Assembly (NCBI GenBank): GCA_030147525.1 | Contig: JASBVF010000056.1 | Location: forward strand, 62,001-126,000 | Length of the DNA: 64,000 nucleotides | From: Bacteroidota bacterium | GTDB lineage: Bacteria; Bacteroidota; Bacteroidia; Chitinophagales; Saprospiraceae | Direction: 5' to 3' | Part shown: positions 1 to 64,000 of the stretch, one piece after another | Layout: every line of letters starts with the position of its first letter | How positions within the stretch are numbered: the first letter of the stretch is position 1 | The notes under the pieces: model-generated | What the model was told of the DNA's origin: nothing | The model's database searches: none | What the model saw: only the letters and a program-made list of their open reading frames with translations | Program-made: the position numbers and the translations under genes

Positions 1-1166
1 TCCTGCAGAAAACCGGGCAGAAAGCCGGGGTAAAACAGCCTGGTAGCGTTGGCCAGGTTCAGCATCCATTTGCCGATGGCCCGGGCAAAACGCTTGTCGT
101 AACGCACCATGGGCGCCAGGGCAGCCGCCTGCTGAGCACCATTCATCTGGAAGGCATAGTCATTGCCGTTATCGTTCGCCTCACCGATCAGACCATGTAC
201 GTCGAAACCTCCCCACTTACCCACAATGGCGCCCCAGCCCCGCAGATTGCCCCGGTCGAAGGTCCAGTTGACCATTTTTTCGATGTTATAGTCAGTTCCG
301 ATCTCTGCATTCATTTTTGCCGCCGTGTAAACGCCGTAGGGCAACTGCAATTCGTAGGAGGGGTTGTCGGGCCAATCATTCAAAAACTCCATGCTCCACT
401 CGGCCGCCCGCAGGTATTCCGGGTTGCCTGCCTGCTTCCAGGCATTGTAAAGCACCCAGGCGAAAGCGCCCGCCGCTTCAGGCTCCTTCACGCCGTTGGC
501 GTTGGGTTGCATTTGTTTGAAATCCCAGGCCCGGTAGTTCATGTAGGCCGGCTGCCAGGGCGTATCGCTACCACCCATCGCCCGCACGGCCTGCGAAAAT
601 CGATCGGCGACGCTGATGAATTGAAAATCTTCGTCGCCGCCCACATCCGGGTAGAGTTCGTACAACTGGTAGAAGAAAATATTGGGCATCATATCGTACC
701 ACCAGTCGTTGCCGCTGGAGCCGCCGACGTTGTTCAGGTAAATCAGTTCGCCATTGTTTTTATTGAAAAAATCCTGGCTCATGAGCACCCAGTTTTGCCC
801 GAATTGATTGGATTTGTCGGTTCCGGCGAGCGTTGCACCCACCAGCGATGGCAGGATGTTGATGGCTTCTTTCCCGTTCGGGCTGTTCGTGCCGACGTAG
901 GTGTGCAGGCCAAAGGCCGGGTTCTGGGGATAATTCACGCCGCTCGCCTGCAGGTTGACCAGCGGAAGGTACTGCCCCGTCCGGGTGATGTCGTACACGA
1001 AGCTGTCGTATTTCACGGCCACTTCATCCCAATCACGAACGTTGAAAGGTGAAGGTTCATCCGGCATCATTCCGATGCGAGGGATATCGATCTGGGAGAC
1101 CTGCCCGAGCAGGCTCAGGGTGAGAAAGGTAAAGATTGTCAATATGCTGTTTCTGCGTGCGGTCAT
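1..1166 (-). CDS. Secreted glycan-active-enzyme-like protein, 3' end outside window
   Basis: This reading frame is open from an ATG at 1166 to the window edge (388 codons visible, C-terminus missing). It begins with a signal peptide (MTARRNSILTIFTFLTLSLLGQ). The rest is rich in Trp, Tyr and Asn, with helices spaced as in an alpha/alpha-toroid; stretches such as NDWWYDMMPNIFFYQLYELYPD and NDWPDNPSYELQLPYGVYTAAKMN resemble glycan-degrading toroid folds. I do not recognise the exact family. It lies directly downstream of SusC and SusD on the same strand, so it is probably the secreted enzyme or binding protein of this polysaccharide locus. The opposite strand also carries a long open frame (195-1052), but that frame has no signal peptide or recognisable motif and I take it as a shadow. 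Confidence 0.75.
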   Translation of the reverse strand, partial: MTARRNSILTIFTFLTLSLLGQVSQIDIPRIGMMPDEPSPFNVRDWDEVAVKYDSFVYDITRTGQYLPLVNLQASGVNYPQNPAFGLHTYVGTNSPNGKEAINILPSLVGATLAGTDKSNQFGQNWVLMSQDFFNKNNGELIYLNNVGGSSGNDWWYDMMPNIFFYQLYELYPDVGGDEDFQFISVADRFSQAVRAMGGSDTPWQPAYMNYRAWDFKQMQPNANGVKEPEAAGAFAWVLYNAWKQAGNPEYLRAAEWSMEFLNDWPDNPSYELQLPYGVYTAAKMNAEIGTDYNIEKMVNWTFDRGNLRGWGAIVGKWGGFDVHGLIGEANDNGNDYAFQMNGAQQAAALAPMVRYDKRFARAIGKWMLNLANATRLFYPGFLPGFLQ

Positions 1167-1208
1167 GCTTATTTTTTATCAAAAATTACAATGGTCCCTG
1201 CCTGCTTG

Positions 1209-1302
1209 AAATTGAGAAATTATCAGAAATTGGAAACTTGAACCACCGCTTTGATTATCAACTGGTTACTTAATTTCATAATGCCGCTTAATTTCTCAAT
1301 TT
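1209..1302. repeat. Inverted repeat between SusD and downstream gene
   Basis: A perfect 14-nt inverted repeat, AAATTGAGAAATTA at 1209-1222 and its complement at 1289-1302, is separated by 66 nt that contain further variants of the word (AGAAATTGG, TTAATTTCA). It lies between the SusD stop and the next start, and looks like one of the word-type palindromes seen elsewhere in the window. Confidence 0.5.
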
Positions 1303-1339
1303 TAATCAGGCCGGGCTTTCACTCTCAGGCCAGAAAGAT

Positions 1340-2770
1340 TCAATACCCCTGGTTCTGGACCAGTAACGGGTTCAAATCGATTTCTGCCTGCGGGATGGGG
1401 AACACTTCGTGCTTGCCGGACTGGAACTCCGGTATCTTTTCCCCGGCGATGCCCCATCGAACCAGGTCAAAAAACCGGTGCATTTCAAAGCCCAGTTCCA
1501 CCTGCCGCTCATGCCGGATGGCATCGATCATTTCCTGTTTGTTCGTAGTCGTAATCGCCGGCAGCGCCGTCGAAGGATCGTCGGCCTGTGCCCGTGCCCG
1601 GGCCCTCACTTTCTCCAGCGGCGCCTGCGCTTCAGAAACACGACCCAGTTCGGCAAGCGCTTCTGCCTCCCAGAGCAGTACTTCGGCATAGCGGATGGCT
1701 GTGTAGTTGATGCCGCCGTCGGACGGCTGGCTTACGGATGCTGTGTCCTGCAAATATTTTTTGATACCATAAAAGGTGGAGGAGAAAGACGGCTTGAACA
1801 CGTAGTCGAAATAAGGCTCGTTGTTCTTCGCAACCGTGAACTTCCTGCGGGGATCGCCCTGCTCGAAAGCATCCACAAACTGCTGGGTCGGTTCTGCAAA
1901 ACCATAACCGCCGACTTTTTTACTGCGCCACCATTGGTTGAGGAAATTACCCACACCCAACTCAAGATTGGCATGCTGGATTTCCCACACGCTTTCCATG
2001 TTGTTTTGGGTACCTTCCCTGAAGTTGTCCAGGTAATCGGGCATCAGGTCGTACACGCCGAGGGACTTGACTTTACCGGTAAATTCAAGCGCTTTTTCCC
2101 AGTTTTTGGCATACATCATGGCCTTTGCAGCCAGGGCAAAAGCAGCGCCTTTGGTAGCTCTGCCAACATTGGCCCCACTGTGCTGGACAGGTAGCCGGGT
2201 AGCTGCCTGCTCTGCATCGGCAGCGATTTGAGCATAAATTTCAGACCGGGGAGTTTTGGGGACCTTCAGCTCGTCGGGCGGAGTGATTTTGAGCAACAAC
2301 GGGACATCGCCGAAAACCTGCGACAGCAGGAAATAGTAGTAGCCCCGCAGAAAATACGCCTCGCCAAGAATGCGGTTTTTCAATGCCTCATTCATCTCGA
2401 TATCCGGCACTTTTTCGAGCACTGTGTTCGCCTGGGTAATACCGTTGTAGTTTACCCTCCAAAAGTCATTGAACTCCTGGGTGCGAGGCGTATGCGTCAG
2501 GAAATCGAGTTCCACGATGCCTGCCCGTGAGCCGTCGCCGCCGGCGATAGCCTCATCGGAAGTCACTACGCCGAATGCCCAGTAGAAATTATTGTTGTTG
2601 TTGTTAAAAAGCAGCGGCTCGTAGGCTGCATTGATCGCAGATTCCGCATCCGCAGCGGTTTGAAAAAAGGACCCCGCATCAAGCGTTCCGAGGGGATCTT
2701 TATCCAGAATGCCTTCGCAGGAAACCAGCGCCAGGCAGGAAAAAGCAAGAAGGTAAAGTGTTGATTTCAT
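1340..2770 (-). CDS. SusD/RagB family nutrient-binding outer-membrane lipoprotein
   Basis: The 476-aa product has a lipoprotein signal (MKSTLYLLAFSCLALVSC, lipobox Cys at residue 19). The typical SusD N-terminus follows (DKDPLGTLDAGSFFQTAADAE), then TPR-like helices (EAYFLRGYYYFLL) and a C-terminal RagB-type end (RHERQVELGFEMHRFFDLVRWG, then FPIPQAEIDLNP). The length is usual for the family. SusD proteins cap the SusC channel on the cell surface and bind oligosaccharides. It starts 28 nt after the SusC stop, so the two form an operon. The sequence does not show which glycan is bound. Confidence 0.95.
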   Translation of the reverse strand: MKSTLYLLAFSCLALVSCEGILDKDPLGTLDAGSFFQTAADAESAINAAYEPLLFNNNNNNFYWAFGVVTSDEAIAGGDGSRAGIVELDFLTHTPRTQEFNDFWRVNYNGITQANTVLEKVPDIEMNEALKNRILGEAYFLRGYYYFLLSQVFGDVPLLLKITPPDELKVPKTPRSEIYAQIAADAEQAATRLPVQHSGANVGRATKGAAFALAAKAMMYAKNWEKALEFTGKVKSLGVYDLMPDYLDNFREGTQNNMESVWEIQHANLELGVGNFLNQWWRSKKVGGYGFAEPTQQFVDAFEQGDPRRKFTVAKNNEPYFDYVFKPSFSSTFYGIKKYLQDTASVSQPSDGGINYTAIRYAEVLLWEAEALAELGRVSEAQAPLEKVRARARAQADDPSTALPAITTTNKQEMIDAIRHERQVELGFEMHRFFDLVRWGIAGEKIPEFQSGKHEVFPIPQAEIDLNPLLVQNQGY

Positions 2771-2798
2771 GTATTCCGATTTTTATAAAAGAGAGCAG

Positions 2799-5700
2799 TT
2801 AAAATTCCATGCGTAAGCCTGCCAGCCAGGTCCGTGGCGACGGAACGGTGCCCCAGTCGATACCAACGGCCAGGTCGGAGGCGATATTTATCCCACGTGT
2901 GTCGTTGGTGTTTGCCTGAATTTCAGGATCAAGGCCGGGATATTTGGTAAACGTGAAAGCATTTTGGGCCGTCAGGTAAAACCGCAGGCTGCTGATGGAT
3001 TGGGATTTTATCAAATCTTTGAAATCGTATCCCAGCGTGATGTTGCGAATGCGGAAATACGAACCGTCTTCCAGCCAACGGGTAGAGATGCGGCGGTTGC
3101 CGTTCCGGTCGTCGAGGCTGACTTTTGGGATATCCGTGTCTGTATTTTCGGGTGTCCAGCGGTTCAAAATTTCGGCGTAGGAGTTGAAACCCCGGGCCTG
3201 TACTTCGTAGGCAAAATTGCCGTACAGGAAATATACGTCATTTCCCTGAACTCCCTGTCCCAGCACCGACAGGTCAAAATTTTTGTAGCTCAGGCTTGCA
3301 TTGAGGCCGTAAGTAAAGTCAGGGAAAGGGTTCCCGAAATGCGCCCGGTCTTTGTCGTTGATGACGTTATCGCCGTTGAGGTCGGCAAATTTGACATCAC
3401 CCGGCCGGGTGCTGTTTGTCTGAAACGGGCTGGCGTCGATTTCTTCCTGGCTCTGGAAAATGCCCTCCATTTTGTAAAGGTAAAACGAGCCGATGGGCCG
3501 TCCCACTTCGGTCCTCGTAATGGCCCCGTCGGACAAGCCAAAGCCGCCGAGAATGGGTTCGCCGCCTGCCAGCGATACGACCTGGTTGCGCACGGTGGCG
3601 ATGTTGGCCCCGATGCTGTAGCTGAAGCTACCATGGCCGCCCCGCAGCGAAGCGCTCAATTCAATGCCTTTGTTTTCCACTTCGCCCGCATTCACGAAAG
3701 GCGCATTGGTGGAACCACCGGCTTGCGGAATCGGCACCCTGACGAGCACGTCCTCCGTGTTCTTTTTATAATAGTCAAAAACAAATGACAAACGATCCTT
3801 GAAAAGACCCAGCTCGATGCCATAGTCCCGTTGCGTGGTGGTTTCCCACTTGATGTTGCTGTTGCCAATCTCGACCAGACGGGCGCCCGTGGCGATTGTT
3901 TCACCAAAAACATAGACCCGCCGTCCGGTTTCCACCAGTGAGCTGAAAGGATACACGCCGATTTCCTGGTTCCCCAGCCGGCCCCAGCTTGCCCGTATTT
4001 TCAAGGTGGAGACAAATGGCACGTTTTCAAAAAAGCGCTCATTCGACACATTCCAGGCAGCTGACACTGAAGGGAAAACACCCCAGCGGTTGGCCGGACC
4101 GAAGCGGCTGGACCCGTCACGGCGTACCGCCCCGTTCAATACGTAACGATTATCGTAGCTGATGGCGCCCTGCGAAAAGTAGGACAGCAGCGCCCACTCG
4201 GTTTCGATGCCTGAAGCCCCCAGGTTTTCGAGGTCGGCAGCCACGCTGTTGTTGATATAGCGGAAAAGGGGGTCGGTGCGGAAAAAGTTGTTGGCGGAAG
4301 CGGCCAGGTAATTGGTTTTGTTTTGAATAGCCTCCATCCCCAACAGGCCGGAAATGCGGAAGCGGCCGAACGTACGCTGAAAATCGAGGGTATTGTTCCA
4401 GACCAGGTTTTGATCAAAAACCCGGCTTTCAGTCAGCGAACTGGGATCGTAAATATTGACTGACAACCGCTCCTTGAAAAGTTTGCCGTTCTCAAAAAGC
4501 ATGTCGGCGCCCAGCGTGGTACGCAGGTTCAACCCCTCCAGCAGGGTGAGTTGGGCGAAGACGTTTCCGAAAAACCGGTAACGCTTGATCGTCCAGTCGG
4601 TAGCGTCCACGAAAGCCAGCGGATTGGCATTACCATCGCCGAAAAGCGTGGGATCGCCCAGCTCGGAAGTCGTTTTAATGTAGTCTCCGTTTTGATTGTA
4701 AATAGGCGCCAAAGGCGATGCTATCAGCGTGTAGCGGATGCCACTGAGTTCGTTGCCGGGACCGAAACCATCGCCGGAAGAATTGATGACCTGACGATCC
4801 GTGACAGCGAAAGAGAGGTTGTTACCAATCTTGAAGCGGCGGTTGCCGGTCTCGCCGTTGAAGCGCAGCATGTATTTTTCAAAAGCCTGTCCACGGAAAA
4901 CCCCGTCCTGATTCTGGTATTCACCTAAAATATAGAAACGGCTCTGCTCGCTCCCCCCGGTAGCACTCAGGGAATAGCGCTGAATGGGAGCCGGGTCGAA
5001 CAACTCATTCAGCCAGTCGGTATCCGGCAGCGTATCCAGAATGGAAGGGTCGTAAGTCGGGATGCGCCGGGGCGGATCACGCAGTTCATTGGCGTTGACG
5101 ATGGCCTCGTTCCGGATGGTCAGATATTCTTCTGCATTGAGCAAATCAGGCAGCCGGTTGGCCTCCTGTATGCCGGCGGAGGCGTCAAAAGTGAAACGGG
5201 CAGCACCGGCCTTTCCCTTTTTGGTGGTGATGAGCACGACGCCGTTGGCAGCCCGGGAGCCGTAGATGGCCGCAGAAGCACCGTCTTTGAGCACTTCGAT
5301 GGATTCGATGTCGTTCACGGAAAACATATTGATATTGCCCGTGGTAGGCACCCCATCGATAACGAAAAGCGGGTTGTTGTTGCCCAAAGTTCCTGCTCCC
5401 CGGATGCGCACGGCAATATCATCGCCGGGAGCGCCGGTAGTTTGGGTGACCATCACACCGGCAGCCTGGCCCTGCAAAGCCTGATCGACACCGAGTACGA
5501 CCAGTTTTTCAATATCCTTTGATTTGACGGAGGTGATGGCGGAGGCCACGTCGGATTTGATTTCTTTTTTATAACCGGTCACGAGTACTTCTTCCAGCAA
5601 CTCCGAGCCCTCGCCCAATTCCACATCAATCGTGCGCCGGTTTTGGACGGCGACTTCCCGGTTTTCAAAACCGATATAGGAAAATACCAGCCTGGCATTT

Positions 5701-5942
5701 CCAGGCACCGTGATGGCGTACTTGCCGTTTTCATCCGTGATGGTGCCGTTTTGGGTTCCTTTTTCCATTACGGTCACCCCGATGAGCGGAAGCCCGTCAG
5801 CCGCTGAGACAACTGTTCCGGAAACTTCGATCGAAGCAGTTTGGGCGGCCGCCAAGGAAGGCAGCATTAACCAGCCTAACAAGACAAGGTGACACAGAAA
5901 AAAAGGAAGGCGAATTATTGCGTTGGGTAAGTATCCTGTCAT
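2799..5942 (-). CDS. SusC/RagA family TonB-linked outer-membrane transporter
   Basis: The product is about 1047 aa from the ATG at 5942. The frame is open further upstream to 5975, but the signal peptide (LPFFLCHLVLLGWLMLPSLAAAQ) fits the internal start better. After the signal comes a carboxypeptidase-regulatory-like domain (roughly residues 35-115, VVSAADGLPLIGVTVMEKG), then the SusC signature and TonB plug (EEVLVTGYKKE, RIRGAGTLGNNNPLFVIDGVP, DIESIEVLKDGASAAIYGSRAANGV), then a 22-strand-type beta barrel to the terminal Phe. It imports SusD-bound oligosaccharides with energy from TonB. The AraC-type gene at 6095 is divergent and is the obvious regulator candidate. Confidence 0.95.
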   Translation of the reverse strand: MTGYLPNAIIRLPFFLCHLVLLGWLMLPSLAAAQTASIEVSGTVVSAADGLPLIGVTVMEKGTQNGTITDENGKYAITVPGNARLVFSYIGFENREVAVQNRRTIDVELGEGSELLEEVLVTGYKKEIKSDVASAITSVKSKDIEKLVVLGVDQALQGQAAGVMVTQTTGAPGDDIAVRIRGAGTLGNNNPLFVIDGVPTTGNINMFSVNDIESIEVLKDGASAAIYGSRAANGVVLITTKKGKAGAARFTFDASAGIQEANRLPDLLNAEEYLTIRNEAIVNANELRDPPRRIPTYDPSILDTLPDTDWLNELFDPAPIQRYSLSATGGSEQSRFYILGEYQNQDGVFRGQAFEKYMLRFNGETGNRRFKIGNNLSFAVTDRQVINSSGDGFGPGNELSGIRYTLIASPLAPIYNQNGDYIKTTSELGDPTLFGDGNANPLAFVDATDWTIKRYRFFGNVFAQLTLLEGLNLRTTLGADMLFENGKLFKERLSVNIYDPSSLTESRVFDQNLVWNNTLDFQRTFGRFRISGLLGMEAIQNKTNYLAASANNFFRTDPLFRYINNSVAADLENLGASGIETEWALLSYFSQGAISYDNRYVLNGAVRRDGSSRFGPANRWGVFPSVSAAWNVSNERFFENVPFVSTLKIRASWGRLGNQEIGVYPFSSLVETGRRVYVFGETIATGARLVEIGNSNIKWETTTQRDYGIELGLFKDRLSFVFDYYKKNTEDVLVRVPIPQAGGSTNAPFVNAGEVENKGIELSASLRGGHGSFSYSIGANIATVRNQVVSLAGGEPILGGFGLSDGAITRTEVGRPIGSFYLYKMEGIFQSQEEIDASPFQTNSTRPGDVKFADLNGDNVINDKDRAHFGNPFPDFTYGLNASLSYKNFDLSVLGQGVQGNDVYFLYGNFAYEVQARGFNSYAEILNRWTPENTDTDIPKVSLDDRNGNRRISTRWLEDGSYFRIRNITLGYDFKDLIKSQSISSLRFYLTAQNAFTFTKYPGLDPEIQANTNDTRGINIASDLAVGIDWGTVPSPRTWLAGLRMEF

Positions 5943-6013
5943 AAAGATTGTTTTTGATGACCAACTGAGTCTCAAATCATGTCTTGCAAATTTCTAATAT
6001 TCCTTATGCGGTT

Positions 6014-6047
6014 TTTGATACTTTCATGCAAAATGATAGTACTTTTG
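6014..6047 (+). promoter_or_regulatory. Candidate Bacteroidota-type promoter of the AraC gene
   Basis: TTTG at 6014-6017 is followed after 22 nt by TACTTTTG at 6040-6047, a perfect match to the TANNTTTG -7 element. Transcription would start near 6054, which supports translation from the ATG at 6095 rather than from 5984. Confidence 0.5.
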
Positions 6048-6094
6048 TGAATAATTATTGGATGATCCTAAATTTTAAGAAATTTTATTTCATT

Positions 6095-7075
6095 ATGAAC
6101 ATCTACAGAGAAATAACACCCTTGCAAGAGCCGGATGTGTTTGTCGTCCTGGATTCCTTTAACAATGGCTTTGACTATCCCATCCACAACCACCCGGAAT
6201 TTGAGTTAAATCTCGTGATGGGTATTTCAGGAACCCGCATCGTCGGAGATTCAACCGAGCGCTATTTCGACCATGACCTGGTGTTGCTTGGGCCTTACCT
6301 TTATCATAAATGGGATGGCGACGAAGCTATGCAGCAAAGTGGGCAACCCTACCGTGTCATCACCATACAATTCGGTGTGGATCTATTCAATTCACATTTG
6401 CTGCAGAAAGACCGCTTTTTTAAAATCAGAAAATTGTTGCAGGATGCATCGAGAGGAATCAAATTTCACGGAAAGACCCTGGAGGGCGCCACTAAAAAAA
6501 TGATCGCACTGACTGAGGACCGGGGATTTACCAGCATCATAGAATTTTTAGAACTGCTGGATTTACTCTCGTCTTCTGCTGAAAGTGTGTTCCTGGCCAG
6601 CGAAGGATTTACGCCCCAGGCCCTGAAATCGGAAAGCAACCGCATCCGCATCGCCTACGCCTATATATTAAAGAATTTCAACGATCAGAACATCAAACTC
6701 GGCGATGTGGCAGAGTTGGTCAACATGAGCAATTCCGCCTTCAGTCATTTTTTTCAAAAATACACGAACAAAAGCTTCACCCAGTTCCTCATCGACGTGC
6801 GTATCGGGCACGCCTGCAAATTACTGTTGGACACTGACGACAACATCAGCCAGATCTGCTACCTGTCCGGGTTCAACAACGTGGCAAATTTCAACCGGCT
6901 TTTTCGCAAATACCGGTCCTGCACGCCGCTCCAATACCGGCGCCGCTACCAGGAAAAAAGTAAGTTTGACTGGACCCGGCAAATGACGCCACAGCAGTTT
7001 CTGCCTGCCGGCGCCATGGTAAGAAAGGGGTCCGGACCTTTTGAATACACAACAACCAAGGTCGTTCATGCCTGA
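6095..7075 (+). CDS. AraC family transcriptional regulator
   Basis: The 326-aa product starts at ATG 6095 (MNIYREITPLQEPD). The frame is open upstream to 5984, but that would begin before the predicted promoter. Residues about 10-110 form a cupin-like sensor (DYPIHNHPEFELNLVMG, two His of a cupin motif). The last hundred residues hold two helix-turn-helix motifs of the AraC type (KLGDVAELVNMSNSAFSHFFQ and ISQICYLSGFNNVANFNRLF) and the RKYRSCTPLQYRRR end. This layout fits a sugar-responsive activator. Its divergent position next to SusC points to control of that operon, though this is inference from position only. Confidence 0.92.
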   Translation: MNIYREITPLQEPDVFVVLDSFNNGFDYPIHNHPEFELNLVMGISGTRIVGDSTERYFDHDLVLLGPYLYHKWDGDEAMQQSGQPYRVITIQFGVDLFNSHLLQKDRFFKIRKLLQDASRGIKFHGKTLEGATKKMIALTEDRGFTSIIEFLELLDLLSSSAESVFLASEGFTPQALKSESNRIRIAYAYILKNFNDQNIKLGDVAELVNMSNSAFSHFFQKYTNKSFTQFLIDVRIGHACKLLLDTDDNISQICYLSGFNNVANFNRLFRKYRSCTPLQYRRRYQEKSKFDWTRQMTPQQFLPAGAMVRKGSGPFEYTTTKVVHA

Positions 7076-7095
7076 AAGAAGGATGCCGGCGACGG

Positions 7096-7139
7096 GGCTA
7101 ACATTTACTAAACTTTTCGAAGCTTAGTAAATGTTAGCC
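7096..7139. terminator. Bidirectional hairpin terminator
   Basis: A perfect 16-bp stem (7096-7111 with 7124-7139) encloses a 12-nt loop that itself contains CTT-TTCG-AAG, a UUCG-type tetraloop. It sits between the convergent AraC gene and YeiH-family gene. It lacks a long T-run, so factor-independent termination is likely but not certain. Confidence 0.7.
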
Positions 7140-7188
7140 TAATGATAGACATGTCCGGCAGTATGCCCAAAGCCCCACACGATCTGTC

Positions 7189-8859
7189 TCAAATCCCCGC
7201 CGTAATCTCCGGAAACACCTTGTAAAACATCAGGTACGCCATACCCAGCGTCAGCAGAATGTTCAGCGTCTGACCGCAGACGTAGAGCAGGAGCGGTTTT
7301 CCGCCGGTGAAATGGTGGCGCAGCTCCCGGAAATTAGTGCTCAGGCCGATGCTGGCAAAAGCCAGGCAAAACAGCCAGGTACGCAGGTTTTTGGTGAAAC
7401 CGCCAAGAATGCCCTCATCGATCACAATGCTTGCCATATTCTCGTCCATCGAGGTGTAAATGATTGTAAATAAAATACTTGCGCCGACGAAGCCCAGGAT
7501 AAATTTTGGAAAACGCCGCCAGATTTCACCCGCTCCCACCTTCGGGCCACCTGCCTGCCGCTCGACTTTGGTAGCAAAATAAACTGCCACACCGAACGCC
7601 ACGAACCCGATCAGTACGTTCTGGATCATTTTGATGGTAGCGGCCACGTACATCGCCTTGTCCCCGAGCGCTGCACCGGCTGCGACTACGGCTCCGGAGC
7701 TGTCCACCGTGCCGCCGATCCAGGCGCCGCCGAGGACTTCGGGCATGCCGGTGAATTTTACGAAAATGGGCATCACGACCATCATGATGGCGGTGAAAAC
7801 CATGCTCAGGCCAATAGCCACCGTCAATTCCTCACGGGTAGCTTTGCTCGCTGCGGCCACAGCTACGGCTGCAGATACACCACACACGCTCATGTCGGCA
7901 CTGATGGTGATGTTGAGCGATTTGGAGGCGATTTTTAAAATATTTTGACCAAACCAAAACGTAGTGACGAGCACGATGGGTGTGACCACCCATGCGACGA
8001 ACATGCCCGGCACGCCAATGGCCAGGATTTTATTGAACAAAATCTCGGCACCCATGACGATGAGGCCGGTTTTGATGAAGAATTCCGTCTTGAGCGCCCC
8101 ACTGACCCAACCCGGTGTACCCACCGTGTTGCTGATGAGCATACCCAGCACGATGGCCCAAACCGCATACTCGATGCCAATGTCATGCAGGTCTTTTTGC
8201 CCAGCCAGCACCAGCGAAACGAGCGCCAGCAGGAACACAAAAACAAAGCCTTTAGCAAACGACTGAAACGATGTTCCCTGTACTTTCGCCCCGATGCCGA
8301 AGAGCAGCGCCAACAGCACGAACAGCCCGGCCAAGTGCGGGAAGGAGAAGCCGCCCGGCTTCATTTTGTCCGCTTTTTTGTTGTATTTTTTTTGAGCGTC
8401 CTGCCATTCGGCGATGGCGGTAGCGGCGTTCTTGTTCAGGTTTTCATTACCGTAGTTGGCATTAACGGCGGCATTTTCCGCTTCGAGGGCCGAGCGAAGG
8501 GCGTTGTTGGCTGCTTCTGCTTCGACGGAAAGGTCAGCCTGCCTGGCGGATTTGTGAAATGCTTCGAGGGGGTTGGTAGTCCAGCTGTTGGGCTTGCCGG
8601 TGAGTTTTTTCAGGAATTTACCAACGGGCTCTGAGGAGAGTTTGAGTTTTTCCAGATCAGCATAGGCTTCGTGCCGGGCTACTGTGTTGAAGGGGAGGTT
8701 TTCTGTGTTTTTCAAATCCATTTCCACGCGCTGAATGCGCTCTTTCAGATCCTCAGGAATGATGGAAAAGTAGATGGCCAGCGCCGCCAGCAGCAGGAAT
8801 CCGCCGATGACAATGGCCCAGAAATCTTCTGTTTTTGAAAATGGTTGGTTGTGCCGCAT
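7189..8859 (-). CDS. YeiH/UPF0324 family putative sulfate exporter with N-terminal extension
   Basis: The 556-aa product is read from ATG 8859 (MRHNQPFSKTEDFWAIVIGG); an upstream in-frame start at 8922 adds residues without membrane character. One membrane helix is followed by a roughly 130-residue soluble helical stretch rich in Ala, Glu and Asn (KSARQADLSVEAEAANNALR). The UPF0324 multi-helix core comes next (VWAIVLGMLISNTVG, ADMSVCGVSAAVAVAAASKA, GGAWIGGTVDSSGAVVAAGA). Family members are proposed sulfate or sulfite exporters on weak evidence. Typical UPF0324 proteins are about 340 aa, so the N-terminal part is an addition. It is the last gene on the minus strand after the NO-response genes, which suggests a link to sulfur or nitrosative stress. 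Confidence 0.85.
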   Translation of the reverse strand: MRHNQPFSKTEDFWAIVIGGFLLLAALAIYFSIIPEDLKERIQRVEMDLKNTENLPFNTVARHEAYADLEKLKLSSEPVGKFLKKLTGKPNSWTTNPLEAFHKSARQADLSVEAEAANNALRSALEAENAAVNANYGNENLNKNAATAIAEWQDAQKKYNKKADKMKPGGFSFPHLAGLFVLLALLFGIGAKVQGTSFQSFAKGFVFVFLLALVSLVLAGQKDLHDIGIEYAVWAIVLGMLISNTVGTPGWVSGALKTEFFIKTGLIVMGAEILFNKILAIGVPGMFVAWVVTPIVLVTTFWFGQNILKIASKSLNITISADMSVCGVSAAVAVAAASKATREELTVAIGLSMVFTAIMMVVMPIFVKFTGMPEVLGGAWIGGTVDSSGAVVAAGAALGDKAMYVAATIKMIQNVLIGFVAFGVAVYFATKVERQAGGPKVGAGEIWRRFPKFILGFVGASILFTIIYTSMDENMASIVIDEGILGGFTKNLRTWLFCLAFASIGLSTNFRELRHHFTGGKPLLLYVCGQTLNILLTLGMAYLMFYKVFPEITAGI

Positions 8860-8975
8860 ATTGGTTTCGTTTTGAAAATGTGCGGCGTGAAGATAGCGGT
8901 TTTTGGACGGGATTTCTCCCACCGATCTCGCAGATGTACGCAGATTCGATTACGTTTCTGATCTGCCGGCAGCAG

Positions 8976-9036
8976 GTCCGGCCCGCTTCCGGCAGGATGT
9001 GAATTGAATTCACACCCTATTGGAAACGGGCCGGAC
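8976..9036. repeat. Nested palindrome with TGAATT-G-AATTCA core
   Basis: The outer arms (8976-8990 and 9022-9036, 15 nt, one mismatch) surround an inner palindrome TGTGAATT-G-AATTCACA at 8998-9014. It lies in the 190-nt gap between ric and the YeiH-family gene. A second element with the same kind of core is at 37626-37666. Confidence 0.7.
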
Positions 9037-9048
9037 GATTGACCGCAT

Positions 9049-9789
9049 TTAATTAAACACCCCGTGCAGCAACTCCGTCTCCAGTTTGATTGCCTTCGGA
9101 AACAGCAGGTTGTTCTCGAGGTGGATGTGCCGGTGCAGATCCATCTCGAACTCTCTCAACTCATTGAAGCTCAGCTGGTAAGACGTGCATGCATCGAGGG
9201 GTGGCGTATAGTTGTTGCTCAGCTCCCGGATTTCTTTCATCAACTCGCCTGCCCGGTCGTGTTCCAGTTCCATCACCTCAATCGGGCTGGAAATGAAAGG
9301 TTGCCGGGGCATGAGTACCTCGTTCGCCGTGCGATAAGCCGCAACCAGCCGTTTCACATAAGGGAAAAGAATGTTTTCCTCTTTGAACATGTGGTGGGTT
9401 AGTTCACCGGCAAGTTCATGCCACAGCTCAGCGATTTTTACCAGGTTCGGATACTTTTCTCCGTGCTTGTCCGCCACTTTCTGGGTGTGTGCCAGCATAA
9501 CGGGAACCATCTCCCGGACGTAGCTGTGGTGCTTGAACATGATGTAATCCGCTAGCTTGTCCAGAGACATATTCTGAAAGTCTTCACCAATGAATTTGGT
9601 GTTTTTCCGGAAAATAACTTCCAGTTTTTCAGTCACCTCGTCAACGTTGAGGCCCTGACTTTTGCAGGCATCTTCGAGGGTGCGTTTACCATTGCAGCAA
9701 AAGTCAAGCTGGTATTTTTCAAAAATAACAGCTGCCCCGGATTGCTGCGTCACCAGTTCTGCCAATGTGATTTCACGAAGATTTTTCAT
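9049..9789 (-). CDS. ric: Iron-sulfur cluster repair di-iron protein (Ric/YtfE/ScdA type)
   Basis: The 246-aa protein is read from ATG 9789; the frame reaches a TTG at 9795 that I reject as start. Residues about 3-55 form the ScdA N-terminal domain with the family's CC motif (YQLDFCCNGKRTLEDAC). A hemerythrin-like HHE region follows, with conserved His and Glu spread over MFKHHSYVREMVPVML, ELTHHMFKEENILFPYVKR, MELEHDRAGELM and LHRHIHLENNLLFPKA. Ric proteins release iron to repair Fe-S clusters damaged by nitric oxide or peroxide in the cytoplasm. The neighbouring NO reductase and Rrf2 regulator support that role. Its leader shares an unusual hairpin arrangement with norB. Confidence 0.93.
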   Translation of the reverse strand: MKNLREITLAELVTQQSGAAVIFEKYQLDFCCNGKRTLEDACKSQGLNVDEVTEKLEVIFRKNTKFIGEDFQNMSLDKLADYIMFKHHSYVREMVPVMLAHTQKVADKHGEKYPNLVKIAELWHELAGELTHHMFKEENILFPYVKRLVAAYRTANEVLMPRQPFISSPIEVMELEHDRAGELMKEIRELSNNYTPPLDACTSYQLSFNELREFEMDLHRHIHLENNLLFPKAIKLETELLHGVFN

Positions 9790-9801
9790 GATCAAAAAAG
9801 T

Positions 9802-9842
9802 TTAAAAAGAAGCCGGGCAAAGCCGAAACCCCGCCCAGCTTC
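9802..9842 (-). terminator. Hairpin with T-run between peroxidase and ric
   Basis: On the minus strand GAAGCTGGGC (9842-9833) pairs with GCCCGGCTTC (9818-9809), ten pairs including one G-T wobble, followed by TTTTT. It looks like an intrinsic terminator of the peroxidase gene, but it ends only 20 nt before the ric ATG, so it may act as an attenuator or 5' leader of ric. Confidence 0.65.
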
Positions 9843-9843
9843 C

Positions 9844-9854
9844 ATCCAAAGTGA
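9844..9854 (-). promoter_or_regulatory. TCACTTTGGAT element upstream of the ric hairpin
   Basis: On the minus strand TCACTTTGGAT stands one nucleotide before the ric hairpin. The same 11-mer directly precedes the norB leader hairpin (14356-14366). TCACTTTG differs at one position from the Bacteroidota -7 consensus TANNTTTG, so it could be a core promoter element; no clear -33 partner was found. Confidence 0.4.
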
Positions 9855-9929
9855 AGTGTTGTTTTCTGACCGAGTTAGCAAGCAGCAGGCAGGCGAGCAT
9901 TCCACCCACTGCGGTTGCTAACTGCGATT

Positions 9930-11843
9930 TTATTGTTTGACAAATCGTTTCTGCCCGACCCTTCCGTCTGATTGAATAGTCAAAATGTACAACCCGGAAG
10001 TGCATTCAGCAGGCAGGGTCAAAGTCAGTGTGTTGTTGCCATCGGACAGCAAAGCATCCCGTTGGAGCAGGATCCGGCCCTGCAAGTCAGCGATCCGGAT
10101 GACGGCCTCCTGGCGGCTCGTTGCGGGTATCCGCAGGAAAATCATTTCCCGTGCGGGGTTCGGGTAGAGCGCCAGCTCGATCTCACCTGCCTTGCCGGTT
10201 TCCTGTGTGCCAGTGAGGAACGATTTTGCTTTGAAAATGTCATCCTGAACGATGGTCACCGGCGTATTCCGGCGAATGACATCAGCCAGTCTTGTGTTTT
10301 TGATGAATTGTATTTCTTGCGGTGAAATACCGGGATCAGCTTCGTAGTAAAAGCGGTCGCCATCCCGCAGCGCCATGAATTGCTGTTCGATGATGGTCAT
10401 GGCCGTTTTACCAAAAAGGGCATCCGGCATGTGATTTTCAGACAGCATACCCACCCAGGGATCAATTTTATTGATGTCGCCGTACACGAATTCCATGGTC
10501 AGGTTCATGAGCGGATCGGAAGACATTTCCGTGAAACTGGTCAGTGGATCCAGTCCAAATTCCGTACGAATCGTGTTGTAATCCGGTAAGCCCCGCTCCC
10601 GTCCCCGCTCGATGTTGATGGCGGCCAGGTCCATGCCACCGGCGCCGGGTGCGCCGAAGAGGAAATTCCGGAGATCGTCCACCAGTTTACAATCAAAATC
10701 CTGCTGCACAACGGTTGCCATGCCGATGAGGTAAGGCTCGATGCCGCCGACCGCCATGGTTGCGTTCGGGTTGAAAAAAGCATCCCGCAGCAGGATGTCG
10801 CCTTCCGGCAGGTATTCGCCGTCATTGTCCATGCGTACCAGCAGGCTGTTGATGGTGGTGTGTCCGTAGCGATAGGCTGCGGCAGAAAAAACGTTCAAAA
10901 TACCTGCATTTTCAGCAACGTCGTAACCGCTGTACGGAGGCACGTGCATGCCCATGGCCGGCAGCCATTCTTCGTAAACGATGGCCTGCATTTGTCCGCC
11001 CACCAGCTTGCGGGCGTGCTGGTAAAGCTCCTCATCCGTCCAGCCGGGATTGCTGACTTTGAGCACATCGCAAAGGCGGTTGTGCTCCCGCACAAACAGC
11101 GTGTGCATGGCCGTCAGAAACGGATTTTCATTCGCCCTGACATCGCCCGCCACGAACCATTTTTGAACGAAAGGCATTGGCATGGCCATTCCGGGCGCCG
11201 TTGGGTCAATCGCCCCGTCTTCCTCGCCGGTAACCGTATTCCACGGAAGCAGGTTGCCTGCTGACACCCTTAGTTTTCCGTCGGAAAAAGTGCGCAGCCA
11301 GGCAGCCCGTTCCTCATCGGAGCCGTACACTGCAGATGCATCGATGTAGGCACTGATGGAGTTTACAAACATGCGTGGATTAGAGACTGAAGTACCGGTC
11401 GTTGGATCATAATCTGAGCGTTTCATAGGAATTCCGACCAAACCGGTGCCTGCCGGATCGAAGAAAACATCGCCGGCGGGAATAGGAATGGTCAGACCTT
11501 CGGAGGGATGATCTTCCACAAGCGTGATATCGTGGTCGATGAATTGACCCCAGGCCCAACAGTAAGAACTGAGACTCCGGGGGTCGTTCGCCAGCGTGTT
11601 TTGCATGAAAAGCGAATTGCTGATGAACCGAGGGTTCGGACGGTCAGCTCCGGCAGGTTCAGAGATGCCATCGGCATAACCGAAAGCTCCAGGGTTGAGC
11701 TGGTTTACGCCTGCTGAACCCCAGCTTTTGTTTACCAGGTTGTTGTTGTAGCCGTCCAACGTGCGATTACTTTGGGTAAAAACGCCTCCGGCAACCAACA
11801 TCGCCAGTGCTGTTGTGAACATGAATTTTGTAAAATTTTTCAT
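9930..11843 (-). CDS. Secreted animal-type heme peroxidase with T9SS sorting tail
   Basis: The 637-aa product has a signal peptide (to about residue 23, VAGGVFTQ). The animal heme peroxidase domain covers about residues 30-530, with the distal motif WGQFIDHDIT (His ligand side and Ca-binding Asp), an ETNPF-like ANENPFLTAMHTLFVREHNR helix and the proximal-His region AAYRYGHTTINS. Residues about 555-637 are a type A T9SS sorting domain (ALYPNPAREMIFLRI, ending VGQKRFVKQ). It should act outside the cell, oxidising small substrates or halides with peroxide. Its location between ric and norB ties it to nitrosative or oxidative stress, but the substrate cannot be read from the sequence. Confidence 0.92.
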   Translation of the reverse strand: MKNFTKFMFTTALAMLVAGGVFTQSNRTLDGYNNNLVNKSWGSAGVNQLNPGAFGYADGISEPAGADRPNPRFISNSLFMQNTLANDPRSLSSYCWAWGQFIDHDITLVEDHPSEGLTIPIPAGDVFFDPAGTGLVGIPMKRSDYDPTTGTSVSNPRMFVNSISAYIDASAVYGSDEERAAWLRTFSDGKLRVSAGNLLPWNTVTGEEDGAIDPTAPGMAMPMPFVQKWFVAGDVRANENPFLTAMHTLFVREHNRLCDVLKVSNPGWTDEELYQHARKLVGGQMQAIVYEEWLPAMGMHVPPYSGYDVAENAGILNVFSAAAYRYGHTTINSLLVRMDNDGEYLPEGDILLRDAFFNPNATMAVGGIEPYLIGMATVVQQDFDCKLVDDLRNFLFGAPGAGGMDLAAINIERGRERGLPDYNTIRTEFGLDPLTSFTEMSSDPLMNLTMEFVYGDINKIDPWVGMLSENHMPDALFGKTAMTIIEQQFMALRDGDRFYYEADPGISPQEIQFIKNTRLADVIRRNTPVTIVQDDIFKAKSFLTGTQETGKAGEIELALYPNPAREMIFLRIPATSRQEAVIRIADLQGRILLQRDALLSDGNNTLTLTLPAECTSGLYILTIQSDGRVGQKRFVKQ

Positions 11844-11865
11844 GGGAGAAAATTTTGATTGTTTT

Positions 11866-11894
11866 AAAAAGCAGGCGGACTTTGTGCCGCCTGC
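11866..11894 (-). terminator. Intrinsic terminator after norB
   Basis: On the minus strand GCAGGCGG (11894-11887) pairs perfectly with CCGCCTGC (11878-11871) around an 8-nt loop, followed by TTTTTAAAAC. It lies just downstream of the norB stop and 28 nt before the peroxidase ATG. Confidence 0.8.
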
Positions 11895-11915
11895 AGGAAT
11901 GCTTTCTCGATAAGA

Positions 11916-14303
11916 CTATATTGAAAGAACTTCTTCCTGATCTGGCTCGATGACGTCCTCCGGCGTTGGATCCAACTCCTCGACAGCCTCCGACGGCGGC
12001 TTTAGCGAACGTGCCCTTGAAACGATAAACCACGTCAACGGAATCACACCGGCAAAAAAGAAGATGGAAGCCCCGACACCCCGCAGCCAGGTCAGTGTTT
12101 CAAAAATGCCACCTCCGATAAATTCATGCGAACGGGCATACCACAACCCCGAATCCACCACCGCCTTGAACTGTATCGCCCCGGCCGGGAACAAATCCAT
12201 GATCACCATCAGCATCAGCCCACCGTTGATGGCCCAGAAGGAGAGTTTCACCACCTTCTCGCTCCAGCGGTTGGGCCGCAACAGCAATCTCGAGGCGAAC
12301 AGGGCGGCAGCCAGCGAAATATTGCCGTAAACGCCCATCAGCGCTGCGTGTGCGTGGTTGACGGTGAGGTAGGTTCCGTGCTCGAAATAATTCATGATCG
12401 GCAGGTTGATGATGATGCCCATGACGCCTGCTCCGAAGAAATTCCAGAAGTTGACGGCAATGAGAAACAGGAAAACTTCCGGAAAGCCGAAGTCGCCCAG
12501 GTGCTTCCGCTCGAGGCCGTTGATGGCCATTTTGGGCATGTTTTTAAAACGCCAGGCCTCCACCGTCAGCAGGATCAGCGGCACGAATTGCAGGGTAGAA
12601 AACACAGAGCCGAGCGCCATCGTGGCCACCGGTTTTGCATTCCAGTAAAAATTGTGGGAAATGCCCAGCAAGCCCGTTCCGAGAAATAAAATCGTCGCAA
12701 AAAATACCACCCGGATGGCTGCCTGCCGGCTCACCAGCCCCATCAGCACCATCAGGTAACTCACGATGACGGTGATGAACACTTCGAAAAACGCCTCCAC
12801 CCACATGTGAATGACCATCCAGCGCCAAAAGTCGGCAATGACGAAGTTGGTCTCCGGCTTGCCAATAAACCCGGACAGGAAAAGCAACGGAATACCAATG
12901 ACGGAGTAGATAATCCAGTTGGGCAGGTTCCAGGGTTCGCCCCTGACAAATGCAGGTTTAACACCCCGGTACACCACCACGCCCCACAGCACGAAGATGA
13001 CCATGAGCAGTCCCTGGTAAATTTTACCAAAGTCAACATACTCCCAGCCCTGGTGTCCCAGTTCGTACCACCAGTCGCCCAGCATTCCTTTGGGACCTAA
13101 AACCATCCCGGCCAGCGAACCTCCTACCAATACGAAGAGCAGCACAAAGAGCAGATTTATCAAGGGAAGCTGGCCGGGAATTTCTTTTTTCGATAAAATA
13201 GGCAGGATGAAAATAGACGATGCAATCCAGCAAGTCGAAATCCAGTACAGCGACAGCATCAGGTGCCAGCTCCGGGTGATGTTGACCGGGAGTACTTCCG
13301 ACGTGTGAATACCGAAAAAGCCGAGGAAATTGACAAAATCATTGATCGTAAAAATACCGCTCACCACCTGCAGGAAAAACAGCACGATGGCTACCAGAAA
13401 AAACTTGAACGTGGCCCGCTGTGTGGGGGTGGGTTTGAAATTCTGCACCCGTTCCACGGTCATCAGATCTCGCTTCGGCGGCTTGAAAAACTTGTTCGGG
13501 AGCTGGTTGTACTGGCCGATGTAGTACAGCACGATGCCGCACATCAGCACGAACGCCAGCATGCCCAGTACGCTCCACAGCACGACCGGTGAAGTAGGCG
13601 TGTTCCCGGCATCGGGATCGTAAGGCCAATTGTGTGTGTAACTGAACCCACTCCCCGGTCTTTCAGCGACGCAAACCCAGGCGCCCCAGAAGTAGAAGGA
13701 AGCCAGGTTCTCCACCTCTTCACGGTTGGTGATGTAGTCCTTCGGCGGAAATGAGCCATCCGGATTGTTGTCTATGAAAATGTCGGTGTAATACTTCTTC
13801 AGCTTCGTCAGGGCGTAAGTCTGAGCATCGGAAAGGATGACGATATTTTCTGCTTCGTTGTAGTTGTTCTGCTTCAGTTCGGTTTTGATGTTTTCACTGA
13901 TAATCTTCAACTCCATGTCCGTTGCCTCACGACCGTACTCCTGTTTGAAGGATTCAACGTAGTATTCCTGCATGTACACCGACGTCAGGTGCAGTGCCTC
14001 CGCTGTAAAATCAGGCCCCCGCTGCGCACCGTCGCCAAAGAATGAGCCGTATTCCATCAGGGCGTATTTATGAAAAACCTTCTGCCCTTCCTCAATCGTC
14101 GTTTTACTGATCAAAACTTCACCTTCGCTGGTCTTGAATCCGGTCATCGGCGGGGCATCGTTGTAGGTCTGATACCCGATCATCCCCACCCCGGCGATGC
14201 TGATGATCAAAATGAATAGCAATGGCTGCCACCAGTTCTTCGTATTCATGAAGTAGCTGATGCTCTTTGTTCCATTGCTGGAGGGATCTAAATTCTGTTT
14301 CAT
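11916..14303 (-). CDS. norB: Quinol-dependent nitric oxide reductase (qNOR)
   Basis: The 795-aa product is the right length for a single-subunit qNOR, which reduces two NO to N2O in the inner membrane using quinol. The N-terminus has one membrane helix and a periplasmic domain (residues about 35-235, MTGFKTSEGEVLISKTTIEEGQK, then YFWGAWVCVAERPG). A 12-helix heme-copper-oxidase-like core follows. Visible metal or heme ligand regions are ITRSWHLMLSLYWIS, MVIHMWVEAFFEVF and TVNHAHAALMGVYGN. The final 30 residues are an acidic tail. It is followed by the peroxidase and ric, and preceded by the Rrf2 gene. A candidate operator and a leader hairpin lie upstream. Confidence 0.97.
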   Translation of the reverse strand: MKQNLDPSSNGTKSISYFMNTKNWWQPLLFILIISIAGVGMIGYQTYNDAPPMTGFKTSEGEVLISKTTIEEGQKVFHKYALMEYGSFFGDGAQRGPDFTAEALHLTSVYMQEYYVESFKQEYGREATDMELKIISENIKTELKQNNYNEAENIVILSDAQTYALTKLKKYYTDIFIDNNPDGSFPPKDYITNREEVENLASFYFWGAWVCVAERPGSGFSYTHNWPYDPDAGNTPTSPVVLWSVLGMLAFVLMCGIVLYYIGQYNQLPNKFFKPPKRDLMTVERVQNFKPTPTQRATFKFFLVAIVLFFLQVVSGIFTINDFVNFLGFFGIHTSEVLPVNITRSWHLMLSLYWISTCWIASSIFILPILSKKEIPGQLPLINLLFVLLFVLVGGSLAGMVLGPKGMLGDWWYELGHQGWEYVDFGKIYQGLLMVIFVLWGVVVYRGVKPAFVRGEPWNLPNWIIYSVIGIPLLFLSGFIGKPETNFVIADFWRWMVIHMWVEAFFEVFITVIVSYLMVLMGLVSRQAAIRVVFFATILFLGTGLLGISHNFYWNAKPVATMALGSVFSTLQFVPLILLTVEAWRFKNMPKMAINGLERKHLGDFGFPEVFLFLIAVNFWNFFGAGVMGIIINLPIMNYFEHGTYLTVNHAHAALMGVYGNISLAAALFASRLLLRPNRWSEKVVKLSFWAINGGLMLMVIMDLFPAGAIQFKAVVDSGLWYARSHEFIGGGIFETLTWLRGVGASIFFFAGVIPLTWFIVSRARSLKPPSEAVEELDPTPEDVIEPDQEEVLSI

Positions 14304-14322
14304 GCTTAAATTGTTTCAAAAC

Positions 14323-14355
14323 AAAACCGGCTGAAGCGTGACCCCCTCCGGTTTT
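14323..14355 (-). promoter_or_regulatory. norB leader hairpin
   Basis: AAAACCGG and CCGGTTTT form an 8-bp stem with a 17-nt loop, directly after TCACTTTGGAT (14366-14356) and ending exactly 20 nt before the norB ATG. The ric leader has the same order and the same 20-nt spacing. It could be a 5' stabiliser, an attenuator or a protein site. Confidence 0.5.
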
Positions 14356-14379
14356 ATCCAAAGTGATGGGAAAATAATT

Positions 14380-14395
14380 AAGAGTTTTTTGTCTT
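14380..14395. promoter_or_regulatory. Candidate Rrf2 operator upstream of norB
   Basis: AAGAGTTTTTTGTCTT is an imperfect 16-bp palindrome that aligns with AAGACAAACTTGTCCC at 14895-14910 and AGGACTATTTTGTCTC at 17022-17037. Shared positions give a consensus near ARGACWAWTTTGTCTY. It lies about 80 nt upstream of the norB start. Confidence 0.6.
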
Positions 14396-14400
14396 AAATA

Positions 14401-14422
14401 GGGGCAAAAAATTTTGACCCCC
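14401..14422. terminator. Candidate terminator after the Rrf2 gene
   Basis: An imperfect palindrome built from GGGGGTCAAAA and TTTTTTGCCCC sits just downstream of the Rrf2 stop and upstream of the norB operator. The stem is GC at the base and AT in the middle, so it may equally be a regulatory site. Confidence 0.4.
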
Positions 14423-14438
14423 TTCGGCCATCACTTTT

Positions 14439-14876
14439 TTACCCGCTCAAACGCAGTCGGTTTTCGCTGATTTTCGTTCCCAGTTCTGCCAGCGAAGTGG
14501 TCGCAAATTCATCTTGCAGCGCAGCTTTGGTTACCTTCCAGAAATCATGCACCGGGCATGGTTCAAACTCTCCGCAGCCGGGCAGACCCAGCAGGCAGGA
14601 ATCGAAAAAATTTTCTCCCTCGAGGATTTTCACCACGTCGATCAGGAAGATTTCTTCCGCCGGTAATTTCAGGGCGATCCCGCCGTTGGGGCCCCGGTAA
14701 GACTCCAGCAGACCACGCTGTGTGAGTGATTGCAGAATTTTGGTTAAGAAATGGAAAGAAATACTCAGTTCTTCCGACATCTCCCGAATGCTCACGTATT
14801 CACTTTTATCTTTTTTGGAAACGATATACAACAACGCCCTTAACCCGTAAACACTGGCTTTCGATAATACCTTCAC
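14439..14876 (-). CDS. Rrf2 family regulator, NsrR/IscR-like with three Cys
   Basis: The 145-aa product is read from GTG 14876 (MKVLSKASVYGLRALLYI); a TTG at 14912 would place the start before the predicted transcription start. The winged helix occupies residues about 1-65 (SIREMSEELSISFHFLTKIL, then GLLESYRGPNGGIAL). Three Cys at about 94, 101 and 107 (SCLLGLPGCGEFEPCPVH) match the Fe-S-binding region of NsrR and IscR, with one extra residue in the first spacing. Position beside norB and ric suggests an NO sensor. A palindrome overlaps its own transcription start, implying autorepression. Binding of NO or a cluster is inferred, not shown. Confidence 0.88.
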   Translation of the reverse strand: MKVLSKASVYGLRALLYIVSKKDKSEYVSIREMSEELSISFHFLTKILQSLTQRGLLESYRGPNGGIALKLPAEEIFLIDVVKILEGENFFDSCLLGLPGCGEFEPCPVHDFWKVTKAALQDEFATTSLAELGTKISENRLRLSG

Positions 14877-14894
14877 TTTGGATTTTTTATATTT

Positions 14895-14941
14895 AAGACA
14901 AACTTGTCCCAAAATAACGCCAAATATTTTTTTCTTCCAAA
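14895..14941 (-). promoter_or_regulatory. Promoter and operator of the Rrf2 gene
   Basis: Reading on the minus strand, TTTG (14941-14938), 20 nt, then TTATTTTG (14917-14910) form a Bacteroidota promoter with a 7/8 match to the -7 consensus. The palindrome AAGACAAACTTGTCCC (14895-14910) begins at the -7 element and covers the expected start near 14903, a classic repressor position. The same block recurs at 17022-17067. Confidence 0.75.
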
Positions 14942-14975
14942 TGAAGTAAAGTTTTTTTTGAAATCCGGCGTCATT

Positions 14976-16793
14976 TCAATGCCCCGCTGCCACAAGGTTT
15001 TCTTCTTCGATGAATTGTAATTGGTCCAATTCTTCGCCCAATCGTTCCAACTCATCCACAAAACTGTCAGGACCATCCCCCAACTTCGTTTTCATTGACG
15101 CAGCCAATTCTTTGTAGTACGCTACCCCATCCTTCAGGTTGTCCTGATATTTTGTCAAAAACTTCAAATCCTTGCCAGTGGCAGGCACCCCGATTTCTGT
15201 CATTTTTTCTTTCAGAAAATCAATGTTGAGCCTCAGTTCTTTGATGAAAAGATTTGGCCGTCCACTCCTTTTTATCAGGTTGATTTTACCGTAAATATGA
15301 TCCGTCATTTCCTGCAGGGAAACGATCGTCGAGAAGTGCGAAAGATTTGGTCCCGGACAAACGGAAACTCCCGTTCCTTCCACTTTCGTGTCCAGGTTGT
15401 TGACCAGCAAAGCTGAAGTACCCAGGCCCACGCAGATGCAGGTTTTGTCTACAATCCTGGCAAAGGCTTTTGCGTACGAATCTTCGTCTAAGCCCTTGGT
15501 TTTCAATTCTTTAATTTTCAAATACTGGTACTCCCGTGAGGCCGTGCAAATACCTTCTTCCGAAAACTCGGCACTCAACGCCAGGTACTTTTTGGGGCAG
15601 GAACTGCCGGGTCTTCCCTTACTGATGAATTGCTGTTTTTCAAGCTCCTTGGTATTTCTCCGGATGGAATTGAAGCGCACGCCCAGCGGTGAAATATCGC
15701 TGAGGTACAGGTCTTCCTCCGTTGCATCTTTCAGTAATTCGAGCGTTTCAGCATCCACGTTGGTTACCTCCGGCACGAGCAGGAAAGGAGTTCCCCAGCC
15801 GACAGAATCGAGTTGGTAATGATTCAGCAAAAACCGGTGCTCAGCTGCCGTACCAACGCCACCCTGCGCCGTAATTTTCATTTCCGGAGGAGCCTGGGGA
15901 GCGGGTAGATCCCTGCCCTTGAGCGCTTCGGTGTAAAGTTCGAAGGTTGCCTCGATCAGCGACGCACGGTTGTTTTTGAACTCTTCCAAAATCGGCCCCA
16001 GCAAAAAACCGTCAGCCGGAAAGGCATGGCCGCCACAGTTCAATCCTGACTCAATCCGGTATTCCGAAACCCACAGTCCTTTTTTCGCCAGAAATTTCCC
16101 CTGGATGAGAGCCGACCGGTAGTCGCTCACTTTCAGCGTGATTTTCTTTTTGAAAACGCCGTTTTCATCCGGATAAAAATCAGCGAACGTTTCCAGATAG
16201 CCGTACAGCCTCGGATTCATCCCTGCGGAAAGGATGACCGACGACTCGAGCATACTTTCCGCAAAACCCCGCAGGGCGGCGTGCGCATCGTTGAATTCCG
16301 TGGGCAGGGCCTCGTGATTGCGAAAATTAACCTTATCAACTTTGGTCATCACGTTCACGTCAATCGATCCCGGTGTCAGGTTTTTCTCCACCCACTGCCG
16401 GGTAAGCTGTTCATCCCTTGCTTCGGCGATCAGAAGGAATTTTTGCTTGAATTTTGACGAATCCGGCAGCAAATTCAGGTATTTTCGGAATGGACCGTCC
16501 TGCTCGAATACCGACTTTTTCACCTCCTCAATTTTAGTCTTCACCAAGCTGTCCATCAGGTTCAGGTAGGCAGTAATCCGCCGGGCCCTGAAGTCTTCCA
16601 TCTTGTTTGAAATGGCCTGAAAAGGCAACTCAAACTTTTTGCAATAAAATGCCCGCATTTTTTCCATCAGCCCGTCATCGACCAGCGAAATGGCCGAAGC
16701 AATGCCGAATGGGGCAACTTTCAACGGTGTATCAATCGTAAAACCGATGCCCATGACAGGTATGTGAAAATCGTGCTCTTGGTTAAATTTCAT
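14976..16793 (-). CDS. 605-aa TIM-barrel-like protein with five conserved-looking Cys, function unknown
   Basis: I do not recognise a named family. The N-terminus MGIGFTIDTPLKVAPFGIASAISLVDDGL resembles flavin-dependent TIM-barrel enzymes. GLNCGGHAFP (about 250-259) and ITAQGGVGTAAEH (about 307-319) recall the GGH and GG(I/V)G phosphate-binding motifs of nitronate monooxygenase or PfaD-like proteins. The C-terminal half carries Cys at about 399 (GSSCPKKY), 416 (GICTAS), 452 and 454 (KTCICVGLG) and 479 (SVCPGPN), which could hold an Fe-S cluster. No signal peptide or membrane segment is seen, so it is cytoplasmic. Its promoter is nearly a copy of the Rrf2 gene promoter including the operator, which places it in the NO regulon. 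Flavin and cluster binding are inference. Confidence 0.75.
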   Translation of the reverse strand: MKFNQEHDFHIPVMGIGFTIDTPLKVAPFGIASAISLVDDGLMEKMRAFYCKKFELPFQAISNKMEDFRARRITAYLNLMDSLVKTKIEEVKKSVFEQDGPFRKYLNLLPDSSKFKQKFLLIAEARDEQLTRQWVEKNLTPGSIDVNVMTKVDKVNFRNHEALPTEFNDAHAALRGFAESMLESSVILSAGMNPRLYGYLETFADFYPDENGVFKKKITLKVSDYRSALIQGKFLAKKGLWVSEYRIESGLNCGGHAFPADGFLLGPILEEFKNNRASLIEATFELYTEALKGRDLPAPQAPPEMKITAQGGVGTAAEHRFLLNHYQLDSVGWGTPFLLVPEVTNVDAETLELLKDATEEDLYLSDISPLGVRFNSIRRNTKELEKQQFISKGRPGSSCPKKYLALSAEFSEEGICTASREYQYLKIKELKTKGLDEDSYAKAFARIVDKTCICVGLGTSALLVNNLDTKVEGTGVSVCPGPNLSHFSTIVSLQEMTDHIYGKINLIKRSGRPNLFIKELRLNIDFLKEKMTEIGVPATGKDLKFLTKYQDNLKDGVAYYKELAASMKTKLGDGPDSFVDELERLGEELDQLQFIEEENLVAAGH

Positions 16794-17189
16794 CTTTGCT
16801 CAGATTTGCCCAGGCGCTTGTAAACCGGCAATCATGCCTCCCGACTTTGCTGACGGGTGCATGCCATGCCTGGTTCCAGGTTGAGTAGCGGAACCCATTT
16901 GATCAAAAAAAATGAAGGAAAATGTTCAGCTCGTCTGACATTTTCCGGATTCCGAAAGAGCGGCTTGCCTTACCCAAAAAACTAACCTGTAGTCGTACAC
17001 GCACGCTGGAATTTTATATTTAGGACTATTTTGTCTCAAAATAACGCCAAATAATTTTCCCGGCCAAGGGAAGCCGGAAGTTTTTAATTTTTTGATCGAA
17101 ATCGAATGCTGTTTTTTCCCTTGGTTTCCGCTTCGTAGCTTTGTCCAAGCCTCTGAATCCGCCATTTTTCTCACCAAAATTTTATTAAA
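16794..17189. promoter_or_regulatory. Divergent intergenic region with long leader of the 605-aa gene
   Basis: No gene is seen in these 396 nt. They contain the operator-promoter at 17022-17067, a leader hairpin with a 9-bp stem (16917-16925 with 16938-16946, 12-nt loop), a TTTGATCAAA palindrome near 16900 and, for the rightward gene, TAGCTTTG at 17136-17143, a perfect TANNTTTG element. The leader of the 605-aa mRNA would be about 235 nt, unusually long. Confidence 0.5.
17022..17067 (-). promoter_or_regulatory. Promoter and Rrf2-type operator of the 605-aa gene
   Basis: On the minus strand TTG (17067-17065), 20 nt, TTATTTTG (17044-17037), then palindrome AGGACTATTTTGTCTC (17022-17037). The block from TTTGGCGTTATTTTG through TAAATATAAAA is nearly identical to the one in front of the Rrf2 gene and has the same orientation relative to its gene. 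Confidence 0.72.
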
Positions 17190-18590
17190 ATGAAAAAAAC
17201 TACGAAGAATACCCGCCGCTCTTTCGTTAAAAAACTGGCAACCGGTGCAGCTGCTGCCGCCCTGCTTCCCACCGCTGCCACCGAAGCCAAAAACATCCAG
17301 CATCTCGAATGGGAAAAGCCTTCCCGCCGCTACTCCGCCAACGACAAAATCAGGGTGGCAGCCATCGGCATGGGCATCATGGGTTTCAACAACTGCAACA
17401 CTACCGTGAAGGTGCCTGGCGTGGAACTCGTCGCCGTTTGCGACCTCTACGACGGCCGGCTCCAGCGCTCGAAGGAGGTCTTCGGTAACCAACTTTTCAC
17501 CACCCGCAACTACGAGGAAATCATCAACCGCAAGGACATCGATGCCGTCATCGTCTCCACCTCCGACCACTGGCACGACCACATTTCCATCGCTGCCCTC
17601 AAGGCGGGCAAGGCGGTTTATTGTGAAAAACCAATGGTGCAGCACATCGACGAAGGCATGGCCGTCGTTGAGGCGCAACGCAAGAGCGGCAAGGTGCTGC
17701 AGGTAGGCAGCCAAGGCGTCAGCTCCCTCACGCAGGCCAAAGCGAAGGAACTCTACGAACAGGGCGCCATCGGCCAGCTCATCACCGTGGAGGCCTGGAA
17801 CGACCGACAATCGCCCATGGGCGCCTGGCAATATTCCATCCCGACCGATGCTTCCGAAAAAACGGTGGACTGGGCCCGCTTCCAGGGCGATGCGCCGAAG
17901 CATGCATACGATCCTCTTCGGTTTTTTCGCTGGCGCAATTACCGGGATTACGGCACCGGCGTCGCCGGCGATCTATTCGTCCACTTGTTCTCCGGTTTGC
18001 ACAACATCACCTCCTCCGTGGGGCCGGAGCGCATCTACTGCACCGGCGGCCTGCGTTACTGGAAGGACGGCCGTGACGCTGCCGACATCATGACGGCGCT
18101 GTTCGATTATCCGGAAACGAAAGCGCATCCGGCTTTCAATTTTCAGCTCAGGGTCAACCTGATCAGCGGAACCGGTGGCGGCTCCATGACCCGGCTGGTC
18201 GGTACGGATGGCGTGATCGAACTGGGCTGGAACCAGGTCACCCTTCGCCGCAACAAAGTGCCAACCCGCCCCGGCTACGGAGGCTGGGACACCCTGGAAA
18301 CTTTCTCCGAAGCGCAACAAAAAGAATACATCGAATGGTACAATAAAAAATACCCGCCGCTACCGCCGCAGATCGAAGAGCCTGCCGAAGCCATTTACAA
18401 ATCGCCCCGGGAATTTGACGACCACCTGGCGCACCACACCAACTTTTATGACTGCATCCGGGAAGGTCGCACACCGGTGGAAGATGCCGTCTTCGGACTC
18501 CGTGCTGCCGCACCCTCGCTGGCTGCCAACCTGAGTTTTTACGAAGGGAAGGTGGTGAAATGGGATGGGGAGAAGATGATGATGATGTAG
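17190..18590 (+). CDS. Tat-exported Gfo/Idh/MocA family oxidoreductase
   Basis: The 466-aa product begins with a twin-arginine signal (RRSFVKKLATGAAAAALLP). The NAD-binding Rossmann fold starts at about residue 53 (IRVAAIGMGIMGFNN). The family EKP-type motif is present (AVYCEKPMVQH), with VIVSTSDHWHDHISIAAL before it. The C-terminal beta-sheet domain follows. Such exported members act in the periplasm on sugars or sugar derivatives with tightly bound nicotinamide cofactor. It is the first of three family members in the window (others at 42431 and 49929). The stop precedes a long hairpin shared with the convergent OmpA-like gene. The substrate is unknown. Confidence 0.92.
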   Translation: MKKTTKNTRRSFVKKLATGAAAAALLPTAATEAKNIQHLEWEKPSRRYSANDKIRVAAIGMGIMGFNNCNTTVKVPGVELVAVCDLYDGRLQRSKEVFGNQLFTTRNYEEIINRKDIDAVIVSTSDHWHDHISIAALKAGKAVYCEKPMVQHIDEGMAVVEAQRKSGKVLQVGSQGVSSLTQAKAKELYEQGAIGQLITVEAWNDRQSPMGAWQYSIPTDASEKTVDWARFQGDAPKHAYDPLRFFRWRNYRDYGTGVAGDLFVHLFSGLHNITSSVGPERIYCTGGLRYWKDGRDAADIMTALFDYPETKAHPAFNFQLRVNLISGTGGGSMTRLVGTDGVIELGWNQVTLRRNKVPTRPGYGGWDTLETFSEAQQKEYIEWYNKKYPPLPPQIEEPAEAIYKSPREFDDHLAHHTNFYDCIREGRTPVEDAVFGLRAAAPSLAANLSFYEGKVVKWDGEKMMMM

Positions 18591-18591
18591 C

Positions 18592-18670
18592 AAAATGAAC
18601 GCTGAGACACGGGGACACAGAGCATTGAAACCTCTGCGTCCCTGTGTCTCTGTGTCTCTGTGTTCATTTT
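18592..18670. repeat. Word-type palindrome at a convergent gene junction
   Basis: The left arm (18592-18622) and right arm (18632-18670) are imperfect inverted copies built from the words GAGACACRG and GGACACAGAG. The TGA stop of the convergent OmpA-like gene lies inside the right arm (AAAATGAACACAGAG on the minus strand). Probably a bidirectional terminator. Confidence 0.75.
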
Positions 18671-19659
18671 ATAATAAACTCCACCCGCCGGTTTTCCGGA
18701 TGGTATTTCCTGCCATCGGACTTGACCAGCGGCCGGGTACTGCCGTAGCCTTTCGCCTCGATGCGACCGGCGACTACGCCGTTTTTCACGAGGTAAGCCG
18801 CCACAGCGTAGGCACGGCTTTCTGAAAGTTCCCAGTTTTTAAGGGCATCGCCGGGAGTATCCGTGTGGCCTTCGATGCGCAGGGAGTAGTCCGGGTTGCG
18901 AACGAGGAAGGCGGCCAATTGGTCCAACTCTTTGTGCGAAGCTGATAACAGTTTGCTTTTGCCTTGCTCGAACATCACATTTTTGGGGATGTATCGTTGC
19001 AGGGTGTCAGCATGGACAACTGTTTTCGGCGGATTTTGAGGCTTGGGAGTTGATTTTTTCGGAGCCTGGATTTTGGGCTTTGTCTCCGCCCGGGGTTTTT
19101 CCCTGATCAACGGTTCTTTTTGAACGACGGCAGGTTTTTCAGAAATATGGTAAAAATACTCCGGCGCTATCACCACCGGATTGTCATCGAACCAGCTGTT
19201 AATGCTGCTTTTCATGCTGGGCAATTTCCACAGCAGCCGTACCTCTGCTTCCACCAGTGCGTTGAAATATTCCACACGTATGTTGTACTCCTCGCCGGCT
19301 TTCAGGATCACATTTCCGGCAAAAAGACCCACGTCGTGCAAATCCCAGGCATCGATGATGAGCAAACTGCCGATCCACACCCGGATACCATCATCCACCC
19401 GGGCCGAGAAAGTGTAAGTCCCGCTTTCCGGCGACTTCAGCCTGCCCGTCCAGCGAACGGAGCAAACATTGGGATTCATACCGGGAAACGGCGGGGTATG
19501 GTTCCAATAAAAATCGATGTTGGGATCGATGCGCTCCGCAATTTTTTCATTGAAATCGGTGCCGTTGAAATATTCTGCTCTGAGGCCTTGCTGGGCAGGA
19601 AGGTATGAACAAAATAAAAATGCTAAAAAGAGAGAAAAGGTGATACGATTGTTTTTCAT
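18664..19659 (-). CDS. PA14 domain plus OmpA peptidoglycan-binding protein
   Basis: The 331-aa product has a signal peptide (to about residue 23, SYLPAQ). A PA14 domain covers about 24-150 (GLRAEYFNGTDFNEKIAERIDP, SVRWTGRLKSPESGTYTFSARVDDGIRVWI), followed by a Pro/Lys-rich linker (KPKIQAPKKSTPKPQNPPK). An OmpA-like domain occupies about 225-331 (NVMFEQGKSKLL, LRIEGHTDTPGD, SRAYAVAAYLVKNGV, NRRVEFIIK). PA14 binds glycans and OmpA binds peptidoglycan, so the protein probably links the cell wall to a carbohydrate on the periplasmic or surface side. It lacks the usual OmpA membrane barrel. The PA14-OmpA pairing is common in Bacteroidota but its role is not established. Confidence 0.9.
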   Translation of the reverse strand: MKNNRITFSLFLAFLFCSYLPAQQGLRAEYFNGTDFNEKIAERIDPNIDFYWNHTPPFPGMNPNVCSVRWTGRLKSPESGTYTFSARVDDGIRVWIGSLLIIDAWDLHDVGLFAGNVILKAGEEYNIRVEYFNALVEAEVRLLWKLPSMKSSINSWFDDNPVVIAPEYFYHISEKPAVVQKEPLIREKPRAETKPKIQAPKKSTPKPQNPPKTVVHADTLQRYIPKNVMFEQGKSKLLSASHKELDQLAAFLVRNPDYSLRIEGHTDTPGDALKNWELSESRAYAVAAYLVKNGVVAGRIEAKGYGSTRPLVKSDGRKYHPENRRVEFIIK

Positions 19660-19760
19660 GGCCGGGTGATTTTTGGTACAAATAGTAAGTCAACGACACA
19701 ACTAACAATATGGTTGATTTGCCGGCTATTTAAAATCCCAGCCAATTACAAAATACGTAT

Positions 19761-20771
19761 TTACCGCTCCGGCCTCCCCGTAATTTCCAAAGCATATTTG
19801 CCTTTGAACGGCTTATTTTCTGTGAATTTGAAAGTGAAATTTGTGAACCGGCCGTTATCCGTCCAACCGGAGATGGCAGTACCTGTGAATTCTTCAGTCT
19901 CAAAGCCACTGTTGTTGAGGTCAATTTTTTTCCATTGACCGGGCGAAGTCTCTACCTCCAACAGAAAATCATCGAACCATGCCGTACCAGGTACAGAAAG
20001 ACACCCGCCCAAAAACAGGCTGTCGGCTGCTGCATCCACTTTCCCTTGTATTTTATAAATATTCCAGTCTCCGGACTTGACCGGCCGGTCCATCATATTG
20101 TCAAAAAACCCCAGTCCGCCGTCTTTTTTATCCACTCTTGCCCAAAGTACCGCATATCCATCCTCCTGAACTGCCGTTTTTACCGCAGCCTGCATTCGGA
20201 AGGATTTATCCTCAAATGCAGAAATATCCACCGAATGGGCAAAGCAACCCCAGTTGTTTGTCAGCTTCAACTCCAGATTATTGATAAATGCAGCGACAGG
20301 CTTCCATTGACCGCCAGATTGCTGGAAAGTAGTCTGCATGGAAATGATGCCAGAGTCTTGTTTCATTCGGTTGTTTTCCTTCCATTCTTCCTTGTAAAAA
20401 TGATTTTGCAATACCCACACGGTGTTTCCGTCCTTCGACCGGCGAACGCTCAACGTATCTTTTGAATAAAAATACGGCGTACTTTTCCCCCAAAAAATGC
20501 AACGATACTCATCGCCGATCGAGTAAGTCACCCTGCTGACAAAGGAAGGTTTGGTTATTTCCTGAATACCTCCCCGCCAACAGAGCGTAATCAGCATATC
20601 ATCCGAAAGCAAAGCGTTCAGGCCGGCAGAATCTTCTGTCATCCATGCTTTGTTCAAACGTATTCCCCAGTCAAGAAAGTAAGCATTGTCCGTATCATTT
20701 TGAGCAGAAAGGGTAGCCAACCCAAAGAACAACGCCAGAGAAAGAAACAAAAGGAAAGTCATTGTTTTCAT
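19761..20771 (-). CDS. Secreted protein with NTF2-like region and jelly-roll-like C-terminus
   Basis: The 336-aa product has a signal peptide (LFFGLATLSAQ). Residues about 25-165 look like an NTF2/SnoaL-type fold (WGIRLNKAWMTEDSAGLNALLSDDMLI, then NTVWVLQNHFYKEEW, QQSGGQWKPVAAFINN). The second half reads as a beta-sandwich carbohydrate-binding-like module (SFRMQAAVKTAVQEDGYAVLWARVDK, GDWNIYKIQGKVDAAADSLFLGGCL, WFDDFLLEVE), close to the pattern in Bacteroidota serine hydrolases that act on erythromycin-like or glycan substrates. No catalytic motif is evident. It is transcribed alone or with the OmpA-like gene 101 nt downstream. Function unknown. Confidence 0.8.
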   Translation of the reverse strand: MKTMTFLLFLSLALFFGLATLSAQNDTDNAYFLDWGIRLNKAWMTEDSAGLNALLSDDMLITLCWRGGIQEITKPSFVSRVTYSIGDEYRCIFWGKSTPYFYSKDTLSVRRSKDGNTVWVLQNHFYKEEWKENNRMKQDSGIISMQTTFQQSGGQWKPVAAFINNLELKLTNNWGCFAHSVDISAFEDKSFRMQAAVKTAVQEDGYAVLWARVDKKDGGLGFFDNMMDRPVKSGDWNIYKIQGKVDAAADSLFLGGCLSVPGTAWFDDFLLEVETSPGQWKKIDLNNSGFETEEFTGTAISGWTDNGRFTNFTFKFTENKPFKGKYALEITGRPER

Positions 20772-21139
20772 ATGATTAGTAGTTTATCCCCCGCGTCAGG
20801 GGTAGGTAAATGGTGATTGTGACAAGTTCAATTTTTCAATTTTTATCTTAATTCGGCTTGTACTTTTTGATCAAAATCTTGTATTTGTCTTTCACTTTGC
20901 GTGAAATAATATCCAATAAAAAGAGATGTTGTCGATACACCGGCAATCATTGCTTACCTCACTGAAACAAAATTAAACTCGAGTCAAAAATTTGTATTTT
21001 CGATCTCTAAGTAAGCGACTTCGAGTTGAAGAAGCTTTTTTTGAGAGTCCTTTTCAAGTTTTCAAGGCCGGGATAAAACCACAAATCAAATCTTTGATAA
21101 TCAGTAGCTTAGCCTCATAGTTTAATTTGCAACAAAACA
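20772..21139. promoter_or_regulatory. Divergent intergenic region, no gene seen
   Basis: These AT-rich 368 nt separate divergent genes and must hold two promoters. The visible features are the palindrome TTTTGATCAAAA near 20868 and TTAATTTG near 21123 (7/8 match to the -7 consensus), 10-17 nt before the ATG at 21140. Nothing more can be supported. Confidence 0.4.
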
Positions 21140-23353
21140 ATGAAACCCATTCTCCTCATTTTCAGCCTTTTAGCTTTAGCAAGTTTTCTTTTTAGTCAAA
21201 ACGCCGACCTCTCCGGATTACCCGATTTCAGCACATTTCAACCAAAAAAAAACAAAGACTGGCTCATCCACCCCATCGAAACGGCAACGGAAGTTTACCA
21301 GGACGGCAGCAAGGACATCGTCCTCACCAACGGCCTGCTGCTCCGCCGCTGGCGCATCGAACCGGAGGTAGCGACGACGCACGTCACGCTGATGACCACG
21401 GGCGAAAATTTCGTGCGAGGCGTGAAGCCGGAGGCCCGGCTCGTGCTCGACGGCGACACGGTCTTCGTGGGCGGCTTGCAAGGTCAACCCGAATACGGCT
21501 ACCTGCTGCCCGAATGGCTCGACTCGCTGACACCTAACCCCGGCGCTTTCAGTTTTCATCATTTTGAAACCGGTGAAATCAGGCCGCTGCTCGACTGGAA
21601 GCGGACCGGCTGGAATGGCCAGCCCAACTACCCGCCGAAAGGCAAGCGCCTGACGTTTTTTTACCAGCATAAAAATGAAAAATGGCGGGGTGTGACGGTG
21701 GCCGTGCATTATGAAATGTACGACGGCATCCCGATGCTCTGCAAGTGGCTTTCGGTGAAATGCGAGGGCCGCAAGGAGTTGAAAATCAATCATTTCACCA
21801 GTGAGATACTAGCCGTGCGGGAAGAGGAAAGTTCGGTCGATCATGCCGATGGCCTCCTGACCCCGAACATGCTCGTGCAGACGAACTACGCCTTCCACGA
21901 CATGAGCAGCCGCTTTTCCAACCAGGCCGTGCGTTGGCTGCCCGATCCTGACTACACTTCGCAGGTGAACTACCGGCGGCAAACGCCCAACCTGCTCGAC
22001 GTCAGTCCGCCGCTGGGCCCCGGTGTTATGCTCTCGCCCGGCGATGAGTTCGAAACCTTCCGAGCCTGGGAGCTTTACCACGACAGCCACGACCGGGAGC
22101 GCAAGGGGCTCGCCGAGCGCCGCCTCTACCGCCTGCTGGCGCCATGGGCGACAGAAAACCCTATTTTCATGCACCTCACCAGCACTGACCCGGAGGTTAT
22201 CCGCACGGCGGTGGACCAGTGCGCCGAGGTGGGTTTTGAAATGGTCATCATCAGCTTCGGCAGTGATTTCACGATGGAAGATGTGAGCAAGGAGAACATC
22301 CGCAAGTTCAAAGAATTGGCCGACTACGCCCACTCGAAGGGCATCCGGCTGGGCGGCTACTCGCTCTTTTCCAGCCGCCGCATCGACGACGCTAACGACG
22401 TCATCAACCCGGCCACGGGGCAGCCGGGCGGCGCTATTTTCGGCAATGCGCCCTGCCTCGCCAGCGAGTGGGGCATCCAGTACCTCGAAAACCTGAAGGC
22501 ATTTCTCACCGCCACCGGCTTTGACCTGCTGGAACACGACGGCCCCTACCCCGGCGACGTTTGCGCCAGCACCCAACACCCTGGCCACACCGGCCTCGAA
22601 GATTCGCAGTGGCAACAGTGGGCCATGACGGATGATTTTTACAAATGGCTGCGGGAAAAAGGCATCTACCTGAACGCCCCCGACTGGTACTTCCTCAACG
22701 GCAGCAACAAAACGGGCATCGGCTACCGGGAGGTCAACTGGTCACTTCCCCGTGACCGGCAAATCATACTCGGCCGCCAAAATATCTACGACGGCACCTG
22801 GACGAAAATCCCGTCGATGGGCTGGACCTTCACGCCGCTGGTCGAGTACCACGGCGGCGGCCCTGCAGCCACACTGGAACCGCTGTCGGAACATCTCCAG
22901 GCGTACAAATCGCACCTATGGCAAAACTTCGGCTCCGGCGTGCAAAGCTGCTACCGTGGGCCCCGCCTCTTCGACTCGGAAGTGACGATGTACACCGTAA
23001 AAAGCGCCGTAAACTGGTACAAAAATTACCGGGACATCCTCAACAGCGACATCATCCACCTGCGCCGCCCCGACGGGCAGGACTGGGATGGCATCCTGCA
23101 CGTGAACCCGAACCTAAAGCCAAAGGGCATGGCCATGCTCTACAACCCGTTGAAGGAGAATATTTTACGAAAAATAAAACTGCCGCTCTACTACGCCGGC
23201 CTGACGGACGTGACGAGGGTACGCATCGGCCGCAGCGACCTCCTCAGCACGGATGAGACCGAACCGAGGACGTACATCCTGAACCGCTTTTTTGAAATTG
23301 AAGTGGAGGTGGAGATCCCGGCGGAGGGCTGGGTTTGGGTGGTGATGGAGTGA
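21140..23353 (+). CDS. Secreted GH36/GH27-like alpha-galactosidase-type glycoside hydrolase
   Basis: The 737-aa product has a signal peptide (LLALASFLFSQ). A beta-sandwich N-terminal domain of clan GH-D type fills about 40-330 (DIVLTNGLLLRRWRIEPEVATTHV, VRGVKPEARLVLDG). A TIM barrel follows with CAEVGFEMVIISFGSDF, HSKGIRLGGYSLFSS and the catalytic-like FDLLEHDGPYPGDVCAS (candidate nucleophile Asp). A small beta domain ends the protein. Related enzymes remove alpha-galactosyl groups, but many members of this Bacteroidota subgroup are uncharacterised, so the substrate is open. It is convergent with the two-component pair downstream, only 12 nt from its stop. Confidence 0.85.
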   Translation: MKPILLIFSLLALASFLFSQNADLSGLPDFSTFQPKKNKDWLIHPIETATEVYQDGSKDIVLTNGLLLRRWRIEPEVATTHVTLMTTGENFVRGVKPEARLVLDGDTVFVGGLQGQPEYGYLLPEWLDSLTPNPGAFSFHHFETGEIRPLLDWKRTGWNGQPNYPPKGKRLTFFYQHKNEKWRGVTVAVHYEMYDGIPMLCKWLSVKCEGRKELKINHFTSEILAVREEESSVDHADGLLTPNMLVQTNYAFHDMSSRFSNQAVRWLPDPDYTSQVNYRRQTPNLLDVSPPLGPGVMLSPGDEFETFRAWELYHDSHDRERKGLAERRLYRLLAPWATENPIFMHLTSTDPEVIRTAVDQCAEVGFEMVIISFGSDFTMEDVSKENIRKFKELADYAHSKGIRLGGYSLFSSRRIDDANDVINPATGQPGGAIFGNAPCLASEWGIQYLENLKAFLTATGFDLLEHDGPYPGDVCASTQHPGHTGLEDSQWQQWAMTDDFYKWLREKGIYLNAPDWYFLNGSNKTGIGYREVNWSLPRDRQIILGRQNIYDGTWTKIPSMGWTFTPLVEYHGGGPAATLEPLSEHLQAYKSHLWQNFGSGVQSCYRGPRLFDSEVTMYTVKSAVNWYKNYRDILNSDIIHLRRPDGQDWDGILHVNPNLKPKGMAMLYNPLKENILRKIKLPLYYAGLTDVTRVRIGRSDLLSTDETEPRTYILNRFFEIEVEVEIPAEGWVWVVME

Positions 23354-23365
23354 GAAAGACAAGTG

Positions 23366-24124
23366 CTACCCCTCCAACCACTCACTAAGTCCGGGATAAA
23401 AAGCATTGCCGATTGAGCAAATATCTCCGTTTCGCAGGCGCACCTCCCTGCTCGATTGATCGAGCAGCGAAATCCAGGTGATATTGATGACTTCGAAGCG
23501 GTTAACCTGCACAAATTCATGGGGAAGCTTGGCAATCAACTGCGCCAGGGAGAGGTTACAGCCAATCTTGTGGTGTTCGAAAATGACCTCCGTTCTGCCC
23601 TTGCTTTTAGCACCGGTTTTCACCAGAATAATATCGTCCGGGTTGACGAGGTAGCTCTGCCGGCCATCCTGAATGGAGATGAGATTTTTTGACAAATGTT
23701 TTCGATCGGCAAACCGGGCCGACTGATTTCTCACATAAATGGCTTCGATAATGCCGTCCCGCCGTTGTTCCCAGTCTTCGTAAAAGGGTTTTTTCAAAAT
23801 AGACAACACCTCCTGGCTGTACTCATTGTGCAGTTTTTGGGCATACTCAAATTCCTTGTAGCCGGTATTGATCACCACCGGTGGAATGGTCACCTGTTCC
23901 CGCCGCAAGAGGTTTAACAATTGAAAGGCATCCCCATTCATCAGTTTGATGTCGAGAAACAACACATCGGCGGGGGTGCTTTGTATTAAATTGAAAGCAT
24001 CCTCAACCGAACCTGCATTGCCTACCACTTCGAGTTCAGGGGATTCGTTCAGCGCATCCACCAGAATTTTCAGGTGGGGCGCCTCGTCTTCCACGACCAG
24101 CGCCCTAAGTTTACTAAAGCTCAT
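23366..24124 (-). CDS. LytTR family response regulator
   Basis: The 252-aa product has an N-terminal receiver domain with the acidic pocket VVEDEAP, phospho-acceptor region DVLFLDIKLMNGD (Asp about 57) and KK pair (ILKKPF). The C-terminal LytTR DNA-binding domain covers about 145-250 (ISIQDGRQSYLVNPDDIILVKT, FVQVNRFEVINITWI). It overlaps the kinase gene by 11 bp, a translationally coupled two-component pair. It probably controls a nearby glycan or stress operon. No LytTR direct-repeat site was identified. Confidence 0.93.
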   Translation of the reverse strand: MSFSKLRALVVEDEAPHLKILVDALNESPELEVVGNAGSVEDAFNLIQSTPADVLFLDIKLMNGDAFQLLNLLRREQVTIPPVVINTGYKEFEYAQKLHNEYSQEVLSILKKPFYEDWEQRRDGIIEAIYVRNQSARFADRKHLSKNLISIQDGRQSYLVNPDDIILVKTGAKSKGRTEVIFEHHKIGCNLSLAQLIAKLPHEFVQVNRFEVINITWISLLDQSSREVRLRNGDICSIGNAFYPGLSEWLEG

Positions 24125-27100
24125 AGTTGAAATTTTTTGGAATAAAAATCAGGACCCGGGTCCCGTAGCCACTGCCGTCCGTATCTTTAAAAATCCGGTC
24201 TTCGTACTTTATGGTGAGCGGCACGGCATTGTATTGATTGAACAAGCGCACGAGGTCGTCCATGACCTCCGTGCTGCCCTTCCGCTCCACGATCCGATCT
24301 TCCTGCATCAATGGCCTGCCCCTGCCGTCATCTTCGATCACAACGTGGCAACCTTCCGGTTCCAGGCGGACAGACAAAGTTATCTGACTGGCTCCCTTGC
24401 GATTGCGGATCCCTTTCTCCACGGCGTTTTCCGTGTGGATTTGAAGAAGCATGGCCGGCACATACACCCCGTCGTACCTGCCGGGCTCCTTCTGGAAGTC
24501 ATAGTTGGCATCCAGCCCTCCGCCAAAGCGCACCTGCTGTATTTTCAGGTAATTGGTCACGATGTGCAGCTCCTGTTCGAGGGAATGGTAAGCCATGCCG
24601 CTCTGCGTATTTTTGTAAAGAATAAACACGTTGTCCGCCAGCCTGCCGATCATGGTGGCAGTTTCCGGGTCTTTGCGGTATTTGCCCTGCACCCAGTGCA
24701 GCGAGTTATTGATGAAATGCGGGTTGAAAAAATTGGACAGCGCCTGCACTTTCAGGCTGTCCCGTTCCCGTTTCGATTTTTCAAGTTCCAGCTGATGGCG
24801 CTTTCTTATGTAAACATAAGTAAAAAGGACGCCCATCAAAGCCGTGGTTAACGCCACCCAAAACCAGGGGTTTTCATTCAAAAATTTTGGAACGGTGAAA
24901 TGATATTCCGCATGGCCTGACAACACATTGTGCTTGTAGGCCACGAGATGCAAGGCGTAATCGCCATACGGCAAATGGTCAATTTGAATATTGGTCTTTT
25001 CCCGTGTGGAAATACGCTGAAACAAAGTGTCTCCATCGGATTTCACGAGAAAAATATCAAAGAAGAGGTTGTCCCGCAGGCGGTCATTGCCCGAAGGGGC
25101 AAATGAAAAACGCATGTTTCGTTTGCCGTAAGGCAGGCTGCCGAGGTCCATTTCTTCGATGAGAATGGGCGAATCACCGGCCTGGAATGCCGTCAGTTTC
25201 ATGGATGTTGCTGAAGTGTCGAATTGCAGTTGGGAAAGGTCGATGCGGGTAGCGCCCGTCTGCGTGCCGATCCAGAGGAAACCCTTGCTGTCGAGCAGGA
25301 CGGCGTTTTGCTCCGAGCCGCCGCCTTCGAGGTCAGTACCGTATTTCAGGGAAAAGATGCGGGGGCGCTCGCCGTGGTAGTTTTTATCGAAAAAATAAAC
25401 GCCCGAATTGGTGCCGAAGACGATATGGCGCCCGGTATTTATCAAAAAATTGACCCACCCGGCGTCCGTGCCCGGCAGTGGTATTTTTTCGAGGTGGTCA
25501 AACAGGTTTTCTTTTAGAAAATCGAACTCGTGGGCATGGCGGAGCAGGCGAATCCCATCGTTGGTGCCAAGCCAAAGCGAACCGTTTTCATCCACGCAGG
25601 AAGCCATCATCCCAATACTGTTGGGGACTTCCGGTGAGCGCAGCCAGGTGACGACGGTGTCCCGTTGCGGGTCGTACACGGCTACGCCCTGCGACATGCG
25701 CCCGCACCAGAGCCTTCCACCCTGGTCTTCCGAGACGGTCAGCACATTGTCGAGCGCCAGGCCTTTCTCCTTGCCGACAACCCGGATGGAGGAAATGAGG
25801 CCGTCAGTCTCCGAGGCGATGCCAAGGCCGACGCCGGCCAGCCCTAAGGCGATTTGGCCATTGCGGAGGGGGAGGAAATAATAGCCGAGGGCAGTTTTGC
25901 CTTGCTCGTTTACTGGAATATTTATCGGGATAAGCTGACCCTCCTTGATTGCCATGATACCCGTCGGGACTTCCGTAAAAAAATACAACGTGCCCGATTC
26001 GCTACGGCAAGTGCCGGGAAGGACGGGCATGATCGGATAGCCCGTGTTCCGGCGTTGCATTTTGCCCCCGCTGTACACCGTAAACCCGCCGGCTCCGGTA
26101 TAACCACCCATCCAGATGTTCCCTGCATCGTCCTCGCCAATGGCGTGGAGGCCGGTGACCATGTCCGGTGTGTTTTCATGGGAAACCAACTGCGACTGGT
26201 CGGTGCGCATCACCCCGGAGGAAGTACCGAACCACCAATGTCCGTGCTTGTCTTCGGAAAATGTGTCCCGGAAATAGTCCTTTGGCAAATGACTGAGCAA
26301 TAGCTTGGCCGTCAAGGTGCTGTCAATGGCGTATAGGTACAAGGTTCCATCCATGGGGTCTTCAACGACCAATCCACCTATGCAATGCAAACTCTTTCTT
26401 TCCCCCCAGCGATGGAGTATGGTCCACCGGGTGGATTTGCCTTTTCTGCCATTCGGTAGCGTGATTTCTATGTCTGTGGTTTTATTGTCGTCCCACCAAA
26501 CGTATTGGCCATCTTTTGTGTATACCCCGATGGCCGTTTTTTCCGAAATATAGATGGGGTAATAATCCAGTGATGGAACAGCAATCGCATTTTGAAAACC
26601 CTCGCCATAGCGGATTATGCTTTTGTTTTCTGAAGGAAAATTTGTGACCAGACAGGCGGTGCCATCAGTGGTATTGTGCATCCCCTGAAACAACTCATCA
26701 TTAGCATCTTTGGGAACATGCAAAGGCTTTTCGGAGCGTATGAAACGGTCGGTTTTACCATCGTATTGGTAGGAAAAAAACTGGACGTCCATCAACGCCA
26801 ACCGGCCATTTTTTGGAGAAACATAAACACTAAACCTGCCCTCCAGCTTGTAAGTCTTCCAAACTCCTTGAAGCGTCAGGCAGGCCATCTGTAATCCATC
26901 ATTGGAACCACTATGAAACCATACGCCGTACTCATCTTCCATAACAAAAGTAAGCCCCAAGGGCAGGTGCATCTCCGCCAGTCGGTAGTGCGTCCAATTG
27001 ATACCATCAAAACGGGAAAGCACCTCACCGCTGGTGTACCGCACCCATGCTTCGCCGTTTTTGGTGAAACGAATGCCGTCTGTTTCGGGAAAGGGCAGGC

Positions 27101-27218
27101 CATCTTCGATGGTATATTTGTGCTGGAAGGGCTGCTGAGCAGTACTTACCGAAGCAAGCAGCAGCAAGCATGCAGCAAACAGGAATGGTTGCAGATATCT
27201 TTTTGTTTGAAAAGTCAT
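24114..27218 (-). CDS. Two-component sensor with beta-propeller, Y_Y_Y and LytS-type kinase domains
   Basis: The product is about 1034 aa from ATG 27218 (MTFQTKRYLQPFLFAACLL); the frame is open to 27242. A signal peptide is followed by about 14 propeller-type repeats (FSEDKHGHWWFGTSSGVMR, ENGSLWLGTNDGIRLLR, DSKGFLWIGTQTGATRI). A Y_Y_Y domain (FSFAPSGNDRLRDNLFF, LPYGDYALHLVAYKHN), one membrane helix (FWVALTTALMGVLFTYVYI) and a His_kinase domain come next, with phospho-acceptor NPHFINNSLHWVQG and ATPase region AMLLQIHTENAVEKGI, DDGRGRP. The HATPase is slightly atypical. The design senses a periplasmic oligosaccharide or similar ligand, as in hybrid systems of polysaccharide loci. It partners the overlapping LytTR regulator. 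Confidence 0.93.
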   Translation of the reverse strand: MTFQTKRYLQPFLFAACLLLLASVSTAQQPFQHKYTIEDGLPFPETDGIRFTKNGEAWVRYTSGEVLSRFDGINWTHYRLAEMHLPLGLTFVMEDEYGVWFHSGSNDGLQMACLTLQGVWKTYKLEGRFSVYVSPKNGRLALMDVQFFSYQYDGKTDRFIRSEKPLHVPKDANDELFQGMHNTTDGTACLVTNFPSENKSIIRYGEGFQNAIAVPSLDYYPIYISEKTAIGVYTKDGQYVWWDDNKTTDIEITLPNGRKGKSTRWTILHRWGERKSLHCIGGLVVEDPMDGTLYLYAIDSTLTAKLLLSHLPKDYFRDTFSEDKHGHWWFGTSSGVMRTDQSQLVSHENTPDMVTGLHAIGEDDAGNIWMGGYTGAGGFTVYSGGKMQRRNTGYPIMPVLPGTCRSESGTLYFFTEVPTGIMAIKEGQLIPINIPVNEQGKTALGYYFLPLRNGQIALGLAGVGLGIASETDGLISSIRVVGKEKGLALDNVLTVSEDQGGRLWCGRMSQGVAVYDPQRDTVVTWLRSPEVPNSIGMMASCVDENGSLWLGTNDGIRLLRHAHEFDFLKENLFDHLEKIPLPGTDAGWVNFLINTGRHIVFGTNSGVYFFDKNYHGERPRIFSLKYGTDLEGGGSEQNAVLLDSKGFLWIGTQTGATRIDLSQLQFDTSATSMKLTAFQAGDSPILIEEMDLGSLPYGKRNMRFSFAPSGNDRLRDNLFFDIFLVKSDGDTLFQRISTREKTNIQIDHLPYGDYALHLVAYKHNVLSGHAEYHFTVPKFLNENPWFWVALTTALMGVLFTYVYIRKRHQLELEKSKRERDSLKVQALSNFFNPHFINNSLHWVQGKYRKDPETATMIGRLADNVFILYKNTQSGMAYHSLEQELHIVTNYLKIQQVRFGGGLDANYDFQKEPGRYDGVYVPAMLLQIHTENAVEKGIRNRKGASQITLSVRLEPEGCHVVIEDDGRGRPLMQEDRIVERKGSTEVMDDLVRLFNQYNAVPLTIKYEDRIFKDTDGSGYGTRVLIFIPKNFNYEL

Positions 27219-27948
27219 CTCATCGGTGATTGTCCCTGACAAGATAAGACTCTAGCTGACAGTATTAGCTAATCGGGCCACGAGAAATAGGGAAACAGGG
27301 CATGAAAAGAGAAAAACAGGTGTATGAAAAGAAAAATGTAACAAAGTACTTTCGTCTGATCCGGCACCCACTGCCAGTGTATTTGTAGTCAGCCTGACGG
27401 CCAATGATGCAGGTTCATGGCCTGAAAACGGGTTTTCATGGTGCTTTTCCCTTGGATTCATGGAAGATGTGCGACAGGTGTTTGTTTAATCAGGATATTT
27501 GTGATGCAACTGAAAAAAATTTGAAAATACCCTCCAAATGAAAGCAATAGTCCTTAACCCAGATCACACCGAAATAAACCACTGTATTTATCCCCAAGAT
27601 TGGCTTAGCTCAAGTTTACCCGCTGTATAATGTCCCCATTCCTTGAGCAAGGGCCAGCCCCAAGAAACCAAATTTTTTAACATTCAAAATTCAGTCAGCT
27701 AGTGGCTGAGCATGAGTGATTCGTGCTACTTCCTACTTTCGTTCGTCCTGAAAAAACGGGAGGCTTTGATTTTCTGCCAAAATCTTCCTCACTCTCATAT
27801 CTGAATCACTTTATAAACATTCCAAAATTAGCCCAAATCTCTAAGATCATACCAACAAATTTGCCTGACACAACCTCTGTAAACCCAACCTTTTGGCATC
27901 CTCCCGCCGTCTTCCCCTATACATCATCCTTCAACAAACTTCCACGGT
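27219..27948. other. 730-nt intergenic region, no convincing gene
   Basis: Short open frames (27252-27461 minus, 27723-28040 plus) have no recognisable motif and the second overlaps the next gene. The region must hold promoters of the kinase operon and of the VWA lipoprotein. I see no tRNA, strong hairpin or repeat array. A small RNA cannot be excluded. Confidence 0.4.
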
Positions 27949-29148
27949 ATGAAAAAATTTGCCTTTACCCTCACTGCTATTTCCATGCTCCTCCTCTTCG
28001 CCTGCTCCAAGGAAGACATTTCCACTCGCTCTGGCAGTGAAAGTTATTCCCTCGATAGCTCATCAGCCGTTGCCGGTTCATCCGGCAGTTCTTCCGGCAG
28101 CGGCGACTCGACTGCCAATGTCCCCGCCGGACAAATCACCGCCGGCGAATGGAACGACCTCGACAATTGGGATTTCTGGAAAAATCTACACGCCAACGAC
28201 ACCATCGCCGGGTACCAGGATTATTGGAAATTTTACCCGACGAAGCGTTATTCGGTTTCAGTTAAAAATTTCTTTGGAAAACCCATCGCTGATTGCCAGG
28301 TACAGCTCAAAGGCATGGGTGGCGGCGTGGTCTGGGAAGCCCGCACCGACAACTTCGGACGAGCAGAACTCTGGGCCAATCTCTACAACGACGGCAGCGA
28401 TGCCAGCCTGATTTTCATCACGGACGGCAGCGATTTTGTGGCCATTCAAAATCCTGTTGAGTACGGCTTCGGCATCAACCAGGCAACGCTCAACAGCCAG
28501 GCTTTCCCCCTCGACGCTGTGGATGTGGCTTTCGTCGTGGACGCTACCGGCTCGATGGGCGATGAAATCACCTACCTCCAGGCCGAACTGACCGACGTGC
28601 TGAACCGGATCAAAAGTTTTAACAACAACCTGAACCTGCGGGCCGGTTCGGTCTTTTACCGGGACATCGGCGACGATTACGTCACCAAAGTTTCCCCGCT
28701 GACCAATAATTTTTCACAAACGCAAAGCTTCGTCAACAATAACCACGCAGGCGGTGGCGGCAACTTCCCCGAGGCTGTCGATCAGGCCCTCGACGTGGCC
28801 ATCAACAACCTCGAATGGTCGGCAAAAGCCCGTGCACGGATTGCTTTTCTCATCCTCGATGCACCGCCTCACCAGGATCAAAACGAAGTGATTTTGAGAC
28901 TGCAACGTGCCATTCGGGAGGCTGCGAAAAAAGGTGTGAAAGTCATCCCCGTCACCGCCAGCGGTATCGACAAGGAAACGGAATTTCTCATGCGCTACTG
29001 CGCCCTGGCCACCAACGGCACTTACGTTTTCATCACCAACCACAGCGGCATCGGCAACCACCACATCGAGCCAACCGTCGGCGAATACGAAGTGGAATTT
29101 CTGAATGATTTGATGGTAAGACTGGTGAAAAAGTATATAAGTGAGTAG
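27949..29148 (+). CDS. VWA-domain lipoprotein
   Basis: The 399-aa product has a lipoprotein signal (MLLLFACSK, lipid-attachment Cys at about 19) and a Ser/Gly-rich linker (SSGSSSGSGDS). An N-terminal beta domain covers about 90-185 (VKNFFGKPIADCQVQLKG), and a von Willebrand A domain about 190-395 with MIDAS motif DATGSMGDEI (Asp, Ser) and matching later Asp (LILDAPPHQDQ). VWA domains bind proteins through a metal ion. It is anchored to an envelope membrane and probably exposed. The stop codon TAG is the TAG of a GTAGGC word that begins the hairpin with the convergent SDR gene. Confidence 0.9.
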   Translation: MKKFAFTLTAISMLLLFACSKEDISTRSGSESYSLDSSSAVAGSSGSSSGSGDSTANVPAGQITAGEWNDLDNWDFWKNLHANDTIAGYQDYWKFYPTKRYSVSVKNFFGKPIADCQVQLKGMGGGVVWEARTDNFGRAELWANLYNDGSDASLIFITDGSDFVAIQNPVEYGFGINQATLNSQAFPLDAVDVAFVVDATGSMGDEITYLQAELTDVLNRIKSFNNNLNLRAGSVFYRDIGDDYVTKVSPLTNNFSQTQSFVNNNHAGGGGNFPEAVDQALDVAINNLEWSAKARARIAFLILDAPPHQDQNEVILRLQRAIREAAKKGVKVIPVTASGIDKETEFLMRYCALATNGTYVFITNHSGIGNHHIEPTVGEYEVEFLNDLMVRLVKKYISE

Positions 29149-29225
29149 GCAAGTATGCCGGTAAGCCGGTAGGCGAGTAAACCCGCCTCCTACTTGCCTA
29201 CCGGCTTACTCGCATACTCGCCTAC
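29145..29225. repeat. Word-type palindrome at the VWA/SDR convergent junction
   Basis: The left arm (29145-29179) and right arm (29191-29225) are 35-nt imperfect inverted copies made of the words GTAGGCRAGTA and AAGCCGGTAGGC, with an 11-nt loop. Both convergent genes end at the TAG inside a GTAGGC word, one in each arm. Confidence 0.85.
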
Positions 29226-29941
29226 TTACCTGGCGGCATCGAAGGCCGCACTTCCACCTTGCTGGGCAGCGTTCGGGGGTGAATTTTCAGCAAATCCACC
29301 GTCATCTGGCCAAGGTCTTCGGGCTGGATTTTCCAATTGTCATTCATATTCGGCATGTGATCATTGAAGTGCGTAGCCACTGAGCCGGGCATGATGGTCG
29401 TCACTTTGATACCCTTCTGCCGCACGTCGAGCATGATGGCCTGGGTGAAACCGACGAGGCCAAACTTGCTGGCATTGTAGGCAGAACCGCCGGCAAAAAA
29501 GTTCGTACCGGCCAGGCTGGCGATGGTGATGATGTAACCCTCCGATTTGGTCAGTGCATCGAGTGCAGCTTTCACACTGTAAAAAACGCCGGTGAGGTTA
29601 ATGTCGATGGTTTCATTCCATTGATCCGGTGTCAGGTCAGTGATGGAACCGAAGTGACCGAGGCCGGCGTTGGCGATCAGCACGTCGAGGCTGCCAAATG
29701 CTTCCAGCGTTTTGGCAACCGATTTTTTTTGTGAGTCAAAATTCCGCACATCGGATTCGATGCCGATGACTTTTCCTTTTCCGATTTTCGAGAGTTCTTT
29801 CGCCGCCGCATCGGCTGACGCCTGGCTGCGGCTGGTGATGGCAACGTTCATGCCTTCCTTCAGCATGCTTTCGGCGATGCCGTAACCGATACCTTTGCTG
29901 CCGCCGGTGATGAGGGCGGTTTTTCCGTGGATGTTTTGCAT
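29222..29941 (-). CDS. Short-chain dehydrogenase/reductase
   Basis: The 239-aa product is a classical SDR. The cofactor-binding motif is TGGSKGIGYGIAE, NAG is present (LIANAGLGHFG), and the catalytic residues are Ser (TIASLAG region), Tyr and Lys (YNASKFG). The arginine after the first strand (TSRSQAS) favours NADPH. It is cytoplasmic. The substrate is not predictable; close homologues are annotated as 3-ketoacyl reductase-like or sugar dehydrogenases. It is a single gene with a 185-nt upstream gap. The C-terminus RPSMPPGK runs into the junction palindrome. Confidence 0.92.
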   Translation of the reverse strand: MQNIHGKTALITGGSKGIGYGIAESMLKEGMNVAITSRSQASADAAAKELSKIGKGKVIGIESDVRNFDSQKKSVAKTLEAFGSLDVLIANAGLGHFGSITDLTPDQWNETIDINLTGVFYSVKAALDALTKSEGYIITIASLAGTNFFAGGSAYNASKFGLVGFTQAIMLDVRQKGIKVTTIMPGSVATHFNDHMPNMNDNWKIQPEDLGQMTVDLLKIHPRTLPSKVEVRPSMPPGK

Positions 29942-30126
29942 AGTTTGAAATTTTTAAAAGTTCTTGATGGAGGTTTCACTGGTCAAAATGGAATGAGGGG
30001 GGAAAATGTTTAAAAGCAAAGAGAATTGAACTACGGATCAGATGGAATTTCAAGGACTTTTTTCAGGAAGATGTGGTTGTCGACATTGGGTTTTTATCCT
30101 AACTTGCGTTAAAATTTTGATCCAAA

Positions 30127-30774
30127 ATGGTAGCTTTCAAAGAAGTCGAAGTGTCAGAACATGAGCCATTAGCGGGACTACCGTTTCTTGCCCCTGTCAT
30201 CCTTGACCGGTATTTCACCAAAGAAGAATTTTTAAAAATTGCATCCCGTTATCCCGACCTCCAAATGGAGAGGGAAAAGGATGGTAAAATTTCAGTTATG
30301 TCCCCTGTAAAAACTGGTTCTGGCAAACGGGAAAGTTTAGTTATTGGGTATCTTTTTGCTTGGTGGCTCAAATCCAAACAAGGCCAAACCTTCAGCTCCG
30401 CAACCGGCATCGAACTCGACGACACTTCCATCAAAAGCCCCGACTGCGCCTGGATCAGCCCCGAACGCTATGCAAAAGTCAGCCCGGAAGAAGAGGAAAC
30501 TGACTTTTTGCAAGTCGCCCCGGATTTTGTGGCAGAGGTTCGTTCAAAGTCCGACCGCATTTCAAAACTCAAGAAAAAAATGGCCGATTCCTGGATCAAA
30601 AACGGTGTCCGACTGGGGTGGCTGATCGACCCTTACGAAGAAAAAGCCTACATCTATCGGGCAAACGGCGAGGTGGAAATCATTACTGGTTTCGAAAGCA
30701 AAAAACTCTCCGGCGAAGACGTTATGCCCGGCATGGAACTCCCCCTCGACGATCTCCGCATCCGAAAATCCTGA
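30127..30774 (+). CDS. Uma2 family (DUF820) PD-(D/E)XK nuclease-fold protein
   Basis: The 215-aa product matches Uma2: YFTKEEFLKIASRYPDLQMEREKDGKISVM at the start, then FSSATGIELDDTSIKSPDCAWIS, FLQVAPDFVAEVRSKSDRISKLKKKM and WLIDPYEEKAYIYR. Candidate catalytic residues are the Asp of SPDCAW and the Glu and Lys of AEVRSKSD. The family is expanded in cyanobacteria and Saprospiria and its biological role is not settled. A second, different member lies at 48268. It is followed after 44 nt by the M24 peptidase gene. Confidence 0.88.
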   Translation: MVAFKEVEVSEHEPLAGLPFLAPVILDRYFTKEEFLKIASRYPDLQMEREKDGKISVMSPVKTGSGKRESLVIGYLFAWWLKSKQGQTFSSATGIELDDTSIKSPDCAWISPERYAKVSPEEEETDFLQVAPDFVAEVRSKSDRISKLKKKMADSWIKNGVRLGWLIDPYEEKAYIYRANGEVEIITGFESKKLSGEDVMPGMELPLDDLRIRKS

Positions 30775-30818
30775 AATTTCCCCGGCACTTTTTATTTTCG
30801 GCTCAAAATTTCACAAAC

Positions 30819-32171
30819 ATGAGAGCCGTACTTACCCTTATTTTTTTCATAACTTTTTGTTTCACAACCTTTTGTCAAAATCCCCTGCCCGGCATCCTGC
30901 CCGAACGGGAGCGTGCCCGCATCGTGGATGAGATCCTCGAAGACCGTATCGACAACATGCTGCCGCAACTTATGCGCCGGGAAGGCATCGACATGTGGGT
31001 GCTTATTTCACGGGAATACAACGAAGACCCGGTGATGAAAACCATCCTGCCAAGCACTTGGCTTTCGGCCCGCCGCCGCACGATGATGGCGTTTTATGAT
31101 CCCGGCGAAGGGAAACCCATCGAAAAAATCGCCATCGCCCGCTACGACGTTGGCAAGCTGCTGAAAGGCAACTGGGACCTCGACGTGTACCCCGATCAGT
31201 GGGAGGCGCTGATGAGCATCATCGAAAAACGAAACCCGAAGAAAATCGGACTAAACACCTCCGAAAATTTCGGCCTGGCCGATGGACTCGTGCATTCCGA
31301 GTACGAGGCGTTTATGAAACATTTACCCAAAAAATACCAAGCCCGGGTCGTCTCCGCCGAGAACCTAGCCGTCGCCTGGCTGGAAACCCGCACCGAACGG
31401 GAACTTGAACTCTACCCGATGATCTGTCGGCTGGGGCACACGATTTTGCAGGAGGGCCTGTCCGAAATGGCCATCCACCCCGGTATCACCACCACCGACG
31501 ACGTGGTCTGGTGGCTGCGCCAACGGGTGACCGATCTCGGCCTCGATACCTGGTTTCAGCCGTCCGTCTCCATCCAGCGGGCGGACCGGAATAACCGGGA
31601 ATTTCTGCGTTCGTTCTCGAAGCGCCCGGAAGACGATATCATCCGTCCCGGCGACCTGCTGCACGTGGATTTTGGCATCACGTACCTGCGCCTGAACACC
31701 GACCAGCAGCAGCATTTTTATGTGCTAAAACCGGGCGAAACGGAAGTTCCGGAGGGTTTGAAAAAAGCTTTCAAAAACGGCAACCGCCTGCAGGACATCC
31801 TCATCGAAAACTTCGAGGAAGGCCGCAGCGGCAACGAAATCCTCGCCGCTGCGTTGAAACAGGCAGCCAACGAGGGCATTCAGGCGTCGATTTACACGCA
31901 CCCCATCGGCCTGCACGGCCACGCTGCCGGTCCGACGATTGGTCTCTGGGATCAGCAGCAGGGCGTGAAGGGCCGTGGCGGCGACTATCCGCTCTTCTCC
32001 AACACGGCTTACTCCATCGAGCTGTTCGCAGCGTCGGAGGTGCCGGAATGGGATGGCAAGATCGTCCGCATCATGCTGGAAGAAGACGGCGTTTTTCAAA
32101 ACGGGAAATTCTGGTTCCTCGACGGGCGGCAGGAGGAGATTTTGACGATACCGAGGGGAGTAGGCAGGTAG
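30819..32171 (+). CDS. Secreted M24 family (Xaa-Pro type) metallopeptidase-like protein
   Basis: The 450-aa product is read from ATG 30819, where a signal peptide begins (MRAVLTLIFFITFCFTTFCQ). The frame is open back to 30618, but that part overlaps Uma2 and has no signal. A creatinase-like N-terminal domain (about 30-210) precedes the pita-bread domain. Visible metal-ligand regions are HVDFGITYLRLNTDQQQ, HPIGLHGHAAGP and YSIELFAASEVPEWDG, although the usual DxxD spacing is altered, so activity is uncertain. The last residues (RGVGR) and the TAG stop come from an AGTAGGC word array. Confidence 0.85.
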   Translation: MRAVLTLIFFITFCFTTFCQNPLPGILPERERARIVDEILEDRIDNMLPQLMRREGIDMWVLISREYNEDPVMKTILPSTWLSARRRTMMAFYDPGEGKPIEKIAIARYDVGKLLKGNWDLDVYPDQWEALMSIIEKRNPKKIGLNTSENFGLADGLVHSEYEAFMKHLPKKYQARVVSAENLAVAWLETRTERELELYPMICRLGHTILQEGLSEMAIHPGITTTDDVVWWLRQRVTDLGLDTWFQPSVSIQRADRNNREFLRSFSKRPEDDIIRPGDLLHVDFGITYLRLNTDQQQHFYVLKPGETEVPEGLKKAFKNGNRLQDILIENFEEGRSGNEILAAALKQAANEGIQASIYTHPIGLHGHAAGPTIGLWDQQQGVKGRGGDYPLFSNTAYSIELFAASEVPEWDGKIVRIMLEEDGVFQNGKFWFLDGRQEEILTIPRGVGR

Positions 32172-32205
32172 GCGAGTAGGCGGTAGGCGAGTAAGCAGTA
32201 AGCCT
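32155..32205. repeat. Single-arm AGTAGGC word array at the M24 gene end
   Basis: Repeated AGTAGGC and GAGTAAGC words span the stop codon and the next 35 nt. The next gene is in the same direction and no matching inverted arm is present. Confidence 0.7.
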
Positions 32206-32305
32206 GACCGGCTCTTTTTCAAACTTTTGATGCGGCTTTTGTCATTGCCTCTGGCAAACTGCAACATCGTGTGGGTCGTCAAAAATGTGTTTTAAAAAAA
32301 TAACC

Positions 32306-32641
32306 ATGACCACCGAAGAAATCCGGCAGTTTCACGAAAAACTGCTGAAAGAAAAGGAAAAACTCCAGCAAAAAATAGCTGACATGGAGACGGACGTTGA
32401 GCCCATTTCACCGGAAAACTCCATCGGTCGCATCTCACGGATGGATGCCATCAACAACAAGGGCGTGGCGGAATATGGCATGCGGCAGGCCAAACAGCGC
32501 CTCAACGGCATCAACGCCTGGCTGGCAAAAGTTGATACGGATGCCTTCGGCAAATGTGTGGAATGTAAAAACGAAATTCAGTTCAAGCGGCTCATGTTCA
32601 TGCCTTACAGTCTGAAATGCATGCGGTGTGCGAGCCGGTGA
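32306..32641 (+). CDS. TraR/DksA family C4 zinc-finger protein
   Basis: The 111-aa product starts at ATG 32306 (MTTEEIRQFHEKLLKEKEKL); the frame is open back to 32285. It has an N-terminal coiled coil (about 1-35), a charged helix with RISRMDAINNKG, and a C-terminal four-Cys zinc finger (GKCVECKNEI and LKCMRC). DksA-like proteins bind RNA polymerase through the secondary channel and modulate transcription in stress. The DxxDxA-type tip is DAINN-like here, so activity may differ. It is a single gene. Confidence 0.9.
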   Translation: MTTEEIRQFHEKLLKEKEKLQQKIADMETDVEPISPENSIGRISRMDAINNKGVAEYGMRQAKQRLNGINAWLAKVDTDAFGKCVECKNEIQFKRLMFMPYSLKCMRCASR

Positions 32642-32760
32642 GAAATGGAAAGTTTAGTCACCCACCTTACCTCTTCTTGAAAAATTGACTCCGGTCACAT
32701 TTTCAACCTGCATTTGCCGTTAGATTTGTCACCTCAGGTTAAATTCAAAAAAACTAATTG

Positions 32761-33171
32761 ATGAAAAAACTCATCCTTCTCGGTCTGCTTCTTGGCGTTT
32801 TTGTGTTCAACGCCTGCAAAGACGACGACGAAATAACACACGAAACGGAATACCATATCCAATTCATGGAACCCGCTAACAATGCCAGCCTGGCCGTTGG
32901 CGATATGCTGAATGTCCACGTTGAATTTTCAGAACATAATGACGGCACTGTCCACCACATCAATGTGCGGGCTTACAACAAAGCCACCGGCACGGAATTG
33001 TTCAGCTCGCCTGCGGAGGCACATGTACATGGCGCCTCACCTTACTCATTTCAATTCCAGCAATCGCTGGCCGGCGTGGCGACCGGTACTTACGTGATCG
33101 AAGCGAAAGTTTGGGGACTCAATGCCGGCGTGGCTGAGGTAACGGCTTCACGTGAGTTCACGGTGAATTAA
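32761..33171 (+). CDS. Small secreted lipoprotein, DUF4625-like
   Basis: The 136-aa product starts at ATG 32761 (a TTG at 32758 is in frame but less likely). The lipoprotein signal is MKKLILLGLLLGVFVFNACK, with the lipid Cys at about 19. The rest is a compact beta-sandwich of Bacteroidota type (HIQFMEPANNASLAVGDMLNVHVEFSE, THVHGASPY-like His cluster in EAHVHGASPYSFQFQ, YVIEAKVWGLNAG). The His-rich stretch may bind metal. Function unknown. A short TTTGTGTG word array follows the stop. Confidence 0.85.
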   Translation: MKKLILLGLLLGVFVFNACKDDDEITHETEYHIQFMEPANNASLAVGDMLNVHVEFSEHNDGTVHHINVRAYNKATGTELFSSPAEAHVHGASPYSFQFQQSLAGVATGTYVIEAKVWGLNAGVAEVTASREFTVN

Positions 33172-33202
33172 AGTGTGTTTGTGTGTTTGTGGGTTTGTGG
33201 GG
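33172..33202 (+). repeat. TTTGTGTG word array after gene stop
   Basis: GTGTGTTTGTGTGTTTGTGG-type words directly follow the TAA at 33169-33171, another single-arm array at a gene end. Confidence 0.5.
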
Positions 33203-33282
33203 ATTGATTTTCAATCAGTTACGACATGATTACACAACAAGCGTATCGGCTCAATTAATTTTATTCAGGACTTGGTATAAAA

Positions 33283-33321
33283 AAACGGGGACAGCATAAG
33301 CACTGTCCCCGTTTCCTTTTT
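33283..33321. terminator. Strong bidirectional intrinsic terminator
   Basis: A perfect 12-bp stem AAACGGGGACAG / CTGTCCCCGTTT (33283-33294, 33303-33314) with an 8-nt loop, TTTTT on the right side and AAAAA on the left, so it can stop transcription from both directions. Confidence 0.9.
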
Positions 33322-33386
33322 GTGAAAAACAAGCGCTGTCATACCTTAGATGCAGCAAATAAAACCAGCCCTGTGACATCAAACCT

Positions 33387-33609
33387 GCCGGGAATATTCC
33401 CGACGCCTGTAGAATTTTCGCACACCTGTCGGGAATATTCCCGACGCCTGTAGAATTTTCGCACTCCTGTCGGGAATATTCCCAACGCCTGTAGAATTTT
33501 CGCACTCCCGTCGGGAGTATTCCCGACGCCTGTAGAATTTTCGCATTCCCGTCGGGAGTATTCCCAAAGCCTGTAGAATTTTCGCACACCTGTCGGGAGT
33601 ATTCCCGAC
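33387..33609. repeat. 41-bp tandem array with six 18-bp palindromes
   Basis: Five full 41-bp units plus a final palindrome. Each unit is GTCGGGAATATTCCCGAC (perfect 18-bp palindrome in the consensus) plus a 23-bp spacer starting GCCTGTAGAATTTTCGCA. Palindromes start at 33387, 33428, 33469, 33510, 33551 and 33592. Variation is AATATT versus AGTATT and a few arm bases. All three minus-strand frames stay open through the array because 41 is not divisible by three, and they encode the same cyclic peptide; I do not call these genes. Confidence 0.95.
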
Positions 33610-33645
33610 CAATTGGGAAAGTTTCTTGGCTTAATTTTACCATCC

Positions 33646-34470
33646 TCAATTCCCTGCCGGCACCATCACATAGCCGCTCTGCGCTATTTCACCGAAATCA
33701 TCGAAATCGATCCAGAGGTAGCCGTCGCTGCCCCACTCGGGGCCCCAGGCGCTGAGGACTTCGAAGGATTCCAGTTCGAGGTTGTAGCTCACGATCAGGA
33801 AAGGTAAAGTAACTTTTTCGCCGCCGCCGGTACCGGTGGCTGACCAAAAGCGGGTTTTTGAAATTTTATCAAAACCGGCAGGCACCTGCATTTCTACGAT
33901 GACAGGATTTCCACGCATGAGCGCTTTTTGCGTTTCAAACACCTTCTGGTTGTCACGATGGGTCTCACGGAAAATCTGCAAGTAGTTGGTAATCTTGTAC
34001 TTGTCCGTCGCTCCGACGCTGCGGGGGATGCTCGGCGAATCGTAAGGCATAATGTCGGCGCTGACCGTCCCGTCGGTGACGAGGAAGCGGAGGGAGTTTT
34101 TCAGGTCAGGCGTTCCTTCCCTGGCTGTGCTGAGCGCCACGAAATCGGGGCTGAGGTTGACCTTGTAGTTTTTCCTGAAATTGCTGTAAAACTCCATACA
34201 GGCCGAGAGCAGATAGCTCGTGACCGTGCCCCGCTGCCCCACCTGCCGGGGCGGCATCAGGTAGGATTTCACGCTTTGCTGGTTCATCATCGCCTTGGCG
34301 TTGCTACCGAGGCCGGGCATGGTGACCATCATCTGGTCGATCAGTTCAGGGGCGCTGATGCCGATGGCAACGCCTTTGACGGTGAAATCAGCGGGTAACG
34401 TGTCAGTTTGAGCGGTGATTTTGATGAAAAACAAAGAAAATAAACAGGCAAAAAATAGTCGGATGTACAT
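33646..34470 (-). CDS. Papain-fold (C1-like) protein lacking catalytic residues
   Basis: The 274-aa product starts at ATG 34470 (MYIRLFFACLFSLFFIKITAQ, signal peptide); the frame is open to 34500. The fold is suggested by three C1-peptidase landmarks: PPRQVGQRGTVTSYLLSACMEFY in place of QGxCGSCWAF, LPFLIVSYNLELESFEV in place of the HAVLIVGYD region, and LSAWGPEWGSDGYLWIDFDDF in place of NSWGxxWGxxGYxxI. At each catalytic position (Cys, His, Asn) another residue stands. It would be a secreted pseudo-peptidase that might bind peptides or other proteins. It ends a minus-strand run that begins with the ICMT-like gene. This is my reading by eye and should be tested. Confidence 0.7.
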   Translation of the reverse strand: MYIRLFFACLFSLFFIKITAQTDTLPADFTVKGVAIGISAPELIDQMMVTMPGLGSNAKAMMNQQSVKSYLMPPRQVGQRGTVTSYLLSACMEFYSNFRKNYKVNLSPDFVALSTAREGTPDLKNSLRFLVTDGTVSADIMPYDSPSIPRSVGATDKYKITNYLQIFRETHRDNQKVFETQKALMRGNPVIVEMQVPAGFDKISKTRFWSATGTGGGEKVTLPFLIVSYNLELESFEVLSAWGPEWGSDGYLWIDFDDFGEIAQSGYVMVPAGN

Positions 34471-34605
34471 GACGATTGGATTTTTGAATTGTGAAAACAC
34501 TACAGCCCAATGAACGAAGCCTGGGGCCGTTTTCTTTTCAGGGGCGCAAAAAAACGAAATATTTGATTACGGTTTAGGTGTATTTTTAATGCGTTCCACC
34601 ACATT

Positions 34606-35799
34606 TCACTTTCCAATCCGGTATTCCAAACCGACGATGTACTGTGTGAAGGAGTACTTTTCCGGCATTTTTTTCAAAATATTATAGACGTTAAAACCCA
34701 GGTCGAGGTAGAGATTTTTCCAGATTCTCGGGCTGTAACCGGCGCCAAGGTCGAGGTAGAGCAGGTCGTCTTTTCGGTAGGGATCGTATGCGCCGCAGGT
34801 GCAGTAATTGCCATAAAAAAGGCCTGTTTCAAAATACAAGCGGTTTCGGTTTGCAGCCCTCGGCGTGAAATTGTATTGCCCAAAACTCCCCACCAGGAAG
34901 TATTTTCCATCTTCTGAATCAGGGCTTTTGGTGAAAATCTGCATACCGCTGAGGCCGAGGCGGAGGCTTCCTGTCATGTCCGTCGCTAGGTTGATGTTCC
35001 AGGTAAATTCCTGAAAGAGATGATTTTCGGGCAGGTTGCGGGAGCGGGAATTGGGATCCCAGATGTAAGTCAGCGAGGAGCCGATGATCAGGTTGCCAAA
35101 GCCGGTAAAAACGTCATTTTCTCCTTTCGGGCGGCAGGTGAGCAGCCCCATAAAAATGGAGGAATTGCAATCCGGGGAAGGTTTTTGATAGTTTTTACCG
35201 GGAAAATAAAACTGAAAAGTGCCGGTCCGGTACAGCCCGCCGGGCACTTCCCCACCGGGGTAGAACGAGCGTTTCAGCGACATTTCATAATAAAACCGCC
35301 CACCCAACCGGACGCCCACCCCAATCTCCGGCGTGATTTCCTGGGTGCTCAACTGGTCGAGTCCGGTTAACACACCGTTTTTCAGGCGGCGATTGGAAAA
35401 ATTATGCTCCACGCCGGCGAATGGAAACATGTGCATCGTTGCGCAGCGATCACAAATTTTCACGCTGAAAACCGACCGCCGCTCCCAGTCGCCGGGATAA
35501 AATTTCACGAAATAACCAAGTCCTTTAATGTCAGGGTATGCCGGGTAATTTTTATTCACCACCTCAAATTCGTACTCCGCCTGAGCGCCCACCAGCAGAT
35601 GACGGGTGAGAAACGCCCCGAATTTCGGTTTTACCCGAAGGGCCAGGAAGCGATAATCTATGCCTGGATCGAGCGGATCATTGGCGCTGACGAAGAGCAG
35701 CCCCGTTTCAGTTCCAAACGAAAATTTAGGTTGAGAAAAAGCAGCGGTAGCAAACAGAAGCAGGCTACACCAGGCAAGAAGGGAAAAAGGCGTTTTCAT
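34606..35799 (-). CDS. Outer-membrane beta-barrel-like protein
   Basis: The 397-aa product has a signal peptide (LLLFATAAFSQ). The rest alternates hydrophobic and polar residues with many aromatic ends (FGTETGLLFVSANDP, LLVGAQAEYEFEVV, GVGVRLGGRFYYEMSLKRSFYPGG, LYLDLGFNVYNIL) and ends with YIVGLEYRIGK, as in outer-membrane barrels of Bacteroidota. A CDRC pair (SVKICDRCATMH) is unusual. Its start codon and first six codons pair with an upstream arm in a 15-bp stem. Function unknown. Confidence 0.75.
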   Translation of the reverse strand: MKTPFSLLAWCSLLLFATAAFSQPKFSFGTETGLLFVSANDPLDPGIDYRFLALRVKPKFGAFLTRHLLVGAQAEYEFEVVNKNYPAYPDIKGLGYFVKFYPGDWERRSVFSVKICDRCATMHMFPFAGVEHNFSNRRLKNGVLTGLDQLSTQEITPEIGVGVRLGGRFYYEMSLKRSFYPGGEVPGGLYRTGTFQFYFPGKNYQKPSPDCNSSIFMGLLTCRPKGENDVFTGFGNLIIGSSLTYIWDPNSRSRNLPENHLFQEFTWNINLATDMTGSLRLGLSGMQIFTKSPDSEDGKYFLVGSFGQYNFTPRAANRNRLYFETGLFYGNYCTCGAYDPYRKDDLLYLDLGAGYSPRIWKNLYLDLGFNVYNILKKMPEKYSFTQYIVGLEYRIGK

Positions 35800-35832
35800 A
35801 CCGTTTAAATTTCACACGAAAACGCCTTTTTC
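35783..35832 (-). promoter_or_regulatory. Start-codon hairpin of the barrel gene
   Basis: A perfect 15-nt inverted repeat, GAAAAAGGCGTTTTC at 35783-35797 and its complement at 35818-35832, encloses 20 nt. On the minus strand the 3' arm starts two bases into the ATG and covers codons 1-6, so the start codon sits at the loop edge. It can also act as the terminator of the TonB-C/TPR gene (CGCCTTTTTC end). Confidence 0.7.
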
Positions 35833-35857
35833 TGTCCCTTATTTTTATTTCAAAAAA

Positions 35858-36937
35858 TTACTTGCAAAGTACCGGAATCAACTGGTTCACCACGTCGATG
35901 GACACCATTTCCCGCACTTTCAGAAAGTCGGCACAGGCTTTTTCGATGTCATTCATATTCATGTAAGCCTGGCCCCGCAGGTAGAGGAAATTCGCATTTT
36001 TCGGGAACATCGTCAGCGCCTCGTTCAATTTTTTGATACCCTCCTCCTGCTTACCTTCGTTAAAAAGACTACTACCTTCATCGGCCAGGGCGTTCGCTTT
36101 TTCATAGCTACTGATAGTTTGGGCGCACTTGGCGGCATTCGGCAAAAACGTCACCGTCAAATCGTAGGAAGAAGGCACCTGCCGGTCTTTGCGCACGGCG
36201 GGCTGCCACTTACCCCAGGTTTCGGTCGCTACCCGAATGGCTTCCCAGCGAAAATCCCAGCCCAAGTTCCAGTAATCCGCCAGGTCGAGCACCCGGACAT
36301 ATCCGCTTGGACGGGCAAGAATTGTCATATCCATCGTACCGATTTTACAGCTATCCCGGTAGGCGGCGGGCGTTTTCAGGTTGTTTTTGATGAAATTATC
36401 GAGTGCAGCCTCGCCGCCGGTGTATTTCAGCGAATCATCGACCACGACATACACCGTGTCCCTGAAATTGACAATGACAAAGTCGAGCGGCTCCTGCAAC
36501 TTGAATTTGATCGGAACGGTCACCTGCGTGCGAACGGGTTTGCCGTCTTTCTTGCCGGGCGTCCAGGCGAGTTTGGCGTTTTTCAGCGCTTCGTTCATGC
36601 CGCTGGCAACCCTGACAGCCTCTTCGCCACAGCCGCCACCAATGTCCCTGACCACGGTTGGGTTGGAGATGTAGCCGTCTTTTTCGACCACCAGACTCAG
36701 CACTACGGTGCCTTCGATGTCCTGCTCCCTTGCATCCCAGGGGTAAACGATATTTTGGTTAAAAAACATCAGCAGCGCCGTCTGGGCGCATTGGGTTTTG
36801 GCCTCCAGCGTGGTGTCGATTTGTTCGCAACCGGGAAAGCGGGGCATCTCCGACACGACTTTGTAAATCGTGGTATCATTTTGGGAAAAAACGGCGAGGG
36901 CAGTCAGCGTGAAAAATAAGGTCAGTATTTGTTTCAT
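35858..36937 (-). CDS. TonB C-terminal-domain and TPR secreted protein
   Basis: The 359-aa product has a signal peptide (ALAVFSQ). A TonB_C-like domain covers about 55-150 (NIVYPWDAREQDIEGTVVLSLVVEKDGYISNPTVVRDIGG, GKPVRTQVTVPIKFKL). A second, weaker TonB_C-like region is at about 175-265 (KFIKNNLKT-like NFIKNNLKTPAAYRDS). TPR-type repeats follow at about 285-355 (ALADEGSSLFNEGKQEEGIKKLNEAL, ANFLYLRGQAYMNMNDIEKACADF). There is no N-terminal TM anchor of a true TonB, so it is a periplasmic relative. Its exact task is unknown. It lies upstream of the barrel gene in the same run. Confidence 0.85.
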   Translation of the reverse strand: MKQILTLFFTLTALAVFSQNDTTIYKVVSEMPRFPGCEQIDTTLEAKTQCAQTALLMFFNQNIVYPWDAREQDIEGTVVLSLVVEKDGYISNPTVVRDIGGGCGEEAVRVASGMNEALKNAKLAWTPGKKDGKPVRTQVTVPIKFKLQEPLDFVIVNFRDTVYVVVDDSLKYTGGEAALDNFIKNNLKTPAAYRDSCKIGTMDMTILARPSGYVRVLDLADYWNLGWDFRWEAIRVATETWGKWQPAVRKDRQVPSSYDLTVTFLPNAAKCAQTISSYEKANALADEGSSLFNEGKQEEGIKKLNEALTMFPKNANFLYLRGQAYMNMNDIEKACADFLKVREMVSIDVVNQLIPVLCK

Positions 36938-36991
36938 GTTTATTTTTTTTGGTGACGGTGAACGTTGGCCGCAAAAATATCAATTCTTAGT

Positions 36992-37579
36992 TCACCGGAA
37001 TTTAAACGGCAATAACATCGGTACATTTTCCTGGTAGGAACGGTAGGCGTCGCCGAATTGCTGCGTCAGCTTACGCTCCTCCAGCTTGCTGCCCACGAAG
37101 AGGTAAATGGTTGAAATGATAGCCATGACCAGCACCGCATCCAAAGGCAGCACCAGAAAAAAGCCCCAAACCACGAGCAAAGTCCCGAAGTACAGCGGAT
37201 GCCGGACCAATCTGTTCAAGCCACTGACGTTCAAGGAAGTGTGCTCAGGCTGGCGTCCGTTTTTCAGCTGAAAAAGTCCGGTAAATTCCCCCAAATCGTA
37301 ACCCTGCATAGCCTTCCAAATCCAGATCAGGCCACCCAACAGCAGCACCCCGCCAGGCATTGCGAACCAGGCATTTTCCAGCAGCATTTCCTTTTTTATC
37401 GAAAAAAAAAGCCAGGCAATAGGCGCCAGCAAAATCACGGCAAGGAGGTTGTAAAACAACCGGTAATATTTGACCGGGATCAGGTTTTTCATCAAAAAAA
37501 CCTTGACACGCTCCGCCGCCAGCACGCTGTGGAGGATGAAATACGCCGTGGAAACTATGGCAAAAACGAATATTGACAT
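36992..37579 (-). CDS. Isoprenylcysteine carboxyl methyltransferase-like membrane protein
   Basis: The 195-aa product has about five membrane helices (SIFVFAIVSTAYFILHSVLAA, YRLFYNLLAVILLAPIAWLFF, PGGVLLLGGLIWIWKAM). The C-terminal ICMT/PEMT/NnrU signature reads NRLVRHPLYFGTLLVVWGFF, then KLEERKLTQQFGDAYRSYQENVPMLLPF. This RHPxYxG and EExxL...Y arrangement binds S-adenosylmethionine in the family. In bacteria the substrates are lipids or unknown acceptors. It is the first gene of the leftward run and is divergent from the PagL-like gene across a palindrome. Confidence 0.88.
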   Translation of the reverse strand: MSIFVFAIVSTAYFILHSVLAAERVKVFLMKNLIPVKYYRLFYNLLAVILLAPIAWLFFSIKKEMLLENAWFAMPGGVLLLGGLIWIWKAMQGYDLGEFTGLFQLKNGRQPEHTSLNVSGLNRLVRHPLYFGTLLVVWGFFLVLPLDAVLVMAIISTIYLFVGSKLEERKLTQQFGDAYRSYQENVPMLLPFKFR

Positions 37580-37625
37580 AGGGCAAAGCTACAAACAAGC
37601 TGCTGATTGATTGCCCTTCCAAAAG

Positions 37626-37666
37626 CTTCCAAAAGCGGATGAATTCAATTCACCCGCTTTTGGAAG
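37626..37666. repeat. 41-bp palindrome with TGAATT-C-AATTCA core
   Basis: CTTCCAAAAGCGG (37626-37638) and its exact complement (37654-37666) enclose TGAATTCAATTCA; only one base pair is mismatched over 20-nt arms. It sits between divergent promoters, 48 nt before the PagL-like ATG. It belongs with the element at 8976-9036. Confidence 0.8.
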
Positions 37667-37713
37667 AGCGGCCAATCGGCAAAACCTGTTTTCTTTGCCC
37701 CAAAATATTTTTC

Positions 37714-38265
37714 ATGAAACCGCTCGCTGTTACCCTGCTTTTGTTTTTTTCGGTGAAATGTTTCAGCCAAACGGAGCAATCTGTCGGCATTCACCTCGGT
37801 ATCCCTATCATCCACGAAAAACTGTCGGAAGGGCGGAAGTACAAGCCGTTCCAGTTGCTGTTTTATTACAATTTCACTAACCTGCTGAAAGGCAAAAAGA
37901 ACGACCTGTTCGTCTATCTGGAGCCGCAGCTGGTGTGGGTGCATTTTTCACCTAAAGACAAAAAAGAATGGGAATTCGGCGCCAACCTCGGCCTTGAATA
38001 CCGCCTGAATGTTTCAGATCAAACAGCGCTGACAGCAGCCATCGGCTCCGGCCCGCACTACATCACCGTGGAGACGAAACAGCAGGTAAAAGGCTTTATT
38101 TTTTCGGATAATTTCACCGCAGGTCTGCGGCAAAAACTGGGCGACTCCGGCGTCAATCTGGATCTGAAATGCCGCTTCCGCCACATTTCAAACGCCAACC
38201 TGAAAAAGCCGAACAAGGGGATTGACTCGTGGTTTGTGATCGCCGGGCTGACGAAGGATTTGTAA
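37714..38265 (+). CDS. PagL-like acyloxyacyl hydrolase (lipid A deacylase family)
   Basis: The 183-aa product starts at ATG 37714, where a signal peptide begins (MKPLAVTLLLFFSVKCFSQ); the frame is open to 37639, but that stretch overlaps the palindrome. It reads as an eight-stranded outer-membrane barrel. The family signature FRHISNANLKKPNKGID has the His and Ser of the catalytic triad, with Asp 12 residues after Ser where Pseudomonas PagL has Glu. PagL removes a 3-O-acyl chain from lipid A. Activity is plausible but unproven. The stop TAA lies in a TTGTAAATTGG word of the junction palindrome. Confidence 0.85.
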   Translation: MKPLAVTLLLFFSVKCFSQTEQSVGIHLGIPIIHEKLSEGRKYKPFQLLFYYNFTNLLKGKKNDLFVYLEPQLVWVHFSPKDKKEWEFGANLGLEYRLNVSDQTALTAAIGSGPHYITVETKQQVKGFIFSDNFTAGLRQKLGDSGVNLDLKCRFRHISNANLKKPNKGIDSWFVIAGLTKDL

Positions 38266-38334
38266 ATTGGTGAATTGGTAAGTTAGTTCGGGGGCCTGCC
38301 TAATTCACCAATTCACTAATTTACCAATTTACAA
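38260..38334. repeat. Word-type palindrome at the PagL/MATE convergent junction
   Basis: Arms 38260-38286 and 38300-38334 are built from TTGGTGAATTGGTAAATTAG-like words. Both convergent genes stop at the TAA of TTGTAAATTGG, one copy per strand. Confidence 0.85.
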
Positions 38335-39714
38335 CTCCACCAGCTTCCACCTCCCCCGCCGGAACAGCACGATCATCACCACCGACATGATGGCCTCTGA
38401 AATGGCGACTGACCAACAGACACCAGCCACGCCCCACCCTGCCTCCATCGCCAGCACGTAGCCGAGTGGAATTTCCAACAGCCAGAAACATACAAAATTA
38501 ACGAGTGTAGGCGTCCGGGTATCGCCCGCTCCATTGAACGACTGGCTGAGAATGAGGCCGTAAGCAAAGATGAAATAGCTCACACAAAAAATCCGCAGAG
38601 TGATGATACCAATGCGGATCACTTCCGCATCCGGGTTGAACAGCGGGATGATAACCGGCGCTGAAAAAACCAGGATCAGCGAAATAACAACCAGGAACAT
38701 CATGGTGAAATGGGCCGTTCGCCAGGCTGATGCTTCGGCCCGGTCGGGTTGTTTTGCGCCAAGGTTTTGCCCGACGAGCGTGGCGGCAGCATTGCCCAAT
38801 CCCCAAATCGGCATGAAGGTAAAAATGATGATACGGATGGCGATGGTGTAGCCCGCCACCGCCTCGCTGCCAAACTCCGACACGATGCGCACCAGAAACA
38901 CCCAGCTTGCCGACGAAATAATGTACTGCCCCGTGCCGCCCGCCGCCACTTCGATGAGCCGCACGATCGTCTCCCGGACAATGACAAAATGACGCCGGGC
39001 TATTTTCACAATGCCCACGCCTTTCAATAACAAATAAAGTTGCATCGCCACACCAACGGACCGGCCAAACACGGTTGCAATGGCTGCCCCCTCGATGCCC
39101 ATCTCCGGGAATGGCCCCCAGCCGAAAATCAGCATGGGATCGAGCACGATGTTGATGCCGTTGGAAATGAACAGTACCCACATGGCGTAAGTCGCATTGC
39201 CCGCCCCCCGAAAAATGGCGTTGAACAGGAACAGCAACATGATGACGATGTTGGTGCCAAACATGATGCGGGTATAGCCGGAACATTCGGCAATCAACTG
39301 TTCGCTGCCGCCCATGAGGCGCAGGATGTCGTCCGCAAAAATAAATCCCGGAATACCGATCAGCGCCGAAATGATAATGGCCAGAATAGTCGATTGCACG
39401 GCTGCCCGGGCAGCTCCATCCGGGTCATTCTCGCCGGTGCGGCGGGCCACGACGGCCGTTGCAGCAGCACACAAACCGACGGCAATAGAATACACCATCG
39501 TCATGATCGACTCTGTGAGTCCGACGGTGGCCATAGCGTCCACGCTGATTTTGGAGACCCAGTAGGCATCGGCGAGGGCGAAGACGCCTTCCATGATCAT
39601 TTCCAGTACCATCGGAATGCTGAGCAGAACGATGGCCCGGTTGATGCTGCCGGAAGTGAATTCCTGCTCGCTGCCGGTGATGGCCTCACGGAGGGTTTTG
39701 AAAAATTTTGACAT
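38329..39714 (-). CDS. MATE family efflux transporter
   Basis: The 461-aa product has 12 membrane helices in two MatE repeats. Family marks include INRAIVLLSIPMVLEMIMEGVFALADAYWVSKI at the first half and GTGQYIISSASWVFLVRIV, MPIWGLGNAAATLVGQNLGAKQPDRAE at the second. MATE proteins export drugs or metabolites using Na+ or H+ gradients in the inner membrane. The substrate is unknown. It is a single gene, convergent with the PagL-like gene. Confidence 0.95.
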   Translation of the reverse strand: MSKFFKTLREAITGSEQEFTSGSINRAIVLLSIPMVLEMIMEGVFALADAYWVSKISVDAMATVGLTESIMTMVYSIAVGLCAAATAVVARRTGENDPDGAARAAVQSTILAIIISALIGIPGFIFADDILRLMGGSEQLIAECSGYTRIMFGTNIVIMLLFLFNAIFRGAGNATYAMWVLFISNGINIVLDPMLIFGWGPFPEMGIEGAAIATVFGRSVGVAMQLYLLLKGVGIVKIARRHFVIVRETIVRLIEVAAGGTGQYIISSASWVFLVRIVSEFGSEAVAGYTIAIRIIIFTFMPIWGLGNAAATLVGQNLGAKQPDRAEASAWRTAHFTMMFLVVISLILVFSAPVIIPLFNPDAEVIRIGIITLRIFCVSYFIFAYGLILSQSFNGAGDTRTPTLVNFVCFWLLEIPLGYVLAMEAGWGVAGVCWSVAISEAIMSVVMIVLFRRGRWKLVEL

Positions 39715-39909
39715 GTGAGAGTACGGGTGATTTCGATGGAAGATTTTGCGGGGCGAAGGTAGGTTTTTTGGGGTTTTGGAACGGGGGTAAAACTGAGAGG
39801 GGAAGGTAAAAAGTTCCGGACAGTCTGATATTTTGATTTTTGGGTATGTTTGTTTTCAGATTTTCAAAAAATCCAAAAAAACCGAAACAATAAAACACAG
39901 AATCGTTCA

Positions 39910-39960
39910 AAAACCCAGACTCCTCCAAAATCCAAATTCCAAAATCGTAAATCCAAAATG
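39910..39960 (+). repeat. Word array leading into the C39-ABC start codon
   Basis: Repeats of TCCAAAATCCAAATTCCAAA and AAATCCAAAATG end exactly at the ATG at 39958-39960, so the start codon is part of the array. Confidence 0.5.
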
Positions 39961-42156
39961 CCCTTCCCCTTCCACCGACAACTCGACGCCATGGACTGCG
40001 GCGCTGCCAGCCTCCGGATGATTGCGGAGCACTACGGCCGGCGCTACACCCTGCAAGCCCTGCGGGAACGCACCTACGTGGACAGGGAGGGCGTCTCGTC
40101 GATGGGCATTGCCAAGGGTGCAGAGAGCATCGGCATGCTGGCCCTGCCGGTGAAATTGCCCTTCGAAAGCATCGGCGAAGACGAGGCCGGACTGCTGGAA
40201 GCGCCCCTGCCCTGCATCGTCCACTGGAACCAGGCGCACTTCGTCGTCGTTTTTAAAATTTCAAAAAAATACGTCTGGATCGCCGACCCGGCACGGGGAA
40301 AAGTGCGCATCCCGCATCACGAATTCCTGCGCCACTGGGCCAGCGACGCAGGCAAAGGCGTCGCCATCCTGCTGGAACCGACGCCCGATTTTTACACCGG
40401 CGAAGATGAAAAAGTGGACCGCACCGGCCTCGGTTTCCTGCTACGCTACGCCCGGCCTTACCGGCGGCTGATCGGGCAATTGCTCATCGGGCTGCTCGTC
40501 GCCAGCATCATTCAATTCCTGTTCCCCTTCCTCACGCAGGCCATCGTGGATGTGGGTATCGAAAACCAGGACCTGCATTTCGTCTGGCTCATCCTCTTCG
40601 GTCAGCTCATGCTCTTCGCCGGACAGACGACCGTGCGGTTCATCCAGGGCTGGATTTTACTCCACATCGGCACACGGGTCAACATCTCGCTGGTCAGCGA
40701 TTTCCTGGTGCGGCTGATGCAACAGCCGATCAGTTTTTTCGATGCAAAAATGACCGGCGACCTGCTCCAGCGCATCGGCGATCACCGGCGCATCGAGGAA
40801 TTTCTGACGGTAAGTACGCTGAACATCCTGTTTTCGGCTTTCACACTGCTCATCTTCGGCACCGTGCTGGCGATTTACAGTTGGACGATCTTTTTCATTT
40901 TCCTCATCGCCAGCCTGCTGTACGTGGGGTGGATTTTTCTTTTTTTGAAAAAACGGGCGGACGCCGATTACCTGCGCTTCCGTGCCCTGTCCGAAAACCA
41001 AAGCTCGCTCATCGAGCTGATCCAGGGCATGCAGGAAATCAAGCTGCAAAACAGCGAACGCAAGCGCCGCTACGGCTGGGTTCACATCCAGGCGAAACTG
41101 TTCCGGGCCAACGTCCGCTCGCTCAGCGTCACGCAGTGGCAGGAGGCCGGGGCGCAGTTCATCGCCCAGATCAAGGACATTTTCATCACCGTCATCGCTG
41201 CTGCTGCCGTCATCCACGGGGATTTGACGCTGGGTATGATGCTGGCCGTCATGTTCATTCTTGGCCAATTGAACGTGCCGTTGCAGCAGATCATCACTTT
41301 CGTAAGGGCGGCACAGGATGCGAAGATCAGTCTGGAGCGGCTGGCGGAAATCCACGATGGAGAAGAAGATTTGACAAATTTTAAAAATTTGTCAAATCTA
41401 AACCCGTCAACCAGCAATTTTACGATTGAAAACGTAAGTTTCCGCTACAACCCCCTCTCGCCTTTTGTTTTGAAAAATATCAACCTCGAAATACCGGCGG
41501 GCAAAGTGACCGCCATCGTCGGCACCAGCGGCAGCGGAAAAACGACTTTGGTGAAACTGCTGCTCGGCTTTTACGAACCCACCGAAGGCAGCATCCGGGT
41601 GGGGGCGGCTTTTTTGAAAAACATCCCTCCGCACGAGTGGCGGGACCAGTGCGGGGCCGTGATGCAGGAAGGTTTCATCTTCTCCGACACCATCGCCTCC
41701 AACATCGCCGAAAGCGAGGGCGTGTGGAACAAAGTGGACAAAACCCGCCTGCTGAAAGCCGTTCAAACTGCTCACATCCAGGATTTTGTCGAAAACCTGC
41801 CACTGGGCTACAACACGATGGTCGGCGCACGAGGCAACGGCCTGAGCCAGGGCCAGCGTCAGCGGCTGCTGATCGCACGGGCGGTGTACAAGGAGCCGGA
41901 ATTCCTTTTCTTCGACGAAGCCACCAACGCCCTCGATGCCCACACGGAGAAGATCATCACCGGCAACCTGAGCCAGTTTTTTCAGGGTAAAACCGTGGTG
42001 GTCGTCGCCCACCGCCTGAGCACGGTGAAAAATGCCGACCAAATCGTCGTGCTGGAAAAAGGCGAACTCGTGGAACGGGGGACGCATGAGGAACTGACGG
42101 CGAAGCGGGGGGCGTATTTTAGGTTGGTGCGGGAGCAGTTGGAATTAGGAGCGTGA
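39958..42156 (+). CDS. C39 peptidase-containing ABC exporter
   Basis: The 732-aa product starts at ATG 39958 (MPFPFHRQLDAMDCGAASL); the frame is open to 39850 but that N-terminus is low-complexity and falls in a word array. The peptidase C39 domain (about 1-135) has catalytic Cys in MDCGAASLRMIAEHYGR and His in IVHWNQAHFVVVF, with Asp in IADPARG. Six membrane helices follow (about 155-440), then the ATPase: Walker A GTSGSGKTTL, Q-loop, signature LSQGQRQRL, Walker B FLFFDEATNALD, His switch VVAHRL. Such exporters cleave double-glycine leaders and export bacteriocins or small peptides. The usual partner HlyD is 2.5 kb downstream at 44645. No GG-leader precursor was found nearby. Confidence 0.95.
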   Translation: MPFPFHRQLDAMDCGAASLRMIAEHYGRRYTLQALRERTYVDREGVSSMGIAKGAESIGMLALPVKLPFESIGEDEAGLLEAPLPCIVHWNQAHFVVVFKISKKYVWIADPARGKVRIPHHEFLRHWASDAGKGVAILLEPTPDFYTGEDEKVDRTGLGFLLRYARPYRRLIGQLLIGLLVASIIQFLFPFLTQAIVDVGIENQDLHFVWLILFGQLMLFAGQTTVRFIQGWILLHIGTRVNISLVSDFLVRLMQQPISFFDAKMTGDLLQRIGDHRRIEEFLTVSTLNILFSAFTLLIFGTVLAIYSWTIFFIFLIASLLYVGWIFLFLKKRADADYLRFRALSENQSSLIELIQGMQEIKLQNSERKRRYGWVHIQAKLFRANVRSLSVTQWQEAGAQFIAQIKDIFITVIAAAAVIHGDLTLGMMLAVMFILGQLNVPLQQIITFVRAAQDAKISLERLAEIHDGEEDLTNFKNLSNLNPSTSNFTIENVSFRYNPLSPFVLKNINLEIPAGKVTAIVGTSGSGKTTLVKLLLGFYEPTEGSIRVGAAFLKNIPPHEWRDQCGAVMQEGFIFSDTIASNIAESEGVWNKVDKTRLLKAVQTAHIQDFVENLPLGYNTMVGARGNGLSQGQRQRLLIARAVYKEPEFLFFDEATNALDAHTEKIITGNLSQFFQGKTVVVVAHRLSTVKNADQIVVLEKGELVERGTHEELTAKRGAYFRLVREQLELGA

Positions 42157-42174
42157 GGTTTATCTTTATGCAAT

Positions 42175-42409
42175 AAAGTAACGCCGGCTTATTCAGATTG
42201 AAAAATAACCGATTTTTCCCCGCACTGCCTTGTCATCGCCGCAGGCGACCTGCAACGTCACGAGGGAAGTCACGACGGCACTTTTAGCAGCCCTTATAAC
42301 GTAGCAGGTTGCCTGCGGCAATGACAAGGTTCGCAGCTATAAAATCGATAAAAAAGTCAATTTCAATTAGCCGGCGATACGAGGCGCCAGCTAAAGCCGG
42401 CATTACTTT
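42175..42409. mobile_element. MITE-like nested inverted-repeat element, 235 bp
   Basis: Terminal inverted repeats AAAGTAAYGCCGGCTT (42175-42191 and 42392-42409, one mismatch plus one extra base) bracket an inner pair of 31-nt arms (42228-42258 and 42299-42329, three mismatches, words TGTCATCGCCGCAGGCGACC). There is no open reading frame inside. A clear target-site duplication was not found. It lies between the ABC exporter and the oxidoreductase gene, 22 nt before its ATG. Confidence 0.6.
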
Positions 42410-42430
42410 GAATTTTAAAACAAACGAAAA

Positions 42431-43762
42431 ATGAAAAGAAGAGACTTCATCAAAACATCCGCCGGCTTAGCCGCCATCGCATTTTTACCTTCATTTAAAA
42501 ATGTAAAAAACGGACGCTTACGCACGGCCCACATCGGCGTAGGCGGCATGGGCGCTGAAGACCTGAAAGCCATTTCATCCCATAAAATGGTGGACGTAAC
42601 GGCCCTCTGCGATGTGGATGCCAACGCTTTAGCGGCAGCCAAAAAACTGCACCCCAACGCCAAAGTATTCGCCGATTACCGGAAAATGCTGGCCGAAATG
42701 GGCGATGAAATTGATGCGGTTATCGTCTCTACGCCCGATCATACCCACGCCCCGGCATCGTTGACGGCGATGAACATGGGTAAACCCGTGTACTGCCAAA
42801 AACCGCTGACCCACCACGTTTCAGAAGCCAGAAAAATGGCCCAACTGGCGAAGGAGAAAAACCTGGTGACACAGATGGGCATTCAGGTGCATTCATTTTA
42901 CGATTACAAACTGGCGACCATCCTGATTCAGTCCGGCATCATCGGCAAGGTGAAATGCGTCCGGGCCTGGTCGCCGAAAAACTGGGGATACGACGGCCCC
43001 GCCCCCGAAGGCAGCGACCAGGTTCCTTCCAATTTAGATTGGAACCTTTGGCTCGGAACCGCCGCAGAGCGCCCCTATAAAAAGGATGTTTACCACCCGG
43101 GCAACTGGCGAAAAGTGCTGGATTTCGGCTGCGGAACCCTCGGCGACATGGGCGTCCACATTTTCGATACGCCTTACAATGCGCTGGAACTGGACGTCCC
43201 GAAAACCATCAAAAACGAATGCCGCAAACCGACGGGATTCGGGTTCCCGGAAAATAACATCGTGACCTACAAATTCCCCGGCACGAAGCATACCACCCGC
43301 TCGCTGAAATGGGTCTGGTACGACGGCCCCGGCGCTCCCACACAGCACAAAGACCTGCAACTGCCCAACAACGAAAAATTGCCCGATCAGGGCGCCATGT
43401 TCATCGGCAAAAAAGGCCGGTTGCTGCTGCCGCATTTCATGGAACTGCCCCGGCTGATCGTGGATGGGAAATACGAAACGCTGGATTTGTCGAAATACGA
43501 AGCAGCGCAGGCCATGGGTGAGCCGGTCAGGAATTATGAAACGGAGGGCAAGAAGCACTACCACCAGTTCGTGGATGCCTGCCTGGGCCAAGGCGAATGC
43601 ACCGCCCCGTTTTCCTACGCTTCCCGGCTCACGGAGACCATCCTGCTGGGTGTGATCGCCGGACGTTTCCCCAATAAAACCCTGCACTGGAACCGGGAGC
43701 AGGCGAGGTTTTCGGAAGCGGAGGCGAATCAGTTTTTGGATGGGGTGTATCGGGAGTTTTGA
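42431..43762 (+). CDS. Tat-exported Gfo/Idh/MocA family oxidoreductase
   Basis: The 443-aa product starts with a twin-arginine signal (KRRDFIKTSAGLAAIAFLPSF). The Rossmann motif is HIGVGGMGAEDL (Gly-rich, about residue 36). The cofactor and substrate region shows VSTPDHTHAPASL and the family KP motif PVYCQKPLTHHV. A C-terminal alpha/beta domain follows, with SLKWVWYDGPG and KKGRLLLPH. It should act on a sugar or cyclitol in the periplasm. Its upstream region is the MITE-like element, so its promoter may lie in or be replaced by it. A GTAGGC word array begins 2 nt after the stop. Confidence 0.92.
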   Translation: MKRRDFIKTSAGLAAIAFLPSFKNVKNGRLRTAHIGVGGMGAEDLKAISSHKMVDVTALCDVDANALAAAKKLHPNAKVFADYRKMLAEMGDEIDAVIVSTPDHTHAPASLTAMNMGKPVYCQKPLTHHVSEARKMAQLAKEKNLVTQMGIQVHSFYDYKLATILIQSGIIGKVKCVRAWSPKNWGYDGPAPEGSDQVPSNLDWNLWLGTAAERPYKKDVYHPGNWRKVLDFGCGTLGDMGVHIFDTPYNALELDVPKTIKNECRKPTGFGFPENNIVTYKFPGTKHTTRSLKWVWYDGPGAPTQHKDLQLPNNEKLPDQGAMFIGKKGRLLLPHFMELPRLIVDGKYETLDLSKYEAAQAMGEPVRNYETEGKKHYHQFVDACLGQGECTAPFSYASRLTETILLGVIAGRFPNKTLHWNREQARFSEAEANQFLDGVYREF

Positions 43763-43764
43763 GG

Positions 43765-43803
43765 TGGGTAGGCAAGTTGGCGAGTAGGCTGTAGGCCAGT
43801 AAA
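43765..43803 (+). repeat. Single-arm GTAGGC word array after the oxidoreductase stop
   Basis: GTGGGTAGGCAAGTTGGCGAGTAGGCTGTAGGCCAGTAAA-type words follow the TGA at once. The next gene is co-directional and no opposing arm is present. Confidence 0.6.
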
Positions 43804-43963
43804 CTGATTTTCAAACGGTTGAATTGGAGTGTTTTCACGAGGCACTTTTGGGGTAATTGGGAAGATCGGAACTCACGTTTCACACCTTATTATTCAAATG
43901 CAATACCTTGCAAACGCCTTATTCATGTTGTATAATTGCAAAATCAGTTTTACCTGAAATAAA

Positions 43964-44278
43964 ATGAAAAACATCACAAAATCCACCATTCTCCAAACAC
44001 TGTCCCGGCACCGGGCCGAACTGAAGAGTTATGGGGTTAAACAAATCGGGTTGTTTGGGTCATTCGTTCGAAAAGAAGAACGGAAAGAGAGCGACATTGA
44101 CATTTACGTGGAGTTCGAGCCGGAAATGGAAACTTTCGACAACTTCATGGGGCTTTGTTTGATGTTGGATGACCTTTTCGAGGGACGAAAAGTGGAAGTC
44201 GTCACGGAAAACGGTTTGAGCAAATACATTGGCCCGAAAATTTTAAAAGAAGTGGAGTATGTCTCAATCGCCGGTTGA
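43964..44278 (+). CDS. mntA: MNT-type nucleotidyltransferase antitoxin
   Basis: The 104-aa product shows the minimal nucleotidyltransferase motif GSFVRKEERKESDIDIYVEF (GS plus the catalytic Asp pair). In MNT/HEPN modules this enzyme AMPylates a Tyr of the HepT toxin and so neutralises it. It overlaps the next gene by 20 bp and precedes it, the usual order of the module. The GC-rich neighbours contrast with this AT-richer pair, which suggests later arrival. Confidence in the family is high; the toxin-antitoxin role is by family knowledge. Confidence 0.88.
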   Translation: MKNITKSTILQTLSRHRAELKSYGVKQIGLFGSFVRKEERKESDIDIYVEFEPEMETFDNFMGLCLMLDDLFEGRKVEVVTENGLSKYIGPKILKEVEYVSIAG

Positions 44279-44609
44279 TTACTTGAAGCACATACTCGAC
44301 GAATGCGAGTATATTTTGTCAGCCATTCCCGATGGTTTTACAAAAGAGCAGTTACTGATGGATGAAACCCTGAAACGGGCAGTGGTGAGAAGCCTTGAAA
44401 TTATTGGCGAAGCCACCAAAAAACTACCTGACGACCTTAAAAATGAATGGCCGGCCATTCAATGGAAGCACATCGCAGGCATGAGAGATAAATTGATTCA
44501 TGACTATTTTGGCATTAACTACTCGATTGTCTGGGATGTCATTCAAAATAAAATTCCAGAATTGACTGATACCGTCCAGCAGATATTGAAAAAAGAAGAA
44601 CTGTCATGA
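44259..44609 (+). CDS. hepT: HepT-like HEPN ribonuclease toxin (DUF86)
   Basis: The 116-aa helical product carries the HEPN motif R-x4-6-H in GMRDKLIHDYFGI (R, H and the Tyr that is AMPylated in characterised pairs). It starts with MSQSPVDYLKHILDECEYIL and ends KKEELS. HepT cleaves RNA when not modified by MntA. The 20-bp overlap with the antitoxin gene suggests coupled translation. The pair lies between the ABC exporter and its HlyD partner. Confidence 0.88.
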   Translation: MSQSPVDYLKHILDECEYILSAIPDGFTKEQLLMDETLKRAVVRSLEIIGEATKKLPDDLKNEWPAIQWKHIAGMRDKLIHDYFGINYSIVWDVIQNKIPELTDTVQQILKKEELS

Positions 44610-44644
44610 ACAGAGCCTTGCCTTTTCTATAGAAAAAATTTCCA

Positions 44645-45943
44645 ATGCCCATCCAAAACCCATCCGACATCCGCCTCACCGAGCGCAACGACCTGGAAGC
44701 CATCATCGGCAGCCCGCCGGGGTGGATGCTGCGTTGGGGAATGACAGCGCTGCTGCTGGTGTTTGCGCTGCTGCTGGCCATCAGTTGGTTCGTGCAGTAC
44801 CCCGATGTAGTGGAGGCACCCGCCGTACTCACCACGGAAAACCCGCCCATCCGGCTGGCGGCGGGGGCGAGTGCGAAGATCAGCGAACTGAAGGTGAAAA
44901 ACGGACAGACCGTGCAGGCTGGCGAACTGCTGGCCGTGCTGGACAATCCCGCCCGCCACGGGGACGTGCTGCGTTTGGAGGATTTTTTAAAAAACCTGTC
45001 GGCCAACGAGGGGCAGGATCTGCTGGCGGTGAACCTGCCGGAGGGACTGCAACTGGGCAGTTTGCAGGCGGGCTTCGCCCAATTTTCGCAGAGCTTCCGG
45101 GACTTGCAGTATTTTTTAAAACAGGATATCAACTACCTCAAGATCAGCAATTTGCGCAAGCAAATCGCTGAAATACTGGCGCTCAACCAATCCCTCGCCC
45201 GGCAGGAATCCATCCTCGCCGGGGAAGTGGCGCTCACCCGCAAGAGTGCCGAGCGGGACAGTATTTTATTTTCAAAAAACTCTCTCAGCCTGCTGGAATA
45301 CGAGCAGAGCCAGGCCGCCTGGCTGCGCTCCCGCCGGGAACTTGAAGCCTTGCGTTCCGGTACCGCCCAGAACAACCTGCGCATCCGGCAGATGGAGGCG
45401 CAAATCCTTGATTTGCAACAACTTCAATCCGACAACAAATCCGGGCGGATGCTCACATTTCAGGCGGACTTGCAACGCCTCCAAGGCGACGTCGCTGCGT
45501 GGAAACAGGCCTGGCTGCTGGTAGCTCCCATCGGCGGCGAAGTGGCGCTGACGCAGGCGTGGAGCGAGCAGCAGTTTGTGCGGGAAGGCGAGGAGGTACT
45601 GACCATCGTGCCGGTGGAAAGTTCCGGTAAGGTGATGGCGAGGGCGCTGCTGGCTTACCAGGGTTCCGGCAAAGTGAAGCCCGGCATGCCCGCCCACATC
45701 CGCCTCGACGGCTACCCCTACCAGGAATTCGGTGTGCTGAACGGCGAGGTAGAACGCATCGCAGCCGTGCCGGGCGAGCAGGGCTACGAGGTGGCCGTCT
45801 CCGTACCCGCCGATTTGAAAACGAGTTACGGCCGGCCCATTCCTTTCCGGCAGGAGATGCAAGGAACGGCACGGATCGTGACGGAGGAGCGGAGTTTGCT
45901 GACGAGAATTTTAGAGAAAATCGTTTCGGCGATCAAGAATTAG
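44645..45943 (+). CDS. HlyD family membrane fusion protein
   Basis: The 432-aa product has one N-terminal membrane helix (about 27-50, WGMTALLLVFALLLAISWFVQYPD). A biotinyl-lipoyl hairpin follows (AAGASAKISELKVKNGQTVQAGELLAVLD), then a long coiled coil (about 110-275), then the second lipoyl half and beta domain (WLLVAPIGGEVALTQAWSEQQFVREGEEVLTI, GMPAHIRLDGYPYQEFG). It spans the periplasm for a type I export complex, most likely with the C39-ABC exporter at 39958. Its stop overlaps the convergent gene's stop by 4 nt, leaving no room for a terminator. An outer-membrane TolC partner is not in the window. Confidence 0.93.
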   Translation: MPIQNPSDIRLTERNDLEAIIGSPPGWMLRWGMTALLLVFALLLAISWFVQYPDVVEAPAVLTTENPPIRLAAGASAKISELKVKNGQTVQAGELLAVLDNPARHGDVLRLEDFLKNLSANEGQDLLAVNLPEGLQLGSLQAGFAQFSQSFRDLQYFLKQDINYLKISNLRKQIAEILALNQSLARQESILAGEVALTRKSAERDSILFSKNSLSLLEYEQSQAAWLRSRRELEALRSGTAQNNLRIRQMEAQILDLQQLQSDNKSGRMLTFQADLQRLQGDVAAWKQAWLLVAPIGGEVALTQAWSEQQFVREGEEVLTIVPVESSGKVMARALLAYQGSGKVKPGMPAHIRLDGYPYQEFGVLNGEVERIAAVPGEQGYEVAVSVPADLKTSYGRPIPFRQEMQGTARIVTEERSLLTRILEKIVSAIKN

Positions 45944-46695
45944 GCAGGCACGCTACTCACCGCATGCACCGCCTCCGCCATTTCCTTTACCAGGTCAGGG
46001 TCTTTTTCGATGGCATTGCCCACGACGATCACATCGGCGCCGGCTCTGGCATTCGCAGCTGCTTTTTCGGGTGTTCGGATGCCTCCGCCAACGATCAGCG
46101 GAATAGAAATAGCGCCACTCACTGATTCGATGATGTCTTCCGTCACCGGCGTCTTAGCGCCGCTTCCCGCATCCATAAACAGCAGCCGCAGCCCCAGCAT
46201 TTCGCCGGCCATCGCTGTACAAACGGCAATATCTTCCTTGTGGGTGGGGATGGGCCGGGTATTGCTCATATAAAGTACGGAAGTGGGGGCGCCGCCATCG
46301 ATCAGCATGTAGCCGGTCGGTAAAATTTCGAGCGGGCTGAGCTTCAGGTACGGCGCAGCGATGACGTGATTGCCGATGAGCAGGTCGGCATTTCGGCCTG
46401 AAATCAATGAAAGAAACAAAATGGCATCAGCTTTCCAGCTGAGTTGAAGGGAATTCCCCGGAAAAAGAATCATCGGAATTTGACAGCGCTCCTTGATGGA
46501 AAGCAGGCACTGGTCCAGCATGTTGTTGACGATGAGGCTGCCGCCGATGAAAAAGTAATCTACTTTGGCTTCCACGGCGAGGTCGAGCACCTTGTCCATA
46601 TTTCCCAGTCGAACTTTATCGGGGTCGATGAGGACGACGAACTTCTTTTGCTGATTGGCTTTAGCCTGTTGAAAGTCTGCAAGAATATTGAGCAT
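45940..46695 (-). CDS. Geranylgeranylglyceryl phosphate synthase family (PcrB/GGGPS-like)
   Basis: The 251-aa product starts at ATG 46695 (MLNILADFQQAKANQQKKF); the frame is open to 46761 but that extension is not conserved-looking. TIM-barrel marks are VLIDPDKVRLGN, YFFIGGSLIVNN, IPMILFPGN, YLKLSPLEILPTGYMLIDGG, RLLFMDAGSGA and the phosphate-binding IPLIVGGGIRTPEKA, VIVVGNAIEKDP. The family joins a polyprenyl diphosphate to glycerol-1-phosphate. In Bacteroidota homologues of this group exist whose product is a polyprenylglycerol phosphate of unclear use. It ends the GT2-Uma2-GT-C run, which hints at a lipid carrier for envelope glycans. Confidence 0.92.
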   Translation of the reverse strand: MLNILADFQQAKANQQKKFVVLIDPDKVRLGNMDKVLDLAVEAKVDYFFIGGSLIVNNMLDQCLLSIKERCQIPMILFPGNSLQLSWKADAILFLSLISGRNADLLIGNHVIAAPYLKLSPLEILPTGYMLIDGGAPTSVLYMSNTRPIPTHKEDIAVCTAMAGEMLGLRLLFMDAGSGAKTPVTEDIIESVSGAISIPLIVGGGIRTPEKAAANARAGADVIVVGNAIEKDPDLVKEMAEAVHAVSSVPA

Positions 46696-46779
46696 AGCAA
46701 ATGGTGGTTGGTGGTTATGGTTTAGTAAGAGCAGGCTCGCCAATTTGCATGGGCAAGGCACAAATATAATCAGATGGTT

Positions 46780-48261
46780 TTATGAGACCTGCTCTTTTTG
46801 ACGATTCGTTTTCCACTCCCACGCAAACCAGGCGGCGACCGTTGTGTATTCAAGTGCTACTACCCACAGGTTTTCCCTGTAAGGTTCGTAGCTGTAATTG
46901 ACGTAAGTTAAAAAAATCAACCCCGACCAAAAGATGGGAAAACGCCATTTTGTAAAAACACACAATGCAAGTGGCAGCGCCAGATACCAGGGATGCAACG
47001 TCGTGGTGCAAACAAGGTAGAGGATGATGGCGAAGAGCCAAAGTTCAGGGAGGATTTTGAAATTAAAATCACCGGCTTCAACTTTTCCTTTTTTTAAAAT
47101 AACATCTCTCAACGCCATCCACAGAATCCCACACATGGCCAGCACACCCAGCAGTGGCCCAAAGATGGCAATTTGATTGTATCCCCAAATTTGAAAACCT
47201 GCCCACCGTAGCAGATAGTACAGGCTGGCGTTGTATTCCAGTTTTTGAAAATACAGATTCAGGCTGTCGCCAAAATTTGCCAGAAACGTAGTGTTCACAA
47301 TGGGTAAAAACAGCAGCACCGTCACCACACCGGTGATAGTAAAATACCGCAGGCTTCTCCCCCACCCCATACGTTTGATGAAAAATGGAAGAAACAGCAA
47401 CGTGAGCAGCTTGGAGCAGATGGACAGGGCAAAGGCAAGGGCAGAGAGGAATTGGTTGTTGGATGCCTGCCTCTTTAGGGTTGGCTGTTGGGAATTCAAG
47501 TTAGGCGGTAACTTCAAGTTACCGCCTAACTTGGCCACCGTCCTATGCCCAAAACTCGGCGATGAGCGGCATAGTAACCACAGCGCCAGCAGCAGGAAAA
47601 AGATCATTGCCCCCTCGAAGTGCAGATTCCCGGTGATTTCGAAAATAATCAGCGGATTAAGTGCGTACAGCAAAACATTCCGGGCAGGGAGATCAAAGCG
47701 GCGCAACAGTTTGACTATCAGAAAAATAGATCCCACCTCGAAAGCGAACAGCCACAGTTTCATCACGACTGTACACCAATAGATATTTTGTGGAAACAAC
47801 CAGCAAGCACTCGCAAACTGGGCCTGTGCTACCGGTGGATACACCGTGTACGTATTTTTTGCGTCAAACGCTTCGAACAGTGCCCGGTCAATGCCCTTCA
47901 CCGGCACATCGTTTTCGAGGTAGTACATCGGCAGGTGGTCGAAGGGGTTGTAGCCCTGCACCAACAACCGCCCGTCCCAGATAAAACGGTACACGTCGTT
48001 GCTGAGGCCCGGCTCGGAAAAGACGAGGATCAGGCGGAGGAAAATGGCGACGATGAGCCAGAATTTAAATTGGGAATTGGAAATTGGAAATTGAGAATTG
48101 GCACTTACCAGCAGGTAAAGCGCAAAAAACGGGGCGAAAAAACCGATGATCTTCGGGAATTCATGCTGCTGGGTGAAATAGCCGAGGCCGATGGTCAAGG
48201 CGGCCATGAGGAGGGCGATGAGCCAGTGGACTGGAGAAGCTGCGACGGAATTTGACGGCAA
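46780..48261 (-). CDS. GT-C type polyprenol-dependent glycosyltransferase (mannosyltransferase-like)
   Basis: The 493-aa product has about 11 membrane helices. The GT-C signature is in the first loop (NDVYRFIWDGRLLVQGYNPFDHLP, acidic residues), followed by KNTYTVYPPVAQAQFASACW. It probably transfers a sugar from a polyprenol phosphate carrier at the outer face of the inner membrane. Two in-frame inserts are notable: SANSQFPISNSQFKF is encoded by an AATTGG-type word array (48065-48101), and AKLGGNLKLPPNL is encoded by a 37-bp perfect palindrome (47497-47533). It is followed by the GGGP-synthase-like gene and preceded by Uma2 with a 6-nt gap. Confidence 0.88.
   Translation of the reverse strand: MPSNSVAASPVHWLIALLMAALTIGLGYFTQQHEFPKIIGFFAPFFALYLLVSANSQFPISNSQFKFWLIVAIFLRLILVFSEPGLSNDVYRFIWDGRLLVQGYNPFDHLPMYYLENDVPVKGIDRALFEAFDAKNTYTVYPPVAQAQFASACWLFPQNIYWCTVVMKLWLFAFEVGSIFLIVKLLRRFDLPARNVLLYALNPLIIFEITGNLHFEGAMIFFLLLALWLLCRSSPSFGHRTVAKLGGNLKLPPNLNSQQPTLKRQASNNQFLSALAFALSICSKLLTLLFLPFFIKRMGWGRSLRYFTITGVVTVLLFLPIVNTTFLANFGDSLNLYFQKLEYNASLYYLLRWAGFQIWGYNQIAIFGPLLGVLAMCGILWMALRDVILKKGKVEAGDFNFKILPELWLFAIILYLVCTTTLHPWYLALPLALCVFTKWRFPIFWSGLIFLTYVNYSYEPYRENLWVVALEYTTVAAWFAWEWKTNRQKEQVS
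47497..47533. repeat. 37-bp perfect palindrome inside a coding region
   Basis: CAAGTTAGGCGGTAACTT and its exact complement (18-nt arms, single-base centre at 47515) lie in frame in the GT-C gene. It encodes part of a soluble loop (LGGNLKLPPNL). Its GTTAGGCGG word is related to the intergenic GTAGGC words. Confidence 0.9.
48065..48101. repeat. In-frame AATTGG word array inside the GT-C gene
   Basis: AAATTGGGAATTGGAAATTGG-type words run in frame through a loop between the second and third membrane helices. The same words form intergenic hairpins at 38260-38334. Confidence 0.75.
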
Positions 48262-48267
48262 GGTAGA

Positions 48268-48870
48268 TTACTTTTTCTCTTGTTTTTCGACCATTTCGAG
48301 AAGGTTGATTTTTACGTCTTCGATAATGTCGAGGTTGAGATTCCAACTGTGAGTCAGCCAGGGCTCCTGCTCGGTCGCCACCATCACTTTGCGGGTTTTG
48401 GTGAAAATCCAGAAGACTTTTTTCACGCCGAAGTCGAGGTAGTCTTTAATTTTTTCGAGGACGTAGTCCATCTCGGTAGTGTTTTCCGTATCGGCCTGCA
48501 CATCGATTTCGAGGATTATTTCGGGGGGAAGGTTGGAAAAACCGGCGCTTAGTACAAAGTTTTCTTTTTTGAAAATAGAGAGGTCAGCCCCCCGTTTCGT
48601 TTTATTTTGCAAGTTTAGCCCAAGCTCTCCGGCCACTACGACAAAATTTTTATTGAACAAGGCGTTGATTAACATATTGGCCAAATATGTTTTTAACCAT
48701 GCCTGGAGGGTGCTTTCCATAGTAATTTCTTCGAAGGTTTTAGTTTTGTTCAGTACGTCTTTGTAGCCTTTGTAATAGATGGGTTTGCCCTTAACCACTT
48801 CGTAGATGAGGTAATCCGGTACTGCCTGGCCGGTCTGTTTTTCTTTTTTTGGAAACGTTTCGACTGCCAT
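48268..48870 (-). CDS. Uma2 family (DUF820) nuclease-fold protein
   Basis: The 200-aa product shows the Uma2 pattern: VPDYLIYEVVKGKPIYYKGYKDVLN, KRGADLSIFKKENF (Asp), PEIILEIDVQADTENTT (Glu...Asp, no clear Lys at the usual place) and MDYVLEKIKDYLDFGVKKVFWIFTKTRKVMVA. The catalytic Lys of PD-(D/E)XK is not obvious, so it may be inactive. Its stop is 6 nt from the GT-C start, and it is 72 nt downstream of the GT2 gene, so it is probably co-transcribed with glycosyltransferases. The role is unknown. Confidence 0.8.
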   Translation of the reverse strand: MAVETFPKKEKQTGQAVPDYLIYEVVKGKPIYYKGYKDVLNKTKTFEEITMESTLQAWLKTYLANMLINALFNKNFVVVAGELGLNLQNKTKRGADLSIFKKENFVLSAGFSNLPPEIILEIDVQADTENTTEMDYVLEKIKDYLDFGVKKVFWIFTKTRKVMVATEQEPWLTHSWNLNLDIIEDVKINLLEMVEKQEKK

Positions 48871-48942
48871 GTTTCATCTTTTATGCTCAAACTTGAGCGA
48901 TTCTTTTTAAAAAGTTGGGAATGATTTCAAAAATAACCACTT

Positions 48943-49758
48943 TCAGGCAACATCACCTGACTTTTCTTTCCATAGTTTTTTCAAAATCCGGTACCGCTGC
49001 CGGATCATCCGGGCGCTGCGGATACTGATGAGCCATCCTTCCCGACCATCGAGAAAGCCTTTTTTCAAAAAATAAGTCCTGAAAAAGCGGGCAGGTGGCG
49101 ACAGGTAAAGCTTGGCGAAGGTGGGCCGCTTTCCTTTCTGAAACTGCTCCTGCGCCGACAACCGGGCGTATTTTTCCATGCGGCGGAAGTGGTCTTCGCT
49201 GTCTTTGTAGGAGTAGTGAAAAAGCTTTCCTTGCAATTTAACTTCCTGAAAATCAGCGGGAATCGTCAGCGTTTCATGCACAAAATCACCCTGCCAGCGC
49301 ACTTGCCGGCGGTTGAAAAGCCGCACCTTCCAGTCGGGGTACCAGCCGCTGTGACGAATCCATTTTCCACAGAAATTGGTCAGGCGGTCGAGGGCGTAAA
49401 CTTTACCGGCTTCCGGTTTTAGTTTTTGTAAAACAGCTACCAGTTCATCGGACAACACCTCGTCGGCGTCGATGGAGAGGATCCAGTCGTTTTTGGCCAT
49501 GTCGTTGCCCACGTTTTTGGTTTGGGCATAGCCCAGCCACTCCTGAGGTACGAGCGTCACGCCCATTTTTTCGCAAATCTCAACCGTACCGTCGTCGCTG
49601 AACGAATCGAGTACAAGGATTTCATCGCAAACCAATTTCAAAGCCGCCAGGCACGACCCGATCGTATCTGCCACGTTGTGTGTGATGATAACCGCAGTAA
49701 TTGGCCAGCTATCGCCTGCTTGCCTACTGCCTACTTGCCTACTGCCTACTCTACTCAT
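48943..49758 (-). CDS. GT2 family glycosyltransferase (WaaE-like)
   Basis: The 271-aa product has the GT-A nucleotide-sugar fold: ITAVIITHNVADTIGSCLAAL, ILVLDSFSDDGTVEIC, GYAQTKNVGNDMAKNDWILSIDADEVLS (DxD), WIRHSGWYPDWKVRLFNRR, WQGDFVHETL. It resembles WaaE/KdtX family enzymes that add glucose to lipopolysaccharide core. The N-terminus MSRVGSRQVGSRQAGDSW is encoded by an AGTAGGC word array and is not part of the fold; the true start could be further in. It leads the envelope operon GT2, Uma2, GT-C, GGGP synthase-like. Confidence 0.88.
   Translation of the reverse strand: MSRVGSRQVGSRQAGDSWPITAVIITHNVADTIGSCLAALKLVCDEILVLDSFSDDGTVEICEKMGVTLVPQEWLGYAQTKNVGNDMAKNDWILSIDADEVLSDELVAVLQKLKPEAGKVYALDRLTNFCGKWIRHSGWYPDWKVRLFNRRQVRWQGDFVHETLTIPADFQEVKLQGKLFHYSYKDSEDHFRRMEKYARLSAQEQFQKGKRPTFAKLYLSPPARFFRTYFLKKGFLDGREGWLISIRSARMIRQRYRILKKLWKEKSGDVA
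49713..49758 (-). repeat. AGTAGGC word array at the GT2 gene start
   Basis: Four consecutive copies of the 7-nt word AGTAGGC with A or C insertions contain the first 15 codons of the GT2 gene including its ATG. The same word forms the hairpin at 29145-29225. Confidence 0.8.
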
Positions 49759-49928
49759 GCGGCGAAGATTGAATTTTTTGGTAAAAAATGCCGGGGTTTT
49801 CCGGCAATTTGTAATTTCAGGCCTGTTTGAAACTTAAATTCTAATCTCGCTGAGTTCCCGGGCTTTCAAAATTTTCCGAAAAAAATAAGGTCAGCTGAGA
49901 AATCAGCGGGAGAAAAATCAACTACACC

Positions 49929-51122
49929 ATGGCAAAAATAGCAATGCTCGGCACTGGTTTCATTGCCGATTTTTACATTTCCGCCCTCCACGGCCAGCGC
50001 AGCCGTGACCGGGTCATCATGGCCTACTCCACCACCCAGCACCGGGCCGAACCGTTCGCAAAAAAACACAACATCCCGCACTGGACCAACGACCTCCACG
50101 AGGCAGTCAGCCACCCCGATGTTGACATCGTTTGCATCGGCTTACGCAACAACCAGCACCTCGAAGCCGCTGAAGCTGCCGCCAAAGCCGGCAAGGCCGT
50201 CATGTGCACCAAACCACTCGCCCGCAACGGCGAAGAAGCCTGGAAAATGCTGCAAGCCGTTGAAAAAGCCGGCGTTTTTCACGGCTACCTCGAAGATTTG
50301 GTTTACACACCTAAAAACTTAAAAGCGTCTGAGAGTGTGCGCAACGGTGCCATCGGCCGGGTGCTTTGGGCCAAATCAAGAGAAACCCACCCCGGCCCGC
50401 ACAGCCCCTGGTTTTGGGACATCGAAAAGGCAGGCGGCGGGGCGCTCGTGGACCTCGGTTGCCACTGCATTGAAATTGCGAGGAATTTTATTGGTAAAAA
50501 CGTGCGCCCGGTAGAAGTCATGTGCTGGGCTGACACACAGGTAAAGCCCATCGATGCCGAAGACCACGCTATCGGTTTGGTGAAATATGCCAACGGAGCT
50601 ATCGGTCAGTTCGAGGTTTCCTGGGCATTCAGGGGTGGTATGGATCTTCGGGACGAGGTCATGGGCACCGACGGCACCATCTGGCTGAATAACTTCCTGC
50701 GCACCGGCTTTGAAATGTTCACTGCCCCCGGCAAGAGCGGCTACGTAGCCGAAAAAGCAGAATCCGCCAGTGGCTGGCTCTTCCCCGTCGGCGACGAGAC
50801 GAATGAACTTGGATACAACCACATGTTTACCGACATGCTGAATTCCTCGGAAGCAGGAAAGCAGCCAATGGAATCATTTTATGATGGCTATGTGGTAAAT
50901 GAAATCATGGATGCCTGCTACCGTTCCGCCAAGTCGAAAAAGTGGGAACCCATCACCCTGAAAGAATGGCGTGGCCTGCCCGACGAAGCCGTTCAGGTGC
51001 AAAAAGAAGTGGAATTCGATAAAGACCACTGGCTGCTGAAAGAGGAAATTTTACCGGACGGCACCCGGAAGTTACTGCTGAAAGAAAAAGCGACAGGGAA
51101 TCTAGTGCAGCGGGAGTCATAA
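49929..51122 (+). CDS. Cytoplasmic Gfo/Idh/MocA family oxidoreductase
   Basis: The 397-aa product lacks a signal peptide. The N-terminal Rossmann motif is [17 protein letters not shown]. The substrate strand is [21 protein letters not shown] and the family KP motif is [16 protein letters not shown]. The C-terminal domain holds [18 protein letters not shown] (candidate catalytic His) and [17 protein letters not shown]. It is likely a sugar or inositol dehydrogenase. It differs from the two Tat-exported family members by location. A perfect 33-bp hairpin follows between it and the convergent PorP gene. Confidence 0.92.
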
Positions 51123-51130
51123 AAATGTAG

Positions 51131-51209
51131 AATGTAGAATTTTCAATGTAGAATGTTGAAGTGCATGGCGTTGCCCCACTTCAACATTCTACATTGAAAA
51201 TTCTACATT
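51131..51209. repeat. Perfect 33-bp word-type hairpin
   Basis: Left arm 51131-51163 and right arm 51177-51209 match without mismatch and enclose 13 nt. The arms are built from the words AATGTAGAAT and AATGTTGAAG. It begins 8 nt after the oxidoreductase stop, at a convergent junction with the PorP/SprF gene. Confidence 0.9.
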
Positions 51210-51367
51210 TTACATTTCTAATAAAAAAGTAGCCCCTCTCCGACTTTACGGGGAGGAGCTATCCCAAAAACCAATTGTTAAAGGACATCTATTCTTGGCA
51301 CTCATTTCACAGTAAAGGAAATGAGTCGTATTAACATCTAATCAATTACATCGCTTATTTCAGTCTG

Positions 51368-52315
51368 TTATCGTCTGGGTTTAACCGGTGTGCGGTCATA
51401 TTTTTTCTTGCCTCCGGCGAAGTCAAAAGCAATGGTGACTTCGTGCGTACCTCCATTATATTTCTGTACATTCTGGAATGCCACATCGTAGCTGTAGTAA
51501 AGCCGGAAAACATCGATATTAGTCCCCAGCAACAAGCCTACAGATCCACCCAAACCAGCCCGGTAGGATGCGCCTGCAATCAGCTTGTCATCAATGAAAG
51601 AACCAAGCAGGTTAAAATCAACCTGGAATGGTTTGTCTTTGATGCGCTGGGCCATAATCGAGGGCCGCAGTTTGAAATTGTATTGTTCGATTTCAAATTC
51701 ATGGCCGAAATTCAGCATGAAATAACGGAAGAAGGTACCCTCCGGATCACCGGATTCGATATCGCCGATTTTAGCAAGTACAAGGTTGGAGAAGGTAAGG
51801 CTGAAAAATGTACTTTTATCAAAAGTACCATGCAAGCCGAGGGAAGCATCAAACGTACGGTTACCCTCCACGGCATCTTCAACAATCTGGTCGCCAGGCT
51901 GGTAAAGCGTGCTTTGGATTACAGAATTAGCCAGCTGATGACGGATAAACTCTGTGGAAAAACCTGCCGCAAATTTCAAACGCTTCAATTCGTAACGAAA
52001 AGCATAGTTCAGCTGAAAACGCTGGCTGTTGATGTTACCTGCCGTTTCAGACATCAGTTGCAAGCCAAGGCCCAAAGTCTTGCCGATGGGACCGTTGTAG
52101 CCGATGCCGTAAGTTTTTGGCGACTCGGGGAAGCCGGTCCACTGTGCACGGACGTTCATCTGAATCTGGTGGTTTTCAGAAAAACCGGCAGCAGCCGGAG
52201 AAATGAGCACCGGGCTGATATGGTAGTGTGAAAAAATGGTGGAATACGGATTACCCTGAGAAAAAGCGGCCTGAAAAATGAATACGGAAGCTATGAGTAA
52301 AAATAACTTTTTCAT
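51368..52315 (-). CDS. PorP/SprF family T9SS membrane protein
   Basis: The 315-aa product starts at ATG 52315 (MKKLFLLIASVFIFQAAFSQ, signal peptide); a TTG at 52321 is in frame. The family motif NPYSTIFSHYHISPVLISPAAAGFSENHQIQMN opens the mature protein. A beta barrel follows, with many glycine turns (GVGLGLQLMSETAGNINSQRFQLNYAFRYEL, YRAGLGGSVGLLLGTNIDVFRLYYSYD). SprF-type proteins help T9SS export and surface attachment of SprB-like adhesins. The adhesin gene 52440 is its upstream neighbour on the same strand, as in sprB-sprF pairs. Confidence 0.95.
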   Translation of the reverse strand: MKKLFLLIASVFIFQAAFSQGNPYSTIFSHYHISPVLISPAAAGFSENHQIQMNVRAQWTGFPESPKTYGIGYNGPIGKTLGLGLQLMSETAGNINSQRFQLNYAFRYELKRLKFAAGFSTEFIRHQLANSVIQSTLYQPGDQIVEDAVEGNRTFDASLGLHGTFDKSTFFSLTFSNLVLAKIGDIESGDPEGTFFRYFMLNFGHEFEIEQYNFKLRPSIMAQRIKDKPFQVDFNLLGSFIDDKLIAGASYRAGLGGSVGLLLGTNIDVFRLYYSYDVAFQNVQKYNGGTHEVTIAFDFAGGKKKYDRTPVKPRR

Positions 52316-52375
52316 GTTCAAAAGGATTTAATCGGTTGATGGAAGAAATAATCTGTTGGATGCTGGGTATCGGGT

Positions 52376-52434
52376 ATTGGATACCAGGTATTTGACAGCG
52401 AATCCAATTCAATGTCAAATACCCAGTATCCAAT
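52376..52434. repeat. Word-type palindrome between adhesin and PorP genes
   Basis: 22-nt arms (52376-52397 and 52413-52434, two mismatches) enclose 15 nt. The arms read TATTTGACA and ATTGGATACY words. It lies 5 nt after the adhesin stop, in a tandem (not convergent) gap, with more partial copies on the left side (52357-52375). Confidence 0.8.
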
Positions 52435-52439
52435 CACAC

Positions 52440-57002
<4,563 letters not shown>

Positions 57003-57043
57003 ATGTTCGGAATTGGGACGATAATTATTTAAAAAGTAATCGG

Positions 57044-57074
57044 AAAAAATATATGATCCGGTTCTTTAACCGGA
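57044..57074 (-). terminator. Intrinsic terminator upstream of the adhesin
   Basis: On the minus strand the perfect stem TCCGGTT / AACCGGA (57074-57068 and 57063-57057) with a 4-nt loop is followed by TCATATATTTTTT. It ends transcription of the gene at 57091-57867. Confidence 0.8.
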
Positions 57075-57090
57075 ATCGCAAAAAAAACGC

Positions 57091-57867
57091 TTAATGCGCA
57101 ATCAATTGCCTTGTTGCAATAGCTTTTTTGGTTTCGAGGGTGTAAAAGTAAGTACCTGAACTCTGAAACAGGTCCCTTCTTACCGGTATTTTATTCAAAC
57201 CAGTGTTAAAAACCTGATTTTGCTGATAAATGACCTTACCTGAATGGTCAAAAATGCTCAAACGAGCTTGTGTGTTACTTTTTAGATTGAAAGTAATGTA
57301 AGTAATTTCTTTAAATGGATTGGGGCTGTTTTGGAATAGTACAAAATCCTGCGTAATCGTCTCTTTGCTGTTGGTAGGTCCTTGAATAGTAATTGTCCCG
57401 TTACTTACCTGGAACGGAATAATATCACTATTCACATTTACCACCTCAATTGGGGTGGGATTGCCGGTAATCATAACCTCTGTCGCAGCATTCGGGTCGC
57501 CGATTGCTTTGAACCAAACTGAAAAAATAGTGGACATATCGTCCAGTGTAACGCCAGATAGATCCTGTTGGTACCATGCAAAACGAAGAATGCCTTCGTT
57601 TACATCCAAGGTTCCAAAAGTTCCGTCAAGTGACATATTTGGCAATCCAAAATTGTCAACACCAATAAACTCGAGCACGGATGCATCCCAATTGATTGAA
57701 AACTGGGTTGCGACAATGCCTTCAAAGTTATCCACCTGAACATCAAGATGAAGATTAGCGCCCGGATCGATTGTCATGTCAGGCATTTTCAGCATGACAT
57801 TCTGGGCTTGCAGGCTCAGCGAAAAAAGCAAAGCTGTCAGAAGCGAGTAAACATTATTTTTTTTCAT
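57091..57867 (-). CDS. Single cohesin-like domain protein with T9SS type A tail
   Basis: The 258-aa product starts at ATG 57867 (MKKNNVYSLLTALLFSLSLQAQ, signal peptide); the frame is open to 57906. A cohesin-like beta-sandwich covers about 23-155 (MTIDPGANLHLDVQVDNFEGIVATQFSINWDASVLEFIGVDNFGLPNMSLDGTFG). Residues about 175-258 form a type A sorting domain (FVLFQNSPNPFKEITYITFNL, YFYTLETKKAIATRQLIAH). The module is homologous to those of the 1520-aa adhesin. It would be anchored at the surface and could bind the dockerin-like region of the 1409-aa neighbour (inference). Confidence 0.9.
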   Translation of the reverse strand: MKKNNVYSLLTALLFSLSLQAQNVMLKMPDMTIDPGANLHLDVQVDNFEGIVATQFSINWDASVLEFIGVDNFGLPNMSLDGTFGTLDVNEGILRFAWYQQDLSGVTLDDMSTIFSVWFKAIGDPNAATEVMITGNPTPIEVVNVNSDIIPFQVSNGTITIQGPTNSKETITQDFVLFQNSPNPFKEITYITFNLKSNTQARLSIFDHSGKVIYQQNQVFNTGLNKIPVRRDLFQSSGTYFYTLETKKAIATRQLIAH

Positions 57868-57910
57868 AATTAAAGATAATGCAACTAGTTTGCCAATTTT
57901 CATCAAAAAA

Positions 57911-57957
57911 ATCGAAAGCTGATGATAGGGGCTAAAAAATAACCCCTACCATCAGCT
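57911..57957 (-). terminator. Intrinsic terminator of the 1409-aa gene
   Basis: 15-nt arms (57917-57931 and 57943-57957, one mismatch) with an 11-nt loop, followed on the minus strand by TTCGATTTTTTT. Confidence 0.85.
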
Positions 57958-57971
57958 ATCAACGTTCAATA

Positions 57972-60900
57972 TTATTCAACTACAACCATCTTCTTCGTAG
58001 CTGTCTCAGTCGCTGTTTTCAGCGTGTAGTACAGCACACCGTAAGAAGGCAGATCGTTGCTGTTCAGTCTTACTTCGTTGTAACCTTTAGCGAAGTCGCC
58101 TTCAATTACATTCAGAATCTTACCGGAAACATCAGAGATGGTCAGCTTGGCTGCACCTGCTTCTGGCAGGTTGAAGCCTACAACTGTCTCACCCTTGAAT
58201 GGGTTCGGAGTATTCTGATACAGAGCAAAACCATTGGCATTGTTGCCGTTAAAGGTCAATTGTACATCCATCAAGTCGCCATTTGCTTTGTAAGCTTCAG
58301 CAGTAGTAAAGCGAGAGTTAACGCTTACCATGTTGCTGAGTTGGCCGGAAGCAGTGGCACGGAAAACTACGCTGAACATTGTGTTGTTGTCAGCATCGCC
58401 ATTCCAGCTTGCAGTGATAGCACCTTTGTCAAGCAAAGTGAATCCAAAGTTTTCTTCTTTCGCCAAACCCGGAAGAAGTTCTACCATTTCGAGTGAATTC
58501 TTATCGAAGTTCAAAGTGAATTGGTATCCGAAAATATCCAGGTCAGCAGCTTTGAATTCTACTGTTACAACTTCACCATTCTGAACGAAACGGTCGTCAG
58601 TATTCAGAACGAAAGAACCGTTCATGTTACGATCGTCGTTACCTGCAGTCAGGTTAGTTGCTGCACTTCCGTTGACATCACCAATCTTCACAGCTACGAA
58701 ATCAGCGTTCAGTGTGCTTGCAGCAATGTCGTTGATGTTAACAACTTCTGGGAACTGCTGAGCAAAAGGATTAGCTGGGTTCGGGAACACATGGCTCTTC
58801 TTAACGAATCTCCAGGATGTGTTGTTCGTGAAGTTAGGAGTGATCTGAAGGATCAGTTTACGGATTTCAACAAGGTCGAAAGTAGTTACGCTGTTTGACT
58901 TGTTAGCATCAGCTGCGATGATCTTGTATGGAGAGTTCAACAATTGAATTCCAAGGATGTGCTTGCTGATAAGTACAAGGTCGAAAGTTGTTACACCATT
59001 CAACGGATCAGTATCTTTCGCAGGAGTAACAGTTACGTCATTACCAGCTGGGATCGACGGGAAGTTGTAAACACCGTTTGTATTGGTGAGTACAGAACCA
59101 GTGCTCTGACCGCTCAGGTTTACAGTTACGTTGTTAACAGCAGAGTTGTTTTCGTCTGCGATTGCACCGCCGAGGTTAACGAGTGGGTTACCACCGCCAC
59201 CGCATGCGTTCATGTTGTCTTGGATAATTACGAAAGTTTCGCAGAAATCCTGATTACCGGCGAGGTCAGTCACCCACATTTGGATTGGCTGCTGGCCAAG
59301 GTCATCACAAGTGAAAGTAGCACCAGTGTTGTTAACGTTTGCAGAGAATGACAGCTTCAGCTGGCTCTGTGGTGTACAGTTGTCGAAGCTACCTGCGTTG
59401 AAATCAGAAGCCCAGATGTCAACCATACCTGTCTGCATCAGTTCGATCACGAGACCGTTCTTGCAGTAAGGGGTTGGCTTCTTGCAATCTTTCACTGTTA
59501 CAGTGGTGTTGCAATCTTTCTGGTTGTTACAGTTGTCAACAGCTTTGTAACGTACTTCGTAAGTGCCAGGAGCAACGTTCAGATAAGGACCGAAACCGTT
59601 GAGCCAAACACCACCGATTCTGATTTGAGCAGTGATAGTAACGTTCGGGCTGCAATCGTTTACAGTAGGTGTAGGCAGGAGTACAGTTGCGCTGCAAGCA
59701 TTACCGTCGATGCAAACGTCAGGAATCTGGCAACCGTTAGCGAAAACAGGATCAACTGTATCGTTCACCTTGATAGTCTGCTGGTAGGTGATGTAACCAT
59801 CCCATGGGTCAGAGTCAGGGTCAGTATCAGGATCAGTTGACTGAGTCGCTTGTGCTGCACCAGGCTTAGACTTTGGAGACACTCTCCAGCTGTCACGGAA
59901 TGTGCGAGTATCGCAATCGCCGTCACCATCGAAGTCACATGGTTCAGTTGGGAATGCCAACTGGAATGCACGCTCAGATGATTCTACAACTTCCTGGTCG
60001 ATGCTGTTACCAACAACACACCAGTTGATGATAGTCCAGGTACGCTGGATTTTGTAGCAAGCATCAGGTACAACAGTGTAAATAACATCGTTGAAAGATA
60101 CACCTACGAGTTCGCAAGTTTCACCGAAGATCTTAGGCTCACCGAAAGAAGGAACAGTAGTTCCGCAGTTCACGGTGATGTCAGCAGGAAACTCAACTAC
60201 CCAGTCAGACACGTGGTCAACGAAGATAGTCTGGTTACATGGCTGCGTGCCAGAGTTGTTGCTTGGATCTTTAGCAGTCCAAGTACGAGTGATAGTACCT
60301 TCGAGGCACTGATCGAGGTTGATGTTAGCGTTGCAAGTAACGATAGCGTCACAGTTGTCAAAGAAAGTAGGCTCGCCGAAACCAGCTGCAGTAAGAACTG
60401 CACACTGCTGAGCACCAGTCAGACCCTGAAGTTGAGTCTCAAGGTTGTTAGCGTAGTTGTCGCAAGTGATGCGCTGGTTAGGAGGACAAGAAACCAATAC
60501 TGGAGGTAACTTGTCACTAACGTTTACAGTTACCATACAATCGTTGAAATTACCGTTGCAGTCGAAAGCACGGAAAACAACAGTTACAGGGCCACCACCA
60601 AGGTCAGCACAGCAGAATTTAACAGAAGGACCGAAAACGAGATCGTTGTGGCCATCATCACAAGGATCAGTCATTCTTCTTACTTCGAAATGATCGAGGC
60701 AGCAGTTATCGTGTGAACCATCGTCAAATGTTTCAGCAAAAACAGTTGCGTAACCATCAGTAGAAAGGTTAACTGCTGTGATTTCATCACAAATTGCAGT
60801 TGGAGCTGCGTTGTCAGCAACAGTTACAGGAACAACAAGTGTTGTTTGATTGCCACAAGCATCAGTAGCTACGTAGTTAACGTTGTGTGTACCAATTGGT

Positions 60901-62201
60901 AAGCCCGGAGCAGGAATAAGTCCGCCGTTGTTACCGTTGCCACCACTTACATAGATAGCTTCACCTACAGGAGTGTAGATCTTCACAACAACTGAGTTAC
61001 AGTTGTCAGAGAAAGTAGCAGGCAGCAACAAGCCTTGTGATTTACACTGCTGTGGATGCTGAGCAGGATGAGTAACACCTACTGTGAAAGGCGCACGGGA
61101 GATAGTTGGTTTAACTTCATCCAAAATTTTGATAACCTGGATGTTATCTTCTCCACCAACACCAGTAGTGATAACTGAACCTGTACACCAGTCAAGAACA
61201 GTCCAGGTACGGATGATCTTAAAAGTGTTACCACAAGTTTGAAGTGTATCGTCGTGGTGAGACTGCTGGTAGTTGCAGTATTGACCAACGATGTTGGCAA
61301 CAATACCAGAGCCAGTCAACTGAAGAACGTCAGCATCATCAAGACCGTTACCTGGGCAGCCGTTACCACCGTTAGCAGTATTCGTGCTGTTTACGTTAGC
61401 AAGATCCTGGTTTGGCTGGTCGTTGTCATCACAATTTGGATTGAGGTTGACATCGATGACGAGCGGAGTAGAAGGCTTGGTATCCGTAATGAAAGGATGC
61501 AGGCCAGAGGCATTTGTAATGTTAGGGAATGCGCTGTACTGGTTGCAAGTCCAAATTACGTCATTAGGAAAATCAACAGCAGTTGGACGCTGAATTGTGA
61601 TCGTACGATCACAAGGAGCAGAGGTGTTACCCCAATCGTCAAAAGCGATGTAGGTCCTAACAATTGTTACAAAGCCGTTTGCGCAAAGACCTGCTGCATT
61701 AACTACTTCATTGGTCAATTGAACCGTAGGAGTAGCATCACAGTTATCAACAGCAGTTGGCAGACCAACTGTGTTGAGGTTCGCAGAACAGTTAACAGTA
61801 ACGTTGGTACAGGTGATAACAGGAGCAAGCTTATCTTCCATTTTCAGGTTACCCCAGCAAGAGTTTCCTGTAACTTGGTTAGTGATAGTTGCTGTTAAGT
61901 TAGCACCAAAATGCTGAGAAGAGTTGGTGATAGTTACCTGATTGGTACCAGTGGCAATAGTAACAAGGCCTTTTTTGATAACAATCGTGTAGTCTACACC
62001 CGGAGTAGGGTTACCCTCCAGAATCATGTCAGCATTGATAATTGCCTGACAAGTATTTGGAGTCGGGTCAACAGACACTTGCACCAGGTTATTACAAACC
62101 ATCGCTTGTGCCGCTGACTCGTTGAAGCTCACGAGGAGCAAGAGCAGCGTAAATAATGCGCAGTTAAAGACCGGCATTTTTGTAAAATTCGTTCTGATCA
62201 T
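57972..62201 (-). CDS. Large secreted HYR/dockerin/cohesin protein with T9SS type A tail
   Basis: The 1409-aa product has a signal peptide (to about 32, FNESAAQA). Many HYR-like immunoglobulin repeats fill about 100-1000 (DKLAPVITCTNVTVNCSANL, DKLPPVLVSCPPNQRITC, with paired Cys). A carboxypeptidase-regulatory-like module precedes (about 1010-1062) a dockerin-like region (about 1063-1127) with two Ca-loop repeats, DTDPLNGVTTFDLVLISKHIL and DANKSNSVTTFDLVEIRKLIL. A cohesin-like domain (about 1196-1323) and a T9SS type A tail (about 1324-1409, YQNTPNPFKGETVVGFNL) end it. Base composition is visibly more AT-rich than most neighbours and codon use is regular, as in a highly expressed surface protein. 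It is likely exported with the two following cohesin-like proteins. Confidence 0.92.
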   Translation of the reverse strand: MIRTNFTKMPVFNCALFTLLLLLVSFNESAAQAMVCNNLVQVSVDPTPNTCQAIINADMILEGNPTPGVDYTIVIKKGLVTIATGTNQVTITNSSQHFGANLTATITNQVTGNSCWGNLKMEDKLAPVITCTNVTVNCSANLNTVGLPTAVDNCDATPTVQLTNEVVNAAGLCANGFVTIVRTYIAFDDWGNTSAPCDRTITIQRPTAVDFPNDVIWTCNQYSAFPNITNASGLHPFITDTKPSTPLVIDVNLNPNCDDNDQPNQDLANVNSTNTANGGNGCPGNGLDDADVLQLTGSGIVANIVGQYCNYQQSHHDDTLQTCGNTFKIIRTWTVLDWCTGSVITTGVGGEDNIQVIKILDEVKPTISRAPFTVGVTHPAQHPQQCKSQGLLLPATFSDNCNSVVVKIYTPVGEAIYVSGGNGNNGGLIPAPGLPIGTHNVNYVATDACGNQTTLVVPVTVADNAAPTAICDEITAVNLSTDGYATVFAETFDDGSHDNCCLDHFEVRRMTDPCDDGHNDLVFGPSVKFCCADLGGGPVTVVFRAFDCNGNFNDCMVTVNVSDKLPPVLVSCPPNQRITCDNYANNLETQLQGLTGAQQCAVLTAAGFGEPTFFDNCDAIVTCNANINLDQCLEGTITRTWTAKDPSNNSGTQPCNQTIFVDHVSDWVVEFPADITVNCGTTVPSFGEPKIFGETCELVGVSFNDVIYTVVPDACYKIQRTWTIINWCVVGNSIDQEVVESSERAFQLAFPTEPCDFDGDGDCDTRTFRDSWRVSPKSKPGAAQATQSTDPDTDPDSDPWDGYITYQQTIKVNDTVDPVFANGCQIPDVCIDGNACSATVLLPTPTVNDCSPNVTITAQIRIGGVWLNGFGPYLNVAPGTYEVRYKAVDNCNNQKDCNTTVTVKDCKKPTPYCKNGLVIELMQTGMVDIWASDFNAGSFDNCTPQSQLKLSFSANVNNTGATFTCDDLGQQPIQMWVTDLAGNQDFCETFVIIQDNMNACGGGGNPLVNLGGAIADENNSAVNNVTVNLSGQSTGSVLTNTNGVYNFPSIPAGNDVTVTPAKDTDPLNGVTTFDLVLISKHILGIQLLNSPYKIIAADANKSNSVTTFDLVEIRKLILQITPNFTNNTSWRFVKKSHVFPNPANPFAQQFPEVVNINDIAASTLNADFVAVKIGDVNGSAATNLTAGNDDRNMNGSFVLNTDDRFVQNGEVVTVEFKAADLDIFGYQFTLNFDKNSLEMVELLPGLAKEENFGFTLLDKGAITASWNGDADNNTMFSVVFRATASGQLSNMVSVNSRFTTAEAYKANGDLMDVQLTFNGNNANGFALYQNTPNPFKGETVVGFNLPEAGAAKLTISDVSGKILNVIEGDFAKGYNEVRLNSNDLPSYGVLYYTLKTATETATKKMVVVE

Positions 62202-62746
62202 GGATAATAATTTGTTAAAAAATAATAGTGAACTAATCTCTGAACCGAATACACCTGTATCCTTTCCAAAGATTTCTCTTAAGATCTATGTGTGTGTAAG
62301 ATTTTGGTTACCGGAATAACCTTTACAAAGAACTTTTTTGTTGTGGACAACATAATGCTGCCCGGCGAATTAGCTATCTAAGCTAAAAGCAATTGTTTTG
62401 ATCAAAATCTGAACTTACAAACAGCAAACTTGAATCCAGGAGTGAATGAAAATAAAAGGTTAGGCAATAGGAAAGGAAAAAGGACTGGAGTGTACTTTTT
62501 GAAGTTCATGGGAAACATTTTAAAATATTGCGACAAAATTAAAACTTTTCTGATCAATCCAAAAATGTTGGAATTAAATTTTGATTAAACGATTAAAATA
62601 GTTTAAAAAAACAAATGTAATCATTTATAAAACTGAAGTCCTACCCAAATACTGGTATTTTGTTCCTAATAAACACTCTGTGCGAATAGCAAAATTAAGG
62701 CCAACCAATATCACAAACATCATCAATTTCAGTTTGTATTAAAATT
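62202..62746. promoter_or_regulatory. AT-rich upstream region of the large surface-protein gene
   Basis: No gene is seen in 545 nt. The stretch must contain the promoter for the 1409-aa gene and the end of the NarL-type gene. Visible signals are the palindrome TTTTGATCAAAA near 62397 and AATCTTTG on the minus strand near 62270 (7/8 of the -7 consensus). The rest is AT-rich without clear structure. Confidence 0.4.
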
Positions 62747-63430
62747 TTACAGTAGATTATTCTCATAGGCCATCTTGATGAGACTGGCAGTACTGCTTAC
62801 TCCAAGCTTACGCATGATGTTTTTTCTGTGTACACTGACCGTTTGATCACTGATGTAAAGCTCCTGTGCGATCTCCTTGTTGGTCATGGCCTTACCTACT
62901 AGCTTCAACACTTCAATTTCTCTTTTCGTCAGGCTGAATTTCTTGATAAATCTGTCATCAAAGGATACGCTAAGCTTACCATTTTGGAGGAAGCGGGAGT
63001 TCATACCAGTCCCATTCGCAAAAGAAAGACCTTTGCTGATATATGTTTCTCCTTTGCGCACTGTCTCAATCGCTTCATACAACTCTCTGTAGTTACTTCC
63101 TTTGAGTACGTAAGCATCTGCTCCTGCCTTAAAGGCAGCCTTCACGATTTTGGGCTCGTCGTACACGCTGAATACAATAACTTGAAGGGAAGAGCCTCTC
63201 TCTTTCAGGTTACACAACACCTCCAAGCCATCCATGTCCGGCAAATTCAAATCTAACAGTAAAATGTCAGCTTCCATCTGTCCGGTTAATTTTAAAAGGC
63301 TATTTCCTGTGCCGGCTTCGCCTACTACAACACACTTAATTTCTTCATATCTTTCTAAAACAACCTTAATACCCTCGATAAAAATTTGGTGATCGTCGGC
63401 AACAAGAATTCTTAGTTCTGGTACGTTCAT
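62747..63430 (-). CDS. NarL/LuxR family response regulator
   Basis: The 227-aa product has a receiver domain with ILVADDHQIFIEG (acidic pocket), phospho-acceptor Asp in ADILLLDLNLPDMDG, and Lys in YVLKGSNYRELYEAI. A LuxR-type helix-turn-helix covers about 160-225 (SLTKREIEVLKLVGKAMTNKEIAQELYISDQTVSVHRKNIMRKLG). It is an orphan in this window, no kinase adjacent. It lies directly upstream of the surface-protein gene on the same strand, which makes it a candidate regulator of that cluster (inference). Confidence 0.95.
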   Translation of the reverse strand: MNVPELRILVADDHQIFIEGIKVVLERYEEIKCVVVGEAGTGNSLLKLTGQMEADILLLDLNLPDMDGLEVLCNLKERGSSLQVIVFSVYDEPKIVKAAFKAGADAYVLKGSNYRELYEAIETVRKGETYISKGLSFANGTGMNSRFLQNGKLSVSFDDRFIKKFSLTKREIEVLKLVGKAMTNKEIAQELYISDQTVSVHRKNIMRKLGVSSTASLIKMAYENNLL

Positions 63431-63584
63431 GCAATCGTTAGTTTCTGAGAATTGAAGTCAAAGCTTTACCAAACAAATCCTAATAGATAATTAATTTAAT
63501 TAAGTTAAAAGAAAATATAATGCCACTTAGACGTTCTGTACCCTTACGAAAAGAAAACTTTTCAAAAAAAATAGAAAATTTTTC

Positions 63585-64000
63585 TCAGACGATAGAATTT
63601 GCATCAAGCACCACATTTTGTTTGGTTGTTTTTACAGCATAATTAAATCCTTTCTGAACACTGAACGCACCTGTTTCGCCTGATTTGTTTACAGCAATGA
63701 ACCCTACCTGAAAATCTTTGTAATTTTTATTTTTTTCCACAATCCGACTGACTGCCTCTTCGCAGGCCTCCTGCGGGCTTTGACCCATTCGCATCAACTC
63801 CACAATCAGAAAACTTCCCAGCGATTTGAGCACTATTTCGCCTAAACCAGTAGCAGCAGCACCTCCTACCTCATTATCAACGTATAAGCCTGCTCCGATT
63901 ATCGGCGAGTCCCCTACCCTACCCCTCATTTTAAACGCCAGACCACTCGTCGTACATGCCCCGGAAATATTTCCTTGCTGATCTACCGCCAGCATCCCGA
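63585..64000 (-). CDS. Isoaspartyl peptidase/aspartylglucosaminidase-type Ntn hydrolase, 5' end outside window
   Basis: The last 138 codons are present. GMLAVDQQGNISGACTTSGLAFK, RGRVGDSPIIGAGLYVDNEVGGAAATGLGE and RMGQSPQEACEEAV are the beta-subunit of the family, in which self-cleavage before a Thr frees an N-terminal nucleophile (sequence (D/G)T(I/V)GM). Here the window ends two bases into the codon before GM (?TC, consistent with Ile or Val), so the Thr is just outside. The ATG at 63995 is an internal Met, not the start. The enzyme hydrolyses asparagine-linked glycans or isoaspartyl peptides. Confidence 0.9.
   Translation of the reverse strand, partial: GMLAVDQQGNISGACTTSGLAFKMRGRVGDSPIIGAGLYVDNEVGGAAATGLGEIVLKSLGSFLIVELMRMGQSPQEACEEAVSRIVEKNKNYKDFQVGFIAVNKSGETGAFSVQKGFNYAVKTTKQNVVLDANSIV

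Follow-up and report, generated by a model that had tools for sequence, protein, structure and literature searches.

Our results suggest that three palindromes in the 64,000-nucleotide stretch of DNA analysed here (the window) are operators of Rrf2A, the Rrf2-family regulator encoded between them, and that nitric oxide (NO) would relieve the repression of norB-peroxidase-ric, of a gene for a 605-aa protein and of an MbnP/MbnH pair. We put the probability of this reading at about 80%. Rrf2A is expected to be a repressor with an iron-sulfur cluster bound by three cysteines and one histidine. When there is no signal, it would sit on its operator (consensus TTTARGAC-N6-GTCTTAAA) across the -7 element and the start region and keep RNA polymerase from rrf2A itself, from norB-peroxidase-ric, from the 605-aa gene and from the MbnP/MbnH operon, which lies elsewhere in the genome. 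Damage to the cluster by nitric oxide (or some other nitrogen oxide) would make the repressor leave the DNA, and the proteins for NO reduction and cluster repair as well as the peroxidases would be made. In related bacteria, the pair of regulator and operator is found at nosZ, nirK, nar, moaA or norCB.

Table 1. Features of the rrf2A region (positions in the window)
Feature	Position	Strand	Remarks
ric, iron-sulfur cluster repair di-iron protein	9049..9795	-	TIGR03652 above cut-off
Animal-type haem peroxidase that follows norB and ends in a T9SS tail	9930..11843	-	PF03098 2.1e-140, Por_Secre_tail
norB, single-chain quinol-type NO reductase, 795 aa	11916..14303	-	PF22085 and COX1
Putative Rrf2A operator before norB	14377..14398	.	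16-bp core 14380-14395 = AAGAGTTTTTTGTCTT
rrf2A, Rrf2-family regulator, 145 aa, GTG start	14439..14876	-	Pfam Rrf2 2.7e-27; C-X6-C-X5-C-X2-H; start placed by conservation
Putative Rrf2A operator before rrf2A	14892..14913	.	16-bp core 14895-14910 = AAGACAAACTTGTCCC; putatively autoregulatory
Promoter-like TTG-N20-TTATTTTG before rrf2A	14910..14940	-	read directly
605-aa protein, predicted FabX-like barrel	14976..16793	-	AF2 pLDDT 90; Foldseek best match H. pylori FabX, E 2.3e-12
Putative Rrf2A operator ~230 bp before the 605-aa gene	17019..17040	.	16-bp core 17022-17037 = AGGACTATTTTGTCTC
Promoter-like TTG-N20-TTATTTTG upstream of the 605-aa gene, closely resembling the promoter of rrf2A	17037..17067	-	read directly

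The three sites in the window

The initial annotation had described three 16-bp palindromes as one operator common to rrf2, norB and the 605-aa gene. All three are present at the places it gave; they are real and lie far above chance. A 20-bp matrix, for which the training sites came exclusively from rrf2 upstream regions of 11 relatives and none from the source genome, ranks the sites before rrf2A, the 605-aa gene and norB first to third in the window (25.8, 24.5 and 19.7 bits), and the best unrelated place reaches 9.6 bits. This held-out ranking bears out the common operator. Of the three sites, that of rrf2 is an orthologue of those used in training, and those of norB and 605 are independent of them. 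With a symmetric 22-bp matrix the 605 site scores 29.0, the rrf2 site 27.3 and the norB site 23.1 bits, followed by the next place at 12.2. None of 200 dinucleotide-preserving shuffles of the window matched the weakest site under this matrix, the highest shuffle maximum being 20.3 bits.

One could argue that the palindromes are chance look-alikes within AT-rich promoters. The degenerate consensus proposed initially would fit such a view, as with up to three mismatches it has 7 matches where 6.2 are expected, which is chance level; matrices from relatives were used in its place. Against chance speak the held-out ranks and the shuffles, as well as sites in the nosZ region and upstream of distant rrf2A genes that co-occur with rrf2A (see below). 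We consider a chance origin extremely improbable. The pattern RRGAC-N6-GTCYY was rejected as a stand-alone whole-genome search pattern, since it finds 38 places, below the 147 of a reversed control pattern.

A profile (R1) of 29 sites, left from 31 after removal of two near-duplicates, with the source genome held out and the MbnP site of genome G033 included, matches the norB site of the source genome at E = 2.0e-4 and the 605 site at 0.047. The latter value overlaps with the best matches in eight genomes without rrf2A outside the training set (E 0.04 to 0.7), and G002, a genome used in training, only reaches 0.106. Because training included the G033 site and relatives with rrf2A, the E-values of these genomes are partly by construction. 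The profile finds at least four operator loci in the source genome, a lower bound, since the scoring covered 150 of the 1144 first-look candidates.

The operator, rrf2A and denitrification genes in relatives

Of 13 close rrf2A orthologues, 12 have the operator at the equivalent upstream position (11 training-set sites, seven fitting the strict core pattern and four read by eye, plus G014 at 15.4 bits), the exception being G060, where rrf2A has no upstream site. A second site stands between rrf2A and the neighbouring gene in 12 of 14 genomes, the source genome included. Among distant homologues (43-55% identity), 12 of 20 upstream regions reach at least 13.5 bits and eight fall below, versus 6 of 186 controls at that level (p = 8e-10), in a sample drawn from 55 genomes with an rrf2A-like gene as the top ranks plus others picked for different families, 11 of the 20 upstreams having been seen beforehand. 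The best of these sites is TTTAAGACAAAATAGTCTTAAA in G286. The counts support the view that the operator goes with one Rrf2 subfamily, Rrf2A, over a long evolutionary distance, and from this co-occurrence we infer that Rrf2A binds it. The proposed tie between operator and Rrf2 protein is thus supported: the site tracks rrf2A over long distances and is mostly missing before target genes where rrf2A is missing.

Target genes tell a similar story, in counts that, like those above, ignore kinship. The initial annotation had expected the site upstream of norB in relatives, and it is found there at 12.5 bits or more in 9 of 10 genomes with rrf2A (source genome included; G011 is the one without) versus 0 of 6 lacking it, a threshold chosen after the scores were seen, with G037, which lacks rrf2A, just below at 12.0 (16 of 18 matches used, second fragments of G012 and G006 omitted). 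For the MbnP/MbnH pair the figures are 6 of 7 versus 1 of 15 at 16 bits or more, among the best 22 of 33 matches; G001 has MbnP without a site, and G033 has the site, with no close rrf2A found there. In the nosZ region, 6 of 10 genomes with rrf2A have a site of at least 14 bits versus 0 of 26 without (best 11.4), counted over the 30 best-scoring of 128 genomes plus seven fetched ones, G321 being counted once. One site of this kind is in G175, where the rrf2A-like gene lies ~126 kb away and has no site upstream of itself (-8.2 bits). No site accompanies nosZ in the source genome itself (2.4 bits). nosZ occurs in 38 of the 55 genomes with an rrf2A-like gene versus 90 of the other 340, and within 5 kb of that gene in 23 of the 38. 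Further sites, each seen in one or two genomes, precede nirK (in G286, where the gene scores above its NCBIfam cut-off and the site has 29 bits), cytc-narG and moaA in G001, Alginate_exp-cytc-narGH in G012, and norCB in G014.

A site had also been expected at ric. None of the 16 scored loci (of 30) has one of its own; in the source genome ric comes after norB and the peroxidase gene. Upstream regions of the peroxidase gene show no group difference between genomes with and without rrf2A (p = 0.32, 24 of 30 loci). Two findings go beyond the initial annotation: the haem peroxidase behind norB, and the MbnP/MbnH pair, which lies elsewhere in the source genome with the fourth operator site.

Since the switch recurs together with its regulator before denitrification genes in relatives, the operator is probably part of the response of these bacteria to nitrogen oxides. 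The nitrogen-oxide theme proposed initially is thereby extended from norB to nosZ and, in single genomes, to nirK, narG and norCB, and it is well supported.

The source genome has a second Rrf2 paralogue, Rrf2B, which adjoins a second ric. It has the same C-X6-C-X5-C-X2-H pattern as Rrf2A, and the operators of both share a GAC-N6-GTC core. One could therefore ask whether Rrf2B, or both paralogues, bind the sites described here, all the more as G033, in which no close rrf2A was found, carries the site at MbnP, and as the 20-bp matrix finds an 18.0-bit place before rrf2B in G057 and a 14.0-bit place in G014. Nevertheless, each paralogue has a distinct operator upstream, that of Rrf2B being CGGAYAAATTTRTCCG (read in G000, G001, G002, G006, G007, G013 and G014), and the norB genes beside rrf2B in genomes lacking rrf2A (G015, G025, G037, G057) all stay below 12.5 bits, the best being that of G037. 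Rrf2B also forms a separate tree group (support 100/99) and has Glu at the Asp8 position of NsrR in 13 of 14 sequences. Binding by Rrf2B appears quite unlikely to us, and we retain Rrf2A as the protein that probably binds the three sites.

The probable promoter copy at the 605-aa gene

The initial annotation had read the element TTG-N20-TTATTTTG before both the Rrf2 gene and the 605-aa gene, and it is indeed present at both. Compared over 78 bases, the two promoter segments agree at 51, 17 of them in one unbroken run, and the operator starts within the -7-like element. Three relatives carry TAGTTTTG at the position of the rrf2A promoter element; at the norB site the TTG-N20-TTATTTTG element is absent. 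Upstream of 605 homologues, the site stood in the source genome and its expected conservation did not: it occurs in 1 of 17 scored homologues and in 1 of 21 by pattern, the one being the source genome (17 of 24 matches were used; G013, which has rrf2A, is among those omitted and has no pattern site). As the site is peculiar to the source genome, capture of a promoter is the better reading, and that of rrf2A seems to have been copied locally.

It is possible that this copy does nothing for the 605-aa gene and drives a short transcript that ends at a hairpin ~110 nt downstream. The leader of ~230 nt, the hairpin followed by a T-run, and the rarity of the operator among homologues are all in line with this. 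The hairpin, however, has a fold z-score of only -1.2, which is not significant, and a terminator scan did not list it. Furthermore, the 605 gene stands behind rrf2A-like and ric genes in two distant genomes (G232 and G392), and this operon context is what links it, on gene order, to the proposed regulon. A non-functional site is for these reasons the less probable alternative, though by no means a negligible one, and we keep the 605-aa gene among the candidate targets. Around 605 genes at 58 loci, 16-19 bits are reached at six places, of which two fall within the 605 gene itself; none of these loci has rrf2A, one has ric, and at seven an rrf2B-like gene adjoins 605.

The 605-aa protein has no sequence match in Pfam, NCBIfam or PDB, and its family has six invariant cysteines across 39 rows. 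Its predicted model has the barrel fold of the FabX / NMO superfamily (TM 0.67 to FabX by target length, 0.43 by query length), at 17% identity and with 605 residues against a 363-residue chain. FabX is described as binding FMN and [4Fe-4S] (PMC8626469). For the 605-aa protein, these cofactors and an acyl-ACP dehydrogenase activity would be predictions. The regulon would give this conserved, unnamed FabX-like family its first biological setting.

Rrf2A and its signal

Rrf2A belongs to the Rrf2 superfamily (PF02082, 95.9 bits, cut-off 30; TIGR00738, 98.4 bits, cut-off 73.3), and the C, C, C and H columns of its motif are invariant in 48 of 48 rows. It is neither NsrR nor IscR by profile: it scores 53.5 bits against the 182-bit cut-off of the NCBIfam NsrR equivalog and 59.7 bits against the 207.55 of TIGR02010 for IscR. 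IscR has three Cys and one His as ligands in the pattern C-X5-C-X5-C-X2-H, and its gene set is isc/suf. Rrf2A shares these potential ligands and differs in the spacing of the first cysteine (X6 in 48 of 48 rows) and in its denitrification gene set. NsrR has an NO-sensitive [4Fe-4S] cluster, of which Asp8 is a ligand; its position holds V in 10, I in 3 and A in 1 of 14 close Rrf2A sequences, an acid in none, and V in 8, I in 2 and E in 6 of 20 distant ones (4 not read). NsrR is a nitrite/NO-responsive Rrf2-family repressor with norB, nirK, hcp and dnrN as predicted targets in some species, and its operator is given as gATGyAT-N5-ATrCATc (PMC1274295). That operator does not match the one found here, and the targets of Rrf2A would include nosZ and peroxidases in addition to norB and nirK. 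The function suggested by the operators is NsrR-like all the same, as they precede NO and denitrification genes (norB in 9 and nosZ in 6 of 10 genomes with rrf2A). RsrR of Streptomyces venezuelae, a [2Fe-2S] redox sensor, is likewise an Rrf2-family protein and, like Rrf2A, probably autoregulated.

We propose NO as the signal because of the gene set. One could also argue that Rrf2A responds to oxygen, redox state or iron-sulfur status, with denitrification genes responding on account of their anaerobic nature. The C-X2-H ligand pattern, which is like that of IscR, would agree with this, and so would the peroxidase, HGD-D and hemN-like genes that adjoin operators or rrf2A. Against it stand norB, norCB, ric, nosZ, nirK and nar among targets or neighbours, and G014, which has two different NO reductases under one operator. 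We regard a signal other than NO as unlikely, yet the most serious of the alternatives, and prefer nitric oxide. For the HGD-D and haloperoxidase targets a function in relation to NO is not obvious.

Literature searches, in which nosZ was not a term, returned nothing on nitrogen-oxide control through an Rrf2 regulon in such bacteria, those on animal haem peroxidase and NO nothing relevant among the matches listed, and those on MbnH/MbnP a single relevant title among the matches listed. We give about even odds to a broader claim: that Rrf2A is a widespread denitrification regulator of the phylum, with its own operator and C-X6-C-X5-C-X2-H cluster site, which would control nar, nirK, NO reductases of both kinds and the Sec-dependent (clade II) form of nosZ, and would add three unrelated kinds of peroxidase (animal-type haem, MbnH-type di-haem and vanadium haloperoxidase-like) to the NO response. 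The gene set suggests that peroxidases belong to the response to nitrogen oxides. The nosZ enzyme removes the greenhouse gas N2O, and of 395 genomes sampled from the phylum, 127 have a Sec-dependent nosZ above cut-off. Now that a regulator and an operator are defined, the control of nosZ becomes testable, and there is a rule for scanning genomes.

Probable operators in the window and elsewhere in this genome

The initial annotation reported a palindrome before each of norB, the Rrf2-family regulator gene rrf2A and the gene of a 605-aa protein (605), together with a promoter, TTG-N20-TTATTTTG, that occurs twice; all of these lie where it placed them. The degenerate consensus drawn from them there does not match more often than expected by chance. 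We therefore rely on matrices. A matrix trained solely on the rrf2-upstream sites of 11 relatives, with this genome excluded, gives the three sites ranks 1, 2 and 3 in the window (25.8, 24.5 and 19.7 bits), and the best unrelated place scores 9.6 bits. With a symmetric matrix the 605, rrf2A and norB sites reach 29.0, 27.3 and 23.1 bits and the following place 12.2 bits; the top score in any of 200 dinucleotide-shuffled windows is 20.3 bits.

Genes and operators (TTTARGAC-N6 palindromes); positions refer to the window unless a contig (C) is named
Feature	Position	Strand	Remark
605	14976-16793	-	first in gene order
605 leader	16905-17030	-	hairpin, then T-run; 12-codon frame
605 operator	17022-17037		
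rrf2A	14439-14876	-	second; start GTG 14876, placed by conservation
rrf2A operator	14895-14910		
norB		-	third; quinol-type
norB operator	14380-14395		
Haem peroxidase gene		-	fourth; animal-type, with T9SS tail
ric (iron-sulfur cluster repair di-iron protein)		-	fifth
Fourth operator of this genome (locus L240)	C51:105835-106611		directly before MbnP gene
nosZ of this genome	C19:165081-168105		Sec-dependent
Second ric of this genome (locus L134)	C28:15806-17068		with Rrf2B
norCB and PAP2 genes of relative G014 (locus L125)	L125:6075-7698		each with operator ahead

Because the conserved start of rrf2A is GTG 14876, its operator lies upstream of the gene and not within it. The start of the operator falls within a -7-like element, at whose position three relatives carry TAGTTTTG. 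This fits TAnnTTTG, the -7 box that sigma-A uses in flavobacteria (PMC9723704).

A 30-bp profile built from 29 relatives' sites, with this genome held out, yields seven hits in this genome with E no higher than 10, all within four loci: norB (2e-4), MbnP (C51:105835; 0.0035), rrf2A (0.020) and 605 (0.047). The scan scored 150 of 1144 candidates, so that the operator loci number at least four. In eight genomes without rrf2A outside the training set the best E is 0.04 to 0.7, and the 605 site is therefore not outstanding by the profile alone. Next after MbnP comes a gene for an MbnH-type di-haem peroxidase. No operator is found upstream of nosZ on C19; an Rrf2 homologue match containing stops lies about 1 kb from it.

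The 605-aa protein has no family match and no PDB sequence match. Genome contigs, most of them from Bacteroidota, encode 58 named relatives, and six cysteines are invariant across 39 rows. Its predicted structure is confident (pLDDT 90) and nearest to H. pylori FabX, an FMN and [4Fe-4S] enzyme (PMC8626469). Only this genome's gene has a site among 17 scored homologues; a copied rrf2A promoter seems to have brought 605 under Rrf2A here. The hairpin and T-run of its leader are a possible terminator or attenuator.

Conservation and further probable targets in close relatives

A search of 148 genomes found rrf2A (57-74% identity) in 13 other than this one, and 12 of the 13 carry the operator at the equivalent position before it; the site of G014 scores 15.4 bits, and G060 has none. 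Eleven of these 12 are the training set (7 found by a strict core pattern, 4 by eye). Twelve of 14 genomes, counting this one, have a second site between rrf2A and the following gene; the exceptions are G011 and G060. It is present whether that gene is norB, a peroxidase gene (next in G002, G003, G005, G010 and G040) or a haloperoxidase-like gene (G014).

Upstream regions of norB, MbnP, peroxidase genes, ric and 605 were scored with the rrf2A-only matrix, by which the 605 site is the top-scoring place of the window. Nine of 10 genomes with rrf2A, including this one and excepting G011, have a norB site of at least 12.5 bits, a threshold chosen after the scores were seen, vs 0 of 6 without rrf2A, where the highest score is 12.0 (G037). 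For MbnP sites of at least 16 bits the counts are 6/7 (including this genome; exception G001) vs 1/15. The p values (0.005 for norB, 0.004 for MbnP) count genomes without correction for ancestry. In G033 the MbnP site (L370) scores 19.7 bits, though no close rrf2A was found there. Taken together, peroxidase genes do not differ between genomes with and without rrf2A (p 0.32). The five immediately after rrf2A are preceded by sites scoring 7.5 to 22.3 bits, and those behind norB or elsewhere have none. A site was found before none of 16 ric genes scored.

Further sites precede cytc-narG (25 bits) and, by about 290 bp, moaA (22 bits) in G001, and Alginate_exp-cytc-narG-narH in G012. Both narG and narH of G012 exceed the NCBIfam cut-offs; narG of G001 is partial, as the fetched stretch ends within the gene. 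In G014 the sites are before a norCB pair (22 bits) and before the vanadium-haloperoxidase-like PAP2 gene (17 bits); for the large subunit of the norCB pair, cNor subunit B is the sole match among solved structures. The PAP2 gene stands directly behind rrf2A, the slot of the haem peroxidase gene or norB in other genomes. In G012 and G003 (L244, L252) an operator is flanked by a gene with a hemerythrin domain and one for a 2-hydroxyglutaryl-CoA dehydratase D-component (HGD-D).

Distant homologues and nosZ

Across 395 genomes of the phylum, 55 encode an Rrf2A-like protein (E 1e-38 or better), at 43-55% identity outside this genome. Neighbourhoods were examined in 20 of the 55. The best site in the 150 bp upstream reaches at least 13.5 bits for 12 of these 20 genes vs 6 of 186 other upstreams at the same loci (p 8e-10), and the 5' ends of all 12 sites lie 23-41 bp ahead of the start. 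Nearby genes include nosZ (4 of 4 tested exceed the NCBIfam cut-off), nirK (one above the cut-off, one below), hemN or hemN-like genes, ric and 605, with the orders rrf2-ric-605 in G232 and rrf2, hemN-like, ctaA-like, ric, 605 in G392.

nosZ occurs in 38/55 genomes with the rrf2A-like gene vs 90/340 others, and in 23 of those 38 the two genes are at most 5 kb apart. Sites of at least 14 bits within about 1.5 kb before nosZ are found in 6/10 genomes with the regulator vs 0/26 without, where the top score is 11.4. In G175 the rrf2A-like gene is about 126 kb from a nosZ with a site; this distance argues for action in trans, although the regulator gene has no site of its own upstream.

The Rrf2A protein and its likely mode of action

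The simplest reading, which would follow NsrR logic, is NO-relieved repression across the -7 element: Rrf2A would repress from an operator spanning this element, and NO would derepress by attacking a putative iron-sulfur cluster of the protein. What the data show is the sites, their conservation and their co-occurrence with rrf2A. Among the publications listed, judged by titles and abstract beginnings and with few subscription papers covered, we recognised none on an Rrf2 nitrogen-oxide regulon in Bacteroidota, Flavobacterium included, and none on such a regulon in the literature on NsrR or norB in Bacteroidetes. The NsrR operator given by a 2005 comparative study of nitrogen-oxide regulators differs from that of Rrf2A (PMC1274295).

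The C-X6-C-X5-C-X2-H columns show no variation across all 48 rows (14 Rrf2A, 20 distant proteins and 14 of the paralogue Rrf2B). The aligned column at the position of NsrR Asp8 has V, I or A in all 14 Rrf2A rows, V (8), I (2) or E (6) in the distant rows, of which 4 were not read, and E in 13 of 14 Rrf2B rows. A branch with support 100/99 separates Rrf2A and the distant proteins from Rrf2B, in a tree with flagged long branches whose distant rows were selected for likeness to Rrf2A. Rrf2B adjoins ric, and the operator proper to it is CGGAYAAATTTRTCCG; in this genome Rrf2B and the second ric (C28) come with the palindrome CGGACAAATTTGTCCAATTT.
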